Shown: positions 1-64,000 of the stretch, one piece after another
How the letters are laid out: each line of letters begins with the position of its first letter
Position numbering within the stretch: the first letter of the stretch is position 1
DNA from: Flavobacteriales bacterium
Lineage (GTDB): Bacteria; Bacteroidota; Bacteroidia; Flavobacteriales_F; PHOS-HE28
DNA: 64,000 nt
Assembly (NCBI GenBank): GCA_019912395.1
Contig: JAIOIH010000028.1
Coordinates: forward strand, 1 to 64,000
Reading direction: 5' to 3'
Translations under genes and position numbers: made by a program
Notes under the pieces: model-generated
Seen by the model: the letters and a program-made list of their open reading frames with translations, nothing else
The model's database searches: none
Told to the model about the DNA's origin: nothing

Positions 1-3000
1 CGTGTTGTTCATGATACCGCACTCGGAGGGCGCGATGCTGGCCGGTCCCTCGGGCAGGCAGAAACCGTGGTGGCTACCGTAGCCTCCGTATTGCGGGGTG
101 AGGGAAGGCGAATCGGATCCGCCCGCGAAATCATCGCCCAGCAGCACCTTGCCGTCGGTGGTGCGCAGCTGCCAGTTGCCGCCAACGATGCCGTCGCCGA
201 AGCTGTCCATCAGCTTGAAGCCGTAGCAGGCGGTTGTGGGCGTGCTGCCGAGACACACCGTGTCGCTCACCAGCATGTTGGCCTGTGCTGCGGTCGGTCC
301 GCCGGTGGCGATCACCGTATTACCCGAATTGGTGATCTCCCAAGTGATCTGGTCACTGTTGGCGTCGGTGTTGATCGATACCACGACTTGATTGCCCGTG
401 CAACCACCCACTGGCGTACCCGAGCAGATGCAGTTCCCCAGGATCACATCACCTGTGGTGTTGGGGTTGCCATCATCGCAGGCGGTACCGGGTTCGGGCC
501 CGCCGGGGCAGAGGTCCAAACAATCAACGGTCCCATCATTGTCGCTATCCGGTGAACTGGTACCGACCACGAACTGCTGTGACACGACGCATCCACCAGC
601 GTTCACCGAGATGGTGTACGTACCCATCGGCAGGTTGCTGAGGTCTTCCACCCCGCTGGCATGGCATGCATTGCCCTGGCACAACGGGAATCCCGCCGGA
701 CAATCCATGTTGGTCGCACAGCTGCCGGTGATGGTCCAATCATAGGTGATCGGGCCGGCGCCGCCGTTCACCGTGAGGTCGATGGCACCGTCGCTCTGTC
801 CGGGGCAGCTTACGTGGGTGATCACCGCGTTGAGCGTCGGTGGTGTGTTCACCACCAGCGCCACGTCGGTCTCGTCCGTACCGCACCCGTTGCTGACCAC
901 GATGTGGTAATTGCCCGAGGACACGGCCGTGGTCTGCGCATTCAAAGTGTTCGCATTGCTGATCCCCCCGGCACCCGTCCATGCGTATTGCAGGTTGGTG
1001 CCGCTAGCGGTCACGTACAGGTCCACCACTGCACCGATGCACACCGGGTTCGGTACGGCGTAAGCGCTGCTGATGGTGGGTGGTGTGCATGGCGTTCCGG
1101 CGCACACACAAGCCGTAACGATATCGTTGATGGTGTTCGGATTGCCATCATCGCAGGGATCGCCATTGACCAGGTTGGCAAGGAACGGACAGGCATCACA
1201 AGCATCACCGACCCCATCACCATCACTATCCTCCTGCATGGGGTTGGGGTCATTGGGGCAGTTGTCGCAGGCATCGCCGTATGAATCGGCATCCAGGTCT
1301 TCCTGGAAGGGATTGGCGATCAATGGGCAGTTATCCGCGCTATCGCAGACACCATCACCATCGGCATCGGCAAGTGTGCCGGCACAGCCACAATTCGGAT
1401 AGGCACCCGTGTACACATCGTTCAGCGTGCAGGGGTCAAGGTCATCGCAAGGACTGCCGGGTTGTGCAGGACCACCGGGGATGCCGTTGCAATCAATGGC
1501 TCCGATCGGTGTACCCGCGCATGTGCAATTCGCTTGGATCACATCACTGGTGGTGTTCGGGTTCCCGTCATCGCAGCTAGCTCCTGGCTCAGGGTTGCCA
1601 CAACCGCAATTGCCCGGTGCGATCTTGTTCGGATCGTTGGGGCAACCGTCGTTGCAATCGGCGGTGAGGTCACCATCGGTGTCCACATCACTGGTCCCGC
1701 ATCCGCAGACACCCGGTGCGATCTTGTTCGGATCGTTCGGACATCCATCGATGCAATCGGCGGTGAGGTCACCATCGGTGTCCACATCACTGGTCCCACA
1801 TCCGCAGACACCCGGTGCGATCTTGTTCGGATCGTTGGGGCAGCCGTCGTTGCAATCGGGGGTGAGGTCACCGTCCGTATCCACATCACTGGTCCCGCAT
1901 CCGCAAACACCCGGTGCGATCTTGTTGGGATCGTTGGGGCAGCCGTCGTTGCAATCGGGGGTGAGGTCACCGTCCGTATCCACATCACTGGTCCCGCATC
2001 CGCAGACACCCGGTGCGATCTTGTTCGGATCGTTGGGGCAGCCATCGTTGCAATCGGCGGTGAGGTCACCGTCCGTGTCCGTATCGGGATTGCCGCAGCC
2101 GCATGCGCCGGGAGATTGTTTCAGGGGGTCGATAGGGCATAGGTCCGAACTGTTGGCCACGTATCCGCTCGGTTGGTCGCAATCGATGGTGGAATTGTTC
2201 GGGTCACCGAACCCATCACTGTCCTGGTCCAGGTACCACGTGGTCGCCGCGTTCACCGTTACCAGCACTTCGTTGCTCTGCACCGTCTGTGCGCTGATGC
2301 TGCAGGTGGTCTCCAGCACATAGTAGTAGGTACCGGGAGAAAGCGCATCGCTGGTGTAGCTCTGTGTCGTTCCACCGGTGCCTCCGGTAACGGCCACATA
2401 CCCGCTGCCGCTGGTATTGCTCACCTTCCATTGGTAAGTGATGCCTGTTATCGGAGCATCCCCGTTGTTCGCCAAGGAGGCTGCATCGCCATTGCACAAG
2501 GTCGGCGTGGTGGTGGAGGAGGTTCCGGCGGCCGGCGTACCGCTGCACGTGGGCTCCGCTTCGCTGAGGAAGACGATGCCGTACTCCTCCACTTGTCCGT
2601 ATTGTACCGGCGTGGTGCATGCCCCGGGCGTTGTGTTCACGAAGTCGGTGATCACGCGCATGCGGAGCAATACATCCGTGAGGGGCGATGCCGGCGTGGT
2701 GAAACTGCCGCTGCGCACACCCGAGCCGGTGGCCGGGGAGAACACGAGCTCACCCGCACTGAAGGTGCCGCTGTTGTCGTAGTCGATGTACACGCGCACC
2801 CATTGATCGTTCGCATTGCCCACGGACACGGCGATCGGGTACAGGGTCGAAGCCTCCAGCGCGGTCCACGCACTGCACGTGAAGTCGTTCATCACCGCAT
2901 CATTGTAGGCCGTAGTGTGGTTGATGTTGTTCAGGCTGACCTTCGTGATGCCGATGCCCGATGTCGGTGAGTTGCTACGCGTCACCGCACAGGCCGTTGG

Positions 3001-5334
3001 CGGTGCGGCATACACGGTGATCATGTCCGTTCCAACGGCGGTGGTGCCGGTACCGAAGCCGTTGGAAGCGACCAAGGTGATCGAGTACGTGCCTGCACTG
3101 GCGTAGCTCACCACGGGGTTCTGCGCCGTGGAGCTGGAAGGCGTTCCTCCCGGGAAACTCCAGTTCCAGGAGGTGGGCGAAAGCAGGGAGGTGTCCGTGA
3201 ACGTGAAGTTCGTTCCCATGCAGCCGGCCAGTTGCGATGCGGAGAAGCCGGACAGCGGCGATCCGGTCACCGTCATGGTGATGGTGTTGGACAAGGCCGG
3301 GGAACCGATCACGCCGGCAAGGTTGGAGGTCATTTCGCAATGGACCGTCTCGCCGGGGAGCAGGTCGCTGGACACGTAGGTGGCGCTTATGCCTACCGGT
3401 GCCCCGTTCCGGAACCATGCGTAGGTGGGTGCGCCCCCACCGTTCACCGGCGTGGGCGTAAAGGTGACCGACGTGCCGTAGCTGATGGTGTTGCCCGGGG
3501 CAGCGGCGATGCTCACCGAAGCGGTGCTGTTCGAGATGTACACGCCGTAGTCCTCCACATCACCGACGAAGAGGGGCTCGGCACAGATGCGCGCATTCCC
3601 GGTCATGGGACCCGCCTCGCCATAGATCCGCATGCGCAACAGGGTGTTGGTCACCGCCCCGCCCGGGATGGTGACGTTGGCGTTCACCGTGCCGCTGCTG
3701 TTCACGGGTTGTGATCCGCTGAGCACCAGCTCGCTCGGATCCTCGAATACACCGTTGTTGTTGTAGTCGATGTATGCATTCACCGTTTCCGCATCGGTGC
3801 CACCGGCCCGCAACGCGATGCTCAAGGCATACGTTCCGCCCACGGCCACCACGGTGTTGTGGGAGCAGCTGAAGTCCGTGTAGTCCGTGTTCGTGACGGT
3901 ACTGGTGGAGTTGTTGATCGTGTTGAAGGACACGTTGTTCACCGTCTGCGCATAGTTCCCGGCGTTATCGGTGGTCGGTGTGCAGGCGGAACCCGGTGCC
4001 GCAGCCACCAGCACGATCCCCTGTTCGGTCCGGCTGAAGGTGCCGTTCGCCGTGGTGATGTCGAGCGTTGCATTGTATACCCCCGTCTGTCCCAAGGTGA
4101 AGGTGGGGTTATGGTCCGTGGAGGTGTAGGTCACCACGCCATTGGTCACCGTCCACGCATAGCTGATGCCCGGAAAGCTCGTGTTCTCCAGGAAGGTGTT
4201 CGGAATGCAGGTGGAGTAGTCGTAAAAGGAAACCTCCTGTCCAACGCCGCAAACCAACGTGCTGCTGGAATGGATGTCCATCAACGGCGCGGACCCCGTG
4301 GGCGGCACGAGCGAGAGGTTGCCGTTCATCGCGAGCAACGAGGCCCGTTGCACGGTGAGCGCGGGTGCCGTTCGTGCGGCCTGCCCGCTCGTGAACCCAT
4401 CGCTGCAGCTGGAATAATCCATGTAGTTGTACACGAAGAGCGTATTGGGGGAGCCACCATCGCAGGCATTGGTGCCGCCCGAGGGGCAGGTGGATGGGCT
4501 ACGGATGTGCGGCGGGGTATCGCATACCCGGTCACCGTCCGTGGTGCAATTCCCGTTCGGTGGGCAGGACGTGCCGTCGTTGTCCCCTTCGAAAGTGTGG
4601 AACAGGTTCAGCGCATGGCCCAGCTCGTGGGTCAACGTGGTGCTCGTATGGTCCTTGAGGCTGTTGGCCAGGACCACCATGCCATCGTAATCCTGGCCAT
4701 GGGCCGAAGCGAAATAAGCATATCCCTGGGTCCCGTCCCCGCCGTTGTTATCGTCGATCTCCGACACCACCCAGATGTTGTAATAGCGAAAGGGGTCCCA
4801 CCGGTCCAGGTCCTTCAAGTCGATGTCGAGAATGCCATTGCCCCCATCGGCCACCCCGTACTGCGCGTAGTCCGGGTTCCCGCTCAAGTCGTAGCGCGTG
4901 ATGCCGTTGGTGCAATTGCCATTGGGGTCGCGGGCGGCCAAGGCGAATTCCACGCCAAGGTCCACTCCACTGCCGTCGCCGATCGTACCCGGAATATGGC
5001 GGAAGCGTTGGTTCAGGGCCTCGATCGCCGAACGCACCTGATCGTCCGACAGCTCCGTGAGCGCGGTGCCATCGGACATGATGTGTACCACCACCGGCAC
5101 TACCAAGGGGCCACCACCGCGTTCCCAGTCATCACCCTGTGCGAGCACCAGCCCCTCGAAGACCTGCGTGCCATGTGCATACTGGGGGTCCATCAATAGT
5201 CGGCGTTCATGCGCACGGTCGAAGCCGCACCTCTCTGCGCCCGGTGGCACCTGGACCTGCGCATGGCCCGCCAGTGGCGCCAGGAAAAAGGAAAGGAAGA
5301 TCAGGAGAGGAATTCGGAAGTAGGTGAGTTTCAT
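1..5334 (-). CDS. Secreted M43 (pappalysin-type) zinc metalloprotease with GEVED, PKD, SprB-like and thrombospondin-3 repeats; 3' end outside window
   Basis: The frame is open from ATG 5334 to the window edge (1778 codons, no stop), so the C-terminus is missing. The N-terminus is a Sec signal peptide (about residues 1-26, ending AGHAQ). The catalytic motif [11 protein letters not shown] puts zinc ligands at H236, H240 and H246 with E237; the Met-turn is at M305 in NYMDYS. Two GEVED-type domains (ending VEDYG) follow, interleaved with PKD/Ig-like segments. Then come five near-identical 33-residue DxDxDG calcium-binding repeats, further TSP3 repeats ([12 protein letters not shown]), an Ig-like domain and a SprB-like repeat ([12 protein letters not shown]). 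It is probably an extracellular protease secreted by T9SS; the sorting domain would lie outside the window. The substrate is unknown. Confidence 0.9.
1612..2106 (-). repeat. Five tandem 99-bp units encoding 33-aa TSP3-type calcium-binding repeats
   Basis: Units lie at 1612-1710, 1711-1809, 1810-1908, 1909-2007 and 2008-2106, in frame and with only a few substitutions. Each encodes [15 protein letters not shown] followed by TADC(N/I)[14 protein letters not shown] diverged sixth partial unit ([13 protein letters not shown]) follows on the N-terminal side. The near identity suggests recent expansion. Confidence 0.9.
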
Positions 5335-5709
5335 GGCTCGGTGGTTTGGGTTTCTTGATCCTGTAATAGAGGCGGTCCCTGGGAATTTGGGAGGCAATGT
5401 TAATCACTGGCGATCCGAAATAAAAGATGATCCCCGTCAATTTTCGCCTGCACACTGTCCCCAATGCAAAAGACCTGCGATCGGTTCATTACATACCGGT
5501 TCGGTACGCTTCATCCACAAGCCACGGACTTGCAATGACCGCTCGCTCTTCAGCCGTTCTGGTATGGATATGACCCACTTCCGAACATGTTCCTTCAGCT
5601 TGGCGGACCGTGATGGCGCTGGTCAATCGGAAAGAAGAATGGATGATCGGACATCCGGCTCCGGAAGCCCATGGATCCGACCGGGTCCAGGAATGAACGA
5701 ACAGGGCTG
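5335..5709. other. Intergenic region without recognised gene
   Basis: The M43 protease is transcribed leftward from here and the histidine kinase rightward further on. Apart from the weak promoter match at 5395-5425 I find no tRNA, no clear terminator and no credible reading frame. The short frames here have no recognisable domain. Confidence 0.5.
5395..5425 (-). promoter_or_regulatory. Possible Bacteroidota-type promoter for the M43 protease gene
   Basis: On the minus strand TAACATTG (5395-5402) resembles the -7 consensus TAnnTTTG with one mismatch. It is preceded by a 19-nt spacer and TTTT (5422-5425), a weak match to the -33 TTTG. It lies about 60 bp upstream of the start codon. It is a motif match only. 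Confidence 0.3.
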
Positions 5710-5842
5710 TCACCGCTGGATCACCCGGAGTTCGGTGGAGGTCCTTTCACCAGCAGTGAGGTGTACGATGTACACCCCGCTGGCGATATCGCTCGGCAGC
5801 TCGATATTGGTGTTGATGTGATCGCGCCGCTCCCCCGTTACC
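5710..5842 (-). pseudogene. Remnant of a T9SS C-terminal sorting domain
   Basis: On the minus strand the last ~43 codons before TGA (5710-5712) read as a typical type A sorting domain tail: INTNIELPSDIASGVYIVHL, then TAGERTSTELRVIQR. Upstream in the same frame the homology disappears at about 5842, where the sequence becomes the 5' end of the rightward kinase gene. No start codon or body of a secreted protein is attached. I read it as the surviving 3' end of a deleted gene. A functional gene would need far more sequence. Confidence 0.65.
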
Positions 5843-5872
5843 TTGGCCCAAGCCTTGCAGCCCCACCGCCAC

Positions 5873-8800
5873 ATGCGCCGCCCCCTCCTCTTCCTGCTGA
5901 TCGCTGCCGCATTGGGCGTGTGCTCGGCGCTGATCCATGAGCGATCACCGCAGGAACGCTTGACCACCGCAGCGGCGGAACTACAGGCGCGGATCGATCG
6001 GGCGCATGTGGAACTGACGGCGAAGGCACAGGCCGCGCTGGTTGCGAACACCCTGCCCATGGACGAGGGACATGGCAGGGGCGAAGGGGGACTGCGGCTG
6101 TACACGGACCATCTGGTTACAGCCTGGACCGATCACGCACCGATCGCCGATGCCACCTTGGACACAGCCCGCGCAGCACACCTCTCCCTACTGGACGGAG
6201 CCTACCTGCATGCTTATGTCTCCAGCGGTGATCACAGCGTTCACGCCGTACAGCGGGTCTGGTTCAACCCCCCGTTCGAGAACCAATACCTGCGCAACCA
6301 CTTCGATCCCGGTTTCACCTTGGCCAAGGGCATCAATGCCACACAGGAACCCGGCCTTGGGCCGGTGGTTCGCGATGCCGATGGCAAAGTGATCCTTCGC
6401 CTGCAGTGGGCCGATGACGCGGCGATGCCCGGCACGCGTTCCCTGCTGTCGCTGCTGTTCGCTTTGGCGGCGATCATCTGCGCCATCGCCGCACTGTGGT
6501 GGTTTGCCGCAACCTTGCGCGGCGGGTGGGTTTCGCCGCTGCTCTTCATCACCGTCCTGTTGGGTGCCCGCATCGCCACCTTGGCCCACGGCACATTCGA
6601 TGCGTTGGCCACCTATCCGCTCTTCGACCCCTCGCTCTTCGCCTCCTCGTTCTTCATGCCTTCGCTGGGCGACCTGCTGATCAATACGGTCGTGCTGTTG
6701 TGCGTCGCCCTGTTCCTGCACCGGGCCTTGCGCCGTGCCGGAACGCCGGTGCGTCCGTGGCCCCTGGCCATCGGGGCGATGGCCGTGCTCCTTTTCTGCG
6801 CCAGCGGCATCGGCTCGGTGATGATCGCCCTGGTGCATGACAGCAGTGTGAGCCTCGACCTTTTCCGCGTGCAGGGCTTTGACGGCTACAGCCTCGCCGC
6901 GCTGATCGCGATCGGGGTGCTGCTCTTCGCGTGGTGCGTACTGGCCGATGCCGTTGTTCGCCAGTTCTCCCCCACCCTGCCCGGACCGCGGAAGCTGGGG
7001 CTGGCCGTGCTGGCCTGCGCGGTGCTGATCGCGATCAACCACTCAAGGGGCAATTACGACCTGATGCTTGCGCTCTGGCCCCTCCCCGTGCTTTGGCTGC
7101 TGGACCGCATGCGGCGGCGCCCCGGCACCATCCCTGCCCTGCTGCTCATCGCCACCCTCGCCCTCATCACCGCCCACGTGCTGAACCGACATACCTTCAA
7201 ACGCATTGAGCTGGACCGCGAAGCCCTGGCCGAGACCGCCACCACGCGGGAAGACCCTGTGCTCGAACTGCTCTTCGACGAGGCCGAACGGGAACTGACC
7301 AAGGACCCCGCCGTGCTCTCCTGGGTCCGCAGCGGTGCCCCCTGCACCTCCACCGATCTGGACCGCCTCGTGCGCCAACCCTTCTTCACCGGGTACTGGG
7401 ACCGGTACGACCTTCGGCTCCATTTGATCCCGGGAACGGGGGGTTCCTATTGCTCCACTTCGCCCGATGGAACCTCCTCCGCCCAAGCGATCCAGGAACG
7501 TTTTGAGCAGGGTGTGCCTGCCGGAAAGCACAACGACCTGCGCATCACCGATCGGCCCGGCGAGGATGCGCTCTACATGGGCCATCTCTGGCTGGACAGC
7601 GCACAGCTCTACGTGGAGCTGCGCCCGCGCCTGGTCGCGGACGGCCTGGGATTCCCGGAGATCCTCCTGGCCGGGCAGCGCCCTTCACCCTTCAAGCCCG
7701 GGCGTTTCGTGCGGGCGCGCTACGAACGCGGAGTGCTCACCTCATCCTCCGGCCCGTACGTCTTTCCCATTTCGTGGCATCGGCCCATACCGCCGGAGGG
7801 GCTTCTTTGGAGCGAAAGCGGTTACGACCTGTTGGCCCAAGGCGACCCGCACGGCGCCATGCTGGTACTGGGCACCCGGATCCCCACCTGGTGGGACCAT
7901 GTGACCACCTTCTCGTACCTGTTCCTCTTCTTCTGCCTGTTGGCCGCTTTGCCGGGTGCCGCCAGCTTGTTCTTCGGCAGGGATCGGGCGGATCCCATGG
8001 GCATCAGCGGGAAGGTGCGCCTGGGCGTGGCCGGTTTCGCCATCGTCAGCCTGCTGCTCTTCACCTTCGGAATGCGGCGCATGCTGGACGTCCGGCAGAG
8101 CCAACACAGCACGCGCACCTTGGACGAACGCTCGCGCGGCGTGCTGGCCGAACTGCGCAAAACGCTGCGCGGCGAAGGAACATTGGCCCCTTCGATGACC
8201 CCCTACCTGGACCACCTGCTGGGCAACCTCAGCAATGTGTTCTTCACCGACCTCACGCTGTATGGTCCCGATGGCGTGCTCTTTGCCACCTCCCGCGAAC
8301 AGGTGTTCAACACCGGCCTGCTCGGCAGGCGGATGGACCCCCGCGCCTATCAGCGCCTCGCAGTGGAGGGGGCCTCCTCCTTCATCCACGGTGAGCACAT
8401 CGGAACGGCCACCTTCACCACCGCCTACATGCCCTTCCGGAACGATCAAGGCGAGGTGCTTGCGTACTTGGCACTCCCCTATTTCGCACGCCAAGGTGAA
8501 GTGGAGCAGGAACGAGCAGCGGGCTATGTGGCCCTGGTGAACCTGTTCACCCTGCTCTTCCTCCTGAGCGTGGTGGCAGCAGCACTGATCACCCATTGGA
8601 CCACCCGACCACTGGAGCTGCTGCGGCGGGGCTTGGAACGTATCGCGCTCGGGGCGCGCAATGAACCGATCAAATACCGCGGAAACGATGAGCTGGGACA
8701 ATTGGTGAGCGTTTACAACCGCAAGGTGGATGAGTTGCGCGAAAGCGCGATGAGGCTGGCCCGCAGCGAACGGGAAAGTGCCTGGCGCGAAATGGCCAAG

Positions 8801-9457
8801 CAGGTGGCGCACGAGATCAAGAACCCGCTGACGCCGATGAAGCTCAACATCCAACAGTTCCAGCGCACATGGTCGCCGGAACTGCCCGATGCCAAGGCCC
8901 GGCTGGACCGGTTCAGCGATGGACTGGTGCAGCAGATCGAGGCCCTGAGCCGCATCGCCGGGGAATTCTCCGACTTCGCGCAGATGCCGCGGGCACGGCC
9001 GGAGCAGGTGGACCTGAACGAGGCCGCTGCTGCCGCAACGGCGCTCTTCGCTGCCGATCCCAGTGCCGAAGTTGTGCTTCACCCCGGGCCTTCGTTGCTG
9101 GTCTCCGCGGATCGGGAGCATCTCCAACGTGCCTTCACCAACCTGATCAAGAATGCGCTCCAAGCCATGCCGGAGGGGCGATCCGGACGTGTGGAGGTGA
9201 TGCTCAGCAAGGAGGGCAACTCCGCCGTGGTGGAAGTGCGCGACAACGGGACCGGTATAGACCTGGCCGATCGGGAGCGCATCTTCCAGCCCAGCTTCAC
9301 CACCAAGAGCAGTGGCATGGGGCTGGGCTTGGCCATCGTGCAACGCATGGTGGAGAATGCGGGTGGCAGCGTGCGGTTTGAAACGTCCACGGAATCCGGA
9401 AGATCAGGCACCTCATTCTTCATGGAATTGCCTTTGAGCGAAGAAGAACGGCCATGA
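5873..9457 (+). CDS. Large multi-TM sensor histidine kinase, NtrY-like
   Basis: Membrane sensor kinase. I prefer ATG 5873 (MRRPLLFLLIAAALGV, a clean signal anchor) over ATG 5843, which lies in the T9SS remnant; this gives 1194 aa. The order is: N-terminal TM, extracytoplasmic segment, a block of about seven TMs (residues ~180-430), a second extracytoplasmic region, further TMs around 690-740, a periplasmic sensor segment, a TM near 890, then HAMP. The HisKA H-box is AHEIKNPLTP with phospho-acceptor H980. The HATPase has N-box NLIKNALQA, G1 DNGTGID and G2 SSGMGLGLAI. The H-box style matches NtrY/PAS-type kinases. No response regulator is adjacent, so it is an orphan and its signal is unknown. 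Confidence 0.85.
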   Translation: MRRPLLFLLIAAALGVCSALIHERSPQERLTTAAAELQARIDRAHVELTAKAQAALVANTLPMDEGHGRGEGGLRLYTDHLVTAWTDHAPIADATLDTARAAHLSLLDGAYLHAYVSSGDHSVHAVQRVWFNPPFENQYLRNHFDPGFTLAKGINATQEPGLGPVVRDADGKVILRLQWADDAAMPGTRSLLSLLFALAAIICAIAALWWFAATLRGGWVSPLLFITVLLGARIATLAHGTFDALATYPLFDPSLFASSFFMPSLGDLLINTVVLLCVALFLHRALRRAGTPVRPWPLAIGAMAVLLFCASGIGSVMIALVHDSSVSLDLFRVQGFDGYSLAALIAIGVLLFAWCVLADAVVRQFSPTLPGPRKLGLAVLACAVLIAINHSRGNYDLMLALWPLPVLWLLDRMRRRPGTIPALLLIATLALITAHVLNRHTFKRIELDREALAETATTREDPVLELLFDEAERELTKDPAVLSWVRSGAPCTSTDLDRLVRQPFFTGYWDRYDLRLHLIPGTGGSYCSTSPDGTSSAQAIQERFEQGVPAGKHNDLRITDRPGEDALYMGHLWLDSAQLYVELRPRLVADGLGFPEILLAGQRPSPFKPGRFVRARYERGVLTSSSGPYVFPISWHRPIPPEGLLWSESGYDLLAQGDPHGAMLVLGTRIPTWWDHVTTFSYLFLFFCLLAALPGAASLFFGRDRADPMGISGKVRLGVAGFAIVSLLLFTFGMRRMLDVRQSQHSTRTLDERSRGVLAELRKTLRGEGTLAPSMTPYLDHLLGNLSNVFFTDLTLYGPDGVLFATSREQVFNTGLLGRRMDPRAYQRLAVEGASSFIHGEHIGTATFTTAYMPFRNDQGEVLAYLALPYFARQGEVEQERAAGYVALVNLFTLLFLLSVVAAALITHWTTRPLELLRRGLERIALGARNEPIKYRGNDELGQLVSVYNRKVDELRESAMRLARSERESAWREMAKQVAHEIKNPLTPMKLNIQQFQRTWSPELPDAKARLDRFSDGLVQQIEALSRIAGEFSDFAQMPRARPEQVDLNEAAAAATALFAADPSAEVVLHPGPSLLVSADREHLQRAFTNLIKNALQAMPEGRSGRVEVMLSKEGNSAVVEVRDNGTGIDLADRERIFQPSFTTKSSGMGLGLAIVQRMVENAGGSVRFETSTESGRSGTSFFMELPLSEEERP

Positions 9458-9535
9458 CCACGTGGGAATCTGCATACGCGGATCATTCCCTCAAAGCTCG
9501 CGGGAGCGGATCCCTGCCACTGGTGCTGTAGCCGA

Positions 9536-9543
9536 TACATTTG
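9536..9543 (+). promoter_or_regulatory. Candidate -7 promoter element for the enoyl-CoA hydratase
   Basis: TACATTTG matches the Bacteroidota -7 consensus TAnnTTTG exactly, 53 bp upstream of the start codon. A -33 TTG at the expected spacing is absent (CCTG instead), so confidence is low. Confidence 0.35.
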
Positions 9544-9596
9544 CCCAACATGATCGATCAGTTGTTGATCGGCCATCCTAAAACGCATTGAGATCC

Positions 9597-10379
9597 ATGT
9601 CCTATTCGAATCTTTTGATCGCTGATGCCAACGGCATCCGCACCATCACCATCAACCGGCCGGACCAGCTGAACGCGCTGAACCGCGCCACCATTGCCGA
9701 GCTGGACCAAGCGCTGAACGAGGCCGAGGCCGACAAGAACGTTCGCGTACTGATCATCACCGGCAGTGGCCCCAAGGCCTTCGTGGCCGGGGCCGACATC
9801 AAGGAGTTCGCGCACTTTTCCGTGGAGGAGGGCAAGATGCTCAGCGCCGAGGGCCATAAGCAACTCTTCGACCACGTGGAGCGCTTGGAAAAGCCGGTGA
9901 TCGCCGCAGTGAACGGATTCGCCTTGGGCGGCGGATTGGAACTGGCGATGAGCTGCCACTTCCGCGTAGCCAGTGACAATGCACGCATGGGCTTGCCGGA
10001 AACGAGCTTAGGGGTGATCCCCGGCTACGGTGGCACACAACGCCTCGCGCGCCTCGTGGGCAAGGGCAAGGCCATGGAGATGATCTTCACAGCAGGCATG
10101 ATCAAAGCCGACGAAGCCCTGCAATGGGGACTGGTGAACCACGTTGTACCACAGGACCAACTCATGGCCAAGTGCAACGAGCTCGCCACCGCGATCATGA
10201 AAAACTCCCCCACCGCGTTGGCCGCCGCCATACGCGCCGTGAACGCCGGTTACGAACCGGGCGCCGACGGCATGCAACGCGAGATCGAGGAATTCGGAAA
10301 GTGCTTCGGCACTGCGGATTTTGAGGAGGGAACGAGTGCATTCTTGGGGAAGCGGAAAGCGGAATTCAAGGGGAATTGA
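9597..10379 (+). CDS. Enoyl-CoA hydratase/isomerase (crotonase) family protein
   Basis: A 260-aa crotonase-fold protein, the usual size for short-chain enoyl-CoA hydratase. It would hydrate trans-2-enoyl-CoA in beta-oxidation or a related CoA pathway. Oxyanion-hole segments AGADIKEF and ALGGGLELAMSC are present. Both catalytic glutamates of the hydratase type are visible, one in GGGLELA and one in LPETSLGVIPGYGGTQRL, which favours hydratase over isomerase. ATG 9597 (MSYSNLLIA) is chosen over 9588 because it starts at the conserved first strand. It stands alone, with a dispersed repeat downstream. Substrate chain length cannot be read from the sequence. Confidence 0.88.
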   Translation: MSYSNLLIADANGIRTITINRPDQLNALNRATIAELDQALNEAEADKNVRVLIITGSGPKAFVAGADIKEFAHFSVEEGKMLSAEGHKQLFDHVERLEKPVIAAVNGFALGGGLELAMSCHFRVASDNARMGLPETSLGVIPGYGGTQRLARLVGKGKAMEMIFTAGMIKADEALQWGLVNHVVPQDQLMAKCNELATAIMKNSPTALAAAIRAVNAGYEPGADGMQREIEEFGKCFGTADFEEGTSAFLGKRKAEFKGN

Positions 10380-10451
10380 GGGTGATGAAATGCGATGGTA
10401 CGCGGATGACGCGGATCGAGCTGATCACCACGGATCTGATTACTGGCTTGG

Positions 10452-10555
10452 ATGGAACACAGATGACGCAGATCGGGCGGATCAACTCTGATCAGATCAA
10501 GCCCAGGAACGCGTTATCTGCGACATCATATCCATCCGCGTTATCTGCGTTCTAT
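10452..10555. repeat. Imperfect palindromic dispersed repeat between crotonase and flippase genes
   Basis: The left arm 10452-10473 (ATGGAACACAGATGACGCAG...) pairs with the right arm 10534-10555 (ATCCGCGTTATCTGCGTTCT...) at 18 of 22 positions. The inner sequence repeats the same word families (GCGTTATCTGCG at 10511-10522). The style matches the element at 50805-50894. The right arm ends on the first base of the next gene's start codon. Confidence 0.65.
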
Positions 10556-12051
10556 TGAGCACTCTCAGCAAACTCGCAGGCCAGACGGCCATCTATGGGG
10601 TAAGCAGCATCGTAGCGCGCTTCCTCAACTACCTGCTTACGCCGCTCTATACCAGTCGCGGGGTGTTCGCGCCAGCGGCTTTCGGGGTGATCACTTCCCT
10701 CTATGCGTGGACGGCCTTTCTCAACGTGGTGCTCACCTTCGGGATGGAGACCACCTTCTTCCGCTTCGCGAGCAAGAACGAAGGCAGTAAAGGGGTGTAC
10801 ACCACCGCCGTGTACCTGCTTACGGCCACCACCGCGCTCTTTGTGGTGCTCGGGCTGTATTTCGGGAACGGCATCGCGTCCTTCATCGGCTACCCGGACC
10901 ACGCCACATCGGTGCGGCTGTTGGTGGTGATCATCGGGATCGATGCGGTCACGGTGGTGCCCATGGCCCGCTTGCGCCAGGAGAACCGGCCTTGGAAGTT
11001 CGCCGCCATCAACGTGCTCAGCGTGATCGTGAACATCGGCTTCAACCTGTTCTTTCTCGCCTACTGCATGCCGAAGTTCAACGCGGGAGAGAGCAATGCG
11101 CTGATCGATGCGGTGTATGATCCAACATTCGGCGTGGGCTATGTCTTCCTCGCCAATGTGATCAGTAGTGGCCTGAAATTCCTGTTGCTCATCCCCGAAT
11201 GGCCGAGCTTCCGGCTCGGCGAGGATCGTTCGGGTTTCGATGCAAAGCTGCTGCGGCCGATGTTGGCATTCGGCCTCCCGCTCCTGGTGGCGGGCCTGGC
11301 AGGCATGACCAATGAAACAGCCGACCGCGTCCTGATGAAGCATTTGCTACCGGCGAACATCGCGGATACGCAGATCGGCATCTACGGCGCATCCTACAAG
11401 CTGGCCATCCTTATCACGCTCTTCATCCAAGCATTCCGCTTTGCGGCGGAACCTTTCTTCTTCAGCCACGCCAAGGAGAAGAACAGCCGGGAAACATTCG
11501 CCCGCATCATGAACATCTTCGTGGCGGTGTGCATGGGCGCCTTCCTATTGGTGATGCTCTTCCTCGATCTGTTCAAGTGGTTCATCCCCAACCCGGACTA
11601 TTGGCCCGGCCTGGTGGTGGTACCCATCCTGATGATGGCCAACGTCTTCCTCGGCATCTACTACAACCAAAGCGTGTGGTACAAGCTGAGCGATCGCACG
11701 CGGGCCGGAGGGACCATCGCCATCATCGGAGCCATCATCACCTTGGCGCTGCTGTTCTGGTGGATCCCGATCTTCGGCTACTTGGGCGCTGCTTGGGCCA
11801 CCTTCATCTGCTACGCCTCCATGACCGCCATCAGCTACGTATGGGGACAGCAGCACTACCCGATCCCATACAACGTGGGGCGCGTGCTCGGGTATATGGC
11901 CGTCGGTGTTTTCCTCTGGTGGGGCTGCGAGCAATTGCCACTGGACGGCCCGGTGAAATATGCCGTGCGCGCCGTGGTTCTGCTGGGCTACCTCGGCTTC
12001 GCTTGGCGGCAGGAACGGCCTTCTGGTCAGAGGAACTCAGCGGGTGGATAG
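10555..12051 (+). CDS. Polysaccharide flippase-type membrane protein (MATE/Wzx superfamily)
   Basis: A 498-aa polytopic membrane protein with about 13-14 hydrophobic helices, beginning KLAGQTAIYGVSSIVARFLN, the usual opening of lipopolysaccharide/O-antigen flippases in Bacteroidota. It probably moves lipid-linked oligosaccharide across the inner membrane. The start appears to be TTG 10555, since the first internal ATG would remove the conserved first helix. The TTG abuts the end of a palindromic repeat. No glycosyltransferase cluster is adjacent. The 3' end reaches a short AGCTGAAA array. Confidence 0.82.
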   Translation: MSTLSKLAGQTAIYGVSSIVARFLNYLLTPLYTSRGVFAPAAFGVITSLYAWTAFLNVVLTFGMETTFFRFASKNEGSKGVYTTAVYLLTATTALFVVLGLYFGNGIASFIGYPDHATSVRLLVVIIGIDAVTVVPMARLRQENRPWKFAAINVLSVIVNIGFNLFFLAYCMPKFNAGESNALIDAVYDPTFGVGYVFLANVISSGLKFLLLIPEWPSFRLGEDRSGFDAKLLRPMLAFGLPLLVAGLAGMTNETADRVLMKHLLPANIADTQIGIYGASYKLAILITLFIQAFRFAAEPFFFSHAKEKNSRETFARIMNIFVAVCMGAFLLVMLFLDLFKWFIPNPDYWPGLVVVPILMMANVFLGIYYNQSVWYKLSDRTRAGGTIAIIGAIITLALLFWWIPIFGYLGAAWATFICYASMTAISYVWGQQHYPIPYNVGRVLGYMAVGVFLWWGCEQLPLDGPVKYAVRAVVLLGYLGFAWRQERPSGQRNSAGG

Positions 12052-12078
12052 CTGAAAGCTGAAAGTGGAAAGCTGAAA
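12050..12078. repeat. AGCTGAAA simple-word array between convergent genes
   Basis: AGCTGAAAGCTGAAAGTGG followed by AAAGCTGAAA: three near copies of AGCTGAAA. The array begins at the flippase stop codon (TAG 12049-12051) and ends nine bases before the ybeY stop. Confidence 0.55.
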
Positions 12079-12086
12079 CACGCCGC

Positions 12087-12515
12087 TCACTTCAACCGCG
12101 CCAAGTACTTGTCCTCCTCCACCCGCATGGCGGCACGCTTGGCCACGCTCTTGTCGCTGTGGCCCAGCAGGTGCAGCAGGCCGTGGACCATCACGCGGTG
12201 CAGCTCCTGCCGAGCTGTCACGCCGTAGGTCTTCGCATTCTCCCGCACACGGTCGTAGCTGATCAGGATGTCACCGGAGATGCCGGTGCCGGTCTGCAGG
12301 TCGAAGGTGATCACGTCGGTGAACTCGTCGTGGCCGAGGTAGCGTTTGTTGTAGGGCAGAAGACCCTTGTCGTCCAGGAGTACGAAGGTGACCTCACCGA
12401 TGGAATGGCCATGGTCGGAGGCTACGGCGCGGATCCATTTCCGCAGCCGTTCCCGATCGCGAAAGGCGTTGGTGATACCAAGAGCCTTGAACGCGATGGT
12501 GCCGTCCGGGGCCAT
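12087..12515 (-). CDS. ybeY: Endoribonuclease YbeY (16S rRNA maturation)
   Basis: A 142-aa single-domain metal-dependent RNase involved in 16S rRNA 3' maturation and ribosome quality control. The metal motif is HGLLHLLGHSDKS near the C-terminus. The third ligand position of the canonical HGxLHLxGYDH is Asp, as I recall being usual in Bacteroidota (GYKDK-type). It also has DVITFDLQ and SYDRVRENA. Its ATG overlaps the stop of the upstream ATPase by one base (TAATG), so the two are translationally coupled. Confidence 0.9.
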   Translation of the reverse strand: MAPDGTIAFKALGITNAFRDRERLRKWIRAVASDHGHSIGEVTFVLLDDKGLLPYNKRYLGHDEFTDVITFDLQTGTGISGDILISYDRVRENAKTYGVTARQELHRVMVHGLLHLLGHSDKSVAKRAAMRVEEDKYLARLK

Positions 12516-12952
12516 TATTCGGTGACCGGCGTAAGGCTGAAGGTGAGCGCTACGGTGGCTCCGTTGTCGGAAAAGTCCACGCTGTCCGAGAGGGCCCGCA
12601 TCAGGAACACCCCGCGACCGTGCGGCTTTTCGATGTTCTGCGGGTCCGTGGGATCGGGCAGGTGCTCGAAGTCGAAACCCGGACCCTCGTCATTGACAAT
12701 GAACGTGATCTTGTCCCCTTCCGCGATGTACCCGAGCATCACCTGCTTGGCCGGGTCCAGTCCGTTGCCGTGGTGGATCGCGTTGTTCACCGCCTCGGTG
12801 AGCGCGATAAGGATGTTCCCGTAAAGCGATTCATGCACTTTGTAGCGTGCGCAGGCCTCGTCGATCATCTTTTCGGCCAAGTGGATGTTCTCGGCCTTGG
12901 CGGCAAACTCGATGCGCTCAGTGAACTGGATATCCTCGGTCGGTGCTCCCAT
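12515..12952 (-). CDS. RsbW/SpoIIAB-like ATP-binding (anti-sigma-type) serine kinase
   Basis: A 145-aa stand-alone HATPase domain of the RsbW/SpoIIAB class. The N-box is EAVNNAIHHGN, the G1 box VNDEGPGFD and the G2 box HGRGVFLMRAL. Family members phosphorylate anti-sigma-factor antagonists or bind sigma factors in partner-switching pathways. No STAS antagonist is nearby; a SpoIIE-type phosphatase occurs at 33746-35530 and could act in the same kind of pathway, which is inference. It sits 8 bp after the DUF4175 gene and overlaps ybeY by one base. Confidence 0.85.
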   Translation of the reverse strand: MGAPTEDIQFTERIEFAAKAENIHLAEKMIDEACARYKVHESLYGNILIALTEAVNNAIHHGNGLDPAKQVMLGYIAEGDKITFIVNDEGPGFDFEHLPDPTDPQNIEKPHGRGVFLMRALSDSVDFSDNGATVALTFSLTPVTE

Positions 12953-12960
12953 GGTCTGCT

Positions 12961-15900
12961 TTAGGGTCGGTCAAAAGTATCGAAATACTGATCCACACGG
13001 TCCTTGTAGTAGGGTTTAAGGCCCGGAGGCACGGTGCGCAACAGTTCGGCTTCGCGCATTTTGTCGCGCTGGTAGTTGAAAAACCGCGCCGGGTCGGGGT
13101 GGTCGCGGTCCTTGCCCCGGGTGCTCTCCCGTTTCTGGTCCAGCTCCCGCTCCCGTTCCGCTTTCTCCGCTTCCAGCAAGCGCGTCATGATGTCCTGCTG
13201 GCGCTTGATGGATTCCTGCGTGAGGTTCTTGTTCACGATATCCTTCTCGTTCTGCTCCATCTGCTCGGCCAGCTTCTGCAAGCTGTTGCCGCTACCGGAA
13301 CCATCCTTGTTGAGCTCCTGGGCCATGCGCTGCATCTCCTGGCGCAATGCGGCCTGTTGGGCTGCCAGTTGGGCAAGCTGCTGGCTCATGCCGGCTCCCA
13401 TGCCTCCCGGGTTCTTCTCCCCGGGTTTCTCTCCCGGCTTCTTCCCTTTTTCCAGCGCCTTCTTCATCTCCTCCAGCTGCTTGGACAAAGCCTCCTGTTG
13501 GCTCTTGATCTTCTGCATCTTCTTGCTGTCGCCGCTGCTGCTGCCCGCACCGCCAGGTTTCTTGCAGCTCCCCTTGCCCGGCATGCCGCTGGCCTGTTGC
13601 TGCATCTGCTGCAGTGCCTCGTCGAGCATCAGGGCCAAGTTGTTCAGGGAGGTCATTGCACGTTGCTGGCGGTCCGCCGCCAAGGGACGTTCGCGGTCAT
13701 TGGCCCGCGCCTCGGCCAGGTGGGAAAGGGCTTGGTCCATGTTCTCGTTCACCAGGTTCATCTCCCGGTTCACCATGGCCTGCAACTGCGGCACGCGCTT
13801 GCTCAATGCGAAAAGCGAATCCTCCACGAGCTTGGCATCGTTGCGTAGCTTTTTCTGCTGCCGCCCGATGTCCACCAAGCGCGGGTCCCGCACGGCGGTG
13901 GCCTCCAACTCGTCCATGTTCGCCTCCTGGTCGAAGCTGAGCTGAACGATGTTCTCCAACAGTTGCCGCAGCGCATCCATGTCCTCCTCGGCCTGCTCCT
14001 GCTGGTCCTGCTGCATGCTGTTCCGCATTTCCATGGCCAACTGCTCCATCTGCTCACCCGCCTTTTTCTGGCTCTCACTGGCCTTCTTGTCCTGCTTCTT
14101 CTCCAGCTGCTCGCTGCTGTTCTTCTGCTCCTGTTCGATGCTCTCCTCCTGCTCATCCGTCTTCGGCAGGTCCAGCGGACGCTCCAAGGCTTCGTTCTTC
14201 TTGGCCAAGGAGTCCAGTTGATCGCGAACGTCCTGGAACTCCTTGTTCAGCGAGTCCTGCTTCTGCTTCAGGTCCTCCTTGTCGCGCTCACCCTCCTTGG
14301 TCTCCTCGCTCAATTTCTGTTGCTCCTCGGCCAGCTTGTCCAACTGCTCGGCGATGTCCTCCGCCTTCTGCTCCACCTCCATCTGCTTGAACTGCTCCAA
14401 GGCCCGGTCCAGCTCCTTTTCGATGTCCTCCTGGCTGAGCTTCATGTCCTGCATCTTCTCCTGCAGCTGCTCCTTGTCGATCTTCTCCAGCATCTCCTGT
14501 ACCTGCCGGTAGAGCTCCTTCATCTCCTCGCTCAACACGTTCTCGAAGAGCTCCTGCACCTGCTGTTGCTTCTGCAGGATCCGCTCGTCGCTTTCCTTGA
14601 AGCTCTGCTGCTCCTGTTGCGTTTGCTTAAGCTGCTCGGTGGCTTTTTCAATGCGCTGCTCCAGTTGCTTTTGCCGGTCCAGCACGTTCTGCATCTTCTG
14701 CTTGTCCTGCCAGTTCAGCTCTTTCTTGTCCTGCATTTCGCGGCGCATCTTGTCCAGGTCGCGCTGGAGGTCCTGGGCCTGCTTGATGCTTTCGCGCAGC
14801 TCGTCCTTGATCGCCTCGCCCTGCTTGTCCTGCTTCTCCGCCAGCTCCTTCAGGGTGGGCGCCTCGAAGACCTGCGTGGTGCTGCGTGCGCTCTTGCTGC
14901 CATTGACGCCGTCGTTGTCCCACACCTCGAACCAGTATTCCAGCTTGTCGCCCGGCATCAGGCGCAGCTCGCCGAGGTCCTCGAAGTCGAAAAAGCTCTG
15001 GCGCGTGGTGTTGGGCTGGATGCCGATGTTCTTGGTGACCTCGCGCTTGTCCGCGGGAATGCTGTCGCCGCCCTCGGTGATGCGGTAGTGGAAGGCGAGC
15101 CGCTTGAAGCCGTGGTCATCACCGATGTCGCCCTTGAAGTAGAGGCGGCGCGGTGAGAGGCTGTCGGCCTTTTGCTCCACGGCGATGGTGGGATACAGGT
15201 CCGGGACCACGTCCACGCGGTATTGTGCCGGGGTCTGTGCCTTCAGTTCGCCGTTGCCGGGGATCAACGCGTAGGTGCTGCCCTTCAGGAAGCGACGGCT
15301 TGCCGTGAACCGCTGGTCGCCGGGACTGGCCGGAAGCAGGGTGTAGGTGGTGTCGTCAAATGCGATGGCCAGCTTGTCCGCGCTGCGCGTCTCGGCCATC
15401 CACGTAACGCGGGTACCGGCGGGCACGCTGATGTCGCCGGAATTGCTGCTCACGCTGTTCTTCAGGCCCAGGTAGGGCGGATAGTCCAAGGCCACGGTAA
15501 GCCCGAGCAGCATGGGGTTGGCCTCGGTGTTCAGGCGCATGGCCGCGCTGTGGAAGCCGTCCGCGCCGAGGTGGAAATCCACCGGCTCCTGCACATTGCG
15601 GAAGCGGTGCGTGAAGTGCGAGGCATCCTGCCGCACCAAGGGGATCCGCTTGCCGCCCACTTCCAGGAAAACCTGCTGCGGCAAGGCATCGCCCTTCATC
15701 TCCACGTTCAGTTCGAAGTCCTCGTTCTCCGGCACGGTCAGTTCCTTGTTCAAGACCACGAACTGAAAGGGTGCCTCCGGCAGGAACTCCGTGCCGTGGG
15801 CAAGGAGTCGTTTCGTCGGTCCGGTGATGACGCTCGGCGCGGCGAAGAGCATGATCAGCAGTATGCCCACGGGTGGCAGCGCATAGCGTAGGTAGCGGCG

Positions 15901-16359
15901 GTTGAGCCGCAGGTCGATGGCCGTGCTGAACGGCACGGGCGAGAGTTCTCGGCTGCGCTGGGCGATGCTGGCCTCAATGAGCATGCGCCGCTGTGGGTCC
16001 TCGTCCCTTTGGCCGCGCAGTTGCAAGGTGTTCAGCAGCTTGTCCTTCACCTGCGGGAAATGGTTGCCCACGATCCCGGCGGCCTCGGCATGGGTGATCG
16101 CCGCCCCCAAACGGAAGAGCTTTACCAGCGGTCCCACGATGAACTTCACCAGCACCACCAGCGAAACCGCCGCCAGCGCCCAGAACAGGGCCGTGCGCAC
16201 CCCGGTGCCGAAGCGGCCGAAGTACTCGCTCAGGGAGACCACCAGGAAAAAGAGCACGAGCAGCCCCACGCTGTACAGGGCCCCCCGGATCAAGCGGTCC
16301 TTGTAGTACTTGCGGATGAAACCATCCAGCTTGGTGATGAGCAGGTCGTAGTCGGAAGC
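12961..16359 (-). CDS. DUF4175-family membrane protein with long coiled coil
   Basis: A 1132-aa protein from ATG 16359 (MASDYDLLITKLDGF); ATG 16386 is also in frame but adds nine weak residues. There are two N-terminal TMs (about residues 28-75), a third near residue 170, a periplasmic beta-rich part (about 190-510), then a long Gln/Glu/Lys-rich coiled coil (about 510-1050) and a basic C-terminus. It heads the unit DUF4175-ATPase-ybeY, an order seen widely in Bacteroidota. The molecular function is not established; an envelope-spanning scaffold would fit the shape. The antisense strand shows long Leu-rich frames that are shadows of the coiled coil. Confidence 0.85.
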   Translation of the reverse strand, partial: ASDYDLLITKLDGFIRKYYKDRLIRGALYSVGLLVLFFLVVSLSEYFGRFGTGVRTALFWALAAVSLVVLVKFIVGPLVKLFRLGAAITHAEAAGIVGNHFPQVKDKLLNTLQLRGQRDEDPQRRMLIEASIAQRSRELSPVPFSTAIDLRLNRRYLRYALPPVGILLIMLFAAPSVITGPTKRLLAHGTEFLPEAPFQFVVLNKELTVPENEDFELNVEMKGDALPQQVFLEVGGKRIPLVRQDASHFTHRFRNVQEPVDFHLGADGFHSAAMRLNTEANPMLLGLTVALDYPPYLGLKNSVSSNSGDISVPAGTRVTWMAETRSADKLAIAFDDTTYTLLPASPGDQRFTASRRFLKGSTYALIPGNGELKAQTPAQYRVDVVPDLYPTIAVEQKADSLSPRRLYFKGDIGDDHGFKRLAFHYRITEGGDSIPADKREVTKNIGIQPNTTRQSFFDFEDLGELRLMPGDKLEYWFEVWDNDGVNGSKSARSTTQVFEAPTLKELAEKQDKQGEAIKDELRESIKQAQDLQRDLDKMRREMQDKKELNWQDKQKMQNVLDRQKQLEQRIEKATEQLKQTQQEQQSFKESDERILQKQQQVQELFENVLSEEMKELYRQVQEMLEKIDKEQLQEKMQDMKLSQEDIEKELDRALEQFKQMEVEQKAEDIAEQLDKLAEEQQKLSEETKEGERDKEDLKQKQDSLNKEFQDVRDQLDSLAKKNEALERPLDLPKTDEQEESIEQEQKNSSEQLEKKQDKKASESQKKAGEQMEQLAMEMRNSMQQDQQEQAEEDMDALRQLLENIVQLSFDQEANMDELEATAVRDPRLVDIGRQQKKLRNDAKLVEDSLFALSKRVPQLQAMVNREMNLVNENMDQALSHLAEARANDRERPLAADRQQRAMTSLNNLALMLDEALQQMQQQASGMPGKGSCKKPGGAGSSSGDSKKMQKIKSQQEALSKQLEEMKKALEKGKKPGEKPGEKNPGGMGAGMSQQLAQLAAQQAALRQEMQRMAQELNKDGSGSGNSLQKLAEQMEQNEKDIVNKNLTQESIKRQQDIMTRLLEAEKAERERELDQKRESTRGKDRDHPDPARFFNYQRDKMREAELLRTVPPGLKPYYKDRVDQYFDTFDRP

Positions 16360-16790
16360 CATGGGCGCAATGGGGTGCCCTGCCACAACGGGACGGCACC
16401 AACGGAATTGTCCCGAAAGTTAGGCAGTCTCGCGGGTTTGCCGATCCCAAGGGTCCTGAACGGAACAGACCGGCCGATCGGCCATCTCGTGGGCACACGC
16501 TCTCATGGTGGCACGTGAGCTGCTGCGGGAGGGCCATTGGGAAGGGAATAGCGAGGCTGTTCCAGACGGCGGAACCGATCCCCGCTTCCCCGACGCCATT
16601 TCCCCGTTATACCCGTTCTACCCGTCATGGCCGAAGGGCCGGAATGGGGGTTTCCGGGGTGCGCTTTGGGAGACCTCGTAGAAATACGGGTTTTCCCGGT
16701 TCCCCCCGTGGGAATTGGGATACGGCATCAATTAAACGTAAACTTGTATGTCCCGTACGTCGATACGAACATTACTAAAATCCCAGGACC
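16360..16790. other. Divergent intergenic region upstream of the aldehyde dehydrogenase
   Basis: No gene is recognised. It contains a perfect palindrome GGCCGATCGGCC (16472-16483), two tandem 9-mers TACCCGTTC/TACCCGTCA (16610-16627), and an inverted repeat GAAATACGGGTTTTCCCGG from 16681. A weak promoter match TTG (16715-16717), 21-nt spacer, TAAACTTG (16739-16746) lies 45 bp before the dehydrogenase start. Confidence 0.45.
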
Positions 16791-18314
16791 ATGACAACCA
16801 TGACCGCCGCACCGGTACTTGAAAAACTGAACCTGAGCGCCGCCAACACGGCGTTCATTAAGCGCGCGAGCAAATTGCTGATCAACGGCGAATGGGTGCA
16901 CTCCGCGAGCGGCAAGACCTTCCCTACGTACAACCCCGCGACGGGGGAGGTGATCACCCGCTGTGCCGAAGGGGACAAGGAGGACATCAAGCGCGCGGTG
17001 GCCGCAGCACGAGAGGCCTTTGAGAAGGGACCATGGAAGACGATGACCGCCGCCGAACGCGGACGGATCATCTGGAAGATCGGCGACCTGATGCTGGAGC
17101 ACATCGACGACCTTGCGGAGCTTGAAGCATTGGACAATGGCAAAACACGCAGCGTCGCCCGCCATGTGGACCTGCCCCTCGCCCTGGATGCGTTCCACTA
17201 CATGGCAGGCTGGGCCACCAAGATCTGCGGGCAGACCTTCCCCATTTCCGTACCTTATGTTCCCGGCGGGAATTTCCATGCGTTTTCGCTGCGCGAACCC
17301 GTGGGCGTAGTGGGCCAGATCATCCCCTGGAACTTCCCGCTGCTGATGGCCGCCTGGAAACTGGGGCCCGCGCTCGCGGCCGGATGCACGGTGGTGTTGA
17401 AGCCGGCGGAACAGACCCCCCTCACCGCCTTGCGACTGGGCGAATTGATGATCGAGGCCGGTGTGCCTCCCGGCGTGGTGAACATCGTGACCGGATACGG
17501 CGAAACCGCAGGTGCTTCGCTGGCTGCGCATGATGATGTGGACAAGGTGGCCTTCACCGGGTCCACGGAAGTGGGCAAGTTGATCGTGCAGGCCGCCGCA
17601 GGCAATCTGAAGAAGGTGAGCTTGGAGCTCGGCGGCAAATCACCGAACGTGATCTTCAAGGATGCACCGGACCTTGCCGGTGCGATCACGGGCGCGGCCA
17701 ACGCGGTGTTCTTCAACCACGGCCAATGTTGCGTGGCAGGTACCCGGCTGTATGCCGAAAAGTCCGTTTTCGACCAGGTGGTCGATGGCATCTCGGAACA
17801 GGCCCAAAAGATCAAGCTCGGCTTCGGGCTTGACCCGGACACCGATATGGGACCGCTGGTTTCCGAGGAACAACTGGCCCGCGTGACCGGCTACCTTGAC
17901 GCGGGTCGTCGCGATGGCGTTGAATTCGTGACCGGCGGAAAGCGGTTCGGCGACCGCGGATACTTCGTGGAACCAACGGTGATGACCAAGACGAAGAACA
18001 CGATGAGCGTGGTGCAGGAGGAGATCTTCGGCCCCGTGCTCGTGGCGCAGCCCTTCAGCGATGAGGAGGAGCTGATCAACATGGCCAACGACACTACCTA
18101 CGGCCTCGCTGCGGCGGTCTGGACCAAGGACATCAGTCGTGCACACCGCATCGCCAAGGCCTATCGCGCAGGTACTGTTTGGGTGAACTGCTACAACATC
18201 TTCGACTCTGCCCTGCCCTTCGGTGGGTACAAGCAAAGCGGCTGGGGTCGTGAAATGAGCGGTGAGGCCCTGGAACTTTACACCGAATCGAAGGCCGTGA
18301 TCGTCGCCCTTTGA
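16791..18314 (+). CDS. NAD(P)-dependent aldehyde dehydrogenase
   Basis: A 507-aa ALDH-superfamily enzyme oxidising an aldehyde to the acid. It shows IIPWNFPLLMAAWKLGPALA (coenzyme site), GSTEVGKLI, the general-base motif LELGGKSPN and catalytic Cys in NHGQCCVAGTRLY. It also has QEEIFGPVL and the C-terminal GGYKQSGWGREMS. The closest styles are betaine/phenylacetaldehyde-type ALDH1 enzymes, but the substrate cannot be fixed. It is a single gene with a long upstream region holding inverted repeats, suggesting its own regulation. Confidence 0.9.
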   Translation: MTTMTAAPVLEKLNLSAANTAFIKRASKLLINGEWVHSASGKTFPTYNPATGEVITRCAEGDKEDIKRAVAAAREAFEKGPWKTMTAAERGRIIWKIGDLMLEHIDDLAELEALDNGKTRSVARHVDLPLALDAFHYMAGWATKICGQTFPISVPYVPGGNFHAFSLREPVGVVGQIIPWNFPLLMAAWKLGPALAAGCTVVLKPAEQTPLTALRLGELMIEAGVPPGVVNIVTGYGETAGASLAAHDDVDKVAFTGSTEVGKLIVQAAAGNLKKVSLELGGKSPNVIFKDAPDLAGAITGAANAVFFNHGQCCVAGTRLYAEKSVFDQVVDGISEQAQKIKLGFGLDPDTDMGPLVSEEQLARVTGYLDAGRRDGVEFVTGGKRFGDRGYFVEPTVMTKTKNTMSVVQEEIFGPVLVAQPFSDEEELINMANDTTYGLAAAVWTKDISRAHRIAKAYRAGTVWVNCYNIFDSALPFGGYKQSGWGREMSGEALELYTESKAVIVAL

Positions 18315-18372
18315 TGGCTCGCGCTAAGGGGGCATAAGGGCACGCCCCTTCACGCGTTCAGCCTTCCTCCAC

Positions 18373-21300
18373 ATGCAATGCGCCACCTGCCATAACGAAA
18401 ACCCGCCGGGTGCCCAGTATTGCGCTCACTGCGGGACAACCGCACCGCCGACATGCCCCCGGTGCGGCACCGGTAGCATTGCGGGTGCCCGGTTCTGTCA
18501 TTCCTGCGGAAGCGCATTGGCGGATACGACCGTTCCCGATGCGGGGATCGAGCCGGGGCATCAGGCCATGTCGATCGCGGAAGCCGCACCCGAATCCACC
18601 TTCGCCGAGCAGCGGCAGCTCTCGGTGATCTTCAGTGACCTGGTGTCCTTCACCCAGCTTTCCCAGCAGCTGGACCCGGAGGACCTGAACACGGCGGTGC
18701 ATGCGTACTACGAAGTGTGCCGGGCCGTGTGCGAGCGTTACGAGGGCCATGTCGCCAACTACCTCGGCGATGGCGTGCTCATGTACTTCGGTTATCCCAA
18801 AGCGCACGAGGACGATGCCCCCCGAGCCGTGCGCACCGGGCTCGCCGTGATAGAGGGCATCACCGCGCTGAACGAGCGCTTGCAAAAGGAGCTCAACGTA
18901 AGGCTGGCCGTGCGGGTGGGGATCCATTCCGGGATGATGATCGTGGGGGACGACCGTGCCGGGAACTGGGAGAAGATGGCCCTCGGCGAAACGCTGAACA
19001 TCGCAGCTCGCGTGCAAGGCGTGGCTACGGCAGGTTCCGTGGCGATCAGCTCCGTCACACAGCAACTGGTCGAAGGTTTCTTCTCCTCGCGCAGCATGGG
19101 TATCCACACGCTGAAAGGTGTGGAACAACCGATGGAATTGTTCGCCGTTATGCACGAGAGCACGGCGCGTGGCCGCCTCGAGGCCGCCGGCCGGTCCACG
19201 CTCACCCCGCTCACCGGCAGGCAGGATGAAGTGGACCTGCTGCTTGAGGAATGGCGGCGGGCATGCGACGGTGATGGTCGCACCGTGCTGATCAACGCCG
19301 AGGGCGGGATGGGGAAATCCCGATTGGTACACATGCTGAAGGAACACGTGGCCGGCATGCCCGCCGCTTGGCTGACGCCCTGCCAGTGCTCCCCGTACCA
19401 TCAAAGCACATCCATGTATCCGTTCATCGACCTGATCGAACGGGTGGTGCTGAAGTTCGAACGGCATGAATCGCCGCGCGACAAACTGAAGAAGCTCGAG
19501 GGCATGCTCGTGCAGTACGGCTTCCATATCCCGGACAGCCTGCCCGTGTTCGGCGCGTTCCACTCGCTGCCACCGGAAGCCGGATATGTGCCCACGCCCC
19601 TGGACCCCGCACGACAACGCCGCGCGTACATGGACGCGATGGTGAGCATCCTGAAGGACCGGTCCCTGAAGCAACCCCTGCTATTCGTGGTAGAGGACCT
19701 GCACTGGGTGGACCCCACCACGCTGGAAACGCTGAGGGAACTGGTGGACGTGGCGGACAGGCACAACATGATGATGCTCTTCACTTGCCGACCGGAGTTC
19801 GAGTCGCCTTGGAAGGACCACCGCAGCGTGCGGACCATGGCGCTGCCACGGCTCGACCCGGAGCAAACACGCACGCTGTGCAAGCATGTGGCCAAGAGCA
19901 AGCAACTACCGGATGAGGTCGTGGAGCAGATCATTGAACGGGCCGATGGCGTACCGTTGTTCACCGAGGAGTTGACGAAGATGATCATTGGGTCGGGGCT
20001 GCTGGAGGAGGACGGGAACACGTATGTGCTGACCGGCCCCTTGCCGCCCTTGGCTATCCCGGCCACCTTGCAGGATTCGCTCATGGCCCGGCTGGACCGC
20101 CTTGCGGCGGTGAAGGAGGTGGCCCAGGTCGGTGCGGTGATCGGCCGGAGCTTCAGCTACGAGCTGATGCACTATGTGTTCCCGGTGGAGGATGCCGTGC
20201 TGAAGCACAGCCTCGGGCAATTGGTGGCGGAAGAGATCATCGAACGTTCCGGCGACACCGTGCACGGGGAGTACACCTTCAAGCATGCACTCGTGCAGGA
20301 AGCAGCCTATCGTTCATTGATCAAAAGCCGGCGCCAGCACCATCACCGATTGATCGCGCACGCCTTGGAGGAACACTTCCCGGAGATCGTGGAGGCGGAA
20401 CCGGAAATGCTCGCGTACCACTATGCCAAAGCGAACCTTGGCTGGCAGGCCATACCCTACCTGCAGCGCGCGGGCGAGAAGGCATCGGACCGGTCCTCGC
20501 ATGTGGAGGCCATCACGCATTTCGAGCGCGGGCTTGAACAGGTGCGCTCCCTTTCGGACACCGGCCAACGCTGGCAGTTGGAGATCTGCCTGCTCATCGC
20601 ATTGGGCGCATCGCTCACCGCCACCAGCGGATACGGCACCAAGGAGGTGGAGCAGACCTATACGCACGCGCGGGACCTGTGCGAGCAGTTCGGCACGCCC
20701 GCGCAATTGTTCCAATCCAGCTATGGGCTGTGGCGCCTGCACATGCTCCGCGCCGAGTACGATATCGCGATCAAGCAAGGGGAATACCTGCTGGAACTCG
20801 CGCAACGACAGGACAGCACCGCCTTCCTGATCGCCGCGCACCGGGCGCTCGGTGCCACGCTCTTCTACAGGGGGTATTTCGATCGCGCGCGGAAACATGT
20901 GGAAAGCGTGATCGCCATGACCGGCGAGGAGGATGACAGCAGCACCCTGATCCGCGACATTTACGATGTGGTGGACCCCCGCGTAACGTGCCGCTCCTAC
21001 CGCTCGTGGATCCTGTGGATGCAAGGCTTCCCGGACAGGGCCCGAAAGGAGAGTGCCCGCGCCATGCGGCTGGCCGAGCGCCTCGACCATCCGTTCTCCA
21101 TCGCGCTCGCGTTGAGCTTTGCCTCCTGGTTGGAGCAATTCCTCGGCAATGCCGGACGGGTGAGGGAACTCGCCGGGAAAGCGATCGCACATTGCCAAGC
21201 ACACGGCTTCCCGTTCTGGGTGGGCTGGAACCAGGTATTGCTCGCTTGGGCCTCGGCCCATGAGGACGGCGCGACACCTGCCCACATTGCCGACATCGAG

Positions 21301-21744
21301 GAAGGGCTGGTACACTGGAAGGAGAACGGATCGAACCTGGGCCGCAGCTATTTCTTCTGCCTGCTCGCGGAGACGCTTCTTCGCCTGGGTGAACCCGTCC
21401 GCGCCATGGAGATCCTCACACGTGCGCGCACCTTCATCTACGAACGCGACGAGCGCTACTGGGAAGCCGAGTACCACCGCTTGAGCGGCGAAGCGGAACT
21501 GGCCATGGGCACCGACCCCCACCAGGCGCGGATCCGATCGCGCGAGGCATTGTACGTGGCGCGGCATCTCGGTGCCCGGTCATTGGAGCTTCGGGCGCTG
21601 ACAAGCCTGTCCAGGCAAAGCGGACCGGACGGCAATGGGAAAATCGGGCTTGAACTGGCCGAGCTGCTAGGTCAATTCGCGGAAGACACGAACACGCCGG
21701 ACCTCATCGCGGCACGCTCACTGGTGCAACGCGCTGTCGGGTAG
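18373..21744 (+). CDS. Zinc-ribbon / class III cyclase / AAA ATPase / TPR fusion protein
   Basis: A 1123-aa multidomain signalling protein. Two zinc ribbons (CATC..CAHC and CPRC..CHSC, residues 3-50) precede a class III nucleotide cyclase domain. That domain has metal Asp in IFSDLVSFTQ and ANYLGDGVLMYFGYP (about 80-260). An AAA/STAND-like ATPase follows, with P-loop NAEGGMGKSR and Walker B-like VVEDLHWVD (about 280-560), then TPR-like helices to the end. This architecture is common in Proteobacteria and Myxococcota, so acquisition is possible. The cyclase product cannot be told from sequence. The last 27 bp overlap the 3' end of the convergent ferritin-like gene. Confidence 0.85.
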   Translation: MQCATCHNENPPGAQYCAHCGTTAPPTCPRCGTGSIAGARFCHSCGSALADTTVPDAGIEPGHQAMSIAEAAPESTFAEQRQLSVIFSDLVSFTQLSQQLDPEDLNTAVHAYYEVCRAVCERYEGHVANYLGDGVLMYFGYPKAHEDDAPRAVRTGLAVIEGITALNERLQKELNVRLAVRVGIHSGMMIVGDDRAGNWEKMALGETLNIAARVQGVATAGSVAISSVTQQLVEGFFSSRSMGIHTLKGVEQPMELFAVMHESTARGRLEAAGRSTLTPLTGRQDEVDLLLEEWRRACDGDGRTVLINAEGGMGKSRLVHMLKEHVAGMPAAWLTPCQCSPYHQSTSMYPFIDLIERVVLKFERHESPRDKLKKLEGMLVQYGFHIPDSLPVFGAFHSLPPEAGYVPTPLDPARQRRAYMDAMVSILKDRSLKQPLLFVVEDLHWVDPTTLETLRELVDVADRHNMMMLFTCRPEFESPWKDHRSVRTMALPRLDPEQTRTLCKHVAKSKQLPDEVVEQIIERADGVPLFTEELTKMIIGSGLLEEDGNTYVLTGPLPPLAIPATLQDSLMARLDRLAAVKEVAQVGAVIGRSFSYELMHYVFPVEDAVLKHSLGQLVAEEIIERSGDTVHGEYTFKHALVQEAAYRSLIKSRRQHHHRLIAHALEEHFPEIVEAEPEMLAYHYAKANLGWQAIPYLQRAGEKASDRSSHVEAITHFERGLEQVRSLSDTGQRWQLEICLLIALGASLTATSGYGTKEVEQTYTHARDLCEQFGTPAQLFQSSYGLWRLHMLRAEYDIAIKQGEYLLELAQRQDSTAFLIAAHRALGATLFYRGYFDRARKHVESVIAMTGEEDDSSTLIRDIYDVVDPRVTCRSYRSWILWMQGFPDRARKESARAMRLAERLDHPFSIALALSFASWLEQFLGNAGRVRELAGKAIAHCQAHGFPFWVGWNQVLLAWASAHEDGATPAHIADIEEGLVHWKENGSNLGRSYFFCLLAETLLRLGEPVRAMEILTRARTFIYERDERYWEAEYHRLSGEAELAMGTDPHQARIRSREALYVARHLGARSLELRALTSLSRQSGPDGNGKIGLELAELLGQFAEDTNTPDLIAARSLVQRAVG

Positions 21745-22824
21745 CTCGAAGCTCGGCCCCAGCACCGTACCCGCCACGCCGCTCGGTACGTTCATCAAGG
21801 CCGAAGCACGCTGTTTCAATAGCAGCATGTACGGAACGGAACGCTGAAGGCTTTCCTTCTTCCCGTTCAGGCCCTTCTCCAATTCCTGCAGCAGCTTCCA
21901 CCAGGTCTCGTTGCACTCGTCCATCACCTTCCGGCGTGGATCATCGGCCGTGTACCATCCGCTTTTGGGGTTGCTGATCATGTTCTTCATGCGGGTCCAA
22001 TCCACGGGCAGCACCGCGCCGGTGGGGCCGCTCGCCGGTGTGTCGCCCTGTTGGAAGCGGCGGCCCAGGCTGATCTCCATGAAGCGGTAGTAGTGCGCCA
22101 GTTCAAAGCCGATGCCATCGATCACCTGGCCCTTTTCGGATATGCCGTGATCGTTGCCCTCGCCCTGATGGATGATCTCCTTGCACGCCGCGATCGCCGA
22201 TCCCCAGCTGTTCACCAACACCACCTTGCCATGCCCGTTGTAATAATCGCTCGGTGCGACCTGCCGCTCCGGGTGGTGATCGAAGCGGATCTCGCCCTTC
22301 TTGGCCAGACGCACGATGGCTTCCATGATCGCCGCATAGAACTGCCCGATGGTACCGTAGCCATCCGCCTTCGCGTGCGTGTCCTTCGGCGTGGGCAGCT
22401 CGATGCGCATGAAGGTCTGCAACGCGGCGATGCTCAATGGTTGAATGCTCACTTGGAACGAGCCGTCGCTATCCGGAAGGATCGCGGGGTACTCGGGTGC
22501 CACGCCCTTCATTGCGAGCACGGGATCACCCCCGATGGCGTTGAGGATGTTCGCCGCGAGGATCATGTGCAGCATCTCCTCCATCATCACGCTGCGCACC
22601 AGTCCTGCCACCTCCAGGTTCGTGCCTTCCTCAATGGAAGCAAGCGCCGTGAGGTATGGCGGTATGGTGGAGAGCTCGAGTTCCAGCGCCACCTGCAGGT
22701 GATCGCGAAGGGACTTCGCATCCGGGATCTCATGAGGTCTCTTCCGCTGGACCGCGGCACGCTTTGCGCCATGGAGTGGCTTGATCGCCCGAACGAGCTC
22801 ACTGAATTTGTGCGTCAGGTTCAT
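21718..22824 (-). CDS. Ferritin-like protein of the VioB/iminophenylpyruvate dimer synthase type
   Basis: A 368-aa protein with a four-helix ferritin-like domain at about residues 30-260. Metal-binding helices show LELELSTIPPYLTALASIEE and MMEEMLHMILAANILNAIGG (ExxH). The same domain occurs in VioB and RebD-type enzymes that couple imine forms of tryptophan-derived acids; the isolated domain is otherwise uncharacterised. It is last in a four-gene minus-strand operon and starts with a 4-bp ATGA overlap with the GMC oxidoreductase gene, implying coupled translation. No polyketide synthase-like fusion is present. Substrate unknown. Confidence 0.75.
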   Translation of the reverse strand: MNLTHKFSELVRAIKPLHGAKRAAVQRKRPHEIPDAKSLRDHLQVALELELSTIPPYLTALASIEEGTNLEVAGLVRSVMMEEMLHMILAANILNAIGGDPVLAMKGVAPEYPAILPDSDGSFQVSIQPLSIAALQTFMRIELPTPKDTHAKADGYGTIGQFYAAIMEAIVRLAKKGEIRFDHHPERQVAPSDYYNGHGKVVLVNSWGSAIAACKEIIHQGEGNDHGISEKGQVIDGIGFELAHYYRFMEISLGRRFQQGDTPASGPTGAVLPVDWTRMKNMISNPKSGWYTADDPRRKVMDECNETWWKLLQELEKGLNGKKESLQRSVPYMLLLKQRASALMNVPSGVAGTVLGPSFELPDSALHQ

Positions 22825-24692
22825 AGGGCCTTGGATGTGTGCTTGTCCAGGTCCTTGATGATCGCTCGGGAGGCCCGGAACGCCAACGCCGCCATGGTGA
22901 GCGAAGGGTTCGATGTGCCGAAGGTGGGCATGGCCCCGCAGCCCACCAGGTAGAGGTTCTTGTGGTCCCAGCAGCGCAGATGGGAGTCCGTGACGGAGTT
23001 GTTCCGGTTACTGCCCATGCGGTGTGTGCCCACATAATGACCGCAACCCTTGTAGGAGTATACCTTGCCATTGTACTCGGCATGGCATGGATCACTGACG
23101 CTGTACTGGGTCTTGTTGGTGATGCCCGCCTTCTTGAAGATCCGCTCGCTGATCCGTACGCCGGCCTCCATGGTCCTGCGCACATAATCCGAAAGTTCGT
23201 AGTGGATGATCGGCCGCGGCACGCCGAGCGGATCGAGGAAGTTGCGGTCTATCGTGACGCGGTTGTACGCCTCTCCCACCTGCTCGATCTCGAATTGCAA
23301 GGTCACCTGGCGGGAAAAGTCATGCGCCACCTTCTGCCGCAACGCGCTGCCGAACATGCCCTGGCCCACGAGCTGCGCGAAGGGAACATCCGGCGCAAAG
23401 GCGCTCCAGATCCAACCCCAGTTGTCGATCGGCAGCACGAACGCGGCCATCTCCGAACGGAAGGGACCGTCGCGGAAGGTGGGGATCGCGTTGGTTTGGC
23501 CGGGACCGCGGAAAGGCCAGACCGGCTCGTCCATCAAACCCCAGGTCAGCATCGTGGGATGGTCCATCAGGTTGCGCCCCAATTGATCGCTGTGGTTGCC
23601 GATATCGGAGAGCAGCATCAGCTTCGCCGTTTCCACCGCGTGCGCCGCGATGATGTACACCCTGCCCTTGGCGCGTTTCTTCCGTGCCGGTGCCCCATCC
23701 TGTGCATAGGCCATGTACTCGATGTACTGGACCCGCCCGTTATCCTTGCTCGTTTGGATGAAGGTGGCCACGGACTGGCATTCGATCGTGACAAGCGATA
23801 CCGGGCCTTTTTTGAGGGCTTGTGCCCGGTTCAAGGTGCGGTGCGCGGAGTACTTCGCCTGCACCGGGCAGATCGGCGCACAGCTGGAATTGCCTTGGCA
23901 GCGCTCGCCTCGCAACGGGTCGCTTTGGGTACCCGTGGGTGAATAGTCGCCCTTCTTTCCGCTCAAGGGATCCACATAGTCCGGGTTGGGCATGCCGTTG
24001 CGGCCCTGTGGCGTCGGCGTGACCCTGATCTTGTAGTCCTTGCCGCCAACATCCACTTTCAGGTCACCGATGCGCGCAGCCAGTCGCTTGGCCACGTAGC
24101 TGTCCGGCATCTTCTTCATCGGGTAGGTGTAGCCTTCCCAATAGGTTTTCGGGTCCACGCCGGGCAGCCAGTACTCACCCACATCGCCGGAAACACCGAT
24201 CTCGCGCTCGGCACTTTCGTAGTCCTTCCGCAGCTCGTCGTACCCGATGGGCCAATCCACGCCCACGCCGTACATCGAGCGCATCCGGAAGTCGTTCGGC
24301 AGCATGCGCAGGGCACACGCCAACCAGTGCATCGTGGTGCCACCCTTGGAACGGGTGTAGTCGCTCCCGAAATTCTGCGGCCCCTTCTGCACGAAATAAC
24401 CCAGGCTGTTCGGCACGCCCTTCTTGATCGGTGCCAATTGCAGCACATCGGGTTGCGGAGCCATGGCGGTGGGCGGATACGGGGAGTTGGGCACCTTGGC
24501 CAGCGCGCCATGGAAGGTGTCCACCACCGATCGCCAGCCGTCCTCATCATCGCGGATGCTGCGGCCCGCTTCCAGGACCAGCACGCGCTTGCCCTTGCGC
24601 GCGAGCTCCAGGGCCACGATCGCGCCGGATGCGCCTGCACCAACGATCACGGCATCATACTCCTCGGTGGTCGGTATCAATTCCTTCATCAT
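22821..24692 (-). CDS. GMC-family FAD oxidoreductase with Cys-x5-Cys-x3-Cys-Pro cluster motif
   Basis: 623 aa from ATG 24692 (MMKELIPTTEEYDAVIVG). The FAD Rossmann motif is VGAGASGAIVALELARKG and the GMC C-terminal region is GTHRMGS...NPSLTMAALA. C265, C271 and C275 form CQGNSSCAPICP, the C-x5-C-x3-CP pattern associated with a 3Fe-4S cluster in FAD-dependent glucose/sorbitol dehydrogenases. It is probably a dehydrogenase passing electrons out through the cluster, not an oxidase. The upstream small-subunit gene overlaps by 4 bp (ATGA) and the downstream ferritin-like gene by 4 bp. An upstream in-frame ATG at 25019 is rejected because it lies inside the small-subunit gene. No Tat or Sec signal is seen. 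Confidence 0.85.
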   Translation of the reverse strand: MMKELIPTTEEYDAVIVGAGASGAIVALELARKGKRVLVLEAGRSIRDDEDGWRSVVDTFHGALAKVPNSPYPPTAMAPQPDVLQLAPIKKGVPNSLGYFVQKGPQNFGSDYTRSKGGTTMHWLACALRMLPNDFRMRSMYGVGVDWPIGYDELRKDYESAEREIGVSGDVGEYWLPGVDPKTYWEGYTYPMKKMPDSYVAKRLAARIGDLKVDVGGKDYKIRVTPTPQGRNGMPNPDYVDPLSGKKGDYSPTGTQSDPLRGERCQGNSSCAPICPVQAKYSAHRTLNRAQALKKGPVSLVTIECQSVATFIQTSKDNGRVQYIEYMAYAQDGAPARKKRAKGRVYIIAAHAVETAKLMLLSDIGNHSDQLGRNLMDHPTMLTWGLMDEPVWPFRGPGQTNAIPTFRDGPFRSEMAAFVLPIDNWGWIWSAFAPDVPFAQLVGQGMFGSALRQKVAHDFSRQVTLQFEIEQVGEAYNRVTIDRNFLDPLGVPRPIIHYELSDYVRRTMEAGVRISERIFKKAGITNKTQYSVSDPCHAEYNGKVYSYKGCGHYVGTHRMGSNRNNSVTDSHLRCWDHKNLYLVGCGAMPTFGTSNPSLTMAALAFRASRAIIKDLDKHTSKAL

Positions 24693-25207
24693 GGCTCGGC
24701 ATCGGTGTTCACCTTCACCAGGGGGGGATAGCTCCACGAGCCGTATCCCATGGGTTTGGCGGCCTGCGGATGCGTGCCGAAGGCCGGCCACACGAGCCCT
24801 TCGCGATAGGCTTTCGGCGAGACCACCTGCGACACATCGTTCATGCACGATCCATAGGTATCGCTCCACGCGGAAGGCATGGCGCTCCATGTGCCCATGT
24901 ACCATAGGGTGATGATGCGTTGTGCGATCGGCCCGTATTTGGGGTCGTTCATCACGCGTTTGCCCAATGCCGCTTCGAGTTCCTTCGCGTTCCTGCTTTT
25001 TGCGAAGGCGCTTCCGCACGCGGAGAGGAACTCACCCGCAATGGCACTTCCCACCCGGCCCAGCAGCAGGTTCCAATAGCTCTCGCTCATGCCCGTGCCC
25101 TGCAGTTCCACCACCTCGAACGCCGTGAGCGCCGCGGAAGCAGCGAGGAACTGTTCGGCTGGATCGGAAGGGTAGTCCATGGGGAGGTGGATCGGACGAT
25201 CAGACAA
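24689..25207 (-). CDS. FAD-dependent sorbitol/gluconate dehydrogenase-type small subunit
   Basis: Up to 172 aa. It resembles the small (gamma) subunit of membrane-bound FAD sugar/alcohol dehydrogenases: SAALTAFEVVEL near the N-terminus, then IITLWYMGTWSAMP, DTYGSCMNDVSQVVSP and GLVWPAFGTHPQAAKPMGYG. Known gamma subunits carry a Tat signal and co-export the catalytic subunit; none is present here. The start could be ATG 25180 (MDYPSDPAEQF), because the residues before it are encoded by a GGATCGGACGATC repeat. It precedes the GMC gene with ATGA overlap, as expected of a partner subunit. Confidence 0.65.
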   Translation of the reverse strand: MSDRPIHLPMDYPSDPAEQFLAASAALTAFEVVELQGTGMSESYWNLLLGRVGSAIAGEFLSACGSAFAKSRNAKELEAALGKRVMNDPKYGPIAQRIITLWYMGTWSAMPSAWSDTYGSCMNDVSQVVSPKAYREGLVWPAFGTHPQAAKPMGYGSWSYPPLVKVNTDAEP

Positions 25208-25233
25208 TTGGACGATCAGGGGATCGGACGATC
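25190..25233. repeat. GGATCGGACGATC repeat array in the operon
   Basis: GGATCGGACGATC occurs at 25190-25202 and again at 25221-25233, with GGACGATCAGG between. It lies in the 30-bp gap between two operon genes and runs into the possible 5' end of the small-subunit gene. Confidence 0.55.
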
Positions 25234-25237
25234 GGCA

Positions 25238-26128
25238 TTACTTCTTCTTCCCGAGGTCCACGTAATAGGCCCTGTTCTCGGCAGCGGCGGGTGGTGAGAT
25301 GAAAATGCGCACGGCCACCACTTTCGGGGAACGGCCCAGGACGGTGCGCAGGTCCTGCGCCATGGGATGCGTGCTCTTGCCGATGGTGAACTTGAACTTC
25401 GCACGGTGTTCCTTGCTCAATCCCAAGTACTCCTCGTACATGCCGAACATGTTCCACCGCGACCCGATCAGGTCCATGTCCTTCCCGCCCGGTGGCCGGT
25501 TGGGCCCGCCCGGCAACATGCTGTACAAGGTGAGGGGCGAGCCATTGCCCACCGTGAACGGGATCTTGCTCAGGTCGGCCTCCAGCGTATAGATCGCACG
25601 GGACTTGTCACCAGCGAACTTCGGGTCGAAGACGGTGTAGTTCCACGTCTTCTGCTCGGGCAGGTCGGGCGTGGGCACCAGGTAATCGAAGGTGGTGAGG
25701 AACTTGCGCTCGCCGAACACCGCGATACCCGCCTTCACCGCGATCGGATTGTCCGCCGGTACGTGCAGGCGCATCTCGCCGATCAACTTCGTCTGCTCGT
25801 TCCCGCGCAGGTACTCGGCCAGAAGCATCACGGGAACGTCCTTCTCGCTCTTCTCCGGGTAGGCGTGTACATTGAACTCGATCTCGTTGGTGGGTGCCAC
25901 CGCCATGCCGATATGTGCACCGTAGTTCTGGAAATTCAGCGACACCAGCGCCATGCCCTTCGCCTCCGGATCGAGAAAACGCGCCGGTTTCAATCGCGTG
26001 TCCTTCAGCAGCGGGGTCACCAGTTTGGCATCCACCCAGTAATAGGTCCAGAGCAGCGAAAGCGAACTGTAGAAGAACGGCATTTTGAAGGTGGCGTCCT
26101 GCGGAGGGAAGATGGGTTGCTTGGCCAT
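25238..26128 (-). CDS. Conserved hypothetical protein, possibly acetoacetate-decarboxylase-like fold
   Basis: 296 aa, first gene of the four-gene operon. No signal peptide and no clear TM; FFYSSLSLLWTYYWV is an aromatic amphipathic stretch. The stretch ARFLDPEAKGMALVSLNFQN and the following YGAHIGMAV resemble the core strand region of acetoacetate decarboxylase-superfamily proteins. The catalytic lysine of true decarboxylases cannot be placed with confidence, so the fold assignment is tentative. Its position upstream of a dehydrogenase pair suggests a role in handling the same substrate; this is inference. Confidence 0.55.
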   Translation of the reverse strand: MAKQPIFPPQDATFKMPFFYSSLSLLWTYYWVDAKLVTPLLKDTRLKPARFLDPEAKGMALVSLNFQNYGAHIGMAVAPTNEIEFNVHAYPEKSEKDVPVMLLAEYLRGNEQTKLIGEMRLHVPADNPIAVKAGIAVFGERKFLTTFDYLVPTPDLPEQKTWNYTVFDPKFAGDKSRAIYTLEADLSKIPFTVGNGSPLTLYSMLPGGPNRPPGGKDMDLIGSRWNMFGMYEEYLGLSKEHRAKFKFTIGKSTHPMAQDLRTVLGRSPKVVAVRIFISPPAAAENRAYYVDLGKKK

Positions 26129-26608
26129 GGTGGGGGATCAGGGTGAATGTTCTACAAGCTTACCGGACCAAAAGCGCTGGTCCACACAAGGTGGGTCGGA
26201 GCCGTTCGGGTCGCGGGGACAAACTTGGGGTATCGCATCCACCGGTGAAATACCCACTAAGGGTGAACTGCGAAGGACCATAAGCGGAAGTGGATCCCCG
26301 ACCCGCCCATGATCAACCGCGCGGGTTGGCGGCCAAAGAACGAGGGCAATTGAGTCACGGACCGCCGGGAGGCCGTTTGATCATGAGCACTTGGACGGCG
26401 TGCAGAACGTTATTTTGGCTCATCCGAGCGCCGGCCTGGGGAAGCGCGGGACCATGTCTCTCCGGGGCACGGCTGTTTGCCGAATGCTGCTCGCCCGGGA
26501 ATGGTGTGCATTCTCAAAGGACCGGGATGGCGGGGCAGGCCCGGTAGCTCCGTTAAGGCACGTGCAGATCCGTGGATCCCAATTATTGCGAGCGCCGGGG
26601 TTGTGCCC
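26129..26608. other. Intergenic region between rnr 3' end and the GMC operon promoter
   Basis: 480 bp with no recognisable gene. It contains the NarL-like inverted repeat at 26251-26266. I found no tRNA, no strong terminator hairpin after rnr and no good TAnnTTTG promoter on the minus strand. Confidence 0.5.
26251..26266. promoter_or_regulatory. NarL-like 7-2-7 inverted repeat upstream of the GMC operon
   Basis: TACCCACTAAGGGTGA reads as TACCCAC-TA-AGGGTGA, an inverted repeat resembling the TACYYMT heptamer pairs bound by NarL/FixJ-type regulators. It lies about 122 bp upstream of the first operon gene (start 26128) and far from the 3' end of rnr, so it most likely serves the operon. Confidence 0.4.
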
Positions 26609-28930
26609 TTACCGCCGCTTCCTTCCCTTCCCCCCACTGGGCTTTCCGCCCTTTCTTCCCTTTTTCGCACCCGTTCCCTTGGGGCTGCGGAAGCCCTTCT
26701 TGGCACTTTTCCCGCTACCGGCCGGATAGGGGCGGGTCTCATCCCACTGGCCTCTGGACGATCGTTCCGGGGCCTGCCCGATGGCTCCATCGTCCACCAA
26801 GGAGAAGTCGATCACCCGTTTTTCCATGTCCACGCCGCGCACCATCACCTCCAGTTCGTCACCCAGGCGGAAGCGCCTGCCGGTGCGCTGACCCGTAATG
26901 GTGTACTTCTCCTGCTCGAAGGTGTAGTGGTCGCCGGGCAGGTCGCGCAGGGTGATCATGCCCTCGCACTTGTTCTCGATCACTTCCACGTACATGCCCC
27001 AGGAAGTAAGGCCGCTCACGATGCCGGCGAAGGTCTGCCCCACGCGGGAAAGCATGTATTCCGCCTGCTTGAACTTGATGCTGGCGCGCTCGGCGTCGGC
27101 GGCGCGCTTTTCCATCGCGGAACTGTGCGCGCAACTGAGGTCCAGCTTCTTCTTGTCCAAGGGCTTGCCGCCCGCGAGGTAGTGCGCCACGGCCCGGTGT
27201 ACCAGCAGGTCCGGGTAGCGGCGGATGGGGCTGGTGAAGTGCGTGTAGTCATCGAAGCTCAGGCCGTAGTGCCCGATGTTGTCCGTGCTGTAGATGGCCT
27301 TGCTCATGCTGCGGATGGTGACCTGCTTGAGGATGTTCTCCTCATCGGTGCCCTTGATCGCGCGCATCATTTGGTTGATGGCCTTGGGCAGGTCCTCGGG
27401 CCTTCCGTCGGTCTTCAGGTTGTACCCGAAGCTCTTGGCGAGCACGCGCAGTTGCTGGACCTTTTCCGGGTCCGGCAGATCATGGATGCGGTACACGAAC
27501 GGCGGAGCGCCACCCTTGCGGTTGCTCACGTACGCGGCCACGCGCTTGTTCGCCAGCAGCATGAACTCCTCGATCAGCCAGTTGGCAGGCCCCATCACCT
27601 TTTCGTACACCTCCACGGGGCGACCCTTCTCGTCCAGGCGGAACTTCACCTCGTTGCCGCCCACTTCCAACGCGCCATTTTCCAGGCGCTCCTTCCGCAG
27701 GACCTTGGAGATCTCATATAGTGTTAGCACTTCGTCCTTGAATTCACCCGGCCCGCCGTCGATGATGGCCTGAGCATCCGCGTATGCGAAGCGGCGGTCG
27801 CTGTTCATGATGGTGCGCCCGAACCACTCACCGTGCAAGCGCGCCTTGTCGTCCATCTCGAAGATGGCGCTGAAGCTGAGCTTGTCCGTGTGCGGATTGA
27901 GGGAGCAGAGGTTGTTGCTGAGGCGCTCCGGCAGCATGGGCACCACGCGGTCCACGAGGTATACGCTGGTGGCGCGGGCCGCGGCCTCCTTGTCCACGAT
28001 GCTGCCGGGGCGCACGTAGTGGCTCACGTCCGCGATGTGGATGCCGATCTCCCAGTTCCCGTTCTTCAACTTGCGCACGCTGAGGGCATCGTCGAGGTCC
28101 TTGGCATCGTCCGGGTCAATGGTGAGGGTGGTCACTTGGCGCACATCGCGGCGCTGCGCGATCTCCTCCTTGGAAATGCCCGCCGGAATGGCCTCTGCGG
28201 CGGCCTCCACCTCGTCGGGGAATTCGGCGGGCAGCTCGAACTCCGCAAGGATGGCATGGATCTCCACCTCATGCTCGCCGGCCTTCCCCAAAATGCGCTC
28301 CACCTTGCAGCGTGGCATCTCCCGGGCATCCTTCCATTCGGCCATTTCCGCGACCACCTTCTCGCCGACCTTCGCGCCGTTGAGGTCCTCGGGCTGGATC
28401 AGGATCGGGCGGTTCATCTTCTGGTCGTCCGGGTTCAGGATGAACTGGGCACCCTTCTTTTCCACTTTGCCCACATAGCGCGTGCGGCGGCGCTCCAGCA
28501 CCTGCAGCACCTTGCCTTCCGCCCTGCCGCGTCCGCTGCTGATGCGGAGCAGCACCTTGTCGCCATGGAGGGCCGTGCCCACCGCGTTCTCCGGAACGTA
28601 CACATCATCCTTTCCCGGGCCCAGCCGTGCATAGCCCGCGCCACTGGCAATGATGTCGATGGTCGCCTCGGTCCCCCCTGTTGCCTTGCCGCCGCCATCG
28701 GCATGCTCGCCTTGCGCCACATAGCGGCCACGCGGGGCGGAGTCCACCTTCCCCTTGGAAATGAGGTCGGACAGCATGGCCTGAAGGGCATTGCGGTCGC
28801 GTTTGTCCAAGCCGAGCTTCAGCATCAATTGCTGGGCGGTGATCCCGGTGCGGCCCGCTTCGCGCACCAAGGCGAGAAGGGCTTGTTGAGAGGGGCCGTT
28901 CGAGCGGCGGGACGGGGTCTTTTTGCTCAT
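26609..28930 (-). CDS. rnr: Ribonuclease R
   Basis: 773 aa from ATG 28930 (MSKKTPSRRSN); the in-frame ATG at 29035 would extend into the prs promoter. Processive 3'-5' exoribonuclease for structured RNA. Order: N-terminal helix-turn-helix-like segment (TAQQLMLKLGLDKRDRNALQ), two OB/cold-shock domains, and the RNB catalytic domain. The catalytic Asp cluster is in IDPDDAKDLDDALSV, with LLVHRAVAHYL further on. An S1 domain (GIVSGLTSWGMYVEVIENKC) and a Lys/Arg/Gly-rich tail follow. Divergent from prs across a 146-bp gap. Confidence 0.95.
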   Translation of the reverse strand: MSKKTPSRRSNGPSQQALLALVREAGRTGITAQQLMLKLGLDKRDRNALQAMLSDLISKGKVDSAPRGRYVAQGEHADGGGKATGGTEATIDIIASGAGYARLGPGKDDVYVPENAVGTALHGDKVLLRISSGRGRAEGKVLQVLERRRTRYVGKVEKKGAQFILNPDDQKMNRPILIQPEDLNGAKVGEKVVAEMAEWKDAREMPRCKVERILGKAGEHEVEIHAILAEFELPAEFPDEVEAAAEAIPAGISKEEIAQRRDVRQVTTLTIDPDDAKDLDDALSVRKLKNGNWEIGIHIADVSHYVRPGSIVDKEAAARATSVYLVDRVVPMLPERLSNNLCSLNPHTDKLSFSAIFEMDDKARLHGEWFGRTIMNSDRRFAYADAQAIIDGGPGEFKDEVLTLYEISKVLRKERLENGALEVGGNEVKFRLDEKGRPVEVYEKVMGPANWLIEEFMLLANKRVAAYVSNRKGGAPPFVYRIHDLPDPEKVQQLRVLAKSFGYNLKTDGRPEDLPKAINQMMRAIKGTDEENILKQVTIRSMSKAIYSTDNIGHYGLSFDDYTHFTSPIRRYPDLLVHRAVAHYLAGGKPLDKKKLDLSCAHSSAMEKRAADAERASIKFKQAEYMLSRVGQTFAGIVSGLTSWGMYVEVIENKCEGMITLRDLPGDHYTFEQEKYTITGQRTGRRFRLGDELEVMVRGVDMEKRVIDFSLVDDGAIGQAPERSSRGQWDETRPYPAGSGKSAKKGFRSPKGTGAKKGRKGGKPSGGKGRKRR

Positions 28931-29012
28931 TGGGTGCGAAGGTGGGAAGAAATGCGGGGTGTGATCCCAAGGCAGGGGCTTTGGACGGCGCGAAAAGATC
29001 CCATCAACGATC

Positions 29013-29043
29013 GTTGATAACCGGCGGGGGTTCATTACATTTG
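29013..29043 (+). promoter_or_regulatory. Bacteroidota sigma-A-type promoter of prs
   Basis: GTTG (29013-29016, -33 element), a spacer of exactly 19 nt, then TACATTTG (29036-29043), a perfect TAnnTTTG -7 box. The predicted transcription start lies near 29050, leaving a leader of about 27 nt before the prs ATG. Confidence 0.65.
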
Positions 29044-29076
29044 CGGCCCTTTTCGAGGGCTTCGGCCCCAGGCGGC

Positions 29077-30036
29077 ATGGACCATAACGAACACGATAGC
29101 GCGAAGATCTTCGGCGGCACCGCCACCCGCGACCTGGCTGAGCGCATCGCCATGGAGAGCGGCCAGAAGCTCGGCGAAGTGACCGTTAGCCGCTTCAGCG
29201 ACGGGGAATTCCAGCCCAGCTTCGAGGAGACCGTGCGCGGCAACGTGGTGTTCATCGTGCAGAGCACGATGCCCCCGAGCGACAATCTTTTCGAGCTGCT
29301 GCTGATGGTGGACGCCGCCAAGCGGGCCAGCGCCAAGCGCATCGTGGCGGTGATCCCCTACTTCGGCTTTGCCCGCCAGGACCGCAAGGACAAGCCACGC
29401 GTGAGCATCGGTGCCAAGCTCGTGGCCAATATGCTCACCGCCGCAGGCGTGGACCGCGTGATGACCATGGACCTTCACGCCGACCAGATCCAGGGCTTCT
29501 TCGAGGTACCCGTGGACCACCTCTTCGCCAGCAGCATCTTCCTGCCCCATATCCAGAGCCTGCGCCTCCCGGACCTGATCATGGCGGCCCCCGACACCGG
29601 TGGCACCAAGCGCGCCAATGCCTACGCCAAGCATCTCGGCGTGGACATGGCGATCTGCTACAAGCAGCGCAAGGTGGCCAACCAAGTGGACAGCATGACG
29701 GTGATCGGCGACGTGGCCGGCAAGAACGTGGTGCTCCTCGACGACATGGTGGACACGGCCGGCACCCTCACCAAGGCCTCGGCCATGATGATGGAACAAG
29801 GCGCCGTCAGCGTGCGTGCCATGTGTACCCATGCGGTGCTCAGCGGGGACGCTTGCGAGCGCATCCACAACAGCCAGCTCGTGGAACTCATCGTTACCGA
29901 CACCATACCGGTTGCCGTGGAAAAACTTCAGGCAACCCCCAAGATCAAGCAACTGTCCGTGGCGCAGTTGTTCGCCGACGTGATCAAACGCGTTCAGCAC
30001 CACGAAAGCATCAGCAGCCACTTCATCATCGCATAA
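29077..30036 (+). CDS. prs: Ribose-phosphate pyrophosphokinase
   Basis: 319 aa from ATG 29077 (MDHNEHDSAKIFGGT), placed by the promoter just upstream. It makes PRPP from ribose 5-phosphate and ATP for purine, pyrimidine, His and Trp synthesis. Visible signatures: SRFSDGEFQ, AVIPYFGFARQDRKDKPR (ATP loop), DLHADQIQGFF (metal/PRPP binding) and the ribose-5-phosphate loop LDDMVDTAGTL. Followed after 15 bp by rplY, the frequent prs-rplY-pth order. Confidence 0.96.
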   Translation: MDHNEHDSAKIFGGTATRDLAERIAMESGQKLGEVTVSRFSDGEFQPSFEETVRGNVVFIVQSTMPPSDNLFELLLMVDAAKRASAKRIVAVIPYFGFARQDRKDKPRVSIGAKLVANMLTAAGVDRVMTMDLHADQIQGFFEVPVDHLFASSIFLPHIQSLRLPDLIMAAPDTGGTKRANAYAKHLGVDMAICYKQRKVANQVDSMTVIGDVAGKNVVLLDDMVDTAGTLTKASAMMMEQGAVSVRAMCTHAVLSGDACERIHNSQLVELIVTDTIPVAVEKLQATPKIKQLSVAQLFADVIKRVQHHESISSHFIIA

Positions 30037-30051
30037 CACCCCGAGGTCAAA

Positions 30052-30705
30052 ATGAAGAACGTCGAACTCATCGGCACCAAGCGCGAGGCAAACGGCACCA
30101 CCGGTGCCAAGGAAGTCCGCCGCAACAAACAAGTCCCCTGCGTCCTGTATGGCGGCACGGATACCCTGCATTTCAGCGTGGATGAGCGCGCGATCGGCAA
30201 GATCGTCCACTCGCCCGAAGCCCACCGCGTGGAGCTGAACATCGATGGCGAAAAGCGCACGGCCCTCCTGCACGACAAGCAGTTCCAGCCCGTTACCGAT
30301 GCCGTGATCCACGCCGATTTCCTGGAGGTGGTGGAGAACAAGGATGCCCGTTTGAGCATGACCGTGCGACTGAAAGGGCAAAGCACGGGTGTGCGCAAAG
30401 GGGGGAAAATGAACCAGAGCATGCGCAAAGTGCGTGTGAAGGGCAGGCCCGAGGCGATGCCGGACGTGATCGAGCTGGATATCACCAAGCTGGACATCGG
30501 CGAGAACATCCGGGTCCGGGACATTACGCTCCCCGGCATCACCCTCATGGAGAAGCCCAATGATGTGGTGGTTAGCGTGAAAATGCCCAAGAAAGTGGTT
30601 GAAACCCCGGCCGAGGCCGCTGTTGCTGCCGCTGGTGCTGCCGCTGCCGCTGCTCCCGCCGCCGCTGGTGCCGAAAAGGCCGCCGAGCCCGCCGCCAAGA
30701 AATAA
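30052..30705 (+). CDS. rplY: 50S ribosomal protein L25 (CTC-type)
   Basis: 217 aa. N-terminal 5S rRNA-binding L25 domain (ELIGTKREANGTTGAKEVRR, PCVLYGG) and C-terminal TL5/CTC beta domain (about residues 95-185; MPDVIELDITKLDIGENIRV). It ends in an unusually long Ala-rich tail (about residues 186-217) with a terminal PAAKK. Co-transcribed with prs; a strong hairpin terminator follows at 30756. Confidence 0.93.
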   Translation: MKNVELIGTKREANGTTGAKEVRRNKQVPCVLYGGTDTLHFSVDERAIGKIVHSPEAHRVELNIDGEKRTALLHDKQFQPVTDAVIHADFLEVVENKDARLSMTVRLKGQSTGVRKGGKMNQSMRKVRVKGRPEAMPDVIELDITKLDIGENIRVRDITLPGITLMEKPNDVVVSVKMPKKVVETPAEAAVAAAGAAAAAAPAAAGAEKAAEPAAKK

Positions 30706-30755
30706 TCGCGGGACACGTGCGGGCAACCATCACGTGGTCCATGGTCCATCTGTTC

Positions 30756-30780
30756 CAAGCCCCGCCTCGCGCGGGGCTTG
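30756..30780 (+). terminator. Hairpin terminator after rplY
   Basis: CAAGCCCCGC (30756-30765), loop CTCGC, GCGGGGCTTG (30771-30780): a perfect 10-bp GC-rich stem followed by TACTTT. It separates prs-rplY from pth. Confidence 0.75.
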
Positions 30781-30845
30781 TACTTTCACGGCTTCCGCCG
30801 CGACCATGCACCAACGGAGCCAAGCCGTAGTGAAACCACACCTCC

Positions 30846-31409
30846 ATGAAATACCTGATCGCAGGGCTGGGCAATCCCGGTCCGGAATATGCAGACACCC
30901 GGCACAACATCGGCTTTCAGGCCGTGGACGCCCTGGCCCATCGGTTCGAAACGACGTTCAGCCCGAACCGCTATGCGGACACGGCCAGCTTTCGGCACAA
31001 GGGGCGCACCTTCATCCTGATCAAGCCGCAAACCTTCATGAACCTCAGCGGAAAGGCCGTGCGCTACTGGTTGGAGCAGGAGGGGCTCTCCCCGGAACAA
31101 TTGCTGGTGATCACCGACGACCTGGCCCTTCCGTTCGGCAAGGTCCGGTTGCGCGCCTCAGGGGGGGCCGGTGGGCACAACGGCCTTACCAGCATCATCG
31201 AGTTGCTCGGCACGGAAGCATTCCCCCGCCTGCGGTTCGGTATCGGGAACGAGTTCGCCCGCGGCAGGCAAAGTGAACATGTGCTGGGTACGTGGAGCAC
31301 CGAGGAGCGGGAATCCTTGGCGGACCGGATCGAACTGGTGGGCAAGGCCGTGCTCCAGTTCGGCTTTCTCGGCATTGCCCAAGCGATGAACAGCTTCAAT
31401 AAACGCTGA
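30846..31409 (+). CDS. pth: Peptidyl-tRNA hydrolase
   Basis: 187 aa, full length for bacterial Pth; recycles peptidyl-tRNA released from stalled ribosomes. Shows GLGNPGPEYADTRHNIGF with catalytic His in TRHN, KPQTFMNLSGKAV, DDLALPFGKVRLR and GGAGGHNGLTSI. ATG 30846 is the only reasonable start. Confidence 0.96.
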   Translation: MKYLIAGLGNPGPEYADTRHNIGFQAVDALAHRFETTFSPNRYADTASFRHKGRTFILIKPQTFMNLSGKAVRYWLEQEGLSPEQLLVITDDLALPFGKVRLRASGGAGGHNGLTSIIELLGTEAFPRLRFGIGNEFARGRQSEHVLGTWSTEERESLADRIELVGKAVLQFGFLGIAQAMNSFNKR

Positions 31410-31525
31410 TCGCGGCGCGGGAAGGGGGCAGAATGGGGGCCCGAGCTCACGCGGTCCTGAGCCAGCTTTGAGGACTTTACTCCATGCGGCGTACCTTCAC
31501 CGGCACAACCCAAACAGCTTGGCAC

Positions 31526-32020
31526 ATGGTATCGAAGAAAGTGGAGAACGCGCTGAACGCACAGGTGGCGAAGGAGGCGATGAGCAGTCAGGTCTATCTG
31601 GCCATGGCCTCATGGGCCGAGGTGCAGGGCCTGGAGGGTATTGCGGCATTCCTCTACAGGCACAGCGACGAGGAGCGCATGCACGCACTGAAGTTGATGC
31701 GGTACATCAATGAGCGGGGGGGCCATGCCGTGGTGCCCGCCCTGGGCAAGCCGCCCAAGGAGATGAAGGGCATCATGGACGTGTTCAAGAGCATCCTGCA
31801 GCAGGAGGTGGAGGTGAGCGGCGAGATCAATGACATCGTGGACCTCTGCCTGAAGGAAAAGGACTACACCACGCACAACTTCATGCAGTGGTACGTGGCC
31901 GAACAGATCGAGGAGGAGCGATTGGCCCGCACCATGCTGGACAAGCTCAACCTGATCGGCAACGACAAGGGCGGGCTGTACCTCTTCGACCGCGACCTGA
32001 ACAACCCCGGATCTGCCTGA
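31526..32020 (+). CDS. ftnA: Non-heme bacterial ferritin (FtnA type)
   Basis: 164 aa from ATG 31526 (MVSKKVENALNAQVAKE); the longer frame from 31484 has no family support. Iron-storage 24-mer subunit with a four-helix bundle. Ferroxidase-centre residues are visible: Glu in AKEAMSSQVYL, Glu and His in HSDEERMH, and the later Glu pair in AEQIEEERLA. It ends LFDRDLNNPGSA. Single gene; paired hairpins lie downstream. Confidence 0.93.
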   Translation: MVSKKVENALNAQVAKEAMSSQVYLAMASWAEVQGLEGIAAFLYRHSDEERMHALKLMRYINERGGHAVVPALGKPPKEMKGIMDVFKSILQQEVEVSGEINDIVDLCLKEKDYTTHNFMQWYVAEQIEEERLARTMLDKLNLIGNDKGGLYLFDRDLNNPGSA

Positions 32021-32122
32021 GCGCCTGTTCAGGACCTGAGGCAGCGAACAGTGTAGCCGGGCATCCGGGGCCGAGTGTTCGCTCGCGGCCCCGGTGTGAC
32101 TTCCGGACCCGGATTTTCCCCG

Positions 32123-32178
32123 AGGATGGAGGGTGCATGTCCATCCTGCGGAGCTATGCACATCCACATGTGCATAGC
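32123..32178. repeat. Two adjacent hairpins between ferritin and the YfiR operon
   Basis: AGGATGG (32123-32129) pairs with CCATCCT (32141-32147). GCTATGCACAT (32153-32163), loop CCAC, pairs perfectly with ATGTGCATAGC (32168-32178). No T-tract follows, so it could be an atypical terminator or an operator/leader structure for the YfiR operon. Confidence 0.55.
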
Positions 32179-32237
32179 AGATGCGGAAGGGGGTCCCGCC
32201 CCCCCGTCCGCAGGTCTACTTTGGCCGAACTTGCCTG

Positions 32238-32837
32238 ATGAAGAGCCGTTCCCGCAACGCTGCTGCCCCAATCCTTCCGGGACCGGCGGGGCCGTTCCCG
32301 CTTCCCCAGCGGGCATTCGGGTTCATTTTGCTGATGGCAGCCATGCTTTTGGGGGGTGCCACCCAGCGCGAGCCGGACAAGGACACCACGGCGATCATAC
32401 AGGCCAGCTACATTTACAACATCGCCAAGCTGGTTGAATGGCGAGAGCCCTCCATGCGACAGGGTCCCTTCGTGATCGGCGTGCTGGGCAGCGGCAACCT
32501 GTACCAGGAACTCGTGAACAAGTACGCCACCCGGTCCATCGGAAAGCAACCCATCGAGGTGCGCAAGCTGCCCGAATCCCCCGAGGTGGACCGCTGCCAC
32601 ATCCTGTTCATCCCCGCAGGGGACAAGGACCTGCTTCCCCGGATCCTGGAGCAGGCGAATACGCGCTCCTCGCTCATCATCACCGATTTCCCCGGTGCGT
32701 TGGACAACGGTGCCGTGGTGAATTTCGTGAAGGCGAAGAACACCTTGAAGTATGAGATCAGCCTGGTGAACGCCAACAAGCACCGGATCGACGTTGGCCT
32801 GACGCTGAAACAGCTCGCCGACAGGGTAGTGGAATGA
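32238..32837 (+). CDS. YfiR/HmsC-family periplasmic protein
   Basis: 199 aa from ATG 32238. The N-terminus is basic and Pro-rich, followed by a hydrophobic stretch (FGFILLMAAMLLGGA) that is probably a signal peptide or anchor. The YfiR domain follows: ASYIYNIAKLVEWRE, FVIGVLG, RCHILFIPAG, SSLIITDFPG and INFVKAKNTL-like NFVKAKNTLKYEISL. In Pseudomonas YfiR is a periplasmic inhibitor of a HAMP-GGDEF cyclase. Here it is coupled to a TPR protein (ATGA overlap) and a HAMP-SpoIIE phosphatase, which suggests sensing through that phosphatase. Confidence 0.8.
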   Translation: MKSRSRNAAAPILPGPAGPFPLPQRAFGFILLMAAMLLGGATQREPDKDTTAIIQASYIYNIAKLVEWREPSMRQGPFVIGVLGSGNLYQELVNKYATRSIGKQPIEVRKLPESPEVDRCHILFIPAGDKDLLPRILEQANTRSSLIITDFPGALDNGAVVNFVKAKNTLKYEISLVNANKHRIDVGLTLKQLADRVVE

Positions 32838-33736
32838 TCATGAAACGTGCTTTGCCCATATTCATCTGCATGGTCGCCCTGAGCACCGGTGCGCTCGCGC
32901 AGGGTGATCTGCTGGGCAAGGCCAACAAGAAGTACCAGGAGGGTGACCTGAAAGGCGCGCAGGTCCTGGTGGATGATGCGGTGAAGGACCCTGCCTTGGC
33001 CGCCTCGCCCGAAGTGTGGGTATTGCGCGGCTTCATATACAAGGACCTGTTCAACGATGCCACTCCCCCTCGATCGGACATCCTTCGCGACGAGGCCTTG
33101 GCCAGCCTGTACACCTCCGTAACCACGGACAGTGACCGACAGTTCACGGACAGCAGCATTCCCGCCTATTTCTACCTGACCAAGACCATTTACAACGAGG
33201 CGGCACGCGCCCTGAACGAACTGGAACCCGATCGCGCGGTGAGCCTCTACGGAAAATACGGCGAAGCCCTGAGGCGGATGAACCCCGACACGGTGATCAC
33301 CTCCAGCGACATCGAGTTCGACAACGCCTTGGGAACGGTCTATGTGAAATTGTTCGCAAAGGACCGGCAGCAATTGAAGTGGTACGACAAGGCGGTGGAG
33401 ACCTACAAGCGCGTGCTGGCCATGGACAGCTCCAACTACGGGGCCAACTACAACCTGGCAACGCTCTACTACAACCGGGGCGTGTACAACATCCAGCGCA
33501 TCTCGGCGGACAACGATATTCCCAGCATCCAGGAGATCCAGGAGGTGAGCCGCGAGTTCTTCACCCTGGCCTTGCCCTTCATGCTCAAGGCCCACGGAAT
33601 GAAGCCTGACCGGAGTGAAACGATCCTGGGGCTGGAGGGCATACATTACAGCCTTCAGGATGAGGAGCAGAGCAGGCATTACCGACACCTCTACGAGGAG
33701 CTCCAGCACGACGAAGGGAAGGAAAAGGACCGCTGA
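32834..33736 (+). CDS. Secreted/periplasmic TPR-like protein
   Basis: 300 aa with signal peptide (ICMVALSTGALAQ). The remainder is alpha-helical with TPR-like repeats (LLGKANKKYQEGDLKGAQVL, KWYDKAVETYKRVLAMDSSN, YGANYNLATLYYNRG). It starts with ATG inside the stop of the YfiR gene (ATGA, 32834-32837) and ends 9 bp before the phosphatase gene, so the three form one transcription unit. Probably a periplasmic adaptor; no specific partner can be assigned. Confidence 0.8.
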   Translation: MIMKRALPIFICMVALSTGALAQGDLLGKANKKYQEGDLKGAQVLVDDAVKDPALAASPEVWVLRGFIYKDLFNDATPPRSDILRDEALASLYTSVTTDSDRQFTDSSIPAYFYLTKTIYNEAARALNELEPDRAVSLYGKYGEALRRMNPDTVITSSDIEFDNALGTVYVKLFAKDRQQLKWYDKAVETYKRVLAMDSSNYGANYNLATLYYNRGVYNIQRISADNDIPSIQEIQEVSREFFTLALPFMLKAHGMKPDRSETILGLEGIHYSLQDEEQSRHYRHLYEELQHDEGKEKDR

Positions 33737-33745
33737 TCCCTGACC

Positions 33746-35530
33746 ATGCGGATCAGGATGACCATAGGGCGCCGCATCGGGATGGGCTTCGGTCTGTTCA
33801 TCTTCTTTGCGTTGGTCGTGGTGCTGCTCACCAACCGCACCATCGAGAACAGCCGTTCGATCAATACCCAGATCAACAACGTCTATGGCCCGTCCGTGGA
33901 CGCGCTGGTTCGCCTGCGGAACCTGGTGGTGAACGCCCGCACCCTCATCAAGCACTGGGCCCTGGTGGAGAGCATTCCCGATGCTCCGGAGAAGACCGCG
34001 CTGGTGAAGCTCACGGAAAGCGACCTGCCCGCGCTCATCGACCGCATCGATACCCTGCAAGCCTGGTGGGACAAGGACGAGGTGGCCTCCATGAGCCGTG
34101 CATTCCACGACATGAGCGTGCTCTTCGCCATGCACGACAGCGTGAAGCACATGCTGCCCTCCTTCGAGAGCTACAAGGACCCCGTGGCCTACTTCAACGC
34201 CCGGGACCTGGCCGAGGAAGGCGGCGCACTGGATCAGCAGACCGAAAAGGTGCTGGCCGACCTGGACGTGCTGCTCGAAGAGCAGGGCCGCAAGCGGGAA
34301 GCGCTCCGCGACGGGATGATCCGCAGCTTCAACTCGTTGAAGTTCTTCGTGTTCTACCTGGGCATGGCGCTGGTGGTGATCGGTACGATCGTCGCCATTC
34401 TACTGGTCCGCGGCATCGTGAAACCCGTGCGGCGCCTGCGCGCCATCCTCCTCCAGCTGGGGAGGGGGGTGTTCCCGCGCGCACGGATCGTTTCCAGCAA
34501 CGATGAGATCGGGGACATGTCCCGCGCATTGACCGGCCTGGTGGAAGGGTTGAAGCGGACAACGGACTTTTCACACGCGCTCGCGGCAGGTGATTTCAAG
34601 GCCGAATACCAGCCCTTGAGCAATGAGGATGTCCTGGGCCACGCCCTGCTGATGATGCGCAAGGAACTTGGGGAACGCGAACGCGTCCTGGAGGAAAAGG
34701 TGAGGGAACGCACCGAGGAGATGGTGCGGCAGAAGGATGAGGTGGAACGCCAGAGCCGCAAGGTGGTGGAGCTGTACAAGAACGTGACGGACAGCATCCG
34801 CTACGCGAAACGCCTGCAGGAATCGATCCTTCCGCTGGACCAGCGCATCAGCGAGCTGCTGCCGGGAAGCTTCGTGCTGTACCGCCCCAAGGATATTGTC
34901 AGCGGCGATTTTTACTGGGTTGAATCCGTCAACGGCAAAACCGTGTTTGCCGCCGTGGACTGCACGGGCCATGGCGTACCCGGTGCGTTCATGAGCTTGG
35001 TGGGCCACAACGGCCTCAATCAAGTGGTGAAGGAGCGCGGGTCAACCACGCCCGGTGAGGTGCTGGACCAGTTGAACCGCATCGCGTTCGAGACGCTGCA
35101 CAAGGACCGGGACCAATATGTGAGGGACGGGATGGACATGGCCTTGTGTACCTACCACCCCGACAGTCGGGTCCTGGAGTTCGCCGGGGCCAATTGTCCG
35201 CTCTACGTGGTTCGCGGGGAAGAGGTCCTGCAGTTCGCGCCCAACAAGATGCCGATCGGCGGATTCGCCCTTGAAGGCAAGCCCTTCAAGGGGCACGTCG
35301 TGCAATTGCAAAAGGGGGATGCGGCGTATGTGTTCTCGGACGGATATGCCGATCAGTTCGGCGGACCGCGCGGGAAGAAATTCCTCTACCGGCAATTCCG
35401 TGAATTACTGGTGAAGATCACGCCCGAGACGGCCGAGCGCAAGAAGGTGATGTTGACCGAGGCCTTCAATGAATGGAAGGGAACCCATGAGCAGGTGGAC
35501 GATATCCTGGTGATGGGCATGCAGGTTTGA
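33746..35530 (+). CDS. Membrane-bound HAMP-SpoIIE (PP2C) phosphatase
   Basis: 594 aa. TM1 (about 13-31), periplasmic helical sensor (about 32-200; KHWALVESIPD is typical of four-helix-bundle sensors), TM2 (about 206-225; FYLGMALVVIGTIVAILLV), HAMP (about 226-280), coiled coil (about 300-345), SpoIIE/PP2C domain (about 365-594). PP2C metal residues: DIVSGDFYWVE, AVDCTGHGVPGAFMSLVG, GMDMALC and FSDGYADQFGG. Such phosphatases dephosphorylate anti-sigma antagonists. The periplasmic part plus YfiR and TPR neighbours suggests an envelope signal turning it on or off. Confidence 0.88.
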   Translation: MRIRMTIGRRIGMGFGLFIFFALVVVLLTNRTIENSRSINTQINNVYGPSVDALVRLRNLVVNARTLIKHWALVESIPDAPEKTALVKLTESDLPALIDRIDTLQAWWDKDEVASMSRAFHDMSVLFAMHDSVKHMLPSFESYKDPVAYFNARDLAEEGGALDQQTEKVLADLDVLLEEQGRKREALRDGMIRSFNSLKFFVFYLGMALVVIGTIVAILLVRGIVKPVRRLRAILLQLGRGVFPRARIVSSNDEIGDMSRALTGLVEGLKRTTDFSHALAAGDFKAEYQPLSNEDVLGHALLMMRKELGERERVLEEKVRERTEEMVRQKDEVERQSRKVVELYKNVTDSIRYAKRLQESILPLDQRISELLPGSFVLYRPKDIVSGDFYWVESVNGKTVFAAVDCTGHGVPGAFMSLVGHNGLNQVVKERGSTTPGEVLDQLNRIAFETLHKDRDQYVRDGMDMALCTYHPDSRVLEFAGANCPLYVVRGEEVLQFAPNKMPIGGFALEGKPFKGHVVQLQKGDAAYVFSDGYADQFGGPRGKKFLYRQFRELLVKITPETAERKKVMLTEAFNEWKGTHEQVDDILVMGMQV

Positions 35531-35583
35531 CCTTGGAACGAACAAGCGGGTGAACCGGTGAACAAGTTCCTGCCGCCACCCGA

Positions 35584-36420
35584 TCACTGGAAGCTCCACC
35601 CACCGCTACCGGCCGATTCACGGGGATTCAGGAGCATCACGGGGATCATGGCCTCGTTGGTGATGATCTCCTGTTCGTAGGGTACCCCCAGTACACCGAA
35701 GATGTTGCCGCGGGCCAGGTTCATGATGGTGATCAGGTCGGCATCCACATGCATGGCGTGGCTGATCACGGCATCCACGAACTTGCCGCTGTCCACATCG
35801 GCGATCGTGGCATCGAGCTCCACGTTCCGTTCGCCGAAATACTGCTTCGCAAAGCGGATGTTGTTCTCCAGTTGCTTGTGCAGGAACTCATCGGTTTCAC
35901 GAGGCGTGATCACATGCACCTTGCTATCGAAGTAGCGTGCCATGTCGGCCACCAGGGCCACCTTCTGGCGGGTTTCGCGCTGCAGGTCCATGGGGACCAC
36001 GATATTACTGTAGCCGTTCTCCCTGATGTTCCGCTCCTGCACCACGATGAACGGTACTTGGCCGTTGGTGATCACACGCAGGGCACGGCTTCCGGTGATG
36101 AACTGCATGCCGCGCATGCCATGGGTGCCCATGATGATGAGCTCCGCCCCGATCTCCGAGGCCGTGTTCCCGATCTCCTCATACACCGAACCCACACGGA
36201 CCTGGGGGCGCACCCTCACCCGGTCGCTCCAGCGTTTGGCTCGCTCCACTTCCATGCCCACCTTCAGGCGGGCCTCCTCCAGTTCCGCCTGCTTGGATAC
36301 GATGTGCAGGATGTTCACCTCCGCTCCCATCAATTCGGCCAACGCGGAAGCATGGTTCATGGCACAATCCGCCACTTTGGTGAAGTCCGTGGGTACCAAG
36401 ATCTGTTTCTTATCGCTCAT
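35584..36420 (-). CDS. Tandem-domain universal stress protein
   Basis: 278 aa with two UspA-type domains. The first (residues 1-150) begins KKQILVPTDFTKVADCAMNH and has the nucleotide-loop motif IIMGTHGMRGMQFITGSRAL. The second (about 155-278) is degenerate: SNIVVPMDLQRETRQ and ITIMNLARGNIFGVLGVPYE, lacking the classical GxxG-S/T ATP loop. Cytoplasmic stress protein of unknown ligand. Convergent with the phosphatase gene and divergent from ssb. Confidence 0.9.
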   Translation of the reverse strand: MSDKKQILVPTDFTKVADCAMNHASALAELMGAEVNILHIVSKQAELEEARLKVGMEVERAKRWSDRVRVRPQVRVGSVYEEIGNTASEIGAELIIMGTHGMRGMQFITGSRALRVITNGQVPFIVVQERNIRENGYSNIVVPMDLQRETRQKVALVADMARYFDSKVHVITPRETDEFLHKQLENNIRFAKQYFGERNVELDATIADVDSGKFVDAVISHAMHVDADLITIMNLARGNIFGVLGVPYEQEIITNEAMIPVMLLNPRESAGSGGWSFQ

Positions 36421-36512
36421 GATCTGCTTTGTACGTGTTGGTCGGTGGGCCGCTAAGATAGGCGTGATCCAACAGTTGGAACAATGCTCACATCACCCCT
36501 AATTCCGTCCAG

Positions 36513-36584
36513 CAAACGGTTATGAACGTCTATAAACGCATACTGGCCGAATGCTGTCGGAAGGCCGTGGAATGTTTGCAGCGG
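36513..36584 (+). promoter_or_regulatory. Phased 10-bp repeats and shared box upstream of ssb copy 1
   Basis: CAAACGGTTA (36513), TGAACGTCTA (36523) and TAAACGCATA (36533) are three AACG-containing 10-bp direct repeats. After a 27-nt gap comes GAATGTTTGCAGCGG (36570-36584), identical to a 15-mer before ssb copy 2. AATGTTTG within it resembles the -7 box, and no -33 TTTG is present, so an activator bound to the repeats is plausible. Confidence 0.55.
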
Positions 36585-36629
36585 CCAAACAAACCGATCG
36601 GAACTCAAAACCCAATAAACACCGAAACA

Positions 36630-36989
36630 ATGGAAAAGATGATCAAGAACCGCGTGCAACTGATGGGCAACCTGGGCAAGGACCCTGATGTACGGGAATT
36701 CGAAGGCGGAAAGAAAATGGCCCGCTTCAGCATGGCCACGAATGAGCGCTTCGCCTATGGAGATGGTCAGTTCAAGGAGGACACGCAATGGCATGGAATA
36801 GTGGCCTGGGGCCGCCTGGCCGAGCAGGTTTCCCAGCAATTGCAGAAAGGTGCCCGCATCTCGCTGGAGGGACGCTTGGTACACCGCTCCTACGAGACCA
36901 AGGAGGGTCAAAAGCGCTATATCACCGAGGTGGTCATGAACTCCTTCCAAGTGGTGGAGAACATGGCGGAGGTCGCCGAGGCAGCCTAA
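36630..36989 (+). CDS. ssb: Single-stranded DNA-binding protein, copy 1
   Basis: 119 aa from ATG 36630 (MEKMIKNRVQLMGNLGKDPD), or ATG 36639. One OB-fold: ARFSMATNERF, DTQWHGIVAWGRLAEQ and RLVHRSYETKEGQKRYITEV. There is no acidic C-terminal tip (it ends MAEVAEAA, not DDDIPF), so it lacks the partner-binding tail of housekeeping SSB. It is probably a secondary SSB, for example for plasmid, competence or repair functions. It is paired with a second ssb at 43751. Confidence 0.9.
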   Translation: MEKMIKNRVQLMGNLGKDPDVREFEGGKKMARFSMATNERFAYGDGQFKEDTQWHGIVAWGRLAEQVSQQLQKGARISLEGRLVHRSYETKEGQKRYITEVVMNSFQVVENMAEVAEAA

Positions 36990-37011
36990 TACCGGGCACA
37001 TACAAACAGAG

Positions 37012-37037
37012 AGGGCCGCAGCGGAAGTTGCGGCCCT
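37012..37037 (+). terminator. Hairpin terminator after ssb copy 1
   Basis: AGGGCCGCA (37012-37020), 8-nt loop, TGCGGCCCT (37029-37037), followed by TTCCGTTTCC. It may serve both ssb and the convergent PKD gene. Confidence 0.7.
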
Positions 37038-37059
37038 TTCCGTTTCCGGATGCGCGGGT

Positions 37060-40000
37060 TCAGTATTTCAGTACACGCACGGTCCGTACCGATGAGGCTC
37101 CCTGCAACCGCAGGATGTATGACCCCGGTGGGATCGCGCGATAATCGAGCTGAACCGTGCCGTTGATGGTGAGTTGCCGATCATCCGCAATGCGGCCGGC
37201 CATGTCCAGCAGCGTGATCCAGTAGGAGCCGTCCAGGTCGTCCCCGCTAAGTGTCAACTCGTTGGAGAATGGTTGAGGCCAAGTGCTTATCCCATCATTC
37301 CGGGCATCAGCTTCGGTCAAACCTGTGGGCAGGATCACCACCGTCTCGCAATGGTCGGCATAGCAAGTGTCCTGGGTTTGCGGGTCCCAGGCCCAGACCA
37401 GCAGGCACGCGGTGTAGGTCCCCGGTCCGGCGTAGGTATGGGACGGCATCGGGCCGTACCCGATAGTGCCATCACCGAAGTGCCATTCGTATTGCTGGTC
37501 CGTGGAGTTGCTCGAATGGAAGGTGGCGATCGGACCGTCGGTGGTCACTTGGAAGCCGGCGTTGAGGTTGTCGCAAGGGTTGCCGCCTGTGATCACCACC
37601 ATCTCGCAATGGTTGGCGAAGCAGCTGTCCTGGGCCACCGGATCCCACGCTGAGACCACCAAGCACACTTGGTACGTGCCAGCACCCGGGAACGTATGGT
37701 AGGGGTTGGGACCATAACCTTCTGTTCCATCGCCGAAATACCACTGGTAGGTCCAGCTGGGGTCGATCACGGCATTTGCGAAATTCACTCCGCCGGGACC
37801 GCCGGAGGCAGTGAACCCTGCATTGAGGCTGTCACAAGGGCTCGGTTCGCCGATCACGACGGTCATGCAGGTATCATCCACACACGTGGTCACGCCACCA
37901 CCGGGCAGCTCAAAGATGCTGATGACCTGCAAGCAGGCCTCGTAGACCCCGTCAGCAGCATAGGTGTGGAAGGGTTGCGCATCGTTGCTGGTGGAGCCAT
38001 CGCCGAAGGTCCAGACGAATGTGGTCTGGAAACCACTGCCCGTCGTGCTGTTGCTGAAGAGTGTTCCATTCGGCGTGGTGTGCCAAGTGAATCCTGCCTG
38101 CAACCCGGCGCACGGGTCCGTTGCTCCCACGGTGATCAGTGTGCAGGTGGTGTCGATGCAGTTCTGCCATTCGGCTATCAGGCACACGGTATAGGTTCCG
38201 GGCTGGTCGTAGTGGTGTTCCGCATGGAGGCCGTTGCTGCCGTGGCCATCACCGAAGTCCCAGAAGAACTGAGATCCGGGAAGCATGCCGGTGCAATTCT
38301 CAAAATAGTAACCGCCACCCGGCAGTTCAATGGGCTCGAAGCAGGCGCTCAACGAATCGCAGGGGTCGCCGCCAGCTATCACCACCGTCTCGCAATGGTC
38401 GGCATAGCAGGTGTCCTGTGTTTGCGGGTTCCATGCCCAGGCCAGCAGGCAGGCGGTGTATGTACCGGGCTCGGTGTAGGTATGGACCGGCATGGGGCCG
38501 TAGCCGCTGGTGCCGTCACCGAAGCTCCATTCGTAGTGTTGGGCCGTGGAATTGCTGGAATGGAAGGTGGCCACCGGTCCGGAGGTGGTCACCTGGAAGC
38601 CGGCGTTGAGGTTGTCGCAAGGGTTGCCGCCGGTAACGGTCACGGTTTGGCAGGTATGGGCCCAGCACGTGTCCTGTGCCTGTTCGTTCCACAGGTAGGC
38701 TGAAAAGCATGCCGTATATGTGCCGGGGTCATAGGTGTGCGTCACCGTTTGGTCGTAGCCGTGCTCACCGTCTCCGTAGTCCCAGAGGTAGCCGTCGGGG
38801 GCGAAGTTGGCCGTACCGCTGAACAACACGCTGTTGTTGCTGCCTTGGTTCCAGCTCATGGTGACCGCAAGGCCGTCGCAGAGGGAATCCCCGCTTACAA
38901 CTATGGTCGTGCAGGTGGTATCGATGCAGTTCAGCCATTCGGCGATCAGGCACACGGTATAGGTTCCGGGCTGGTCGTAGTGGTGTTCCGCATGGAGGCC
39001 GTTACTGCCGTGGCCATCACCGAAGTCCCAGAAGAACTGCGATCCGGGAAGCATGCCGGTGCAGTTCTCAAAATAGTAACCGCCGCCCGGCAGTTCAATG
39101 GGATCGAAGCAGGCGCTCAACGAATCGCAGGGCTCGCCGCCTTGAACAACAACGGTTTGGCAGGTCTGTGCCCAGCACGTGTCCTGCGTCTGTTCGTTCC
39201 AGAGGTAGGCTGAAAAGCATGCCGTATAGGTGCCGGGGTCATAGGTGTGCGTCACCGTTTGGTCGTAGCCGTGTTCACCGTCGCCGTAGTCCCAGAGGTA
39301 GCCGTCGGGGGCAAAGTTGGCCGTACCGCTGAACAACACGCTGTTGTTGCTGCCTTGGTTCCAGCTCATGGTGACCGCAAGGCCGTCGCAGAGGGAATCC
39401 CCGCTTACAACTATGGTCGTGCAGGTGGTATCGATGCAGTTCAGCCATTCGGCTATCAGGCACACGGTATAGCTTCCGGGCTGGTCGTAGTGGTGTTCCG
39501 CATGGAGGCCGTTGCTTCCGTGGCCATCACCGAAGTCCCAGAAGAACTGCGATCCGGGATGCAGGCCGGTGCAATTCTCAAAATAGTAACCGCCGCCCGG
39601 CAGTTCAATGGGATCGAAGCAGGCGCTCAACGAATCGCAGGGGTCGCCGCCGGTGATCACCACCGTCTCGCAGTGGTCGGCATAGCAGGTGTCCTGGGTT
39701 TGCGGGTCCCAGGCCCAGACCAGCAGGCACGCGGTGTAGGTCCCCGGCCCGGCGTAGGTATGGGTCGGCATCGGGCCGTACCCGCTGGTGCCATCACCGA
39801 AGTACCATTCGTAGTGCTGGTCCGTGGAGTTGCTCGAATGGAAGGTGGCGATCGGACCGTCGGTGGTCACTTGGAAGCCGGCGTTGAGGTTGTCGCAGGG
39901 ATCGCCGCCGTCCACCGTGACCACCTGGCAGAGTGTGCTTTTGCACGTGTCCGGCATGTTCGGTTCGCCCATCGTCAGACAAACCGTGTATGTTCCCGGA

Positions 40001-40224
40001 CCTGAAAAATGGTGTACGGGTGACGGTGAATCGCTGGTGATACCGTCACCGAAGTCCCAGAGGTAGTGCGGGGTGGTCCCGCCTTGGGAGCAATTCTGGA
40101 ATTCCACCGTACTGTTCAACCCGCTCCATTGGAAACAGGCCTGAAGACTGTCGCAGGGCGATTGCGCATGGGCGCCGATCTGCAAACCGGCAATGATGGC
40201 AAGGGTAGGGATCATCCGCATGGT
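37060..40224 (-). CDS. Secreted multi-PKD protein with T9SS sorting domain
   Basis: About 1054 aa from ATG 40224 or 40218 (MRMIPTLAIIAGLQIGAHAQ signal peptide); the upstream ATG 40242 adds six residues. Eleven PKD-type domains follow, each opening CD(S/N)L and carrying W(D/Y/H)FGDG or WDYGDG and TYTxCL. The C-terminal sorting domain begins WPQPFSNELTLSG and ends GSYILRLQGASSVRTVRVLK. It is a surface or extracellular repeat protein, possibly adhesive. A 510-bp block is tandemly duplicated (38640-39659). Last gene of the sigma-factor operon. Confidence 0.88.
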   Translation of the reverse strand, partial: TMRMIPTLAIIAGLQIGAHAQSPCDSLQACFQWSGLNSTVEFQNCSQGGTTPHYLWDFGDGITSDSPSPVHHFSGPGTYTVCLTMGEPNMPDTCKSTLCQVVTVDGGDPCDNLNAGFQVTTDGPIATFHSSNSTDQHYEWYFGDGTSGYGPMPTHTYAGPGTYTACLLVWAWDPQTQDTCYADHCETVVITGGDPCDSLSACFDPIELPGGGYYFENCTGLHPGSQFFWDFGDGHGSNGLHAEHHYDQPGSYTVCLIAEWLNCIDTTCTTIVVSGDSLCDGLAVTMSWNQGSNNSVLFSGTANFAPDGYLWDYGDGEHGYDQTVTHTYDPGTYTACFSAYLWNEQTQDTCWAQTCQTVVVQGGEPCDSLSACFDPIELPGGGYYFENCTGMLPGSQFFWDFGDGHGSNGLHAEHHYDQPGTYTVCLIAEWLNCIDTTCTTIVVSGDSLCDGLAVTMSWNQGSNNSVLFSGTANFAPDGYLWDYGDGEHGYDQTVTHTYDPGTYTACFSAYLWNEQAQDTCWAHTCQTVTVTGGNPCDNLNAGFQVTTSGPVATFHSSNSTAQHYEWSFGDGTSGYGPMPVHTYTEPGTYTACLLAWAWNPQTQDTCYADHCETVVIAGGDPCDSLSACFEPIELPGGGYYFENCTGMLPGSQFFWDFGDGHGSNGLHAEHHYDQPGTYTVCLIAEWQNCIDTTCTLITVGATDPCAGLQAGFTWHTTPNGTLFSNSTTGSGFQTTFVWTFGDGSTSNDAQPFHTYAADGVYEACLQVISIFELPGGGVTTCVDDTCMTVVIGEPSPCDSLNAGFTASGGPGGVNFANAVIDPSWTYQWYFGDGTEGYGPNPYHTFPGAGTYQVCLVVSAWDPVAQDSCFANHCEMVVITGGNPCDNLNAGFQVTTDGPIATFHSSNSTDQQYEWHFGDGTIGYGPMPSHTYAGPGTYTACLLVWAWDPQTQDTCYADHCETVVILPTGLTEADARNDGISTWPQPFSNELTLSGDDLDGSYWITLLDMAGRIADDRQLTINGTVQLDYRAIPPGSYILRLQGASSVRTVRVLKY
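38640..39659 (-). repeat. Tandem 510-bp duplication (two PKD domains per unit)
   Basis: Corresponding sequences lie 510 bp apart, for example GTCCTG(T/C)G at 38671 and 39181. They stay nearly identical through the CDGLAVTMSWNQGSNNSVLF and CDSLSACFDPIELPGGGYYF domains. In frame, 170 residues per unit. It indicates recent intragenic duplication. Confidence 0.85.
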
Positions 40225-40279
40225 CATGGTGCTTATGGGCAATATGACGCACGCGCCGCCTTGCCCGTCGCCTCCCGGT

Positions 40280-41440
40280 TCACTCGAACGCGGAAGTGCT
40301 CTTCACAACACGCAGCACCTGCCCACCGTGCGGGTCGTACAGGTGGAACAGGTACGACCCCGCATCCAGCATACTGCCCTGCACCACGAGCGGACCGTTG
40401 GCGGGCGTTCGGCCCTGTACATGGATGCGCCCCAACACGTCCATCAGCTCCCAATGGATCCCTGGACCTGCCCCTTCAATGGTGAGCGCCCCAGTGAAGG
40501 GAACCGGAAAGGCATGCAGTGACCCCGTGCCGCCATGCGTCCCGATACCCGTGGCCACATAGGTATACAAATACTCACAGGCCGATCCGGAGCAGGTGTC
40601 CGGTGTCAAAGGCCCCCACAGGTCCACTTCGCCGCATACTTCGAAAGAACCTTCCTCCGTGTACGTATGTATCAGCGGACTTCCGCTGGCCGTAGTGCCA
40701 TCGCCGAAATCCCAGGTGATCGATGAGTTCATGCCCGAGGTGATGCTTTGATCGAACACGGCAATGGTCTTCTCATATTGGATCACGCCGATGGCCGGTT
40801 GCAGGAGCGTGCCGCACGGAACATTGGACGGACCCAGGTAGATCCAATTACAAGCGGTGGCACTGCAGGTGGCGGTGCTCACCGTGAGGCATGCCTCGTA
40901 CGGTCCGGTGCCGGCATAAGTGTGCTCGGGCGATATTTCCGTGGAGGTGGAGCCATCGCCGAAGTCCCATGCATGAGCTGCGAAAGGAAGCGAGGCCGAC
41001 GATTGATCGTTGAACTGGATCACAGCACCCTGCACACTGATGGTGAACGCCGCTACCACGTCCGCGCAGGCCGAGTCCACCGGAATGGACACCAGCTCGC
41101 AATGGATGGACACGCACGCACCTGTCTGGTCGTCCTGCACGGTAGTGCGCAGGCAAACCAGGTAATCATCCATCCCGGGAAAGGTGACCTGCGGCTGGGG
41201 GGCGAAACTGAAATCCATGAACTCCTCGCCGAGGAAACCCCACTCCGTGCCTTGGAAGGAGGCCCCCCCGCTCGGCGTGATCGGGGAGAAGGAGTAGTTG
41301 TATGCACCATAGTCCGTATGGGTGAAGCCCACCTCGTTCAGGCTGTCGCAGGGAGCTTGCGCGATCGCTGCGGGCCAACAGGTCGTGGCCAGCATCAAGC
41401 AGCAAAGCGATCGCACGGTTCGGGAAAGGGGGAAGTTCAT
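40280..41440 (-). CDS. Secreted PKD-domain protein with T9SS sorting domain
   Basis: 386 aa. Signal peptide (LCCLMLATTCWPAAIAQA), one divergent and two clear PKD domains (AAHAWDFGDGSTSTEI, SSITWDFGDGTTASGS), and a type A sorting domain (HAFPVPFTGALTIEG... GSYLFHLYDPHGGQVLRVVK). Its ATG overlaps the stop of the upstream one-TM/barrel protein by 4 bp (TGA 41437-41439), and it is followed by the larger PKD gene. It is probably a T9SS cargo controlled by the linked ECF sigma factor. Confidence 0.88.
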   Translation of the reverse strand: MNFPLSRTVRSLCCLMLATTCWPAAIAQAPCDSLNEVGFTHTDYGAYNYSFSPITPSGGASFQGTEWGFLGEEFMDFSFAPQPQVTFPGMDDYLVCLRTTVQDDQTGACVSIHCELVSIPVDSACADVVAAFTISVQGAVIQFNDQSSASLPFAAHAWDFGDGSTSTEISPEHTYAGTGPYEACLTVSTATCSATACNWIYLGPSNVPCGTLLQPAIGVIQYEKTIAVFDQSITSGMNSSITWDFGDGTTASGSPLIHTYTEEGSFEVCGEVDLWGPLTPDTCSGSACEYLYTYVATGIGTHGGTGSLHAFPVPFTGALTIEGAGPGIHWELMDVLGRIHVQGRTPANGPLVVQGSMLDAGSYLFHLYDPHGGQVLRVVKSTSAFE

Positions 41441-42951
41441 CGGCTGGGGCGAAGGGTGTAGGCGAGGCGGAAGCGGATGCCAAGCCTTTCCGGCACGGCA
41501 TACGGCGTTCCGTCGGTGGGTGACAAGGAAAACAGCCCGGTGGCGTATCCGGGCGAAGCCCAGAGGGCCAAGCGCTCATTGATGGCGTAGCCCACGTCCG
41601 CGGCCAGTCCTCCGCTCAAAAGCATGGCTGTGCGCTTTTCCGTGGTGGATACGTCCACACTGCGCGTTCCGCCCTGCTCGTTCATCAAGGTGACGCCGGA
41701 GCGCATGGTGTTGAACTCCAGCGCCAAGCCACCGCGCACGCCGAAATGCCAACGCCGCCAAGCGGTATGCCAGCTGCCCTCCAAGGGCACGCGGATCGAG
41801 GTGTAGTGGTTCACGGCGGCCACGGTCCGGCGCACCTCGGTATAGGTGGTCAGCGTATCCACGTAGCTGTCCACCACTTGGGTGTTGAAGGTGATCACAT
41901 GGGTGACCAGGGAATCCCGCATGGAACGGAACTGGTCCAAGTGATTGAAATCGTATCGGGCCGCGCTGTACTCGATTCCCGTGGCCAAACCCCATCCGCC
42001 CCGGTAGGCCACCCCGGCAAGTACACCGAAGTTCAAGGTATGGTGCGGGGTTTCCGTACCCTGCAGCGCGTTCGCCAATTGGGCATCTCCCCCGTGCCAC
42101 GTGCGCGTTTCCCGGAACTGGCCCGCCGTGGCCGCCACCCACCAGGCAGGGCGAGGACCCCGGAATTCCATGGGACTCGCGACCCGTGGATCAGCCGCGA
42201 GCAGCTCGCGCTTCAGAATGGAGGAACGGAGCTGCAGCATGCCGGGCCGGGCCCACGCCAGGCCACCTGCGGCATGGCGCACCTCTCGCCCGGATGTCGC
42301 AGCCTCATCGGCCAAGGCCAGCGGTTGTTCCGTCGGGACGATCATCTCAATTGAAGCGGAGAGCTGTTGTTCGGGATCGTCCGGAACAACGTGCCCGGCT
42401 TGTGCAACCCGCACCGGAGTGGCCGGGACGGATGCGGCATGTGCGCGGTACGAGCGACCGTCCGTGCGGTTTTCGCGGGATGCGGACGAATGCGTGGATC
42501 CGTTGGCAACCGGTTCAGCTTCCATGACGGGCGCCCGGGCAGTCTGTTCCACTGGGCCAGAAGCTGAGGATCGCGCTTCGTCCATGGCTTCTGGATGGAG
42601 CGTTCGTGTGCGTTCAGCATCCACCTCTCCAACGGATGCATCCTCCATTCCGAGGGTTGGTGCCGGTTGCAATGCACTTGGGGCCATGGCAACCGGTTGG
42701 GCGATCGGCTCGGGCTGTGGTGGCCCGGCCATCCGCGCATCACCGCCGCCGTTGAGACCCGTGATGGTGGCGGTGCCGCCCAGCAGGAGCGCCAAGGCCA
42801 GCCAGCCCCAGCGGCGGCGAAGCCGCAGCAGGGTGAGGTGCGCCCAGTTGCGTTCCCGCACAATGCCTTCCCAGCCCCCGGCAGGCGGAGCGGCTTCGGC
42901 ATCCCGCAGGGCGCGGGCGAAAAGCTCATCGATCGGATGTTGTTCCCTCAT
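41437..42951 (-). CDS. One-TM protein with anti-sigma-like N-terminus and barrel-like C-terminus
   Basis: 504 aa. The N-terminal ~45 residues (HPIDELFARALRDAEAAPPA, GGWEGI) follow the DxLFRxxL...PP..xW pattern of proteins next to ECF sigma genes in Bacteroidota. A single TM follows (about 47-66; WGWLALALLLGGTATI), then a long Pro/Ala/Glu-rich linker (about 70-250). The C-terminal ~240 residues (AATAGQFRETRTWHG, GVAYRGGWGLATGIEYSAAR, GIRFRLAYTLRPSR) look like alternating strands of an outer-membrane barrel domain. Overlaps the sigma gene by 26 bp. Probably a sigma regulator; how a barrel fits an inner-membrane anchor is unclear. Confidence 0.65.
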   Translation of the reverse strand: MREQHPIDELFARALRDAEAAPPAGGWEGIVRERNWAHLTLLRLRRRWGWLALALLLGGTATITGLNGGGDARMAGPPQPEPIAQPVAMAPSALQPAPTLGMEDASVGEVDAERTRTLHPEAMDEARSSASGPVEQTARAPVMEAEPVANGSTHSSASRENRTDGRSYRAHAASVPATPVRVAQAGHVVPDDPEQQLSASIEMIVPTEQPLALADEAATSGREVRHAAGGLAWARPGMLQLRSSILKRELLAADPRVASPMEFRGPRPAWWVAATAGQFRETRTWHGGDAQLANALQGTETPHHTLNFGVLAGVAYRGGWGLATGIEYSAARYDFNHLDQFRSMRDSLVTHVITFNTQVVDSYVDTLTTYTEVRRTVAAVNHYTSIRVPLEGSWHTAWRRWHFGVRGGLALEFNTMRSGVTLMNEQGGTRSVDVSTTEKRTAMLLSGGLAADVGYAINERLALWASPGYATGLFSLSPTDGTPYAVPERLGIRFRLAYTLRPSR

Positions 42952-43618
42952 GGTATTCCATTGCTTTCAGTTCCTCCAAGCGGCGCTGCAGGGCTTGCCG
43001 CGCCTTGGCCAATTGGCTGCGGGAAGTGCTCTCGCCACATCCCAGCAGCTCCGCGATCTCCCCATGGTCGTATCCCTCGATGGCATACAGGTTGAACACC
43101 ATGCGGTAGCCGTTCGGGAGCTGCTGCACCAGCACCAGCAGTTCCTCCTGCCCCAGGTTCCCCAAGGCAACGGGCGCCACGGAGCGTTCCTGCACATGGT
43201 CCGTCCCCAGCACCTCGTCCCGCACGGACTTCTTCCGCAGGTGATTGATGCAGGTATGTACCATGATCCGTCGTATCCATCCTTCCAACGAGCCTTCCAT
43301 GCGGAAGCCGTGCAGTTTGTCGAACACCCGGATGAAGCCCTCCTGCAACAAGTCCTCCGCCTCCGGCCGATGCCGGGCATACCGCAGGCACACAGCGAAC
43401 ATGCGCCGTGCAAAACGAGCGTACAGGGCCTCCTGCGCGCTGCGTTCCTCCCGCTGGCATCGGCGTGCCAGCTCGTATTCGCTGAGCTCTCGCACCGGGT
43501 GGGTCAAGGTGTTTTCCAAGGGGAAGACACGGAACAGGCGGTCCGCGCTGCCTGGGGTGAATGGTTTCCTGAAAGATAAGCGGGATACGGAACAAGTGGG
43601 AGGCCATCCGTTGCGCAA
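42926..43618 (-). CDS. ECF-type RNA polymerase sigma factor
   Basis: Up to 230 aa. Region 2: ARRMFAVCLRYARHRPEAED, LLQEGFIRVFDKLHGFR, GWIRRIMVHTCINHLRK. Region 4: QLPNGYRMVFNLYAIEGYDH with GEIAELLGCGESTSRSQLAK. ATG 43618 gives an odd N-terminus that overlaps the ssb repeat array; a TTG start near the PLENTLTHPVREL segment (about 40 residues in) is equally likely. First gene of an operon with the one-TM hybrid protein and two PKD-T9SS proteins, and divergent from ssb copy 2. Confidence 0.88.
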   Translation of the reverse strand: MRNGWPPTCSVSRLSFRKPFTPGSADRLFRVFPLENTLTHPVRELSEYELARRCQREERSAQEALYARFARRMFAVCLRYARHRPEAEDLLQEGFIRVFDKLHGFRMEGSLEGWIRRIMVHTCINHLRKKSVRDEVLGTDHVQERSVAPVALGNLGQEELLVLVQQLPNGYRMVFNLYAIEGYDHGEIAELLGCGESTSRSQLAKARQALQRRLEELKAMEYHEGTTSDR

Positions 43619-43698
43619 ACGGTTGCAAACAGCTATGAACGATTACAAACGCAAGATCAACCGAATAAGCAAAAGGCACCAGTGAATGTTTGCAGCGG
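43616..43698 (+). promoter_or_regulatory. Phased 10-bp repeats and shared box upstream of ssb copy 2
   Basis: CAAACGGTTG (43616), CAAACAGCTA (43626), TGAACGATTA (43636) and CAAACGCAAG (43646) are four consecutive 10-bp repeats. A 28-nt gap precedes GAATGTTTGCAGCGG (43684-43698). The layout matches that of ssb copy 1. The array also overlaps the possible start of the divergent sigma gene, so one protein could control both. Confidence 0.58.
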
Positions 43699-43750
43699 AG
43701 TTCAACATCAACCACTCCATCAAACTGAAAACCCTTAACCCCCAAACACC

Positions 43751-44122
43751 ATGAAAACGCTGAACAACACCGTCCGCCTGATCGGAAACCTGGGCTTTGA
43801 CCCGGAAGTGCGCGAGATCGCCAAGGGGCGAAAAGTGGCCCGCATCAGTGTGGCCACCAACGAGAGCTACACGAATGCCGCCGGTGAAAAGGTCACCGAC
43901 ACCCAGTGGCACACCGTGGTGGCCTGGGGCCGCATCGCCGACCAAGTGGAAATGATGCTGAGCAAGGGCTCACCCGTGATGGTGGAAGGTCGCCTCGTAC
44001 ACCGCAGCTACGCCGGCAAGGACGGCGTGAAGCGCCACATCACCGAGGTGGTGCTGAGCGATTTCAAGGTGATCGCCTTCAACAAGCGCGACGAGCAGGC
44101 CGAGGCCCGAACGGCCGCCTGA
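43751..44122 (+). CDS. ssb: Single-stranded DNA-binding protein, copy 2
   Basis: 123 aa with the OB-fold motifs LNNTVRLIGNLGFDPEVRE, ARISVATNES, DTQWHTVVAWGRIADQ and RLVHRSYAGKDGVKRHITEV. Clearly paralogous to copy 1. The C-terminus (DEQAEARTAA) again lacks the acidic DDDIPF-type tip. Regulated by the same phased repeats as copy 1, and followed by a strong terminator. Confidence 0.9.
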   Translation: MKTLNNTVRLIGNLGFDPEVREIAKGRKVARISVATNESYTNAAGEKVTDTQWHTVVAWGRIADQVEMMLSKGSPVMVEGRLVHRSYAGKDGVKRHITEVVLSDFKVIAFNKRDEQAEARTAA

Positions 44123-44140
44123 ACACAACTGAAGACCAGA

Positions 44141-44170
44141 AGCGGGGGTGCGGGAAACCGCGCCCCCGCT
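44141..44170 (+). terminator. Hairpin terminator after ssb copy 2
   Basis: AGCGGGGGTGCGG, GAAA tetraloop, CCGCGCCCCCGCT: a 13-bp stem with one G-T pair, then GCGTTGTGC. Very stable, though without a long T-run. Confidence 0.7.
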
Positions 44171-44547
44171 GCGTTGTGCAGGGGCCTCTTCCTTCGGTAG
44201 GCAGGTCCGGTAGCGGTGGCACAAGTGGACGGCCCCGTGCCTGCAACCGAGCGTCGGGATGGTAGGGCCTCATGCCATCAACGACCGTCTTCGTGATGGG
44301 CGATTGGATGAGTATTGGAAACCGCCGGAGGCGGTTGGGGGTGCCGGGCACTCGCCATATCAGTGGAATTACCGGGGAAGCCGGGCGCCGGGAGCCGTTA
44401 GGGCCTCGCGCTTATTGTCGAGCGTCGGGATGCTCTATCGCATCCAGCAGAGCACTGGGCATAAGCTCATTCCTCATTTCAGTTCCTGCATTCCGGCCAC
44501 TGCGTAGGCCGCAGTGCTTCGGCGGTGGACAAGCACGCGAACCAAGA
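44171..44547. other. Intergenic region with a 14-bp direct repeat
   Basis: No gene is recognised. CGAGCGTCGGGATG occurs at 44248-44261 and 44419-44432, and AGGGCCTC at 44264-44271 and 44400-44407. The short frames here show no domain. Confidence 0.5.
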
Positions 44548-45522
44548 TCACTCCAACACGGTGATCCGCAAGGGTGCCGAACCCTCCACTTGAAGGATGT
44601 AGGTACCAGCGCTCGTGCCATGGATCCCAATGACGGCTGCAGTATCGGACAGTGATCCACTGCGCAGGATGCGACCATCCATCGTCAACATGCGGTAAGC
44701 ACTGCCAGCGTTGTGTCCAGTTATGGAAAGCTGCGCGCCGTTCGCGATCGGATTCGGATATGCATGCACCCCTCCCGGGTCAGCAGATTCTTCAATACCG
44801 GTGGATAACTCGTTCTTGACACAGCGGATGGAATAACCAACAATGAGGTAGTTGGCAGCGGAGCGGAGCTCGGTATGGTCGTAGCTGATCTCGTAAAAAC
44901 GCTGGGAGTACTGCGCCGGTGCATCGGTACTCCACCATCGACCACGTCGGCCCAGATCAAGGAAGGCCCCATTCTGGGTTCGCGTTCCGCCGGGGAGGCC
45001 TGTGAAACCCGAGGAATTGGAAGCTCCAGTGTTCGGCATGTCCCACCAGAGCAGCCCGGTATCCTTGAGCGCACCACCTGCAACAGTGCTTTGCAGGCCG
45101 AACAGGTCCGGTTCCGCATCGGGGTCGAGCAATTCGAGGAGGGAAGTCCACTCCTCTTTGGCAGGAACATGCCAGCCCGAAGGACAGACCCCACGCTCAT
45201 CGCGCACTGAGCCGACATTGTACAGTTTGCCGTAGAGGAGTTCGTTCAGCGAGTCGTTGTCATAGTGACACCAAGCACCGCCCAAGTTATTCTGCCAATC
45301 GAAGGTGGTGATCGCATGGGTCAAGCTGTCGCCGTTCGAATAGCGTGTGGTACGCAGATTCTCCGCCATCCATTCCTTTCCGTTCGTATAGACCACCGTA
45401 GGGTAGCTATTGCCATCGATGTCCACCACACCTGTGCCGGGCACGAACACTTGGGCAGCCAAGCTGATGGGCAGGAACAACGGAACGATGGAAACGCGGA
45501 ATAGGAGCTGAAGGACGGACAT
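44548..45522 (-). CDS. FISUMP-domain secreted protein with T9SS sorting domain
   Basis: About 324 aa from ATG 45522 (MSVLQLLFRVSIVPLFLPIS; ATG 45534 is also possible), with a signal peptide ending SLAAQ. The Fibrobacter-succinogenes-major-paralogous domain spans about 35-245: VVDIDGNSYPTVVYTNGKEW, MAENLRTTRYSNG, GVCPSGWHVPAKEEW, GFTGLPGGTR, RWWSTD and GYSIRCVKN. The sorting domain (HAYPNPIANGAQLSITG ... GTYILQVEGSAPLRITVLE) completes it. Cell-surface or secreted lipoprotein-like protein of unknown role. Confidence 0.88.
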   Translation of the reverse strand: MSVLQLLFRVSIVPLFLPISLAAQVFVPGTGVVDIDGNSYPTVVYTNGKEWMAENLRTTRYSNGDSLTHAITTFDWQNNLGGAWCHYDNDSLNELLYGKLYNVGSVRDERGVCPSGWHVPAKEEWTSLLELLDPDAEPDLFGLQSTVAGGALKDTGLLWWDMPNTGASNSSGFTGLPGGTRTQNGAFLDLGRRGRWWSTDAPAQYSQRFYEISYDHTELRSAANYLIVGYSIRCVKNELSTGIEESADPGGVHAYPNPIANGAQLSITGHNAGSAYRMLTMDGRILRSGSLSDTAAVIGIHGTSAGTYILQVEGSAPLRITVLE

Positions 45523-45534
45523 ACGTGAAAGCAA

Positions 45535-45842
45535 AGGTCAAGGAAAAAAGGGTTAATGGACAAAACGAATGGCGAAGCCTGCTGAAAGCCTTGTCTGGAA
45601 CAGGTTAGAGGCGATCCGAAGGTCATGAACAAAAAACTGCGCTCCCGTATGTGTTCCAGCCCCCGCATGGTCTACGAGGGTTGATGGCTGGGCCACTTGT
45701 GGGTAGAGCTTGAGGTTGAATCATTCGTACGCACTGGCTGAAGTCTCCCTCGGTAGGCTGAAGCTCGAGCGTAGGTCCCGGACTTCATACAACGAAGCTA
45801 AGATCAGCGTTCCATTCGCGAAGCCCCAGCCACGCACCCCGA
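45535..45842. other. Intergenic region, nothing recognised
   Basis: 308 bp between two minus-strand T9SS genes. I see no gene, hairpin terminator or clear promoter. A 76-aa frame (45721-45951) overlaps the dioxygenase gene and has no family features. Confidence 0.5.
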
Positions 45843-46796
45843 TCAGTGCCGCACCACCCGCTGGCTCAAGATCACCTTCCCATCCATGAACAAGGTGGCC
45901 AAGTAGGTGCCGGCTGCAATTGGACTTCCGTTCGCGTCCTTGCCGTTCCATTGCGTGGTGAAGCGCCCTTGGTCCATGTTGCGATCGACCAGCGAAACCA
46001 CTTCGCGGCCATCGGTATCGGTGATCACCACTTTCACCGCAGCTTTGCGGAACACATTAAAATGGATGCTGGTCTGCTCCGCGCTGGGGTTCGGATAGGT
46101 GGGCATCAAATAGCCATCGTCGCCGTAGCGGTTCGGCTTGATGCCGACGAAGCCGTCCAACACGATATCGAACACCCCTTCGCGCTGTCCACCACCGATG
46201 GGGTTCAGCGGTATGATGCGTTCCGCAGCATCGGGTTGTGAGGCCCACGGATCGGCGGCGATGTATTCATCCCCCTCGAAATAGTGCTGCGTCACCAGTG
46301 TGGGATAACCGGGCTTGCTCACCTTGTAGTGGATGTGCCGGGGGCGGTATTGCGCACCGTTCAAATACGGACCGGGCATGATCGTCTCGAACGCATAATG
46401 CCCGTTGGCATCCGCGTTCATCACACCTCTCAGCTCAAAGGTGTTGGCCGTACTGTAGACCGCGGCATCGTTCGCTTGCCAGATCTCCACCAACGCACCG
46501 GGGATCGGGGTGAGGCAATCGTTGCTGAGCACCGTTCCGCTGATGAACAAGCGTTCGCCAGGTTCATCTACTGCGGCCACCATGGTGGTGTTCGGAGCAC
46601 CGGCCAAGTAGTACGGGCCTAGGATATCATCCGTGGTCGGGAGGCAATCCCCGGCAACCACAGGGCCTTCCGGGGCCAAGGCAAGCAGTTGCTTGGTCAG
46701 GAAGATGGAGCCCAAGCCCAAGAGCGAACCCGCCTTGATAAAGCTTCGGCGATCCAATGAACCCTTCGACTTGATCGTTGTGCTTGCTTTTTTCAT
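45843..46796 (-). CDS. Intradiol ring-cleavage dioxygenase-like protein with Tat-type signal and T9SS sorting domain
   Basis: 317 aa. Tat-like leader (DRRSFIKAGSLLGLG; R16-R17) and intradiol dioxygenase domain (about 45-235). Candidate Fe(III) ligands are a Tyr in GPYY (residues 60-63), Y144 in MPGPY, and H154 and H156 in RPRHIHYKV. The C-terminus has a sorting-type domain (YPNPSAEQTSIHF ... AAGTYLATLFMDGKVILSQR). Family enzymes cleave catechols between the hydroxyls; many extracytoplasmic relatives have unknown substrates. The Tat plus T9SS combination suggests export of a pre-folded iron enzyme. Confidence 0.85.
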   Translation of the reverse strand: MKKASTTIKSKGSLDRRSFIKAGSLLGLGSIFLTKQLLALAPEGPVVAGDCLPTTDDILGPYYLAGAPNTTMVAAVDEPGERLFISGTVLSNDCLTPIPGALVEIWQANDAAVYSTANTFELRGVMNADANGHYAFETIMPGPYLNGAQYRPRHIHYKVSKPGYPTLVTQHYFEGDEYIAADPWASQPDAAERIIPLNPIGGGQREGVFDIVLDGFVGIKPNRYGDDGYLMPTYPNPSAEQTSIHFNVFRKAAVKVVITDTDGREVVSLVDRNMDQGRFTTQWNGKDANGSPIAAGTYLATLFMDGKVILSQRVVRH

Positions 46797-46802
46797 GGTT
46801 GT

Positions 46803-47775
46803 TCATGGAATGAAGATACGTTGTGCGAATGCGGTGCCCGAAGGACTCATGGCACGTAGCAGAATGATCTGGTTGGACAGGTCCGCGATGGGCAGCGTGC
46901 TTCGATCATCCCTGGTCGTCAAAGACCGGACCGTTCGTCCGTCCAAGGTGAAGAGTTCGATGGTCCCGAGGGCACTACCATCGTTGGTCCAGACCTCCAG
47001 CTGACCTGCGCGCTGCTGTATTTGCAACGCATTGTGGTCCAATTCCGGAACGCCGTTCGTGCCGTCCACGCATTGTGCATACCACATAAAGCTGAGGTCC
47101 AACGGACCGGGACCCGGATGGAGATGGGTATTGGTCCCCGTACTTTGCTGGTAGCTCGGTGTAATGCCGATGATGTAGCTCGTATCGATCGGGGAGAATG
47201 GCGTGAAGCTCAACATGTACTTCCCGGGGGGGCAGGCAAAGTGTATCGAACCCGGTACTGAGGACGCTGTCCATATCGAAGTGTCCATCATCATACCACG
47301 TGCCCGAATCATCGGTGATCCACCAGTACGCGGGGAAGGAGAACGGAGCACCTGTATTGGTCAGGTAGATCTCCGCTTGGATGCATGCAGGAAGTGGACA
47401 AAGTGCCAAGGATTGAAAATTCCAGCTGCACACCAAGTCATCGCCGAAACCCGTGAAGAGCTCAAGTGTTGCATCGAACGGAACATTGCTCAACTGGACC
47501 CCTGGACGAATGACCAAGCGATGGGTTTGTGGGGCACCGAAGCCCAGGCAAAAGAAATCCGTGACCTCTGCGGCCAGGGTATCGCCGTTCTGGTCGTACA
47601 GGATGAACGAAGGATAGTCGATGCAATCGAAGTTCGTTACATGCGCCATCACATCGATGATGCCTGTATCCACCGCATTGTATTGGATCCCATCGATCAC
47701 GACGCTATCGCACTCATTTTGGGCCTCCACTGCACCGGGCAAAAGTGAAAGGAGGAGGAGGATCGGCTTTTTCAT
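46803..47775 (-). pseudogene. T9SS-sorted secreted protein, frameshifted at a C7 tract
   Basis: ATG 47775 begins a signal peptide (MKKPILLLLSLLPGAVEAQ) and an ~180-residue ectodomain (DSVVIDGIQYNAVDTGIIDV ...). The frame is lost at seven consecutive C (47226-47232 on the plus strand as G7). Removing one C restores TLCLPPGKYMLSFTPFSP and continues to a T9SS tail (LDGRTVRSLTT ... GTAFAQRIFIP) ending at 46803, about 323 aa. It could be a sequencing or assembly error, a true pseudogene, or slipped-strand phase variation. Ectodomain function unrecognised. It lies 6 bp upstream of the dioxygenase gene, probably in one operon. Confidence 0.75.
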
Positions 47776-47841
47776 GGGATTCAGGTAATGGTCGATACAA
47801 AACTCCGCCACCACATGGTGCGCTACAATGGACGGAACCCG

Positions 47842-48762
47842 CTAAGGCTTGTACTTATCCCGGATACGTGTCCGGAACGCGGCCGGTGTGTCTCCTTCAA
47901 CCCTGTGGAACCAACGCGTGAAGTATGCAGGGTCCTTCATGTTCAGCGCGTAGCCTACTTCCTTTATGCTGAGGTCCGCGTGCAAGAGCAGGCGCTTGGC
48001 CTCGAGCAACAGCCGGCCTTGGATCACGCTGCTCGCCGTTCGGTCCAGTCGCTTTTTCACTTGTGCGTTCAAGTGGTCGGCGGTGATCGCCAGTTGCGCA
48101 GCGTATTTGCCGACTTGGCGTTCGTTCAGAAAGCCGCATTCCACCAGGTCCATGAAGCGATCCACAACGTCCGTGGGGTATGTATTCGGGAGGCCTCTTT
48201 CGCCTTCCGCTTTGGCCCAATGCGCACACTTGATGCACAAAATACCAAGGATGCCTTCCACCACATCGTTAACGGGGCCGCTGCTCCGCTTCAATTCAGT
48301 CTCCATCAACCGGACCAGTACGCTGCTCTCGTCCAGTTGTTCCTCTGTAAGCGAGAAGGCTGAAGGCCGACCGGCATGAGCAAAAAGCTCGGCACGTGCT
48401 CCATTTCCTTGGCCCAGTTGTGCATCCTGGGCGAACATCACCACCAGCCCTTGCATATCAGCGGAACGATCCAACTTATGGACTTGTCCGGGAGCCACCA
48501 AGTGCACGCATGGCACGTTGATCGTGACCTGCTCCAGGTCGATCATGTGCTCCCCCGTGCCCTTCGCGAAGAAGAACAGTTCGTGGAAATCATGCCGGTG
48601 AACATCGTTGCTCACGGCTTTTGCGCCGGGTACGATGCGTTCCACACGTGTGGGAATACGCGTATGCTCGGACCAGTGATGTGTGGGTATGATCGGATGA
48701 TCCACACCATGAAGATGCGTGAAAATGTATGCGCGTTGCCTCTGGAACGCGGTTCGGCACAT
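47842..48762 (-). CDS. AraC-family transcriptional regulator
   Basis: 306 aa. N-terminal cupin-like sensing domain (VHRHDFHELFFFAKGTGEHM, VHLVAPGQVHKLDRS) and C-terminal two-HTH AraC domain. The latter shows VGKYAAQLAITADHLNAQVK, LDRTASSVIQGRLLLEAKRL and IKEVGYALNMKDPAYFTRWF. It lies upstream of and codirectional with the frameshifted T9SS protein and the dioxygenase, so it may regulate them. The ligand is unknown. The start is uncertain by about 20 residues. Confidence 0.9.
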   Translation of the reverse strand: MCRTAFQRQRAYIFTHLHGVDHPIIPTHHWSEHTRIPTRVERIVPGAKAVSNDVHRHDFHELFFFAKGTGEHMIDLEQVTINVPCVHLVAPGQVHKLDRSADMQGLVVMFAQDAQLGQGNGARAELFAHAGRPSAFSLTEEQLDESSVLVRLMETELKRSSGPVNDVVEGILGILCIKCAHWAKAEGERGLPNTYPTDVVDRFMDLVECGFLNERQVGKYAAQLAITADHLNAQVKKRLDRTASSVIQGRLLLEAKRLLLHADLSIKEVGYALNMKDPAYFTRWFHRVEGDTPAAFRTRIRDKYKP

Positions 48763-48850
48763 CCGCTCACCGAGATCTACCTAATCACCGTATCGCTCGC
48801 AACTCTCGCAACCCAGCTGAATCCGCTTCGTGTTTCGATCAAGGGGATGC

Positions 48851-50095
48851 TTACATCGCCTCCAGCGCCTGCCCCAAGTCCCAGATGAGGTCCTCCGGGT
48901 GCTCCACGCCCACGCTGAGGCGGACCAACCCGCCGGTGATGCCGAGCTTTTCGCGCTCCACCGGGTCCACGCCCACGTGCGTCATCGTCGCTGGGTGCTC
49001 GGCGAGGGATTCCGTGCTGCCGAGGCTCACGGCGAGCTTCACCAGCTTCAAGGCGTTCAGGAATCGGAAAGCTTCCGGCTCGCCGCCCTGCACATCAAAG
49101 GAGAGCATGGCCCCCGCACTGAAGCACTGGTTATCGAAGATGGCCTGCTGCTCGGGCGTATCGAGGAAGCCGAGGTAGTGTACCTTCTTCACCTTAGGAT
49201 GGGCCTGCAGGTAGGCAGCGACTTGCTCTGCATTACGGGCCTGTGTTTCCATGCGGGGCTTCAGTGTTTCGAGGCTGCGCAAGAGCAACCAGCCGGTCCA
49301 TGGGCCGGCCATGCAGCCCAGGAAACTCCGCATGCCTTTCACGCGCCCGATCAGCTCGTTGCTGCCCAAGCAGGCACCCGCGATCACGTCGCTGTGGCCA
49401 CCGATGTACTTCGTCGCCGAATAGAGCACCAGGTCGGCGCCCTGCTTCATGGGGTGTTGCCACAAGGGGCCCATGTAGGTGTTGTCCACCGCCAGCAGCA
49501 CGGGCTTGTCTGCGGTGCTGAAGGCCTTTGCCACGCGGCTGCACGCTGCGATATCGATCAGGATGTTGGTGGGATTGGCGGGCGTTTCCACATAGATCAT
49601 CTTAAGGCGGTCCGCCTTGCCGCTCTTGCGCACGATCTCTTCCAGCCGGTGCCGGTCCCATGGATAGAAGCCGATCACTTCGATGCCGAAGCGGGTGAGG
49701 GTCTGCTTGATGAAGTGGTCCGTTCCGCCGTAGATGGGGTTGCTGTAGAAGAGCACATCGCCGGGCGAAAGAAATTCCAGCAGCATGGTGGTGATGGCGC
49801 TCATGCCGCTCTCGAACACGGCGCAGTCCTCCGCGTTCTCCCATAGGGACAAACGGTCCTCCAGGATCTCCAGGTCCGGGTTGTTCAACCGGCTGTAGAT
49901 CAGGCCCAGCTCCTCCTTCTCGCCTTGCTCGCGCAGCCCGTAGGCCACTTCAAAAAAGGCCTTGCCATCCTCCGCTTTTTGGAATACGAAGGTGCTGGTC
50001 TGGAAGATGGGGCACTTGATGGCACCTTGGGAGAGTTCGGGCTTGTAGCCGTAGCTCATCATCAGGCTTTCGGGGCGGAGTTTGCGTTCGGACAT
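48851..50095 (-). CDS. Cystathionine gamma-synthase family PLP enzyme
   Basis: 414 aa, Cys/Met-metabolism PLP-dependent fold-type I enzyme. Shows YSRLNNPDLEILEDRL, ESGMSAITT, SNPIYGGTDH, YVETPANPTNILIDI, VDNTYMGPLWQHP and PLP-lysine in YSATKYIGGHSD. Gly follows the loop Tyr where methionine gamma-lyase has Cys, so lyase activity on methionine is less likely. The actual reaction (synthase, lyase or sulfhydrylase) is not resolved. Single gene. Confidence 0.9.
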   Translation of the reverse strand: MSERKLRPESLMMSYGYKPELSQGAIKCPIFQTSTFVFQKAEDGKAFFEVAYGLREQGEKEELGLIYSRLNNPDLEILEDRLSLWENAEDCAVFESGMSAITTMLLEFLSPGDVLFYSNPIYGGTDHFIKQTLTRFGIEVIGFYPWDRHRLEEIVRKSGKADRLKMIYVETPANPTNILIDIAACSRVAKAFSTADKPVLLAVDNTYMGPLWQHPMKQGADLVLYSATKYIGGHSDVIAGACLGSNELIGRVKGMRSFLGCMAGPWTGWLLLRSLETLKPRMETQARNAEQVAAYLQAHPKVKKVHYLGFLDTPEQQAIFDNQCFSAGAMLSFDVQGGEPEAFRFLNALKLVKLAVSLGSTESLAEHPATMTHVGVDPVEREKLGITGGLVRLSVGVEHPEDLIWDLGQALEAM

Positions 50096-50139
50096 GGTGC
50101 GAAGCTATTGCACTTGACGGAGCTGAAGGGTGATGGAAA

Positions 50140-50703
50140 TCACGCTCCATAGCTGGACCTCCGGACCTGTTCAGTGCTTTCCGCGTTGCTCTCCCCCGGC
50201 CGGTCCTTCAGGGTATCGATCGCATCCTGCACCCATCGGGTATCGCCCAGCGCGGGGACGATGAAGGGAGCGAAGGCGCGCAACGGCCTGTAGAGCGCTG
50301 AACCTTCCAGTGTTTCCTGCGGAACGATGCCGGTGACCTCGGCGCGGGCCATCAGGATGTTCAGTACCACGCTGAGTACAAAGGCGGAGCGAATGGCCCC
50401 GAAGAGCGTGCCTGCCACCTTGTTCGGTAGGCCCAGCATCGCCATGTCCATCGCTTTGGTGACCACTTTGGCCAACAGGTGTACCAGGACCAGCACGCCG
50501 ATGAAGGTGACGATGAATGAGATCACCTCATGCTCGGCATCCATGCCCACCCAGGCCGCCACGCGGGCATTGTAGCGCGTGGCCACCCAGATGCCCAGCA
50601 CCACCGCCACCAAGGAAGCGATCTCCACCACGAAGCCCCGGAAAAAGCCGCGTACCGCAGCGAAACCGAGGAGGGCGATCAAGGTCCAGTCGAGCCAGTT
50701 CAT
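50140..50703 (-). CDS. CvpA family membrane protein
   Basis: 187 aa from ATG 50703 (MNWLDWTLIALLGFAAVRGF). Four predicted TMs (about 5-25, 28-45, 65-85, 105-125) in the CvpA/colicin V production family pattern, with GFFRGFVVEIASLVAVVLGI and a Pro/Ser C-terminal tail. Members are linked to envelope stress and colicin V export but the biochemical role is unknown. Confidence 0.85.
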   Translation of the reverse strand: MNWLDWTLIALLGFAAVRGFFRGFVVEIASLVAVVLGIWVATRYNARVAAWVGMDAEHEVISFIVTFIGVLVLVHLLAKVVTKAMDMAMLGLPNKVAGTLFGAIRSAFVLSVVLNILMARAEVTGIVPQETLEGSALYRPLRAFAPFIVPALGDTRWVQDAIDTLKDRPGESNAESTEQVRRSSYGA

Positions 50704-50804
50704 GGGAACAAGTGTAACACGGTCGGTCACTTGCATGTCCGATGATGACAGGGAAGAACCAACACAGAGCAGAGGAGAACCGCAGATGCACTGAGAAGAG
50801 GAAA

Positions 50805-50894
50805 AACCGCCGATCGCGCGGATGAACGCGGATGCGACTTATGCTGAAATGATGCTGCATGCATTTATCCGTGTCATCTGCGCGATCGGCGGTT
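50805..50894. repeat. Palindromic dispersed repeat
   Basis: The left arm 50805-50833 (AACCGCCGATCGCGC...) pairs with 50867-50894 (...GCGCGATCGGCGGTT), imperfect over about 28 bp; the outer 15 bp pair perfectly. It shares the word style (GCGGATGAACGCGGAT, CATCTGCG) with the element at 10452-10555. The nearest genes are cvpA and the small hypothetical. Confidence 0.65.
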
Positions 50895-50985
50895 GAACTC
50901 AGCGGAGAACCCGGCACGATCAACCTCACTCACCAAGTCTACCTTCGCGCCCTTCCTCAAAATTGCTCCGAGGAACAAAAACACC

Positions 50986-51321
50986 ATGATCGATCTGGCA
51001 TTTGACAAGCGTTGGCGCGACCTGCTGAAGCAGATGGAGACGCGCTTCGGCATGCCCTTGGACCTGAACGGAGTGATCTTCCTCATCGGTGTGCAGGAGT
51101 TGGGCCAGCATGCACGCGACTTCAAGAAGGACGAAAAAGTGAACCTGATGCACGTGGCCATTTCCGTGCTGCTCACCCCCTACGGCTACTACAGGGAGCT
51201 GGGGCGGGACGCGGATGGATGGCCGCACTTTGAACGGGTGAAGGACCTGCCCTCGCTGAACCCGAAGGAGCAGGAGCGCCTAATGAAGGAGGCGATCCTC
51301 TCCTACTTCGAGGAGCACTGA
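50986..51321 (+). CDS. Conserved hypothetical protein (small, Bacteroidota-type)
   Basis: 111 aa from ATG 50986 (MIDLAFDKRWRDLLKQMETR). Cytoplasmic, helical, with LNGVIFLIGVQELGQHARDF, DEKVNLMHVAISVLLTPYGY and LNPKEQERLMKEAILSYFEE. Its composition and ordered segments argue for a real gene and the longer frame from 50893 runs into the repeat. Function unknown; I recognise no catalytic motif. Confidence 0.75.
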   Translation: MIDLAFDKRWRDLLKQMETRFGMPLDLNGVIFLIGVQELGQHARDFKKDEKVNLMHVAISVLLTPYGYYRELGRDADGWPHFERVKDLPSLNPKEQERLMKEAILSYFEEH

Positions 51322-51340
51322 CCTATGCTCAGGGAGTGGC

Positions 51341-51724
51341 TCAATTCCCGCCGCTGACCACCACGGTCTCCTCGTTGGTCTGCTCCTCCTCGATGCGGAT
51401 GATGCCCTCACCAGTGAGCGAATCCTTCCTGGCCAGGATGTCCAGCACGGCGAAACCCGCTTGGCCACGCTTGTAGAACTCGCTATAGTCGAAGGTGATC
51501 TTACCGTCGGAGCTGGTGGTACCTTCCTTGGTAAGCCGGGAGAAGTCGGCTTGCAGCGGGGTGGTGGGATTGGCGAAGAGCTTCACGTAGGCCCCGGCCA
51601 GTGGCGCGCCGGCCGTGTCCAGCACGGTGATCGTGGCCTTGGTGTCCTTCTCCTTGTTGCATGCTCCAAGGCCTGCACCCAGGATGAGCAATAGAACGGG
51701 AATGAAGAGAGCCTTACGGAACAT
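51341..51724 (-). CDS. Putative lipoprotein with carboxypeptidase-regulatory-like domain
   Basis: 127 aa. Lipoprotein signal with lipobox LGAC (FIPVLLLILGAGLGACNKEK). The mature part is a beta-sandwich of the transthyretin/CarboxypepD_reg type (ITVLDTAGAPLAGAYVKLFA, TTSSDGKITFDYSEF). Membrane-anchored envelope protein; ligand unknown. Convergent with the small hypothetical and divergent from the cyclophilin. Confidence 0.8.
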   Translation of the reverse strand: MFRKALFIPVLLLILGAGLGACNKEKDTKATITVLDTAGAPLAGAYVKLFANPTTPLQADFSRLTKEGTTSSDGKITFDYSEFYKRGQAGFAVLDILARKDSLTGEGIIRIEEEQTNEETVVVSGGN

Positions 51725-51805
51725 GGGAGGGCGTGTTGGTTACTTTTGGCCGCCTTGATCGCGGCCTTCGCACCGCGAATGAAGCCAAAAATAAGGACTG
51801 TAGCG

Positions 51806-52516
51806 ATGCCTGCGCAATTATCTCCCCGAAATCTGCTTCTCGCCATGGCGCTGCTTGCCGGGCTGGGCACCACATTCGGGCAGGCCAAGACCGCTGGAAA
51901 ACGGCATTTGGTGGAGATCAACACCACGGCCGGGCGCATGGTGGTGGAACTCTACAACGAGACACCGCTGCACCGGGACAATTTCCTGAAGCTGGTGCGG
52001 CAGCATTTCTACGACAGCACGCTCTTCCATCGGGTGATCCCCGGATTCATGATCCAAGGGGGCGACCCCGACAGCCGCAAGGCCGAGGACCGTGCCGTTC
52101 CCTTGGGCCAAGGAGGGCCGGGCTATACGGTACCGGCCGAGATCAACCCCGAGCTGATCCACCGCAAGGGGGCCTTGGCGGCCGCCCGGCTCGGCGACGA
52201 TGTGAACCCGGAAAAGAGAAGCAGCGGCAGCCAGTTCTACATCGTACAGGGCCGCACGTGGCGCCCGACCGACCTGGCACAGCTCGAGGCCCGGATAAAT
52301 GAAGACCGACCGGGCAGCCTCGCCATGCACTATACGCCGGACCAAGTACAGACCTACGCGAACTTGGGCGGCGCCCCGCATCTGGACGGCGGTTACACCA
52401 TTTTCGGCCAAGTGGTATCGGGGATGGAGGCCCTGGACCTGATCGCGAACCAGCCCTGTGACAACCTGGACCGACCGCTTGCAGATGTGCGCATGTGGAT
52501 GCGCGTGCTCCAATGA
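51806..52516 (+). CDS. Secreted/periplasmic peptidyl-prolyl isomerase (cyclophilin type)
   Basis: 236 aa from ATG 51806 (ATG 51779 adds nine basic residues), with signal peptide (LLLAMALLAGLGTTFGQ). Cyclophilin fold: TTAGRMVVELYNETPLHRDNF, STLFHRVIPGFMIQGGDP, SSGSQFYIVQG and GGYTIFGQVVSGMEALD. The catalytic Arg (FHRVI) and Phe/Gln (FMIQ) are present. An insert of about 50 residues (WRPTDLAQLEARINEDRPGS ...) separates the last strands, as in Bacteroidota periplasmic cyclophilins. Its stop overlaps the pheS start (ATGA). Confidence 0.9.
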   Translation: MPAQLSPRNLLLAMALLAGLGTTFGQAKTAGKRHLVEINTTAGRMVVELYNETPLHRDNFLKLVRQHFYDSTLFHRVIPGFMIQGGDPDSRKAEDRAVPLGQGGPGYTVPAEINPELIHRKGALAAARLGDDVNPEKRSSGSQFYIVQGRTWRPTDLAQLEARINEDRPGSLAMHYTPDQVQTYANLGGAPHLDGGYTIFGQVVSGMEALDLIANQPCDNLDRPLADVRMWMRVLQ

Positions 52517-53604
52517 ACTTGAAGGAACGCATAGAGGCCGTGGAGGCCGAGATAGCCGCTGCAGTTGCCACATCGCCAGAGGCGGTGGAAGCATTCCGCG
52601 TGGGCATGTTGGGCCGCAACGGCAAAGTGACAGCACTTTTGGACGCCTTCAAGGAGGTGCCAGCTGAAGAGAAGCGCGTATGGGGCCAGCGCCTGAACCA
52701 GTTGAAGAACGCCGCACGCGTGCGCTGGGAAGAGCTGAAGGCCCACGCCGAAACAGCCCCTGCGGAAAAGAGTTCCGAGGTGGACCTCACCCGGCCAGCG
52801 CTCACCGAGCACACCGGCAGCCTGCATCCCATCAGCATCGTGCGGCAACGGATCGTGGACGTCTTCGCACGCATCGGCTACACGGTAAGCCAAGGTCCCG
52901 AGGTGGAGGATGACCATCACAACTTCGGAGCGTTGAATTTCCCTGCGGACCATCCGGCGCGGGACATGCAAGATACCTTTTTCGTGCAAGACCTTGTCAC
53001 TTCGAGCGAAGTCCCCGGTGTCAGTTCAAGCGCAGTCGAGAACGACGCCGGTGCTCTTGCCCTACGCACCCACACCAGCAGCGTGCAAGTGCGTGTGATG
53101 GAAGGCGGAGAACCGCCGATCCGTACCATTTCGCCGGGCCGTGTATATCGCAACGAGGCCATCAGCGCTCGCGCACATTGCATGTTCCACCAGGTGGAAG
53201 GCTTGTATGTGGACAAGGGCGTCAGCTTCGCGGAATTGAAAGGAACGCTGGACCATTTCGCCAAGAGCATGTTCGGGCCGGAGGTGAAGATCCGGTTGCG
53301 GCCGAGCTACTTCCCGTTCACGGAGCCGAGCGCCGAAGTGGATATGAACTGCACCATCTGCGGCGGCAGCGGCTGCGCGGTCTGCAAGCACAGCGGCTGG
53401 GTGGAGATCATGGGCTGCGGCATGGTGGATCCCGCCGTGCTCACCAACTGCGGGATCGATCCGGAGGTGTACAGTGGCTTCGCCTTCGGTATGGGCGTGG
53501 AGCGCGTTGCCCAGCTGATCTATCGCGTACCCGATCTGCGGCTCTACTGGGAGAACGACGTGCGTTTCCTGGACCAGTTCACCGTCGGCGCCTTCCGTGG
53601 CTGA
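52513..53604 (+). CDS. pheS: Phenylalanyl-tRNA synthetase alpha subunit
   Basis: 363 aa from ATG 52513, overlapping the cyclophilin stop by 4 bp. N-terminal coiled-coil arm (about 1-80) and class II catalytic core: HPISIVRQRIVDVFARIGY, RVYRNEAISARAHCMFHQVE (motif 2), motif 3 FAFGMGVERVAQLIYRVPD and a Cys-rich insert CTICGGSGCAVCKHSGWVEI. Attaches Phe to tRNA-Phe with PheT, which is not in this window. Confidence 0.95.
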   Translation: MNLKERIEAVEAEIAAAVATSPEAVEAFRVGMLGRNGKVTALLDAFKEVPAEEKRVWGQRLNQLKNAARVRWEELKAHAETAPAEKSSEVDLTRPALTEHTGSLHPISIVRQRIVDVFARIGYTVSQGPEVEDDHHNFGALNFPADHPARDMQDTFFVQDLVTSSEVPGVSSSAVENDAGALALRTHTSSVQVRVMEGGEPPIRTISPGRVYRNEAISARAHCMFHQVEGLYVDKGVSFAELKGTLDHFAKSMFGPEVKIRLRPSYFPFTEPSAEVDMNCTICGGSGCAVCKHSGWVEIMGCGMVDPAVLTNCGIDPEVYSGFAFGMGVERVAQLIYRVPDLRLYWENDVRFLDQFTVGAFRG

Positions 53605-53611
53605 TCACGCC

Positions 53612-54895
53612 ATGGAGACCGGGCTGAAGGCGGACGTGTGCATCCTTGGTGCGGGCCCCGGCGGCTGTGCCGCCGCCCTGCAGTTGGCCAAGCACGGGGT
53701 GGATACGATCCTGCTGGACAAGGCGGTGTTTCCGCGCGATAAGGTGTGTGGCGATGCGCTCAGTGGGAAGGTGATGCGCTCGCTGGAACGCTTGGACCCC
53801 AGGCTTGCGGTGGAGCTACGGAAACAAGCCAAATTGGAACCGAGCTGGGGCGTCACTTTCGTGGCCCCGAGCGGCAAGGCGTTGCGCGTTCCCTTCAGCC
53901 GCGAAACGGGTATCGGTGAAGCACCGGGCGCGATCCTGCCCCGCATGGATTTCGACAGTTTCATGCTGGAAGCGGTGAAGCGGGATGGGCGTGTGAAGGT
54001 GCTTGAAGGCACTGCGGCGAAAGAGTTCAAGCGGGGTGATGGAGGGTGGGAGTTGTCAGTTGTCAGTTCTCAGTTGCCCGGCCAGACAACTGACAACCGA
54101 CGACTGACAACCCTATCGTGCCGCTTGCTGATCGATGGATCAGGGGCCAATTCCATTTTCTCCAAAAGGATCGCTGGCCTCCCCATGGAACCGCGCCACC
54201 ATTGCGCCGGAGTGCGAGCCTACTACAGTGGTGTTACAGGACTGGACCCGCAAGGCTTTATCGAGCTGATCTTCCTGAAGGACCTGCTGCCGGGCTACCT
54301 GTGGATCTTCCCGTTGCCCAACGGACGCGCCAACGTGGGCCTCGGCCTGCGCAGCGACATGGTGCGCGAGCGTCGTGCGGACCTGAAGAAATTACTGAAT
54401 GAGCTGATCACCGAGCATCCGCAACTGCGGGATCGCTTCAGAAATGCAAAAGCCGAAGGGCCGATACAAGGCATGGGGCTTCCCTTGGCCAGCAAGCGCT
54501 GGCCCATCAGCGGTGATGGCTACATGCTGATCGGCGATGCGGCGCATTTGATCGATCCGTTCACCGGTGAAGGCATCAGCCATGCCATGATCAGCGGCGT
54601 GCATGCAGCGAACGTTGCTGCGGAAGCATTGCAAAAGACATCAGTGAACCAAGCCATACCACACACCGCATTGAAGGACTACGATGTCCGTGTTTGGAAC
54701 CGCCTCGGCAAGGAACTCGGCATCAGTACTCGCCTGCAGCAGCTCGCCGACCGTCCGTGGTTGTTCAACTTCGTGGTGAACAAGGCCGCCAGCAATCCGG
54801 TACTTGCGGATACCATCAGCTGCATGTTCAATGACCTGGATATGCGTGAAAAGCTGAAGAAGCCGAGCTTCTATTTGAAGCTGCTCTTCGGGTGA
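53612..54895 (+). CDS. Geranylgeranyl-reductase-family FAD oxidoreductase with in-frame repeat insertion
   Basis: 427 aa from ATG 53612 (GTG 53597 is also in frame but overlaps pheS). FAD Rossmann motif DVCILGAGPGGCAAALQLAK, DKVCGDALSGKV, LLIDGSGANS and GDAAHLIDPFTGEGISHAM. Such enzymes saturate prenyl chains or act as related flavin monooxygenases/reductases; the substrate is unclear. A palindromic simple repeat (54052-54111) is carried in frame and encodes SVVSSQLPGQTTDNRRLTTL, so the local surface loop is extended. Confidence 0.88.
   Translation: METGLKADVCILGAGPGGCAAALQLAKHGVDTILLDKAVFPRDKVCGDALSGKVMRSLERLDPRLAVELRKQAKLEPSWGVTFVAPSGKALRVPFSRETGIGEAPGAILPRMDFDSFMLEAVKRDGRVKVLEGTAAKEFKRGDGGWELSVVSSQLPGQTTDNRRLTTLSCRLLIDGSGANSIFSKRIAGLPMEPRHHCAGVRAYYSGVTGLDPQGFIELIFLKDLLPGYLWIFPLPNGRANVGLGLRSDMVRERRADLKKLLNELITEHPQLRDRFRNAKAEGPIQGMGLPLASKRWPISGDGYMLIGDAAHLIDPFTGEGISHAMISGVHAANVAAEALQKTSVNQAIPHTALKDYDVRVWNRLGKELGISTRLQQLADRPWLFNFVVNKAASNPVLADTISCMFNDLDMREKLKKPSFYLKLLFG
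54052..54111. repeat. GTTGTCAGTT palindromic repeat inside the reductase gene
   Basis: The left arm 54052-54076 is made of GTTGTCAGTT words, the right arm 54087-54111 is its inverse at 22 of 25 positions, with a 10-nt loop. It is in frame and free of stops, so the host gene stays open. Confidence 0.8.
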
Positions 54896-54927
54896 AAAAA
54901 GGAGGCGGGCCTGAACTGGAGGCTGGG

Positions 54928-54954
54928 ACGCAGAGGCGCAGAGACGCCGAGAAG
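54928..54954. repeat. ACGCAGAGGCGCAGAGACGC simple repeat
   Basis: ACGCAGAGGCGCAGAGACGC followed by CGAGAAG. A word-repeat of GCAGAG type in the gap between the convergent reductase and methyltransferase genes. Confidence 0.5.
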
Positions 54955-54973
54955 ATCCTGTCCGGGCCTCTTC

Positions 54974-55723
54974 TTACGATGGAGCGGTCCTTACCGCTAC
55001 CACCATCCAGTTCCAGGGCATGGGTGCTGGCATGTCCGGGGGTGCGTCTTCCAGGATATAGGCCCACGGGTAGTCGATCTTCTTGATCTCCAGCACTTCC
55101 ATGCCTTCCTGCATCAGGAGGTCGGCCAGTTCTTCCTTCAGGTGGTGTTTGGTCGGTGCACCATTCACCACCACGATGCCCATATCGAGCTTGGTGGTCT
55201 CCCGTGCAGCCTTGCGCTGGGCCACGGCGGGCTTCATGCCCCTCTGCTCGTTCAATTGCACCAAGCGGTGCGAGGCGTAAAGCGCGGATTCCAGCGCGGG
55301 GGTCACCAGCAACAAGTGGCCACCGGGCTTGACGGCAGCGCACATATTGGCCATCATCGCTTGGCGCTTGGCCCGTGAAGCGATCAGCAGGACATTGATG
55401 CAAAGAGCAAAATCCACGCGCGGAAAAGGCAACGGTTGGCTAAGGTCGGCGTGGTGGTACACCACGTTGTGATAGCGCGCGTTCCTTTTCTCAGCAACGG
55501 AAAGGCATTCGCTGGAAATATCCGTCGCATGCACTGTTGCAAAGTGCTCGGCCAACATGGGCACAGTACGTCCGATGCCGCAACCGATGTCAGCAGCACT
55601 GCCGTCCTTTTTCGCATAACGCTGCACGCGTTGCAGGATCTTCTGCTTCCGGTCGTGCTCCGGCACGCTGAAGATGTCATCCTCAAAAGTTGCCGCTACA
55701 TCATCCCACGCTTGCTCGTCCAT
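54974..55723 (-). CDS. Class I SAM-dependent methyltransferase
   Basis: 249 aa from ATG 55723 (MDEQAWDDVAATFEDDIFSV); ATG 55762 gives a longer unlikely leader. SAM-binding motif I AADIGCGIGRTVPML, ATDISSECL and DFALCINVLLIAS. The C-terminal part (NGAPTKHHLKEELADLLMQE) is variable. It is not assignable to a named methyltransferase; substrate unknown. Confidence 0.85.
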   Translation of the reverse strand: MDEQAWDDVAATFEDDIFSVPEHDRKQKILQRVQRYAKKDGSAADIGCGIGRTVPMLAEHFATVHATDISSECLSVAEKRNARYHNVVYHHADLSQPLPFPRVDFALCINVLLIASRAKRQAMMANMCAAVKPGGHLLLVTPALESALYASHRLVQLNEQRGMKPAVAQRKAARETTKLDMGIVVVNGAPTKHHLKEELADLLMQEGMEVLEIKKIDYPWAYILEDAPPDMPAPMPWNWMVVAVRTAPS

Positions 55724-55855
55724 TATTTGCGAAGGTCGAGCATGCGAGCGATCATCGGGCATTCGCTGCTCATTTCACATCGGAGGAACACTGTATGGCC
55801 GAAGCGGATCCGGTCCATTCAATGATCTACATTTACTCATCCAAACGTAGCGGTC

Positions 55856-58468
55856 ATGAGGATAATTACAACAACCATTGGCGTACTCACCATGGCGATG
55901 GTGAGCTTGGCGCAGCATCCAGCCGTGTCTTGGGCGCGGTCATTCGGCGGAGGCTATACTGACATGGGGAACTTTATCGGCCAACGGGCCGACAGTAGCT
56001 TTTTCCTGGTGGCCAGCAGTTATTCAACCGATGGACAGTTTGTGGATGGCACCGGCACCATTTTGTTGATGAAGCTGGATAGTGAGGGACAGTTCCAGTC
56101 GGGGGTCCGTATCGGTGGACCATACGATCGGATAAACGATGGGGCCATGATGATCGATAGCAACTATGTGCTTACGGGGCGGTTTTTAGGTCCAGAAGTT
56201 CCCGATCCATGGAACTTGGAAGGCGATATCGGGGTCGTTAAGGTATCTCCTGACGGGAATATCATTTGGCAACACACCTATGGCGGGTCTGGTGATGATC
56301 AAGGTATGTCGGTAGCTGCCCGGCCCGATGGTGGCTGCTTGGTAGTCGGCACCTATGGAGAGGCTGTGGCAGTGGGTACCGCTTGGGATACTTGGGCGAT
56401 CGCCTTGGATGCCGATGGCAATGAGATCTGGCAACGAACTTGGGGTGGGCTTGGTGTTGACCTGGGAATGAGCATAGCCCCCACTACGGATGGCGGTGCG
56501 ATCGTGGCCGGCACGATCGGTGCCACCAACGGGGATGTCTCGCTGCCTAGCGGAGCCGATTGGAACATCCGCCTGGTGAAACTGGATGCAAGCGGCAATA
56601 CCGAATGGGAAAAAACCTTTGGAGGCTCGAACCCCGACCAACCCGGTACCGTCCTTCCCTTGTCCGATGGCGGCTACCTGCTGGTCCCGGAGTCCTTTAC
56701 TCTGGACGGAGATATCCCAGGGGTCCTTGGCACCGGAGGTGTCGTGGTGTTCCGGCTAGATAGTCTGGGAGAGGTGGTCTGGGAGCATCGCTATGGAGGG
56801 ATCGGCGCGGAGAGCGGGCATGATATCATTAAGCTGGGAGATAATTTTTTGATCACTGCAACAACCACATCGCCCGTTGGTGGTGATGTCAGCGTCCGTT
56901 ACGACACCGACCATGGTGATGGTTGGTTGTTGATTATCGATCCGGACGGCGAGCTTCTCTGGGAAAACACATATGGCGGATCCAGTGCAGATTGGCCCCG
57001 TAAATTGGCTCTTACTACGGATGGCTTCGCCGTAACCGGTAGCTCCATATCATCGGACCGGTTCGTTCCGGGAAATGTTGGAGACCAGGACATCTGGGCT
57101 ATGCGGTTCCAGAACAGGAGCAGCTTGGTCGGTGGTACGCTGTACGTGGACGCCGATGCGGATTCGGCCCTGGGGCCGAATGATCCACGCATCGCGGGGA
57201 GGCTGGTGGCGACGGACCAGTATGACGCATTGGCGTTAACGGGAACGGATGGGCGATACCAGTTCGAAGCAAGCAGCCCCGGCAACATAACGACCACGGG
57301 GCCATCGTTCCCGTATTTCACACCGGACCCCGCGAGCCATACGGTAAACCTGGTGGGCATCGGGCAAACCGTCGATAGCTTGGATTTCCGCTATGCGGGC
57401 ATGTTGGAGGCCCAAGACCTCCAAGTATTCGTCACTCCGACCTCCACCTTCCGGCCGGGGTTTTCCGTGCGTTATGATGTGCTTTGCCGAAATATGGGCA
57501 CCATACCTGTGGACGCAACCCTGACCGTAATGCTCGGCGACAGCATCGCATTGGATTCCTCTTCACCGGCTCCTTCCGGCACCAGCGGCAACACCCTCAC
57601 GTGGGCCCTCGGAGAGCTGGCCCCTTTGCAGAGTACGGGGTTACAGATCAACGGCACCCTTTCCGAGAACCTGACACTCTTCGACCATGTGGTCACCACC
57701 GTACAGATCGACCCTATTGCCGGTGACCTTGTGCCCGAGGACAACATAGTTGAGTTGGACGATCAGGTTGTTGGTTCATGGGACCCCAACGATATCCAGG
57801 TGGACCCCGAAATGGTGTTGGCGGCTGAAGTGGACGATGCCGTATTGGACTATACGGTCCGCTTCCAGAATACCGGTACGGCCGAGGCGATCGATGTCGG
57901 TGTGGAGAACGTGCTTCCCGCGAACGCTGACCCGACGAGTTTCGAGTTCCTTGCCTCGTCCCACCCCGTGGCGCTGGAGTACTACGACTTCGACCGGAAG
58001 TTGCGGTTCCAGTTCAGTGGGATCAATTTGCCCGACAGCACGGCCGATGAACCGGGCAGCCATGGTTTCGTGCGGTACCGGATCCGGCCTCGCGCCGGAC
58101 TCACCATGAGCGACTCGATCTGGAATACCGCAGCGATCTATTTCGACAACAACGCCCCGGTGATCACCAACACGGCCGTCACGCTGATCGGGAACAGCAC
58201 CGGTTTGCCCAACGATGCCACAGCAGTTGAAGGACAGGATCTTTGGTTATCCCCCAATCCCACCGATGGCCTGTTGCAATTGCGGACCACGGACCGGCTC
58301 ATGGGAGCCTTGGTAACGGTGCATGATGCCTTAGGGCGAGTGGTTGCCAGTAGCCGGATTATATCCCCAGCCCAGCAGCTTGACCTCTCCAAGTTGAAGA
58401 GCGGCCTCTATCATGTGGTCGTCCAGCAGGACCACCTCGTTCTTGGACGGACCGTCATCAAACTGTAA
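55856..58468 (+). CDS. Large secreted repeat protein with DUF7619-like domain and T9SS sorting domain
   Basis: 870 aa with signal peptide (TTIGVLTMAMVSLAQ). The first ~420 residues repeat a propeller-like element (IIWQHTYGGSGDDQGMSV, EIWQRTWGGLGVDLGMSI, TEWEKTFGGSNPD, VVWEHRYGGIGAESG, LLWENTYGGSSADW). An SdrD-like segment (GGTLYVDADADSALGPNDPR), a DUF11-like part and a DUF7619-like domain (SWDPNDIQVDPE ... AAIYFDNNAPVITN) follow. The sorting domain (WLSPNPTDGLLQLRT ... SGLYHVVVQQDHLVLGRT) ends it. Extracellular; role unknown. It ends 3 bp from the convergent pyk. Confidence 0.9.
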   Translation: MRIITTTIGVLTMAMVSLAQHPAVSWARSFGGGYTDMGNFIGQRADSSFFLVASSYSTDGQFVDGTGTILLMKLDSEGQFQSGVRIGGPYDRINDGAMMIDSNYVLTGRFLGPEVPDPWNLEGDIGVVKVSPDGNIIWQHTYGGSGDDQGMSVAARPDGGCLVVGTYGEAVAVGTAWDTWAIALDADGNEIWQRTWGGLGVDLGMSIAPTTDGGAIVAGTIGATNGDVSLPSGADWNIRLVKLDASGNTEWEKTFGGSNPDQPGTVLPLSDGGYLLVPESFTLDGDIPGVLGTGGVVVFRLDSLGEVVWEHRYGGIGAESGHDIIKLGDNFLITATTTSPVGGDVSVRYDTDHGDGWLLIIDPDGELLWENTYGGSSADWPRKLALTTDGFAVTGSSISSDRFVPGNVGDQDIWAMRFQNRSSLVGGTLYVDADADSALGPNDPRIAGRLVATDQYDALALTGTDGRYQFEASSPGNITTTGPSFPYFTPDPASHTVNLVGIGQTVDSLDFRYAGMLEAQDLQVFVTPTSTFRPGFSVRYDVLCRNMGTIPVDATLTVMLGDSIALDSSSPAPSGTSGNTLTWALGELAPLQSTGLQINGTLSENLTLFDHVVTTVQIDPIAGDLVPEDNIVELDDQVVGSWDPNDIQVDPEMVLAAEVDDAVLDYTVRFQNTGTAEAIDVGVENVLPANADPTSFEFLASSHPVALEYYDFDRKLRFQFSGINLPDSTADEPGSHGFVRYRIRPRAGLTMSDSIWNTAAIYFDNNAPVITNTAVTLIGNSTGLPNDATAVEGQDLWLSPNPTDGLLQLRTTDRLMGALVTVHDALGRVVASSRIISPAQQLDLSKLKSGLYHVVVQQDHLVLGRTVIKL

Positions 58469-58471
58469 TCC

Positions 58472-59902
58472 TTACACCGCGCTCAACCGGATCATGTTCG
58501 CCATGCCTTGTTCGGCGATGGGCATGCTGGCGATGTTCACCACCAGATCGCCCTTTTTCACCAGGTCCTTCCGCCGCAGGATGTGCTTGATGTCAGCGAT
58601 GGTGTGGTCGGTGCTCACGGTCTTGTCGTAGTACTCGGCGCGTACGCCCCATACCAGGTTGAGCATGTTGAGGATGCGCTTGTTGCTGGTGAAGGCGAAA
58701 ATGTGCGCCTTGGGGCGCATGCTGCTGATCTTGAAGGCCGTGTAGCCACTGTGGGTCATGGTAACGATGGCCTTGATATCAATGGCCGCCGCCATGCGCA
58801 CGCTGGCCATGCAGATCGCATCGGTCACCATGCGCTCGTGATCGTTCAGGTCGGGTTCCTTCACATTGTACATGATGTCGCTCTTCTCCATCTCGAGCAG
58901 GATCTTGTTCATCACCTTCACCACCTCCACGGGGTATTTGCCCACGCTGGTCTCGGCGCTGAGCATCACGGCATCGGCGTGGTCCAGCACGGCGTTGGCC
59001 ACATCGTTCACCTCGGCGCGGGTGGGCGTACTGCTCTGGATCATGCTCTCCATCATCTGCGTGGCCACGATCACCGGGCGGTGCTGCAGGAGGCAACGCC
59101 GGATGATGTCCTTTTGGAGCAGGGGCACCTGTTCCATGGGTACCTCCACGCCCAGGTCGCCTCGGGCCACCATCAGCGCATCGGATTCGTGGATGATCTC
59201 GTCGATCTCCAGCATGGCCTCCGGCTTCTCGATCTTGGCCACCACGCGTGCCGTGCTGCCTTCCGCATGGATCTGGTGCTTCAATTCAATGATATCGCGG
59301 GCGCTGCGCACGAAGCTCAGCCCTATCCAATCCACACCCTGTGCGAGTGCGAACGAGAGGTCCTCGCGGTCCTTTTCAGTTAGACAAGGCAAGCTCACCT
59401 TGGTGTTGGGCAGGTTGATCCCCTTGTTGCTGCTGAGCATCCCACCGTGGATCACCTTGGTGGTCACCTTCTCCTTTCCGTCGGTATGGGTCACCTGCAG
59501 GCGCATCTTGCCGTCGTCCAACAGCACCATGTCGCCTACCTTGATGTCCTGAGGGAACTGCTCATAGCTGGTGCTCACCATGCCGGGTACGCCCTTCATC
59601 AGCTCGGTGGTGATCACCAGCTCCTCCCCTTCCTTCAGTTCGATGGGGCCATCGGCCATTTCGCCCACGCGCAACTTGGGTCCCTGCAGGTCCGCCAGGA
59701 TGGCCGTGGTAAGGCCCAATTCCTCATTCAGCGAGCGGATGGTGGCGATCACCCCCGCATAGAAATCATAACTGCCATGGCTGAAATTCAGCCGGCAGAC
59801 ATCGAGACCATGGATCAGCATGTCGCGAAGTACTTCGCGGCTTGAGCTGGCGGGGCCAAGGGTGGCCACGATCTTCGTTTTCGGGTCGGGTGCAACGGTC
59901 AT
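58472..59902 (-). CDS. pyk: Pyruvate kinase
   Basis: 476 aa, final glycolytic ATP-forming step (PEP to pyruvate). Shows KIVATLGPASS, CRLNFSHGSYDFY, ILADLQGPKLRVG, catalytic-Lys segment VAKIEKPEAM, MVARGDLGVEVP and VATQMMESMI. The C-terminal domain (VTMTHSGYTAFKISSMRPKA) is complete. It overlaps the upstream IPExxxVDY gene by 4 bp. Confidence 0.95.
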   Translation of the reverse strand: MTVAPDPKTKIVATLGPASSSREVLRDMLIHGLDVCRLNFSHGSYDFYAGVIATIRSLNEELGLTTAILADLQGPKLRVGEMADGPIELKEGEELVITTELMKGVPGMVSTSYEQFPQDIKVGDMVLLDDGKMRLQVTHTDGKEKVTTKVIHGGMLSSNKGINLPNTKVSLPCLTEKDREDLSFALAQGVDWIGLSFVRSARDIIELKHQIHAEGSTARVVAKIEKPEAMLEIDEIIHESDALMVARGDLGVEVPMEQVPLLQKDIIRRCLLQHRPVIVATQMMESMIQSSTPTRAEVNDVANAVLDHADAVMLSAETSVGKYPVEVVKVMNKILLEMEKSDIMYNVKEPDLNDHERMVTDAICMASVRMAAAIDIKAIVTMTHSGYTAFKISSMRPKAHIFAFTSNKRILNMLNLVWGVRAEYYDKTVSTDHTIADIKHILRRKDLVKKGDLVVNIASMPIAEQGMANMIRLSAV

Positions 59903-60312
59903 TCCAAGAGCTTGTAAGCGCCTTTGATGTTCGTAATGTCCAAGGTGAAGGCGGTAAGGACGAACTCCGCCATTTTCACCCGTTCCAGCGCCTCATCGGG
60001 CCTGAGCGAACAGGCCTCGTCGACGAGGAGGAAATAGTCGGCCTGTCGTTGATCCGCCACCAACACGCCTTCCGGGGCATGGTTGCTCACCAGGGTGATG
60101 GTGGCCTGGGATTCCTCCTCCCTGTGGTCGAAGGCTGAAAAGCGGGCCATTCGTTCCGGTCCTTGGCCTTCAATGTCTTCGTCGCGGCGACAGAGATCCA
60201 GTCCCAGGCTGTTGTTCAGCGACCAGCAGATCCGATAGTCGTTCACGTGGCTACTGATCGCAATGAGGAAGACCTCGGGTTCGGGATCACTATCGAGCTT
60301 CAGCTTGGCCAT
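59899..60312 (-). CDS. IPExxxVDY-family protein
   Basis: 137 aa from ATG 60312 (MAKLKLDSDPEPEVFLIAIS). Matches the Bacteroidota-specific family: FLIAISSHVNDYRICWSLNN, LGLDLCRRDEDIEG, FSAFDHREEESQATITLVSN. The eponymous motif has drifted to ADQRQADYFLLV. Function unknown. Position between rnc and pyk is the usual one for the family, which supports the call. Confidence 0.85.
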   Translation of the reverse strand: MAKLKLDSDPEPEVFLIAISSHVNDYRICWSLNNSLGLDLCRRDEDIEGQGPERMARFSAFDHREEESQATITLVSNHAPEGVLVADQRQADYFLLVDEACSLRPDEALERVKMAEFVLTAFTLDITNIKGAYKLLE

Positions 60313-60369
60313 GGTGCGGAACGGACAAAGGTAGATCGGCAATGGCCCCGCCCGGTATGGGGCATTCCC

Positions 60370-61236
60370 TCACGCTTGATCGTCCTTCCTGCCCTTGGAC
60401 GCCCGCGGCCTGTTCCCCGGTTGGCCGCCCGTTCCTCGCCGCCTCTCGGAGGTGCGTTGCCGACTTCGCGAACCAGGTCTCCTTGTCCTCTCCCCCTTGT
60501 TCGCCTCTCCGCCATCGGGCATGTGAAGCCGCAATTTTCGCGATGCATCGCGGGCAGCCTCCTGCTCCGCCTTCTTCTTGCTGTGCCCTTTTCCGGTGCC
60601 GCAGGTCTTCCCGTCCACCTGCACTTCCGCAGTGAACTGTCTGCCCCGTCCACCCCGTTCATGCTGCTCGGAAAGCACGAACTCCACCTTCCTGTGCTGC
60701 TTCTGCCCCCATTCCAGCAGGCGGCTCTTGCTGTCGCGGTCCTCCTGCTCCACCGCCTTGAGGTCGAAATGCGCGGTGATCAGCTTGATCACGGTGGCCT
60801 TGGTGCGATCGAATCCCTTGTCGAGATAGAGCGCCCCGAACAAGGCCTCCATGGCATTACCGGGCACGGACGTGTCCTGGCCGCGCCCGATGTTGAGTTC
60901 CATGACGCGTTCGATCTCCACGTGCTTGGCCAGGATGCTCAGCTGATGCCTGCTCACCAGCTTGCTGCGCATGCGGGTAAGGAATCCCTCCCCCTTGTCG
61001 GGATAGTGATGGTAGAGGAATTGGCCCACGATGGTGTCCAGGATGGCATCGCCAAGGAACTCCAAGCGTTCATTGTCCTCCAGGTCGGGCCTGTCCTCGC
61101 TCAATGCGCTCCGATGGCGGAGGGCTTGTCTGTAAAGCGGAATGTTCCTGGGCGTGACGCCCAGTGTCTTTCTGCACCAGGCGCGGATCCGGCGCTCTTC
61201 GGGTGAAGTGGCTCGATTGAAGAACGCGGCGAACAA
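60370..61236 (-). CDS. rnc: Ribonuclease III
   Basis: 288 aa. Endonuclease for double-stranded RNA in rRNA processing and decay. Signature DNERLEFLGDAILDTIVGQF, second motif GNAMEALFGALYLDKGF, and dsRNA-binding domain (KVEFVLSEQHERGGRGRQFT, GHSKKKAEQEAARDASRKL). It has an unusually long basic Arg/Gly/Ser tail (about 245-288; RRPGSRSRQRTSERRRGTGG) beyond the usual length of about 230. Follows fabF after 6 bp. Confidence 0.94.
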   Translation of the reverse strand: MFAAFFNRATSPEERRIRAWCRKTLGVTPRNIPLYRQALRHRSALSEDRPDLEDNERLEFLGDAILDTIVGQFLYHHYPDKGEGFLTRMRSKLVSRHQLSILAKHVEIERVMELNIGRGQDTSVPGNAMEALFGALYLDKGFDRTKATVIKLITAHFDLKAVEQEDRDSKSRLLEWGQKQHRKVEFVLSEQHERGGRGRQFTAEVQVDGKTCGTGKGHSKKKAEQEAARDASRKLRLHMPDGGEANKGERTRRPGSRSRQRTSERRRGTGGQPGNRPRASKGRKDDQA

Positions 61237-61242
61237 AAGAGC

Positions 61243-62496
61243 TTAGCGGTACTTGCGGAAGATCACCGAGGTATTGTGCCCGCCAAAGCCGAACGTGTTG
61301 CTCATGGCGGCATTGACCGTGCGCTTCTGCGCGGTGTTGAACGTGAAGTTCAACTTGGGGTCGATCTCGGGGTCGTCCGTGAAATGATTGATCGTGGGGG
61401 GTACGATATCGGTGTACACCGCCATGATACTGGCAATGGCCTCTACCGCGCCGGCGGCGCCGAGCAAATGGCCGGTCATGCTCTTGGATGAACTGATGTT
61501 CAGCCGGTAGGCATCCTCGCCGAAAAGGCGCTGTATGGCCTTCACCTCCTGCGGGTCGCCGATGGGGGTGCTGGTGCCGTGGGTATTGATGTAGTCCACC
61601 TCGGAGGGCTTCATGCCCGCGTCCTGCAAGGCATGCTTCATGCACAGATATGCGCCGAGCCCTTCGGGATGCGGTGCCGTAATGTGGTAGGCATCGCTGC
61701 TCATACCGCCGCCCACCACCTCGCAGTAGATCTTGGCTCCACGCGCCTTGGCATGCTCGAGCTCCTCCAGCACAAGTATGCCGCTTCCCTCACCCAGCAC
61801 GAAGCCATCCCGGTCCTTGTCATAGGGCCTGCTGGCCGTGGCCGGATCGTCGTTGCGGGTGCTCATGGCGTGCATGGCGTTGAAGCCGCCCACGCCCGCC
61901 TCGTAAATGGAGGCCTCGCTTCCACCCGAGACCATGGCGTCCACGGTACCCAGGCGGATGTAGTTGAAGGAATCGATCAGCGCGTTATTGGCACTGGCAC
62001 AAGCGCTCACCGTGACATAGCTGGGGCCACGCAGACCGTGGCGCATGCTGATGAGCCCGGAGGAGCCGTCCGCGATCATCTTCGGGATGAAGAACGGGTT
62101 GAACCGCGGTGTACCATCGCCCCTGGCGAAGTTGATGCATTCCTCCTGGAAGGTAAGCAAACCGCCGATCCCGGAACCGAGGATCACGCCAATGCGCTCC
62201 TTCTCGGCATCCGTGGTCAATACCAGCCCGGAATCCCGCATGGCCTCATCACTGGCGGCCACGGCGAACTGGGAGAAAGGGTCCATCTTGCGGGCCTCCT
62301 TCCGGTCCATGAAATCGGTGGGGTCGAACCCCTTCACCTCGCAGGCGAACCGCGTCTTGAACTTGGACGCGTCGAAGTTGGTGATGGGCGCAGCTCCGCT
62401 GGTGCCGCTCACCAATCCTTCCCAATAAGCCTGTAGCGTATTGCCAAGGGGGGTCAGGGCGCCCAGACCGGTGACTACCACTCGCCTGAGCTGCAT
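61243..62496 (-). CDS. fabF: 3-oxoacyl-ACP synthase II
   Basis: 417 aa from ATG 62496 (MQLRRVVVTGLGALTPLG), or ATG 62502. Elongating condensing enzyme of fatty acid synthesis. Catalytic Cys in TVSACASANNALIDSFNYIR, His in NTHGTSTPIGDPQE, His in SSKSMTGHLLGAAGAVEA, and the C-terminal NTFGFGGHNTSVIFRKY. Nine bp downstream of acpP, and first enzyme partner in the acpP-fabF-rnc series. Confidence 0.95.
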   Translation of the reverse strand: MQLRRVVVTGLGALTPLGNTLQAYWEGLVSGTSGAAPITNFDASKFKTRFACEVKGFDPTDFMDRKEARKMDPFSQFAVAASDEAMRDSGLVLTTDAEKERIGVILGSGIGGLLTFQEECINFARGDGTPRFNPFFIPKMIADGSSGLISMRHGLRGPSYVTVSACASANNALIDSFNYIRLGTVDAMVSGGSEASIYEAGVGGFNAMHAMSTRNDDPATASRPYDKDRDGFVLGEGSGILVLEELEHAKARGAKIYCEVVGGGMSSDAYHITAPHPEGLGAYLCMKHALQDAGMKPSEVDYINTHGTSTPIGDPQEVKAIQRLFGEDAYRLNISSSKSMTGHLLGAAGAVEAIASIMAVYTDIVPPTINHFTDDPEIDPKLNFTFNTAQKRTVNAAMSNTFGFGGHNTSVIFRKYR

Positions 62497-62505
62497 CCTC
62501 AAGGT

Positions 62506-62742
62506 TTACTTCGCGTTCTTCTCCACGTAGTCCACGGCCTGGCCTACGGTTTGGATCTTCTCGGCCTGATCGTCAGGGATGGCGATGTTGAATTCCTTCT
62601 CGAACTCCATGATGAGCTCGACGGTATCCAGGCTGTCGGCGCCAAGGTCGTTGGTAAAGCTCGCCTCTGGCGTGACCTCGCCTTGGTCCACGCCAAGCTT
62701 ATCCACGATGATAGCGATGACCCTTGACTTGATATCGGACAT
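62506..62742 (-). CDS. acpP: Acyl carrier protein
   Basis: 78 aa from ATG 62742 ([20 protein letters not shown]). Acidic four-helix ACP; the phosphopantetheine Ser is in [20 protein letters not shown]. The upstream in-frame ATG at 62868 is not used because the residues before MSDIK lie over the promoter region. Confidence 0.96.
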
Positions 62743-62770
62743 ATCCGTTTGTTGTTGGTTGAACAGGGTG

Positions 62771-62800
62771 CAAAGGAAAGATATTTTCGACACGTGCAAC
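62771..62800 (-). promoter_or_regulatory. Candidate acpP promoter
   Basis: On the minus strand GTTG (62797-62800), an 18-nt spacer, then TTCCTTTG (62771-62778), matching TAnnTTTG with one mismatch and the -33 TTG. The -7 box is about 28 bp upstream of the acpP ATG. Confidence 0.4.
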
Positions 62801-62807
62801 CCCTTCC

Positions 62808-63479
62808 CTATTTGAAGTGGACCAAGACTTCGTCCAAAGGCTTGCGGGATAGTGCCGGAACACGGCATTCCTTCGCAGGAAACCCCATGGGGATCAGGAG
62901 GAAAGGTCGTTCGTTGGCCGGGCGGTCCAGCAGTGTCGATAAAAAATTCATCGGGCTGGGCGTATGGGTCAGCGTGGCCAGTCCGGCGTGGTGGGCGGCG
63001 GCCAACAGCATTCCGGTCGCTATGCCCACGCTTTCGGTGACGTAGTAGTTCTGGTGCTTGTGCCCATCAGGTTCCAGCTCATAGGCTCGCTTGAACACCA
63101 CCACCAACCAGGGTGCATCCTCCAGGAACGGCTTGTGCGGGTCCGTTCTGAACACGGCCAGGTCCCGCAACCATTCGTCGCTCATCCGGCTTGCATAATT
63201 GATGCGTTCCTCTTTCTCGGCCGCTTCACGAATGCGACGTTTCAGCTTCGGATCACCCACTGCGCAAAAGGTCCATGGTTGCTTGTGCGCGCCACTGGGG
63301 GCGGTGCTTGCCGCCCGCACCACCTCGGCGATCACTGCGAAGGGCACCGGCTCCGGGCTGAACTCGCGCACCGAGCGCCTACGCTCCAGTTCCGCGTGGA
63401 ACCCCACGGCGCGTTCCAACATTTCCGAAGTGCCGTAGCGCGTGAATTCCAGTGGTATCCGGTCCATTTTGTTCTCCAT
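62808..63479 (-). CDS. Nitroreductase-fold flavoprotein resembling iodotyrosine deiodinase
   Basis: 223 aa FMN-dependent protein. [13 protein letters not shown] (FMN phosphate site), [13 protein letters not shown] and [20 protein letters not shown] closely follow iodotyrosine deiodinase. The zwitterion-binding triad of that family appears present: Glu and Tyr in [18 protein letters not shown] and Lys in [13 protein letters not shown]. So it could dehalogenate halotyrosines reductively; alternatively a general nitroreductase. Divergent from purN, and inserted between purN and acpP. Confidence 0.8.
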
Positions 63480-63506
63480 AAGGGGCTAAGGTCGCAACTT
63501 CGCGCC

Positions 63507-64000
63507 ATGATCCGCATCGCCATCCTCGCTTCCGGCTCCGGCACCAACGCACAACGCCTGATGGAGCACTTTCGCATGCATCCCGCAGCGGAGGTTGCCC
63601 TGGTGGGCTGTGACCGGCCCCGTGCTGGCGTGGTGCAGCGTGCGTGGGACATGGATGTGCCGTGCTATTTGTTCAAGGGCAGCGACTTGTCGGACGGTAC
63701 GGTGCAACGTGAACTGGAGGGCGCGAACATCGATCTGGTGGTGCTGGCGGGTTTCATGCGCTTGCTTCCACCGGATTTCGTGCATGCCTGGCCGGAACGC
63801 ATCCTGAACATCCATCCGTCCCTGTTGCCGAAATTCGGCGGCAAGGGCATGTACGGCGATCGGGTACACAACGCGGTGCTGGAGGCCGGCGAGAAGGAGA
63901 GCGGCATCACCATCCACTTGGTGAACGAGCGATATGACGAAGGCCGGGTGCTGGAGCAAGTGAAGTGCGTGGTACTGCCCGACGATGATGCAGCGGCGTT
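63507..64000 (+). CDS. purN: Phosphoribosylglycinamide formyltransferase, 5' part only
   Basis: Open to the window edge. N-terminus MIRIAILASGSGTNAQRLME (GAR-binding), VVLAGFMRLLPPDFVHAWPE, catalytic-region ILNIHPSLLPKFGGKGMYGD and ESGITIHLVNERYDEGRVLE. Transfers formyl from 10-formyl-THF to GAR in purine synthesis. The last residues are outside the window. Confidence 0.95.
   Translation, partial: MIRIAILASGSGTNAQRLMEHFRMHPAAEVALVGCDRPRAGVVQRAWDMDVPCYLFKGSDLSDGTVQRELEGANIDLVVLAGFMRLLPPDFVHAWPERILNIHPSLLPKFGGKGMYGDRVHNAVLEAGEKESGITIHLVNERYDEGRVLEQVKCVVLPDDDAAA

Follow-up and report, generated by a model that had tools for sequence, protein, structure and literature searches.

A putative cytoplasmic FAD/Fe-S dehydrogenase gene set with a conserved ferritin-like partner in a Flavobacteriales bacterium

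Enzymes of the FAD-GDH and fructose dehydrogenase (FDH) type are the basis of direct-electron-transfer biosensors. To our knowledge, the described members of this group deliver their electrons to a heme-c subunit located outside the cytoplasm. One such enzyme is the FAD-GDH of Burkholderia cepacia (BcGDH). Its small subunit carries a Tat signal and is linked to the catalytic subunit by a disulfide between alpha-Cys213 and gamma-Cys152; the cytochrome subunit places its third heme 7-8 Å from the 3Fe-4S cluster (PMC9727119).

Related genes are found in a Flavobacteriales bacterium, in the 64,000-nucleotide stretch of DNA analysed here (the window). Four minus-strand genes occupy positions 21718-26128 in the order ADC-like, small subunit, GMC, ferritin-like (26128 to 21718). 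They are intact, and the initial annotation had read them correctly. Together with two plus-strand neighbours, the features are the following:

25238-26128, minus strand: ADC-superfamily protein P0004, 296 aa
24689-25180, minus strand: small subunit P0003 of the FAD-SLDH/FDH/GDH type, ATG start at 25180
22821-24692, minus strand: GMC flavoprotein P0002, catalytic subunit of the FAD/3Fe-4S type, 623 aa
21718-22824, minus strand: PF12902 ferritin-like protein P0001, 368 aa
18373-21744, plus strand: zinc-ribbon, class III nucleotide cyclase, AAA ATPase and TPR protein, convergent with the operon
16791-18314, plus strand: aldehyde dehydrogenase, 59 bp upstream of the cyclase gene

The ATGA overlaps proposed earlier exist at the small subunit/GMC and GMC/ferritin-like junctions, and a gap of about 30-57 bp separates the ADC-like gene from the small-subunit gene. 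For P0003, an alternative TTG start is available at 25207; the ATG at 25180 is better backed by alignment. A longer GTG-initiated reading frame of P0002 reaches 25019 and overlaps the small-subunit gene. At the other end, the cyclase gene shares 27 bp with the end (stop) of the ferritin-like gene. The gene set as first drawn had missed this convergent gene, which is part of the same recurrent neighbourhood. The aldehyde dehydrogenase was not adopted as a sixth member, only one other locus (L032) having such a gene nearby. Its best near-full-length matches in other members of the genus are about 48-50% identical.

Conservation was assessed by scanning genome contigs with a GMC alignment, which returned 523 relatives; the best 80 of these 523 were examined. 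In profile searches, the small-subunit gene directly precedes and the ferritin-like gene directly follows the GMC gene in 80/80 of these best loci. The neighbours did not bias the choice of loci, since these were picked on GMC similarity only. At one locus (L096), a second GMC copy intervenes within the trio. The hosts of the best 80 loci belong to five phyla: Bacteroidota, Acidobacteriota, Verrucomicrobiota, Pseudomonadota and Actinomycetota. The trio resides on plasmids of alpha- and betaproteobacteria and of a cyanobacterium, and also on Bacteroidota contigs. It is plasmid-borne in Ruegeria, and the order GMC-ferritin-small occurs on plasmids of rhizobia, Agrobacterium and a cyanobacterium. 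Among 395 sampled Bacteroidota, four possess trio-type GMC genes, the window genome included. The other neighbours of the trio vary by lineage and comprise heme_bind_FMP, BBE oxidase, phosphoesterase and GH15/iolE genes.

The initial annotation had tied the dehydrogenase to a diiron-type ferritin-like protein and named a gene order conserved nowhere as the outcome that would speak against it. The adjacency of the trio in all 80 best loci bears out the tie and shows the order to be conserved. The conserved unit is smaller than the four genes then proposed: the core consists of three genes, encoding an FAD-SLDH-type small subunit, a GMC flavoprotein and a PF12902 ferritin-like protein, and the ADC-like gene is optional (13 of the 93 GMC rows). 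At L038, on a Streptomyces plasmid, the arrangement is small-GMC-ADC, and a ferritin-like gene was sought there and not found. On the plasmids of L042 and L043, the ferritin-like gene persists beside broken GMC remnants. Searches of the open-access literature covered the trio, the pairing of GMC with ferritin-like/VioB proteins, FMP peroxidase and the cyclase. They retrieved no paper describing this system, which is weak evidence of novelty.

The best PDB relatives of P0002 are BcGDH (E 5.6e-73) and the large subunit of fructose dehydrogenase from Gluconobacter. The motif C265-x5-C271-x3-C275-P is exactly as first reported. Its three cysteines are kept in 93/93 GMC proteins, as are the catalytic residues H552 and N595. 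By alignment, the cysteine spacing equals that of C212/C218/C222 of BcGDH, which we take to be the ligands of the 3Fe-4S cluster, and the motif represents a putative 3Fe-4S site. The residue aligned with alpha-Cys213 of BcGDH is Q266 in the window; across the 93 GMC proteins this position holds E, V, A, Q, M or T, never Cys.

The small subunit is more divergent in sequence. P0003 scores 17.4 bits against PF12318, below the cut-off of 24.2, and its orthologue at L004 passes this cut-off. A structural model of P0003 (pLDDT 87) resembles the FDH small subunit (8jej_B, Z 10.2) and the gamma subunit of B. cepacia GDH (6a2u_A, Z 9.5), and the next unrelated structure follows at Z 2.9. The alignments behind the fold models in this work comprised rows from the window and from genome contigs only. 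On the basis of this model, P0003 is a small subunit of the FDH/GDH fold. None of the 93 small subunits presents a Tat twin-arginine motif in signal position, another signal peptide or a strongly hydrophobic N-terminus; the three RR matches fall on residues 38-39, which belong to the folded domain. No small-subunit cysteine is conserved, the maximum being 7 Cys out of 69 in any alignment column. The partner cysteines of a BcGDH-type inter-subunit disulfide are lacking in both subunits (93 GMC proteins; small-subunit alignment). Moreover, no locus has an open reading frame with at least two CxxCH motifs closer than 6 kb to its GMC gene. The lack of a Tat signal, of disulfide cysteines and of a multiheme reading frame is what one would expect of a cytosolic form without heme. 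Since these three defining features were looked for and are missing, the trio falls outside the secreted heme-c dehydrogenase complexes.

P0001 matches PF12902 with 183.1 bits against a gathering cut-off of 22.3, and the label 'ferritin-like' is appropriate. The label 'VioB-type' proves to be loose, since the protein reaches 21.5 bits with TIGR04492, whose equivalog cut-off is 1250. A solved relative is available (3hl1, E 2.9e-27). Six residues of ligand type, four carboxylates and two histidines (E50, E83, H86, E142, E222 and H244), are invariant in 73/73 ferritin-like sequences. Judged from this pattern, they constitute a putative full diiron ligand set. One Nonomuraea protein combines PF12902 with two CDGSH Fe-S domains and a stretch weakly resembling Fer4_19; the PF12902 ferritin family can thus pair with Fe-S electron carriers.

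The optional ADC-like protein required a fold search. The Pfam scan gives no match for P0004 itself, and PDB sequence searches with the ADC profiles A2 and A5 return chance matches only. Two relatives exceed the PF06314 cut-off of 29.8 (L091 with 31.7 bits, L087 with 30.0 bits). The AlphaFold model of P0004 (pLDDT 82.9) aligns at Z 18-20 (maximum 20.2) with acetoacetate decarboxylases, MppR and aldolase-dehydratases, and the next unrelated structure has Z 5.4. A Foldseek search (E about 5e-11) gave 24 significant matches, every one of them from the ADC superfamily. The 'ADC-like' label is thus well founded, and according to its model P0004 is a true ADC-fold protein. Residues E82, E84, Q112, K114, E140, K142 and R286 are invariant in 14 ADC-like sequences. 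The catalytic Schiff-base residue of ADC is Lys115, and K142, within a GE-x-K motif, is the candidate Schiff-base lysine of P0004. On the GMC tree, 8 changes are required to explain where the ADC-like gene occurs; the gene has thus undergone repeated gain or loss. It is absent from every other genome among the 44 searched in the window's genus, and among the 395 sampled Bacteroidota it occurs in the window genome only.

For the cyclase gene at 18373-21744, the Pfam scan reports PF12773, PF00211, PF13191 and weak TPR matches, and no kinase domain. Against TIGR03903 the protein scores 575.3 bits, under the cut-off of 705.75, the match starting at model position 274. A defence reading was considered, as the PycC (Pycsar) models of PADLOC match the window cyclase with 59.5 bits; it was dropped because these matches cover the cyclase domain only. 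A homologue adjoins the same genes in L032, L087, L091, L093 and L094. The six cyclase-bearing loci (window, two Ruegeria, two Lewinellaceae, one Saprospiraceae) are all ADC-bearing, and adjacency is found for 6 of the 13 ADC-bearing GMC rows versus 0 of the 80 rows without ADC (Fisher p 2e-6, relatedness ignored). The gene takes three positions: it stands upstream of the unit in Ruegeria, lies downstream of it in both Lewinellaceae and Saprospiraceae, and is convergent with it in the window. Five of the six loci form one clade on the GMC tree (94% SH-aLRT) spanning two phyla. The window GMC protein sits elsewhere, on a long uncertain branch, so that the cyclase linkage appears at two separate places. 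In rhizobia, this cyclase family is frequent and present in multiple copies, which are 39-40% similar to the window protein, versus 33-40% for the linked copies. Linkage, not sequence, therefore carries the cyclase argument.

Within the genome, RNase R and its right-hand neighbours are conserved across the genus. A large protein gene on the other side (12961-16386) is 93% identical in the sister genome G023. There, about 19 kb separate it from RNase R; other genes occupy the interval, and no trace of the unit is seen. In the window, the unit thus occupies a variable region and was probably gained, whereas its base composition shows no mark of a recent arrival.

Taking together the gene content and its conservation, the folds, the kept cofactor and ligand motifs and the loss of Tat signal, disulfide and cytochrome, we estimate at about one in two the probability of the following reading. 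The trio would encode a cytoplasmic three-subunit FAD/Fe-S dehydrogenase in which a diiron ferritin-like protein replaces the heme-c subunit, with a Schiff-base lyase and a cyclase regulator as optional additions. The core enzyme would derive from the FAD-GDH/FDH/SLDH family, and its GMC subunit would oxidise a hydroxyl group of a small substrate with FAD. In the rhizobial branch, this substrate is probably a sugar or a cyclitol. Retention of the 3Fe-4S motif implies that the enzyme has a one-electron partner, and the sole partner gene staying with it is the ferritin-like one. Electrons would thus travel from FAD to the 3Fe-4S cluster of the GMC subunit itself and further to the diiron site. 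The PF12902 protein, in place of the lost heme-c subunit, would discharge them, most simply to O2 or peroxide. The small subunit may act as a structural or assembly partner after the loss of its Tat export role. In ADC-bearing variants, the Schiff-base enzyme would decarboxylate, cleave or condense the carbonyl product. In a subset including the window, the cyclase/STAND-type ATPase/TPR protein is a likely sensor-regulator. More tentatively, the trio may define a new class of soluble flavin/3Fe-4S/diiron oxidase. Electrons from alcohols or sugars would then flow via Fe-S and diiron to O2 (yielding water, if four-electron) and not to a heme cytochrome, with the ADC-fold enzyme and the cyclase-ATPase regulator joining in some lineages.

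A two-step pathway is possible and, in our judgement, rather unlikely. Here, the GMC protein and the small subunit would form a complete dehydrogenase with another acceptor, and the ferritin-like protein would be a separate diiron oxidase or oxygenase acting on the GMC product, followed by the ADC-like lyase. PF12902 domains do sit in VioB/RebD-type enzymes, the similarity of P0001 to VioB being weak, and many loci encode additional oxidative enzymes (ABM, BBE oxidase, Dabb, cupin, FMP heme protein), reminiscent of tailoring clusters. However, a VioB-level match is absent, and the trio stays intact while the remaining neighbourhood changes completely between lineages. A partner that is constant while the pathways differ is more readily understood as a subunit than as an enzyme of a pathway.

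Improbable as well is a role of the ferritin-like protein in protecting or servicing the enzyme off the catalytic path, by storing iron for the Fe-S cluster or by rubrerythrin-like removal of peroxide. The ferritin fold with its full putative diiron ligand set would suit this role, as would a heme_bind_FMP gene, a relative of FMP-type peroxidase, which many loci carry close to the trio, but the near-absolute one-to-one linkage with one enzyme and the tight, often overlapping genes suggest a stoichiometric partnership. An ordinary secreted FAD dehydrogenase with its cytochrome encoded elsewhere, as the homology of the GMC protein and the small subunit to secreted enzymes might suggest, is hardly credible given 0/93 small subunits with an export signal, no disulfide cysteines and no multiheme gene nearby, which agrees with the cytoplasmic FAD sugar dehydrogenase relative without Tat signal or cytochrome that had been proposed at the outset.

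If the three-subunit dehydrogenase with a diiron partner is correct, a ferritin-like protein in place of heme-c would represent a new wiring of a flavin/Fe-S dehydrogenase to its acceptor. It would also give a function to many genes annotated as 'ferritin-like protein' or 'hypothetical protein'. The recurrent cyclase neighbour provides a way into the regulation of the trio.

Each component can be set beside a known system. With PF12902 proteins (3hl1; a domain of VioB/RebD/StaD-type enzymes), P0001 shares the domain and the conserved ligand-type residues. In contrast to the VioB/RebD/StaD-type enzymes, it is stand-alone, encoded beside a dehydrogenase and far under the VioB equivalog cut-off. 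P0004 shares the fold and the invariant lysine in GE-x-K with the ADC superfamily (3c8w, 3bh2; MppR 4jm3; aldolase-dehydratase 4zbt), whereas identity in the structural alignment is about 11-13%, and a reaction is not transferable from these structures for this reason. The cyclase, ATPase and TPR parts of the TIGR03903 TOMM-system kinase/cyclase fusion align with the window protein over residues 70-1080; the latter differs in its score under the cut-off, the lack of a kinase domain and an N-terminal zinc ribbon. Finally, the catalytic and small subunits relate the window set to the FAD-GDH/FDH lineage. The C-x5-C-x3-C motif and the catalytic His/Asn of the GMC subunit are common to the window set, B. 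cepacia FAD-GDH (6a2u, 8hdd) and G. japonicus FDH (7w2j, 8jej), and the small subunits adopt the same fold. In contrast to these enzymes, the window set is devoid of the Tat signal, the disulfide cysteines and the triheme cytochrome, and contains a PF12902 ferritin-like gene instead.

The trio of small subunit, GMC flavoprotein and PF12902 ferritin-like gene occurs in several other genetic settings. An extended downstream cluster is common to Flavobacterium and related loci (L080, L074, L083), in which ABM, Dabb, berberine-bridge-type oxidase and Cupin_5 genes lie 3′ of the trio. Furthermore, a match to heme_bind_FMP (NCBIfam NF040572) is found close to or adjoining the trio in 38 loci (for example L109:13018-13953); no such gene lies near the trio in the window.

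On rhizobial plasmids (L034, L035, L036), the gene order is GMC, ferritin-like, small subunit, and the trio has a GH15 gene on one side and iolE / sugar isomerase genes on the other. These neighbours hint at a sugar or cyclitol as the substrate in these plasmid loci. On other plasmids of Rhizobium and Bradyrhizobium, the GMC gene is reduced to C-terminal remnants alongside an intact ferritin-like gene (L042:8188-10122, L043:7579-8993). On the Cupriavidus sp. P-10 plasmid (L037:5415-8177), the GMC gene is split across frames and another, fragmented GMC copy occurs as well; the rest of the trio is present, together with an ADC-like gene.

Individual components are also encountered outside the trio. 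In Nonomuraea, two CDGSH iron–sulfur domains and a weak Fer4_19-like region are fused to the PF12902 domain (L044:7968-9710), and no GMC gene was found beside this fusion. A Nocardia ADC-like homologue without the trio (L039:8977-9789) shares its cluster with a TauD dioxygenase, a DegT aminotransferase and glycosyltransferases.

Two further genes neighbor the unit in the window:

16791-18314, aldehyde dehydrogenase
18373-21744, plus strand, cyclase/AAA ATPase/TPR protein, convergent with the unit

The aldehyde dehydrogenase is closest to the StyD phenylacetaldehyde dehydrogenase models, with scores below their cut-offs, and has no close relative within the genus. The cyclase/ATPase can be aligned over most of its length with TIGR03903, a TOMM-system kinase/cyclase model, but it lacks the kinase part of that model.

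Follow-up and report, generated by a model that had tools for sequence, protein, structure and literature searches.

Short ssb genes in many families of the class Bacteroidia, whose products as a rule lack an acidic C-terminal tip, are preceded by a row of 10-bp direct repeats, the last unit of which takes the -33 position of the promoter. From sequence comparison it is probable that a small zinc protein binds these repeats cooperatively and head-to-tail, recruits RNA polymerase and activates the short ssb genes. A promoter architecture that is exact to the base pair across the class, together with one named candidate regulator, amounts to a testable regulatory circuit, and few such circuits are known in the phylum.

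Arrays and short ssb genes in the window

The window, i.e. the whole stretch of 64,000 nucleotides analysed here, contains two short ssb genes on the forward strand (36630..36989 and 43751..44122). Both exceed the cut-off of the SSB profile (PF00436/TIGR00621) with 101-127 bits, and their products end in ...EVAEAA and ...ARTAA, i.e. without the acidic tip, as an earlier sequence-only reading had stated. The source genome has four ssb genes, namely three short paralogues with an array and a canonical copy on contig C66, which ends in DDDDLPF and for which the whole-genome search found no array. Among 135 short ssb relatives, an acidic C-terminal tip occurs in 5.

Array 1 (36513..36542, forward strand) consists of three 10-bp units with CG at 36517, 36527 and 36537 (AAACG at 36514, GAACG at 36524, AAACG at 36534), and array 2 (43616..43655, forward strand) of four units with CG or CA at 43620, 43630, 43640 and 43650. 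The period is exactly 10 in both, so that the coordinates and the phase of the three and four units described earlier were verified, as was the 15-mer GAATGTTTGCAGCGG common to both copies (36570..36584 and 43684..43698, forward strand). This 15-mer has no third exact copy within the window, and its widely conserved part is TTTGCNNCG only. The element CCGTC lies upstream of array 1 (36505..36509, forward strand), and CCGT also stands 5' of most arrays in the genus. The array pattern AACRNNTAYRAACGNNTAYRAACG, with up to three mismatches, matched three times in the window as opposed to 0.02 matches expected from shuffles. In the 4.13-Mb genome it has three perfect matches, the two window copies and C11:219834, each about 135-140 bp 5' of a short ssb paralogue (140 bp for C11:219834). 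A 95-position sequence profile of array and promoter, R1, built from 25 promoters, matched copy 1 at 36506-36585 (E 7e-14) and copy 2 at 43607-43699 (E 4.5e-18); with the threshold raised to E=10, it returned from the whole genome the three short ssb promoters and one match with E=0.165.

Between the two ssb genes lie, among others, genes for an ECF sigma factor and for PKD/T9SS-type proteins, so the sigma-factor/T9SS operon that the sequence-only reading saw bracketed by them is there, but the arrangement is a feature of the genus and is not needed by the array-ssb unit. In many genomes of the genus the order is usp - ssb - PKD proteins - outer-membrane protein - ECF sigma - ssb (window 35584-44122, loci L039-L076), and in several others the two ssb genes are adjacent and have a single array in common. 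Because the array-ssb unit occurs throughout the class without this block, the block is probably unrelated to the array. The 1060-aa PKD-repeat protein encoded at 37060-40242 contains long near-identical internal DNA repeats, e.g. at about 38130-38360, 38910-39140 and 39420-39640.

Conservation of the array in the genus and the class

One layout, (CCGT) - AAACG-N5-AAACG-NNTAT-GAACG-NNTAC-AAAYG - RCCGRAT - TTTGCNNCG, is common to about 55 short-ssb promoters within the genus. In nearly all of them 27 bp separate the CG of CCGRAT from TTTG, and in one 28 bp. The repeats are direct and in tandem, with a variable number of three to six phased units. By eye, this layout was also recognised 5' of short ssb genes in a dozen other families. 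In the 135 short ssb genes outside the genus, the CG-TTTG spacing is 27 bp in 97, and any other spacing between 20 and 34 bp is found in 0-11 genes. TTTG served as the anchor in selecting these 97 genes, yet one spacing is strongly preferred. The set was defined by CG and TTTG at 27 bp and at least two of three flanking features, and the positions upstream were not used in the selection. At these upstream positions, CG occurs at 11, 21, 31, 41 and 51 bp from the anchor CG in 30, 87, 54, 76 and 50 of the 97 genes, respectively, and almost nowhere else. Array 2 of the window lies one base further off (12, 22, 32 and 42 bp), like a subset that peaks at 32 and 42. The consensus reads AAACGNTTAY AAACGNNTAT AANCGAAWRT AARYGNTTAN NAACCGAAT N20 CAYACC TTTGCAYCGTCAA, with CGNNTAYAAA as the 10-bp unit. 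The region from CCGAAT to the -7 box is little conserved, and the pattern is therefore a footprint and not general similarity. Since the scan of relatives found the array 5' of short ssb genes across the genus and in many families of the class, the objection that the repeat is not conserved upstream of ssb fails decisively.

Promoter elements and predicted 5' end

The housekeeping sigma-A promoter of Bacteroidetes has TTG at -33 and TAnnTTTG at -7. A pattern scan of the forward strand for the standard TTG-N19-TAnnTTTG gave no match at either window promoter. The -33 position is occupied in both by CCGAAT instead of TTG, on the forward strand at 36547..36552 in copy 1, where its CG lies 11 bp past the last CG of the array, and at 43661..43666 in copy 2, where it lies 12 bp past it; the distance to TTTG is 27 bp in each. 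The array adjoins the promoter, and its last unit, CCGRAT, takes the -33 position. TTTG, the predicted -7 element, is present in both copies within the 15-mer (36575-36578 and 43689-43692). Compared with the sigma-A consensus, CCGRAT stands in the place of TTG and TTTG in that of the -7 element. The earlier description of a missing -33 element is correct in that neither copy has the standard TTG, but the position holds a conserved unit. Similarly, the TTTG of the "-7-like" box proved constant, whereas its match to TAnnTTTG is imperfect (AATGTTTG).

Directly 3' of TTTGCNNCG, an RNA hairpin is predicted (GGAGT...ACTCC, 43697..43718 on the forward strand in copy 2), which would begin the predicted transcript and is a class-wide feature at this place. 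The fold energy of the 40 nt past TTTG gave a mean z of -1.13 for the 97 genes compared with dinucleotide shuffles (-1.31 for the genus set), while windows shifted by at least 10 nt gave a mean z of about 0. The stems vary in sequence among relatives and the loops are A/C-rich; the evidence for the hairpin is this fold-energy test, as the covariation alignment is too loose with its variable loops. As an independent signal localised at the predicted 5' end, the hairpin supports the assigned transcription start. A leader peptide (ATGAACGTCTATAAACGC / ATGAACGATTACAAACGC, read as MNVYKR / MNDYKR) was considered and rejected, because the array has a period of 10 and not of 3, its repeat number is variable and the sequence is located 5' of the predicted start.

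A zinc protein as the candidate regulator

The most likely regulator, judged from gene arrangement and distribution, is a treble-clef zinc protein of about 120 aa, encoded in the source genome by a single-copy gene away from ssb (G000:C62:163153-163545). In seven of the first families examined, its gene is divergent from short ssb and the array is common to both; in these divergent loci the array starts a few tens of bases from the start of the zinc gene. A short ssb gene is divergent within 900 bp at 33 of 70 zinc-protein loci, these being the loci with enough upstream DNA out of 80 in named public genomes. The protein is characterised by the motif C-x2-C...GRxDKKFC-x3-CR, a basic helix (RNVNNxLRKNRRIL) and a conserved C-terminal part. 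It is annotated as hypothetical or DUF2116-like, and has a weak relationship to the treble-clef family DUF2116: Pfam PF09889 weakly matches 41 of 50 members, the first member with 19.4 bits against a cut-off of 26.8. No Pfam MerR/HTH domain was matched in the 50 members. The AlphaFold2 model, calculated with 50 homologues, has a pLDDT of 87 (92.7 for the C-terminal domain alone) and consists of a treble clef at about 10-33, a helix at 30-65 and then a strand, a helix and four strands. Fold searches against the PDB with the models of the whole protein and of the C-terminal domain gave no confident match, to a DNA-binding protein or to any other. Domains 2-3 of RctB, which bind repeated sites, and CodY were matched at Z 3-5, within noise; the best match, RctB domains 2-3 with a VIA-align Z of 5.1, is below the trustworthy level. 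In the open-access literature, we found no paper on the repeat motif or on DUF2116.

Among 149 genomes of the class, the zinc protein is present in 81 of 82 array-positive and 15 of 67 array-negative genomes (81 with both, 1 with the array only, 15 with the protein only, 52 with neither). The corresponding Fisher p=3e-25, and p=5e-4 with one genome per family (13/1/2/8), overstate the association and are indicative only, because the genomes are related and not independent. The single array-positive genome in which no zinc protein was detected (G122) is a fragmented assembly, and at least two protein-only genomes (G038 and G052) show the 27-bp layout by eye, below the profile threshold. In 118 genomes of the phylum, the protein is confined to the class Bacteroidia, apart from one weak partial match. 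Phage copies were searched for and none was found, and a PADLOC search for a link to anti-phage defence gave nothing above noise.

Direct repeats spaced near one helical turn are also bound by OmpR/PhoB and by lambda CII. BldC is likewise known to act on such repeats, with AATTNNNNC units and 9-bp sites (PMC5859096). The array might therefore be bound by another widespread direct-repeat regulator of the OmpR/PhoB, LytTR or BldC/MerR-like type, with the zinc protein as a mere partner of the short SSB in the divergent region, an explanation that we consider unlikely. A common divergent intergenic region would produce co-occurrence without binding, and both co-occurrence and adjacency could equally follow from a single pathway that includes the two genes and is controlled by another factor. 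However, the array occurs in only 1 of the 53 genomes without the zinc protein. In the genus of the window, moreover, the zinc gene lies elsewhere and has no array, its score being at shuffle level, whereas the short ssb genes have one; the zinc gene is nevertheless single-copy and kept in all members searched. The zinc protein is thus not merely a co-regulated target.

The opposite case is found on plasmids, also at odds with another regulator: five plasmid zinc-protein genes (Rufibacter, Pontibacter, Adhaeribacter and two of Persicobacter) have the array directly 5' of their own start with no ssb nearby. A significant array without ssb was found upstream of the zinc gene in 5 of 5 plasmid loci and in 4 of 13 further loci, chiefly chromosomal paralogues. 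These 9 of 18 loci have p<=0.02 against shuffles, and none of 372 control windows of the same loci attains their score. In two of the loci (L285 and L286; NZ_CP012644.1 and NZ_CP111080.1), a paralogue of the zinc protein and a tyrosine recombinase are encoded divergently, and a 10-bp array separates the two genes. Taken together, the genus in which the zinc gene lacks the array and the plasmids on which it bears one indicate that the array follows the protein and not ssb alone. The array of the Pontibacter plasmid has the variant units CGCGTATA/CGTGTATA.

Proposed mechanism and its alternatives

According to the proposed mechanism, the short ssb promoter would consist of TTTG at -7 and CCGRAT in place of TTG at -33, the latter as the last of a row of 10-bp units. 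The zinc protein would occupy the CGNNTAYAAA units head-to-tail on one helix face as a cooperative oligomer and recruit RNA polymerase by a class II-like activation; recruitment is proposed because the regulator would abut or overlap -33. The rigid register between units and -33, the variable number of units and the missing TTG argue for a head-to-tail polymerising protein that contacts RNA polymerase. Where the zinc gene is divergent, the same array would also cover the zinc-gene promoter, and its proximity to the zinc-gene start suggests that binding should also repress this gene. We infer that the zinc protein is the binder, that it oligomerises, that it activates ssb and represses its own gene, and that it takes part in ssDNA uptake or recombination. 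The idea put forward by the sequence-only reading, a cooperative activator on a phased array in front of a promoter that lacks the standard -33, has strong support; activation rather than repression is what we infer.

The array could instead be the operator of a repressor that keeps the short ssb genes off until a signal arrives, for example DNA damage or ssDNA, an explanation to which we assign a low probability. Several plasmid copies have an array that touches the zinc-gene start codon, an arrangement more in keeping with repression than with activation, and genes for short SSBs are natural targets of a stress response. LexA-like SOS regulators of the same phylum include ssb in the regulon of some species (PMC8565304). 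However, the whole of the ssb array is 5' of TTTG, the 27-bp spacing is rigid and there is no standard -33, which is how an activated promoter is laid out. A LexA/SOS operator at these promoters was also rejected: the LexA-like regulators are S24 peptidase repressors with palindromic sites, CTAA-N5-TTAG or GGA-N5-TCC, which are not the present motif. The former is absent near both copies, and the latter lies beside copy 2 (43599-43609) but not beside copy 1, being one of 40 matches in the window.

More doubtful still is the idea that CCGRAT and TTTGC at a fixed distance form the promoter of an alternative sigma factor, with the repeats only assisting. CCGRAT and TTTGCNNCG are indeed kept at a fixed distance, and an ECF sigma gene lies between the two ssb genes of the window. 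Nevertheless, CCGRAT, as the last unit of the array, is nearly in register with it (11 bp), families and loci that lack that ECF sigma gene also have the array-ssb unit, and TTTG matches the normal Bacteroidetes -7. That the arrays arose by chance, or are left over from a recent duplication of ssb and its leader, has a negligible probability: the three copies in the source genome are paralogues, but the identical phase and spacing at 97 ssb genes of many families with unconserved flanks and spacer refute it.

Comparison with known systems

The closest worked-out precedent for the proposed head-to-tail binding is BldC, a small MerR-like protein of Streptomyces without a separate dimerisation or effector domain, which binds cooperatively and head-to-tail to a variable number of direct repeats (PMC5859096). 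Tandem direct repeats of variable number are found here as well, but the BldC units are about 9 bp, whereas CGNNTAYAAA recurs at 10 bp, rigidly in register with -33, and the candidate is a treble-clef protein without a recognised MerR/HTH domain. If the proposal is correct, cooperative regulators of direct repeats would comprise, next to BldC, a second family that is apparently unrelated to it. RdfS-type wHTH recombination directionality factors are small oligomerising DNA-binding proteins tied to tyrosine recombinases (PMC11963761). The link to a tyrosine recombinase is shared by two plasmid copies of the zinc protein, but no sequence relationship was detected and the main target here is ssb. 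A specially regulated alternative SSB paralogue next to the canonical SSB is also known from SsbB in the competence regulons of Bacillus and Streptococcus (PMC3128108), although with another promoter and regulator, and the link to competence here is comM in one family only.

Targets of the array and possible role

Among 62 R1 matches outside the genus whose context was read, 53 lie directly 5' of a short ssb gene and two more were assigned to one (55 of 62 in total), one with a gene inserted and one with a longer reading frame. The few non-ssb targets look like DNA metabolism. In one genome (G049), a full array with the exact 27-bp promoter lies directly 5' of comM (YifB) (L140, G049:C12:63111-63202). 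In G106 the targets include both an IS200-type (Y1) transposase and a 3'-5' exonuclease of the PolB type; two genomes belonging to a single family have the array before a UvrD-like helicase, and G123 has it before a PD-(D/E)XK protein. Short SSB without an acidic tip, ComM and an ssDNA transposase as targets suggest a role in DNA uptake or recombination, which is the least certain part of the proposal; any tie of the zinc protein to competence would be indirect. In Riemerella, mutants of YifB/ComM, ComF and RecA have lost or reduced transformation (PMC8459023). It is conceivable, albeit tentative, that the zinc protein represents a new class-wide family of zinc transcription factors, forming a head-to-tail filament on CGNNTAYAAA repeats into -33, and acts as master regulator of a Bacteroidia programme of ssDNA uptake and recombination (short SSB, ComM, ssDNA transposase, nuclease and helicase) that plasmids, too, would carry, next to tyrosine recombinases. 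Should ssDNA or DNA uptake be what the regulator responds to, it would give access to how natural transformation and recombination are controlled in Bacteroidia.

Arrays were also observed within dispersed intergenic repeats in three genomes, G049 (44 pattern matches; L136-L139), G170 (L121-L123) and G143 (L128), as if spread by a mobile element.
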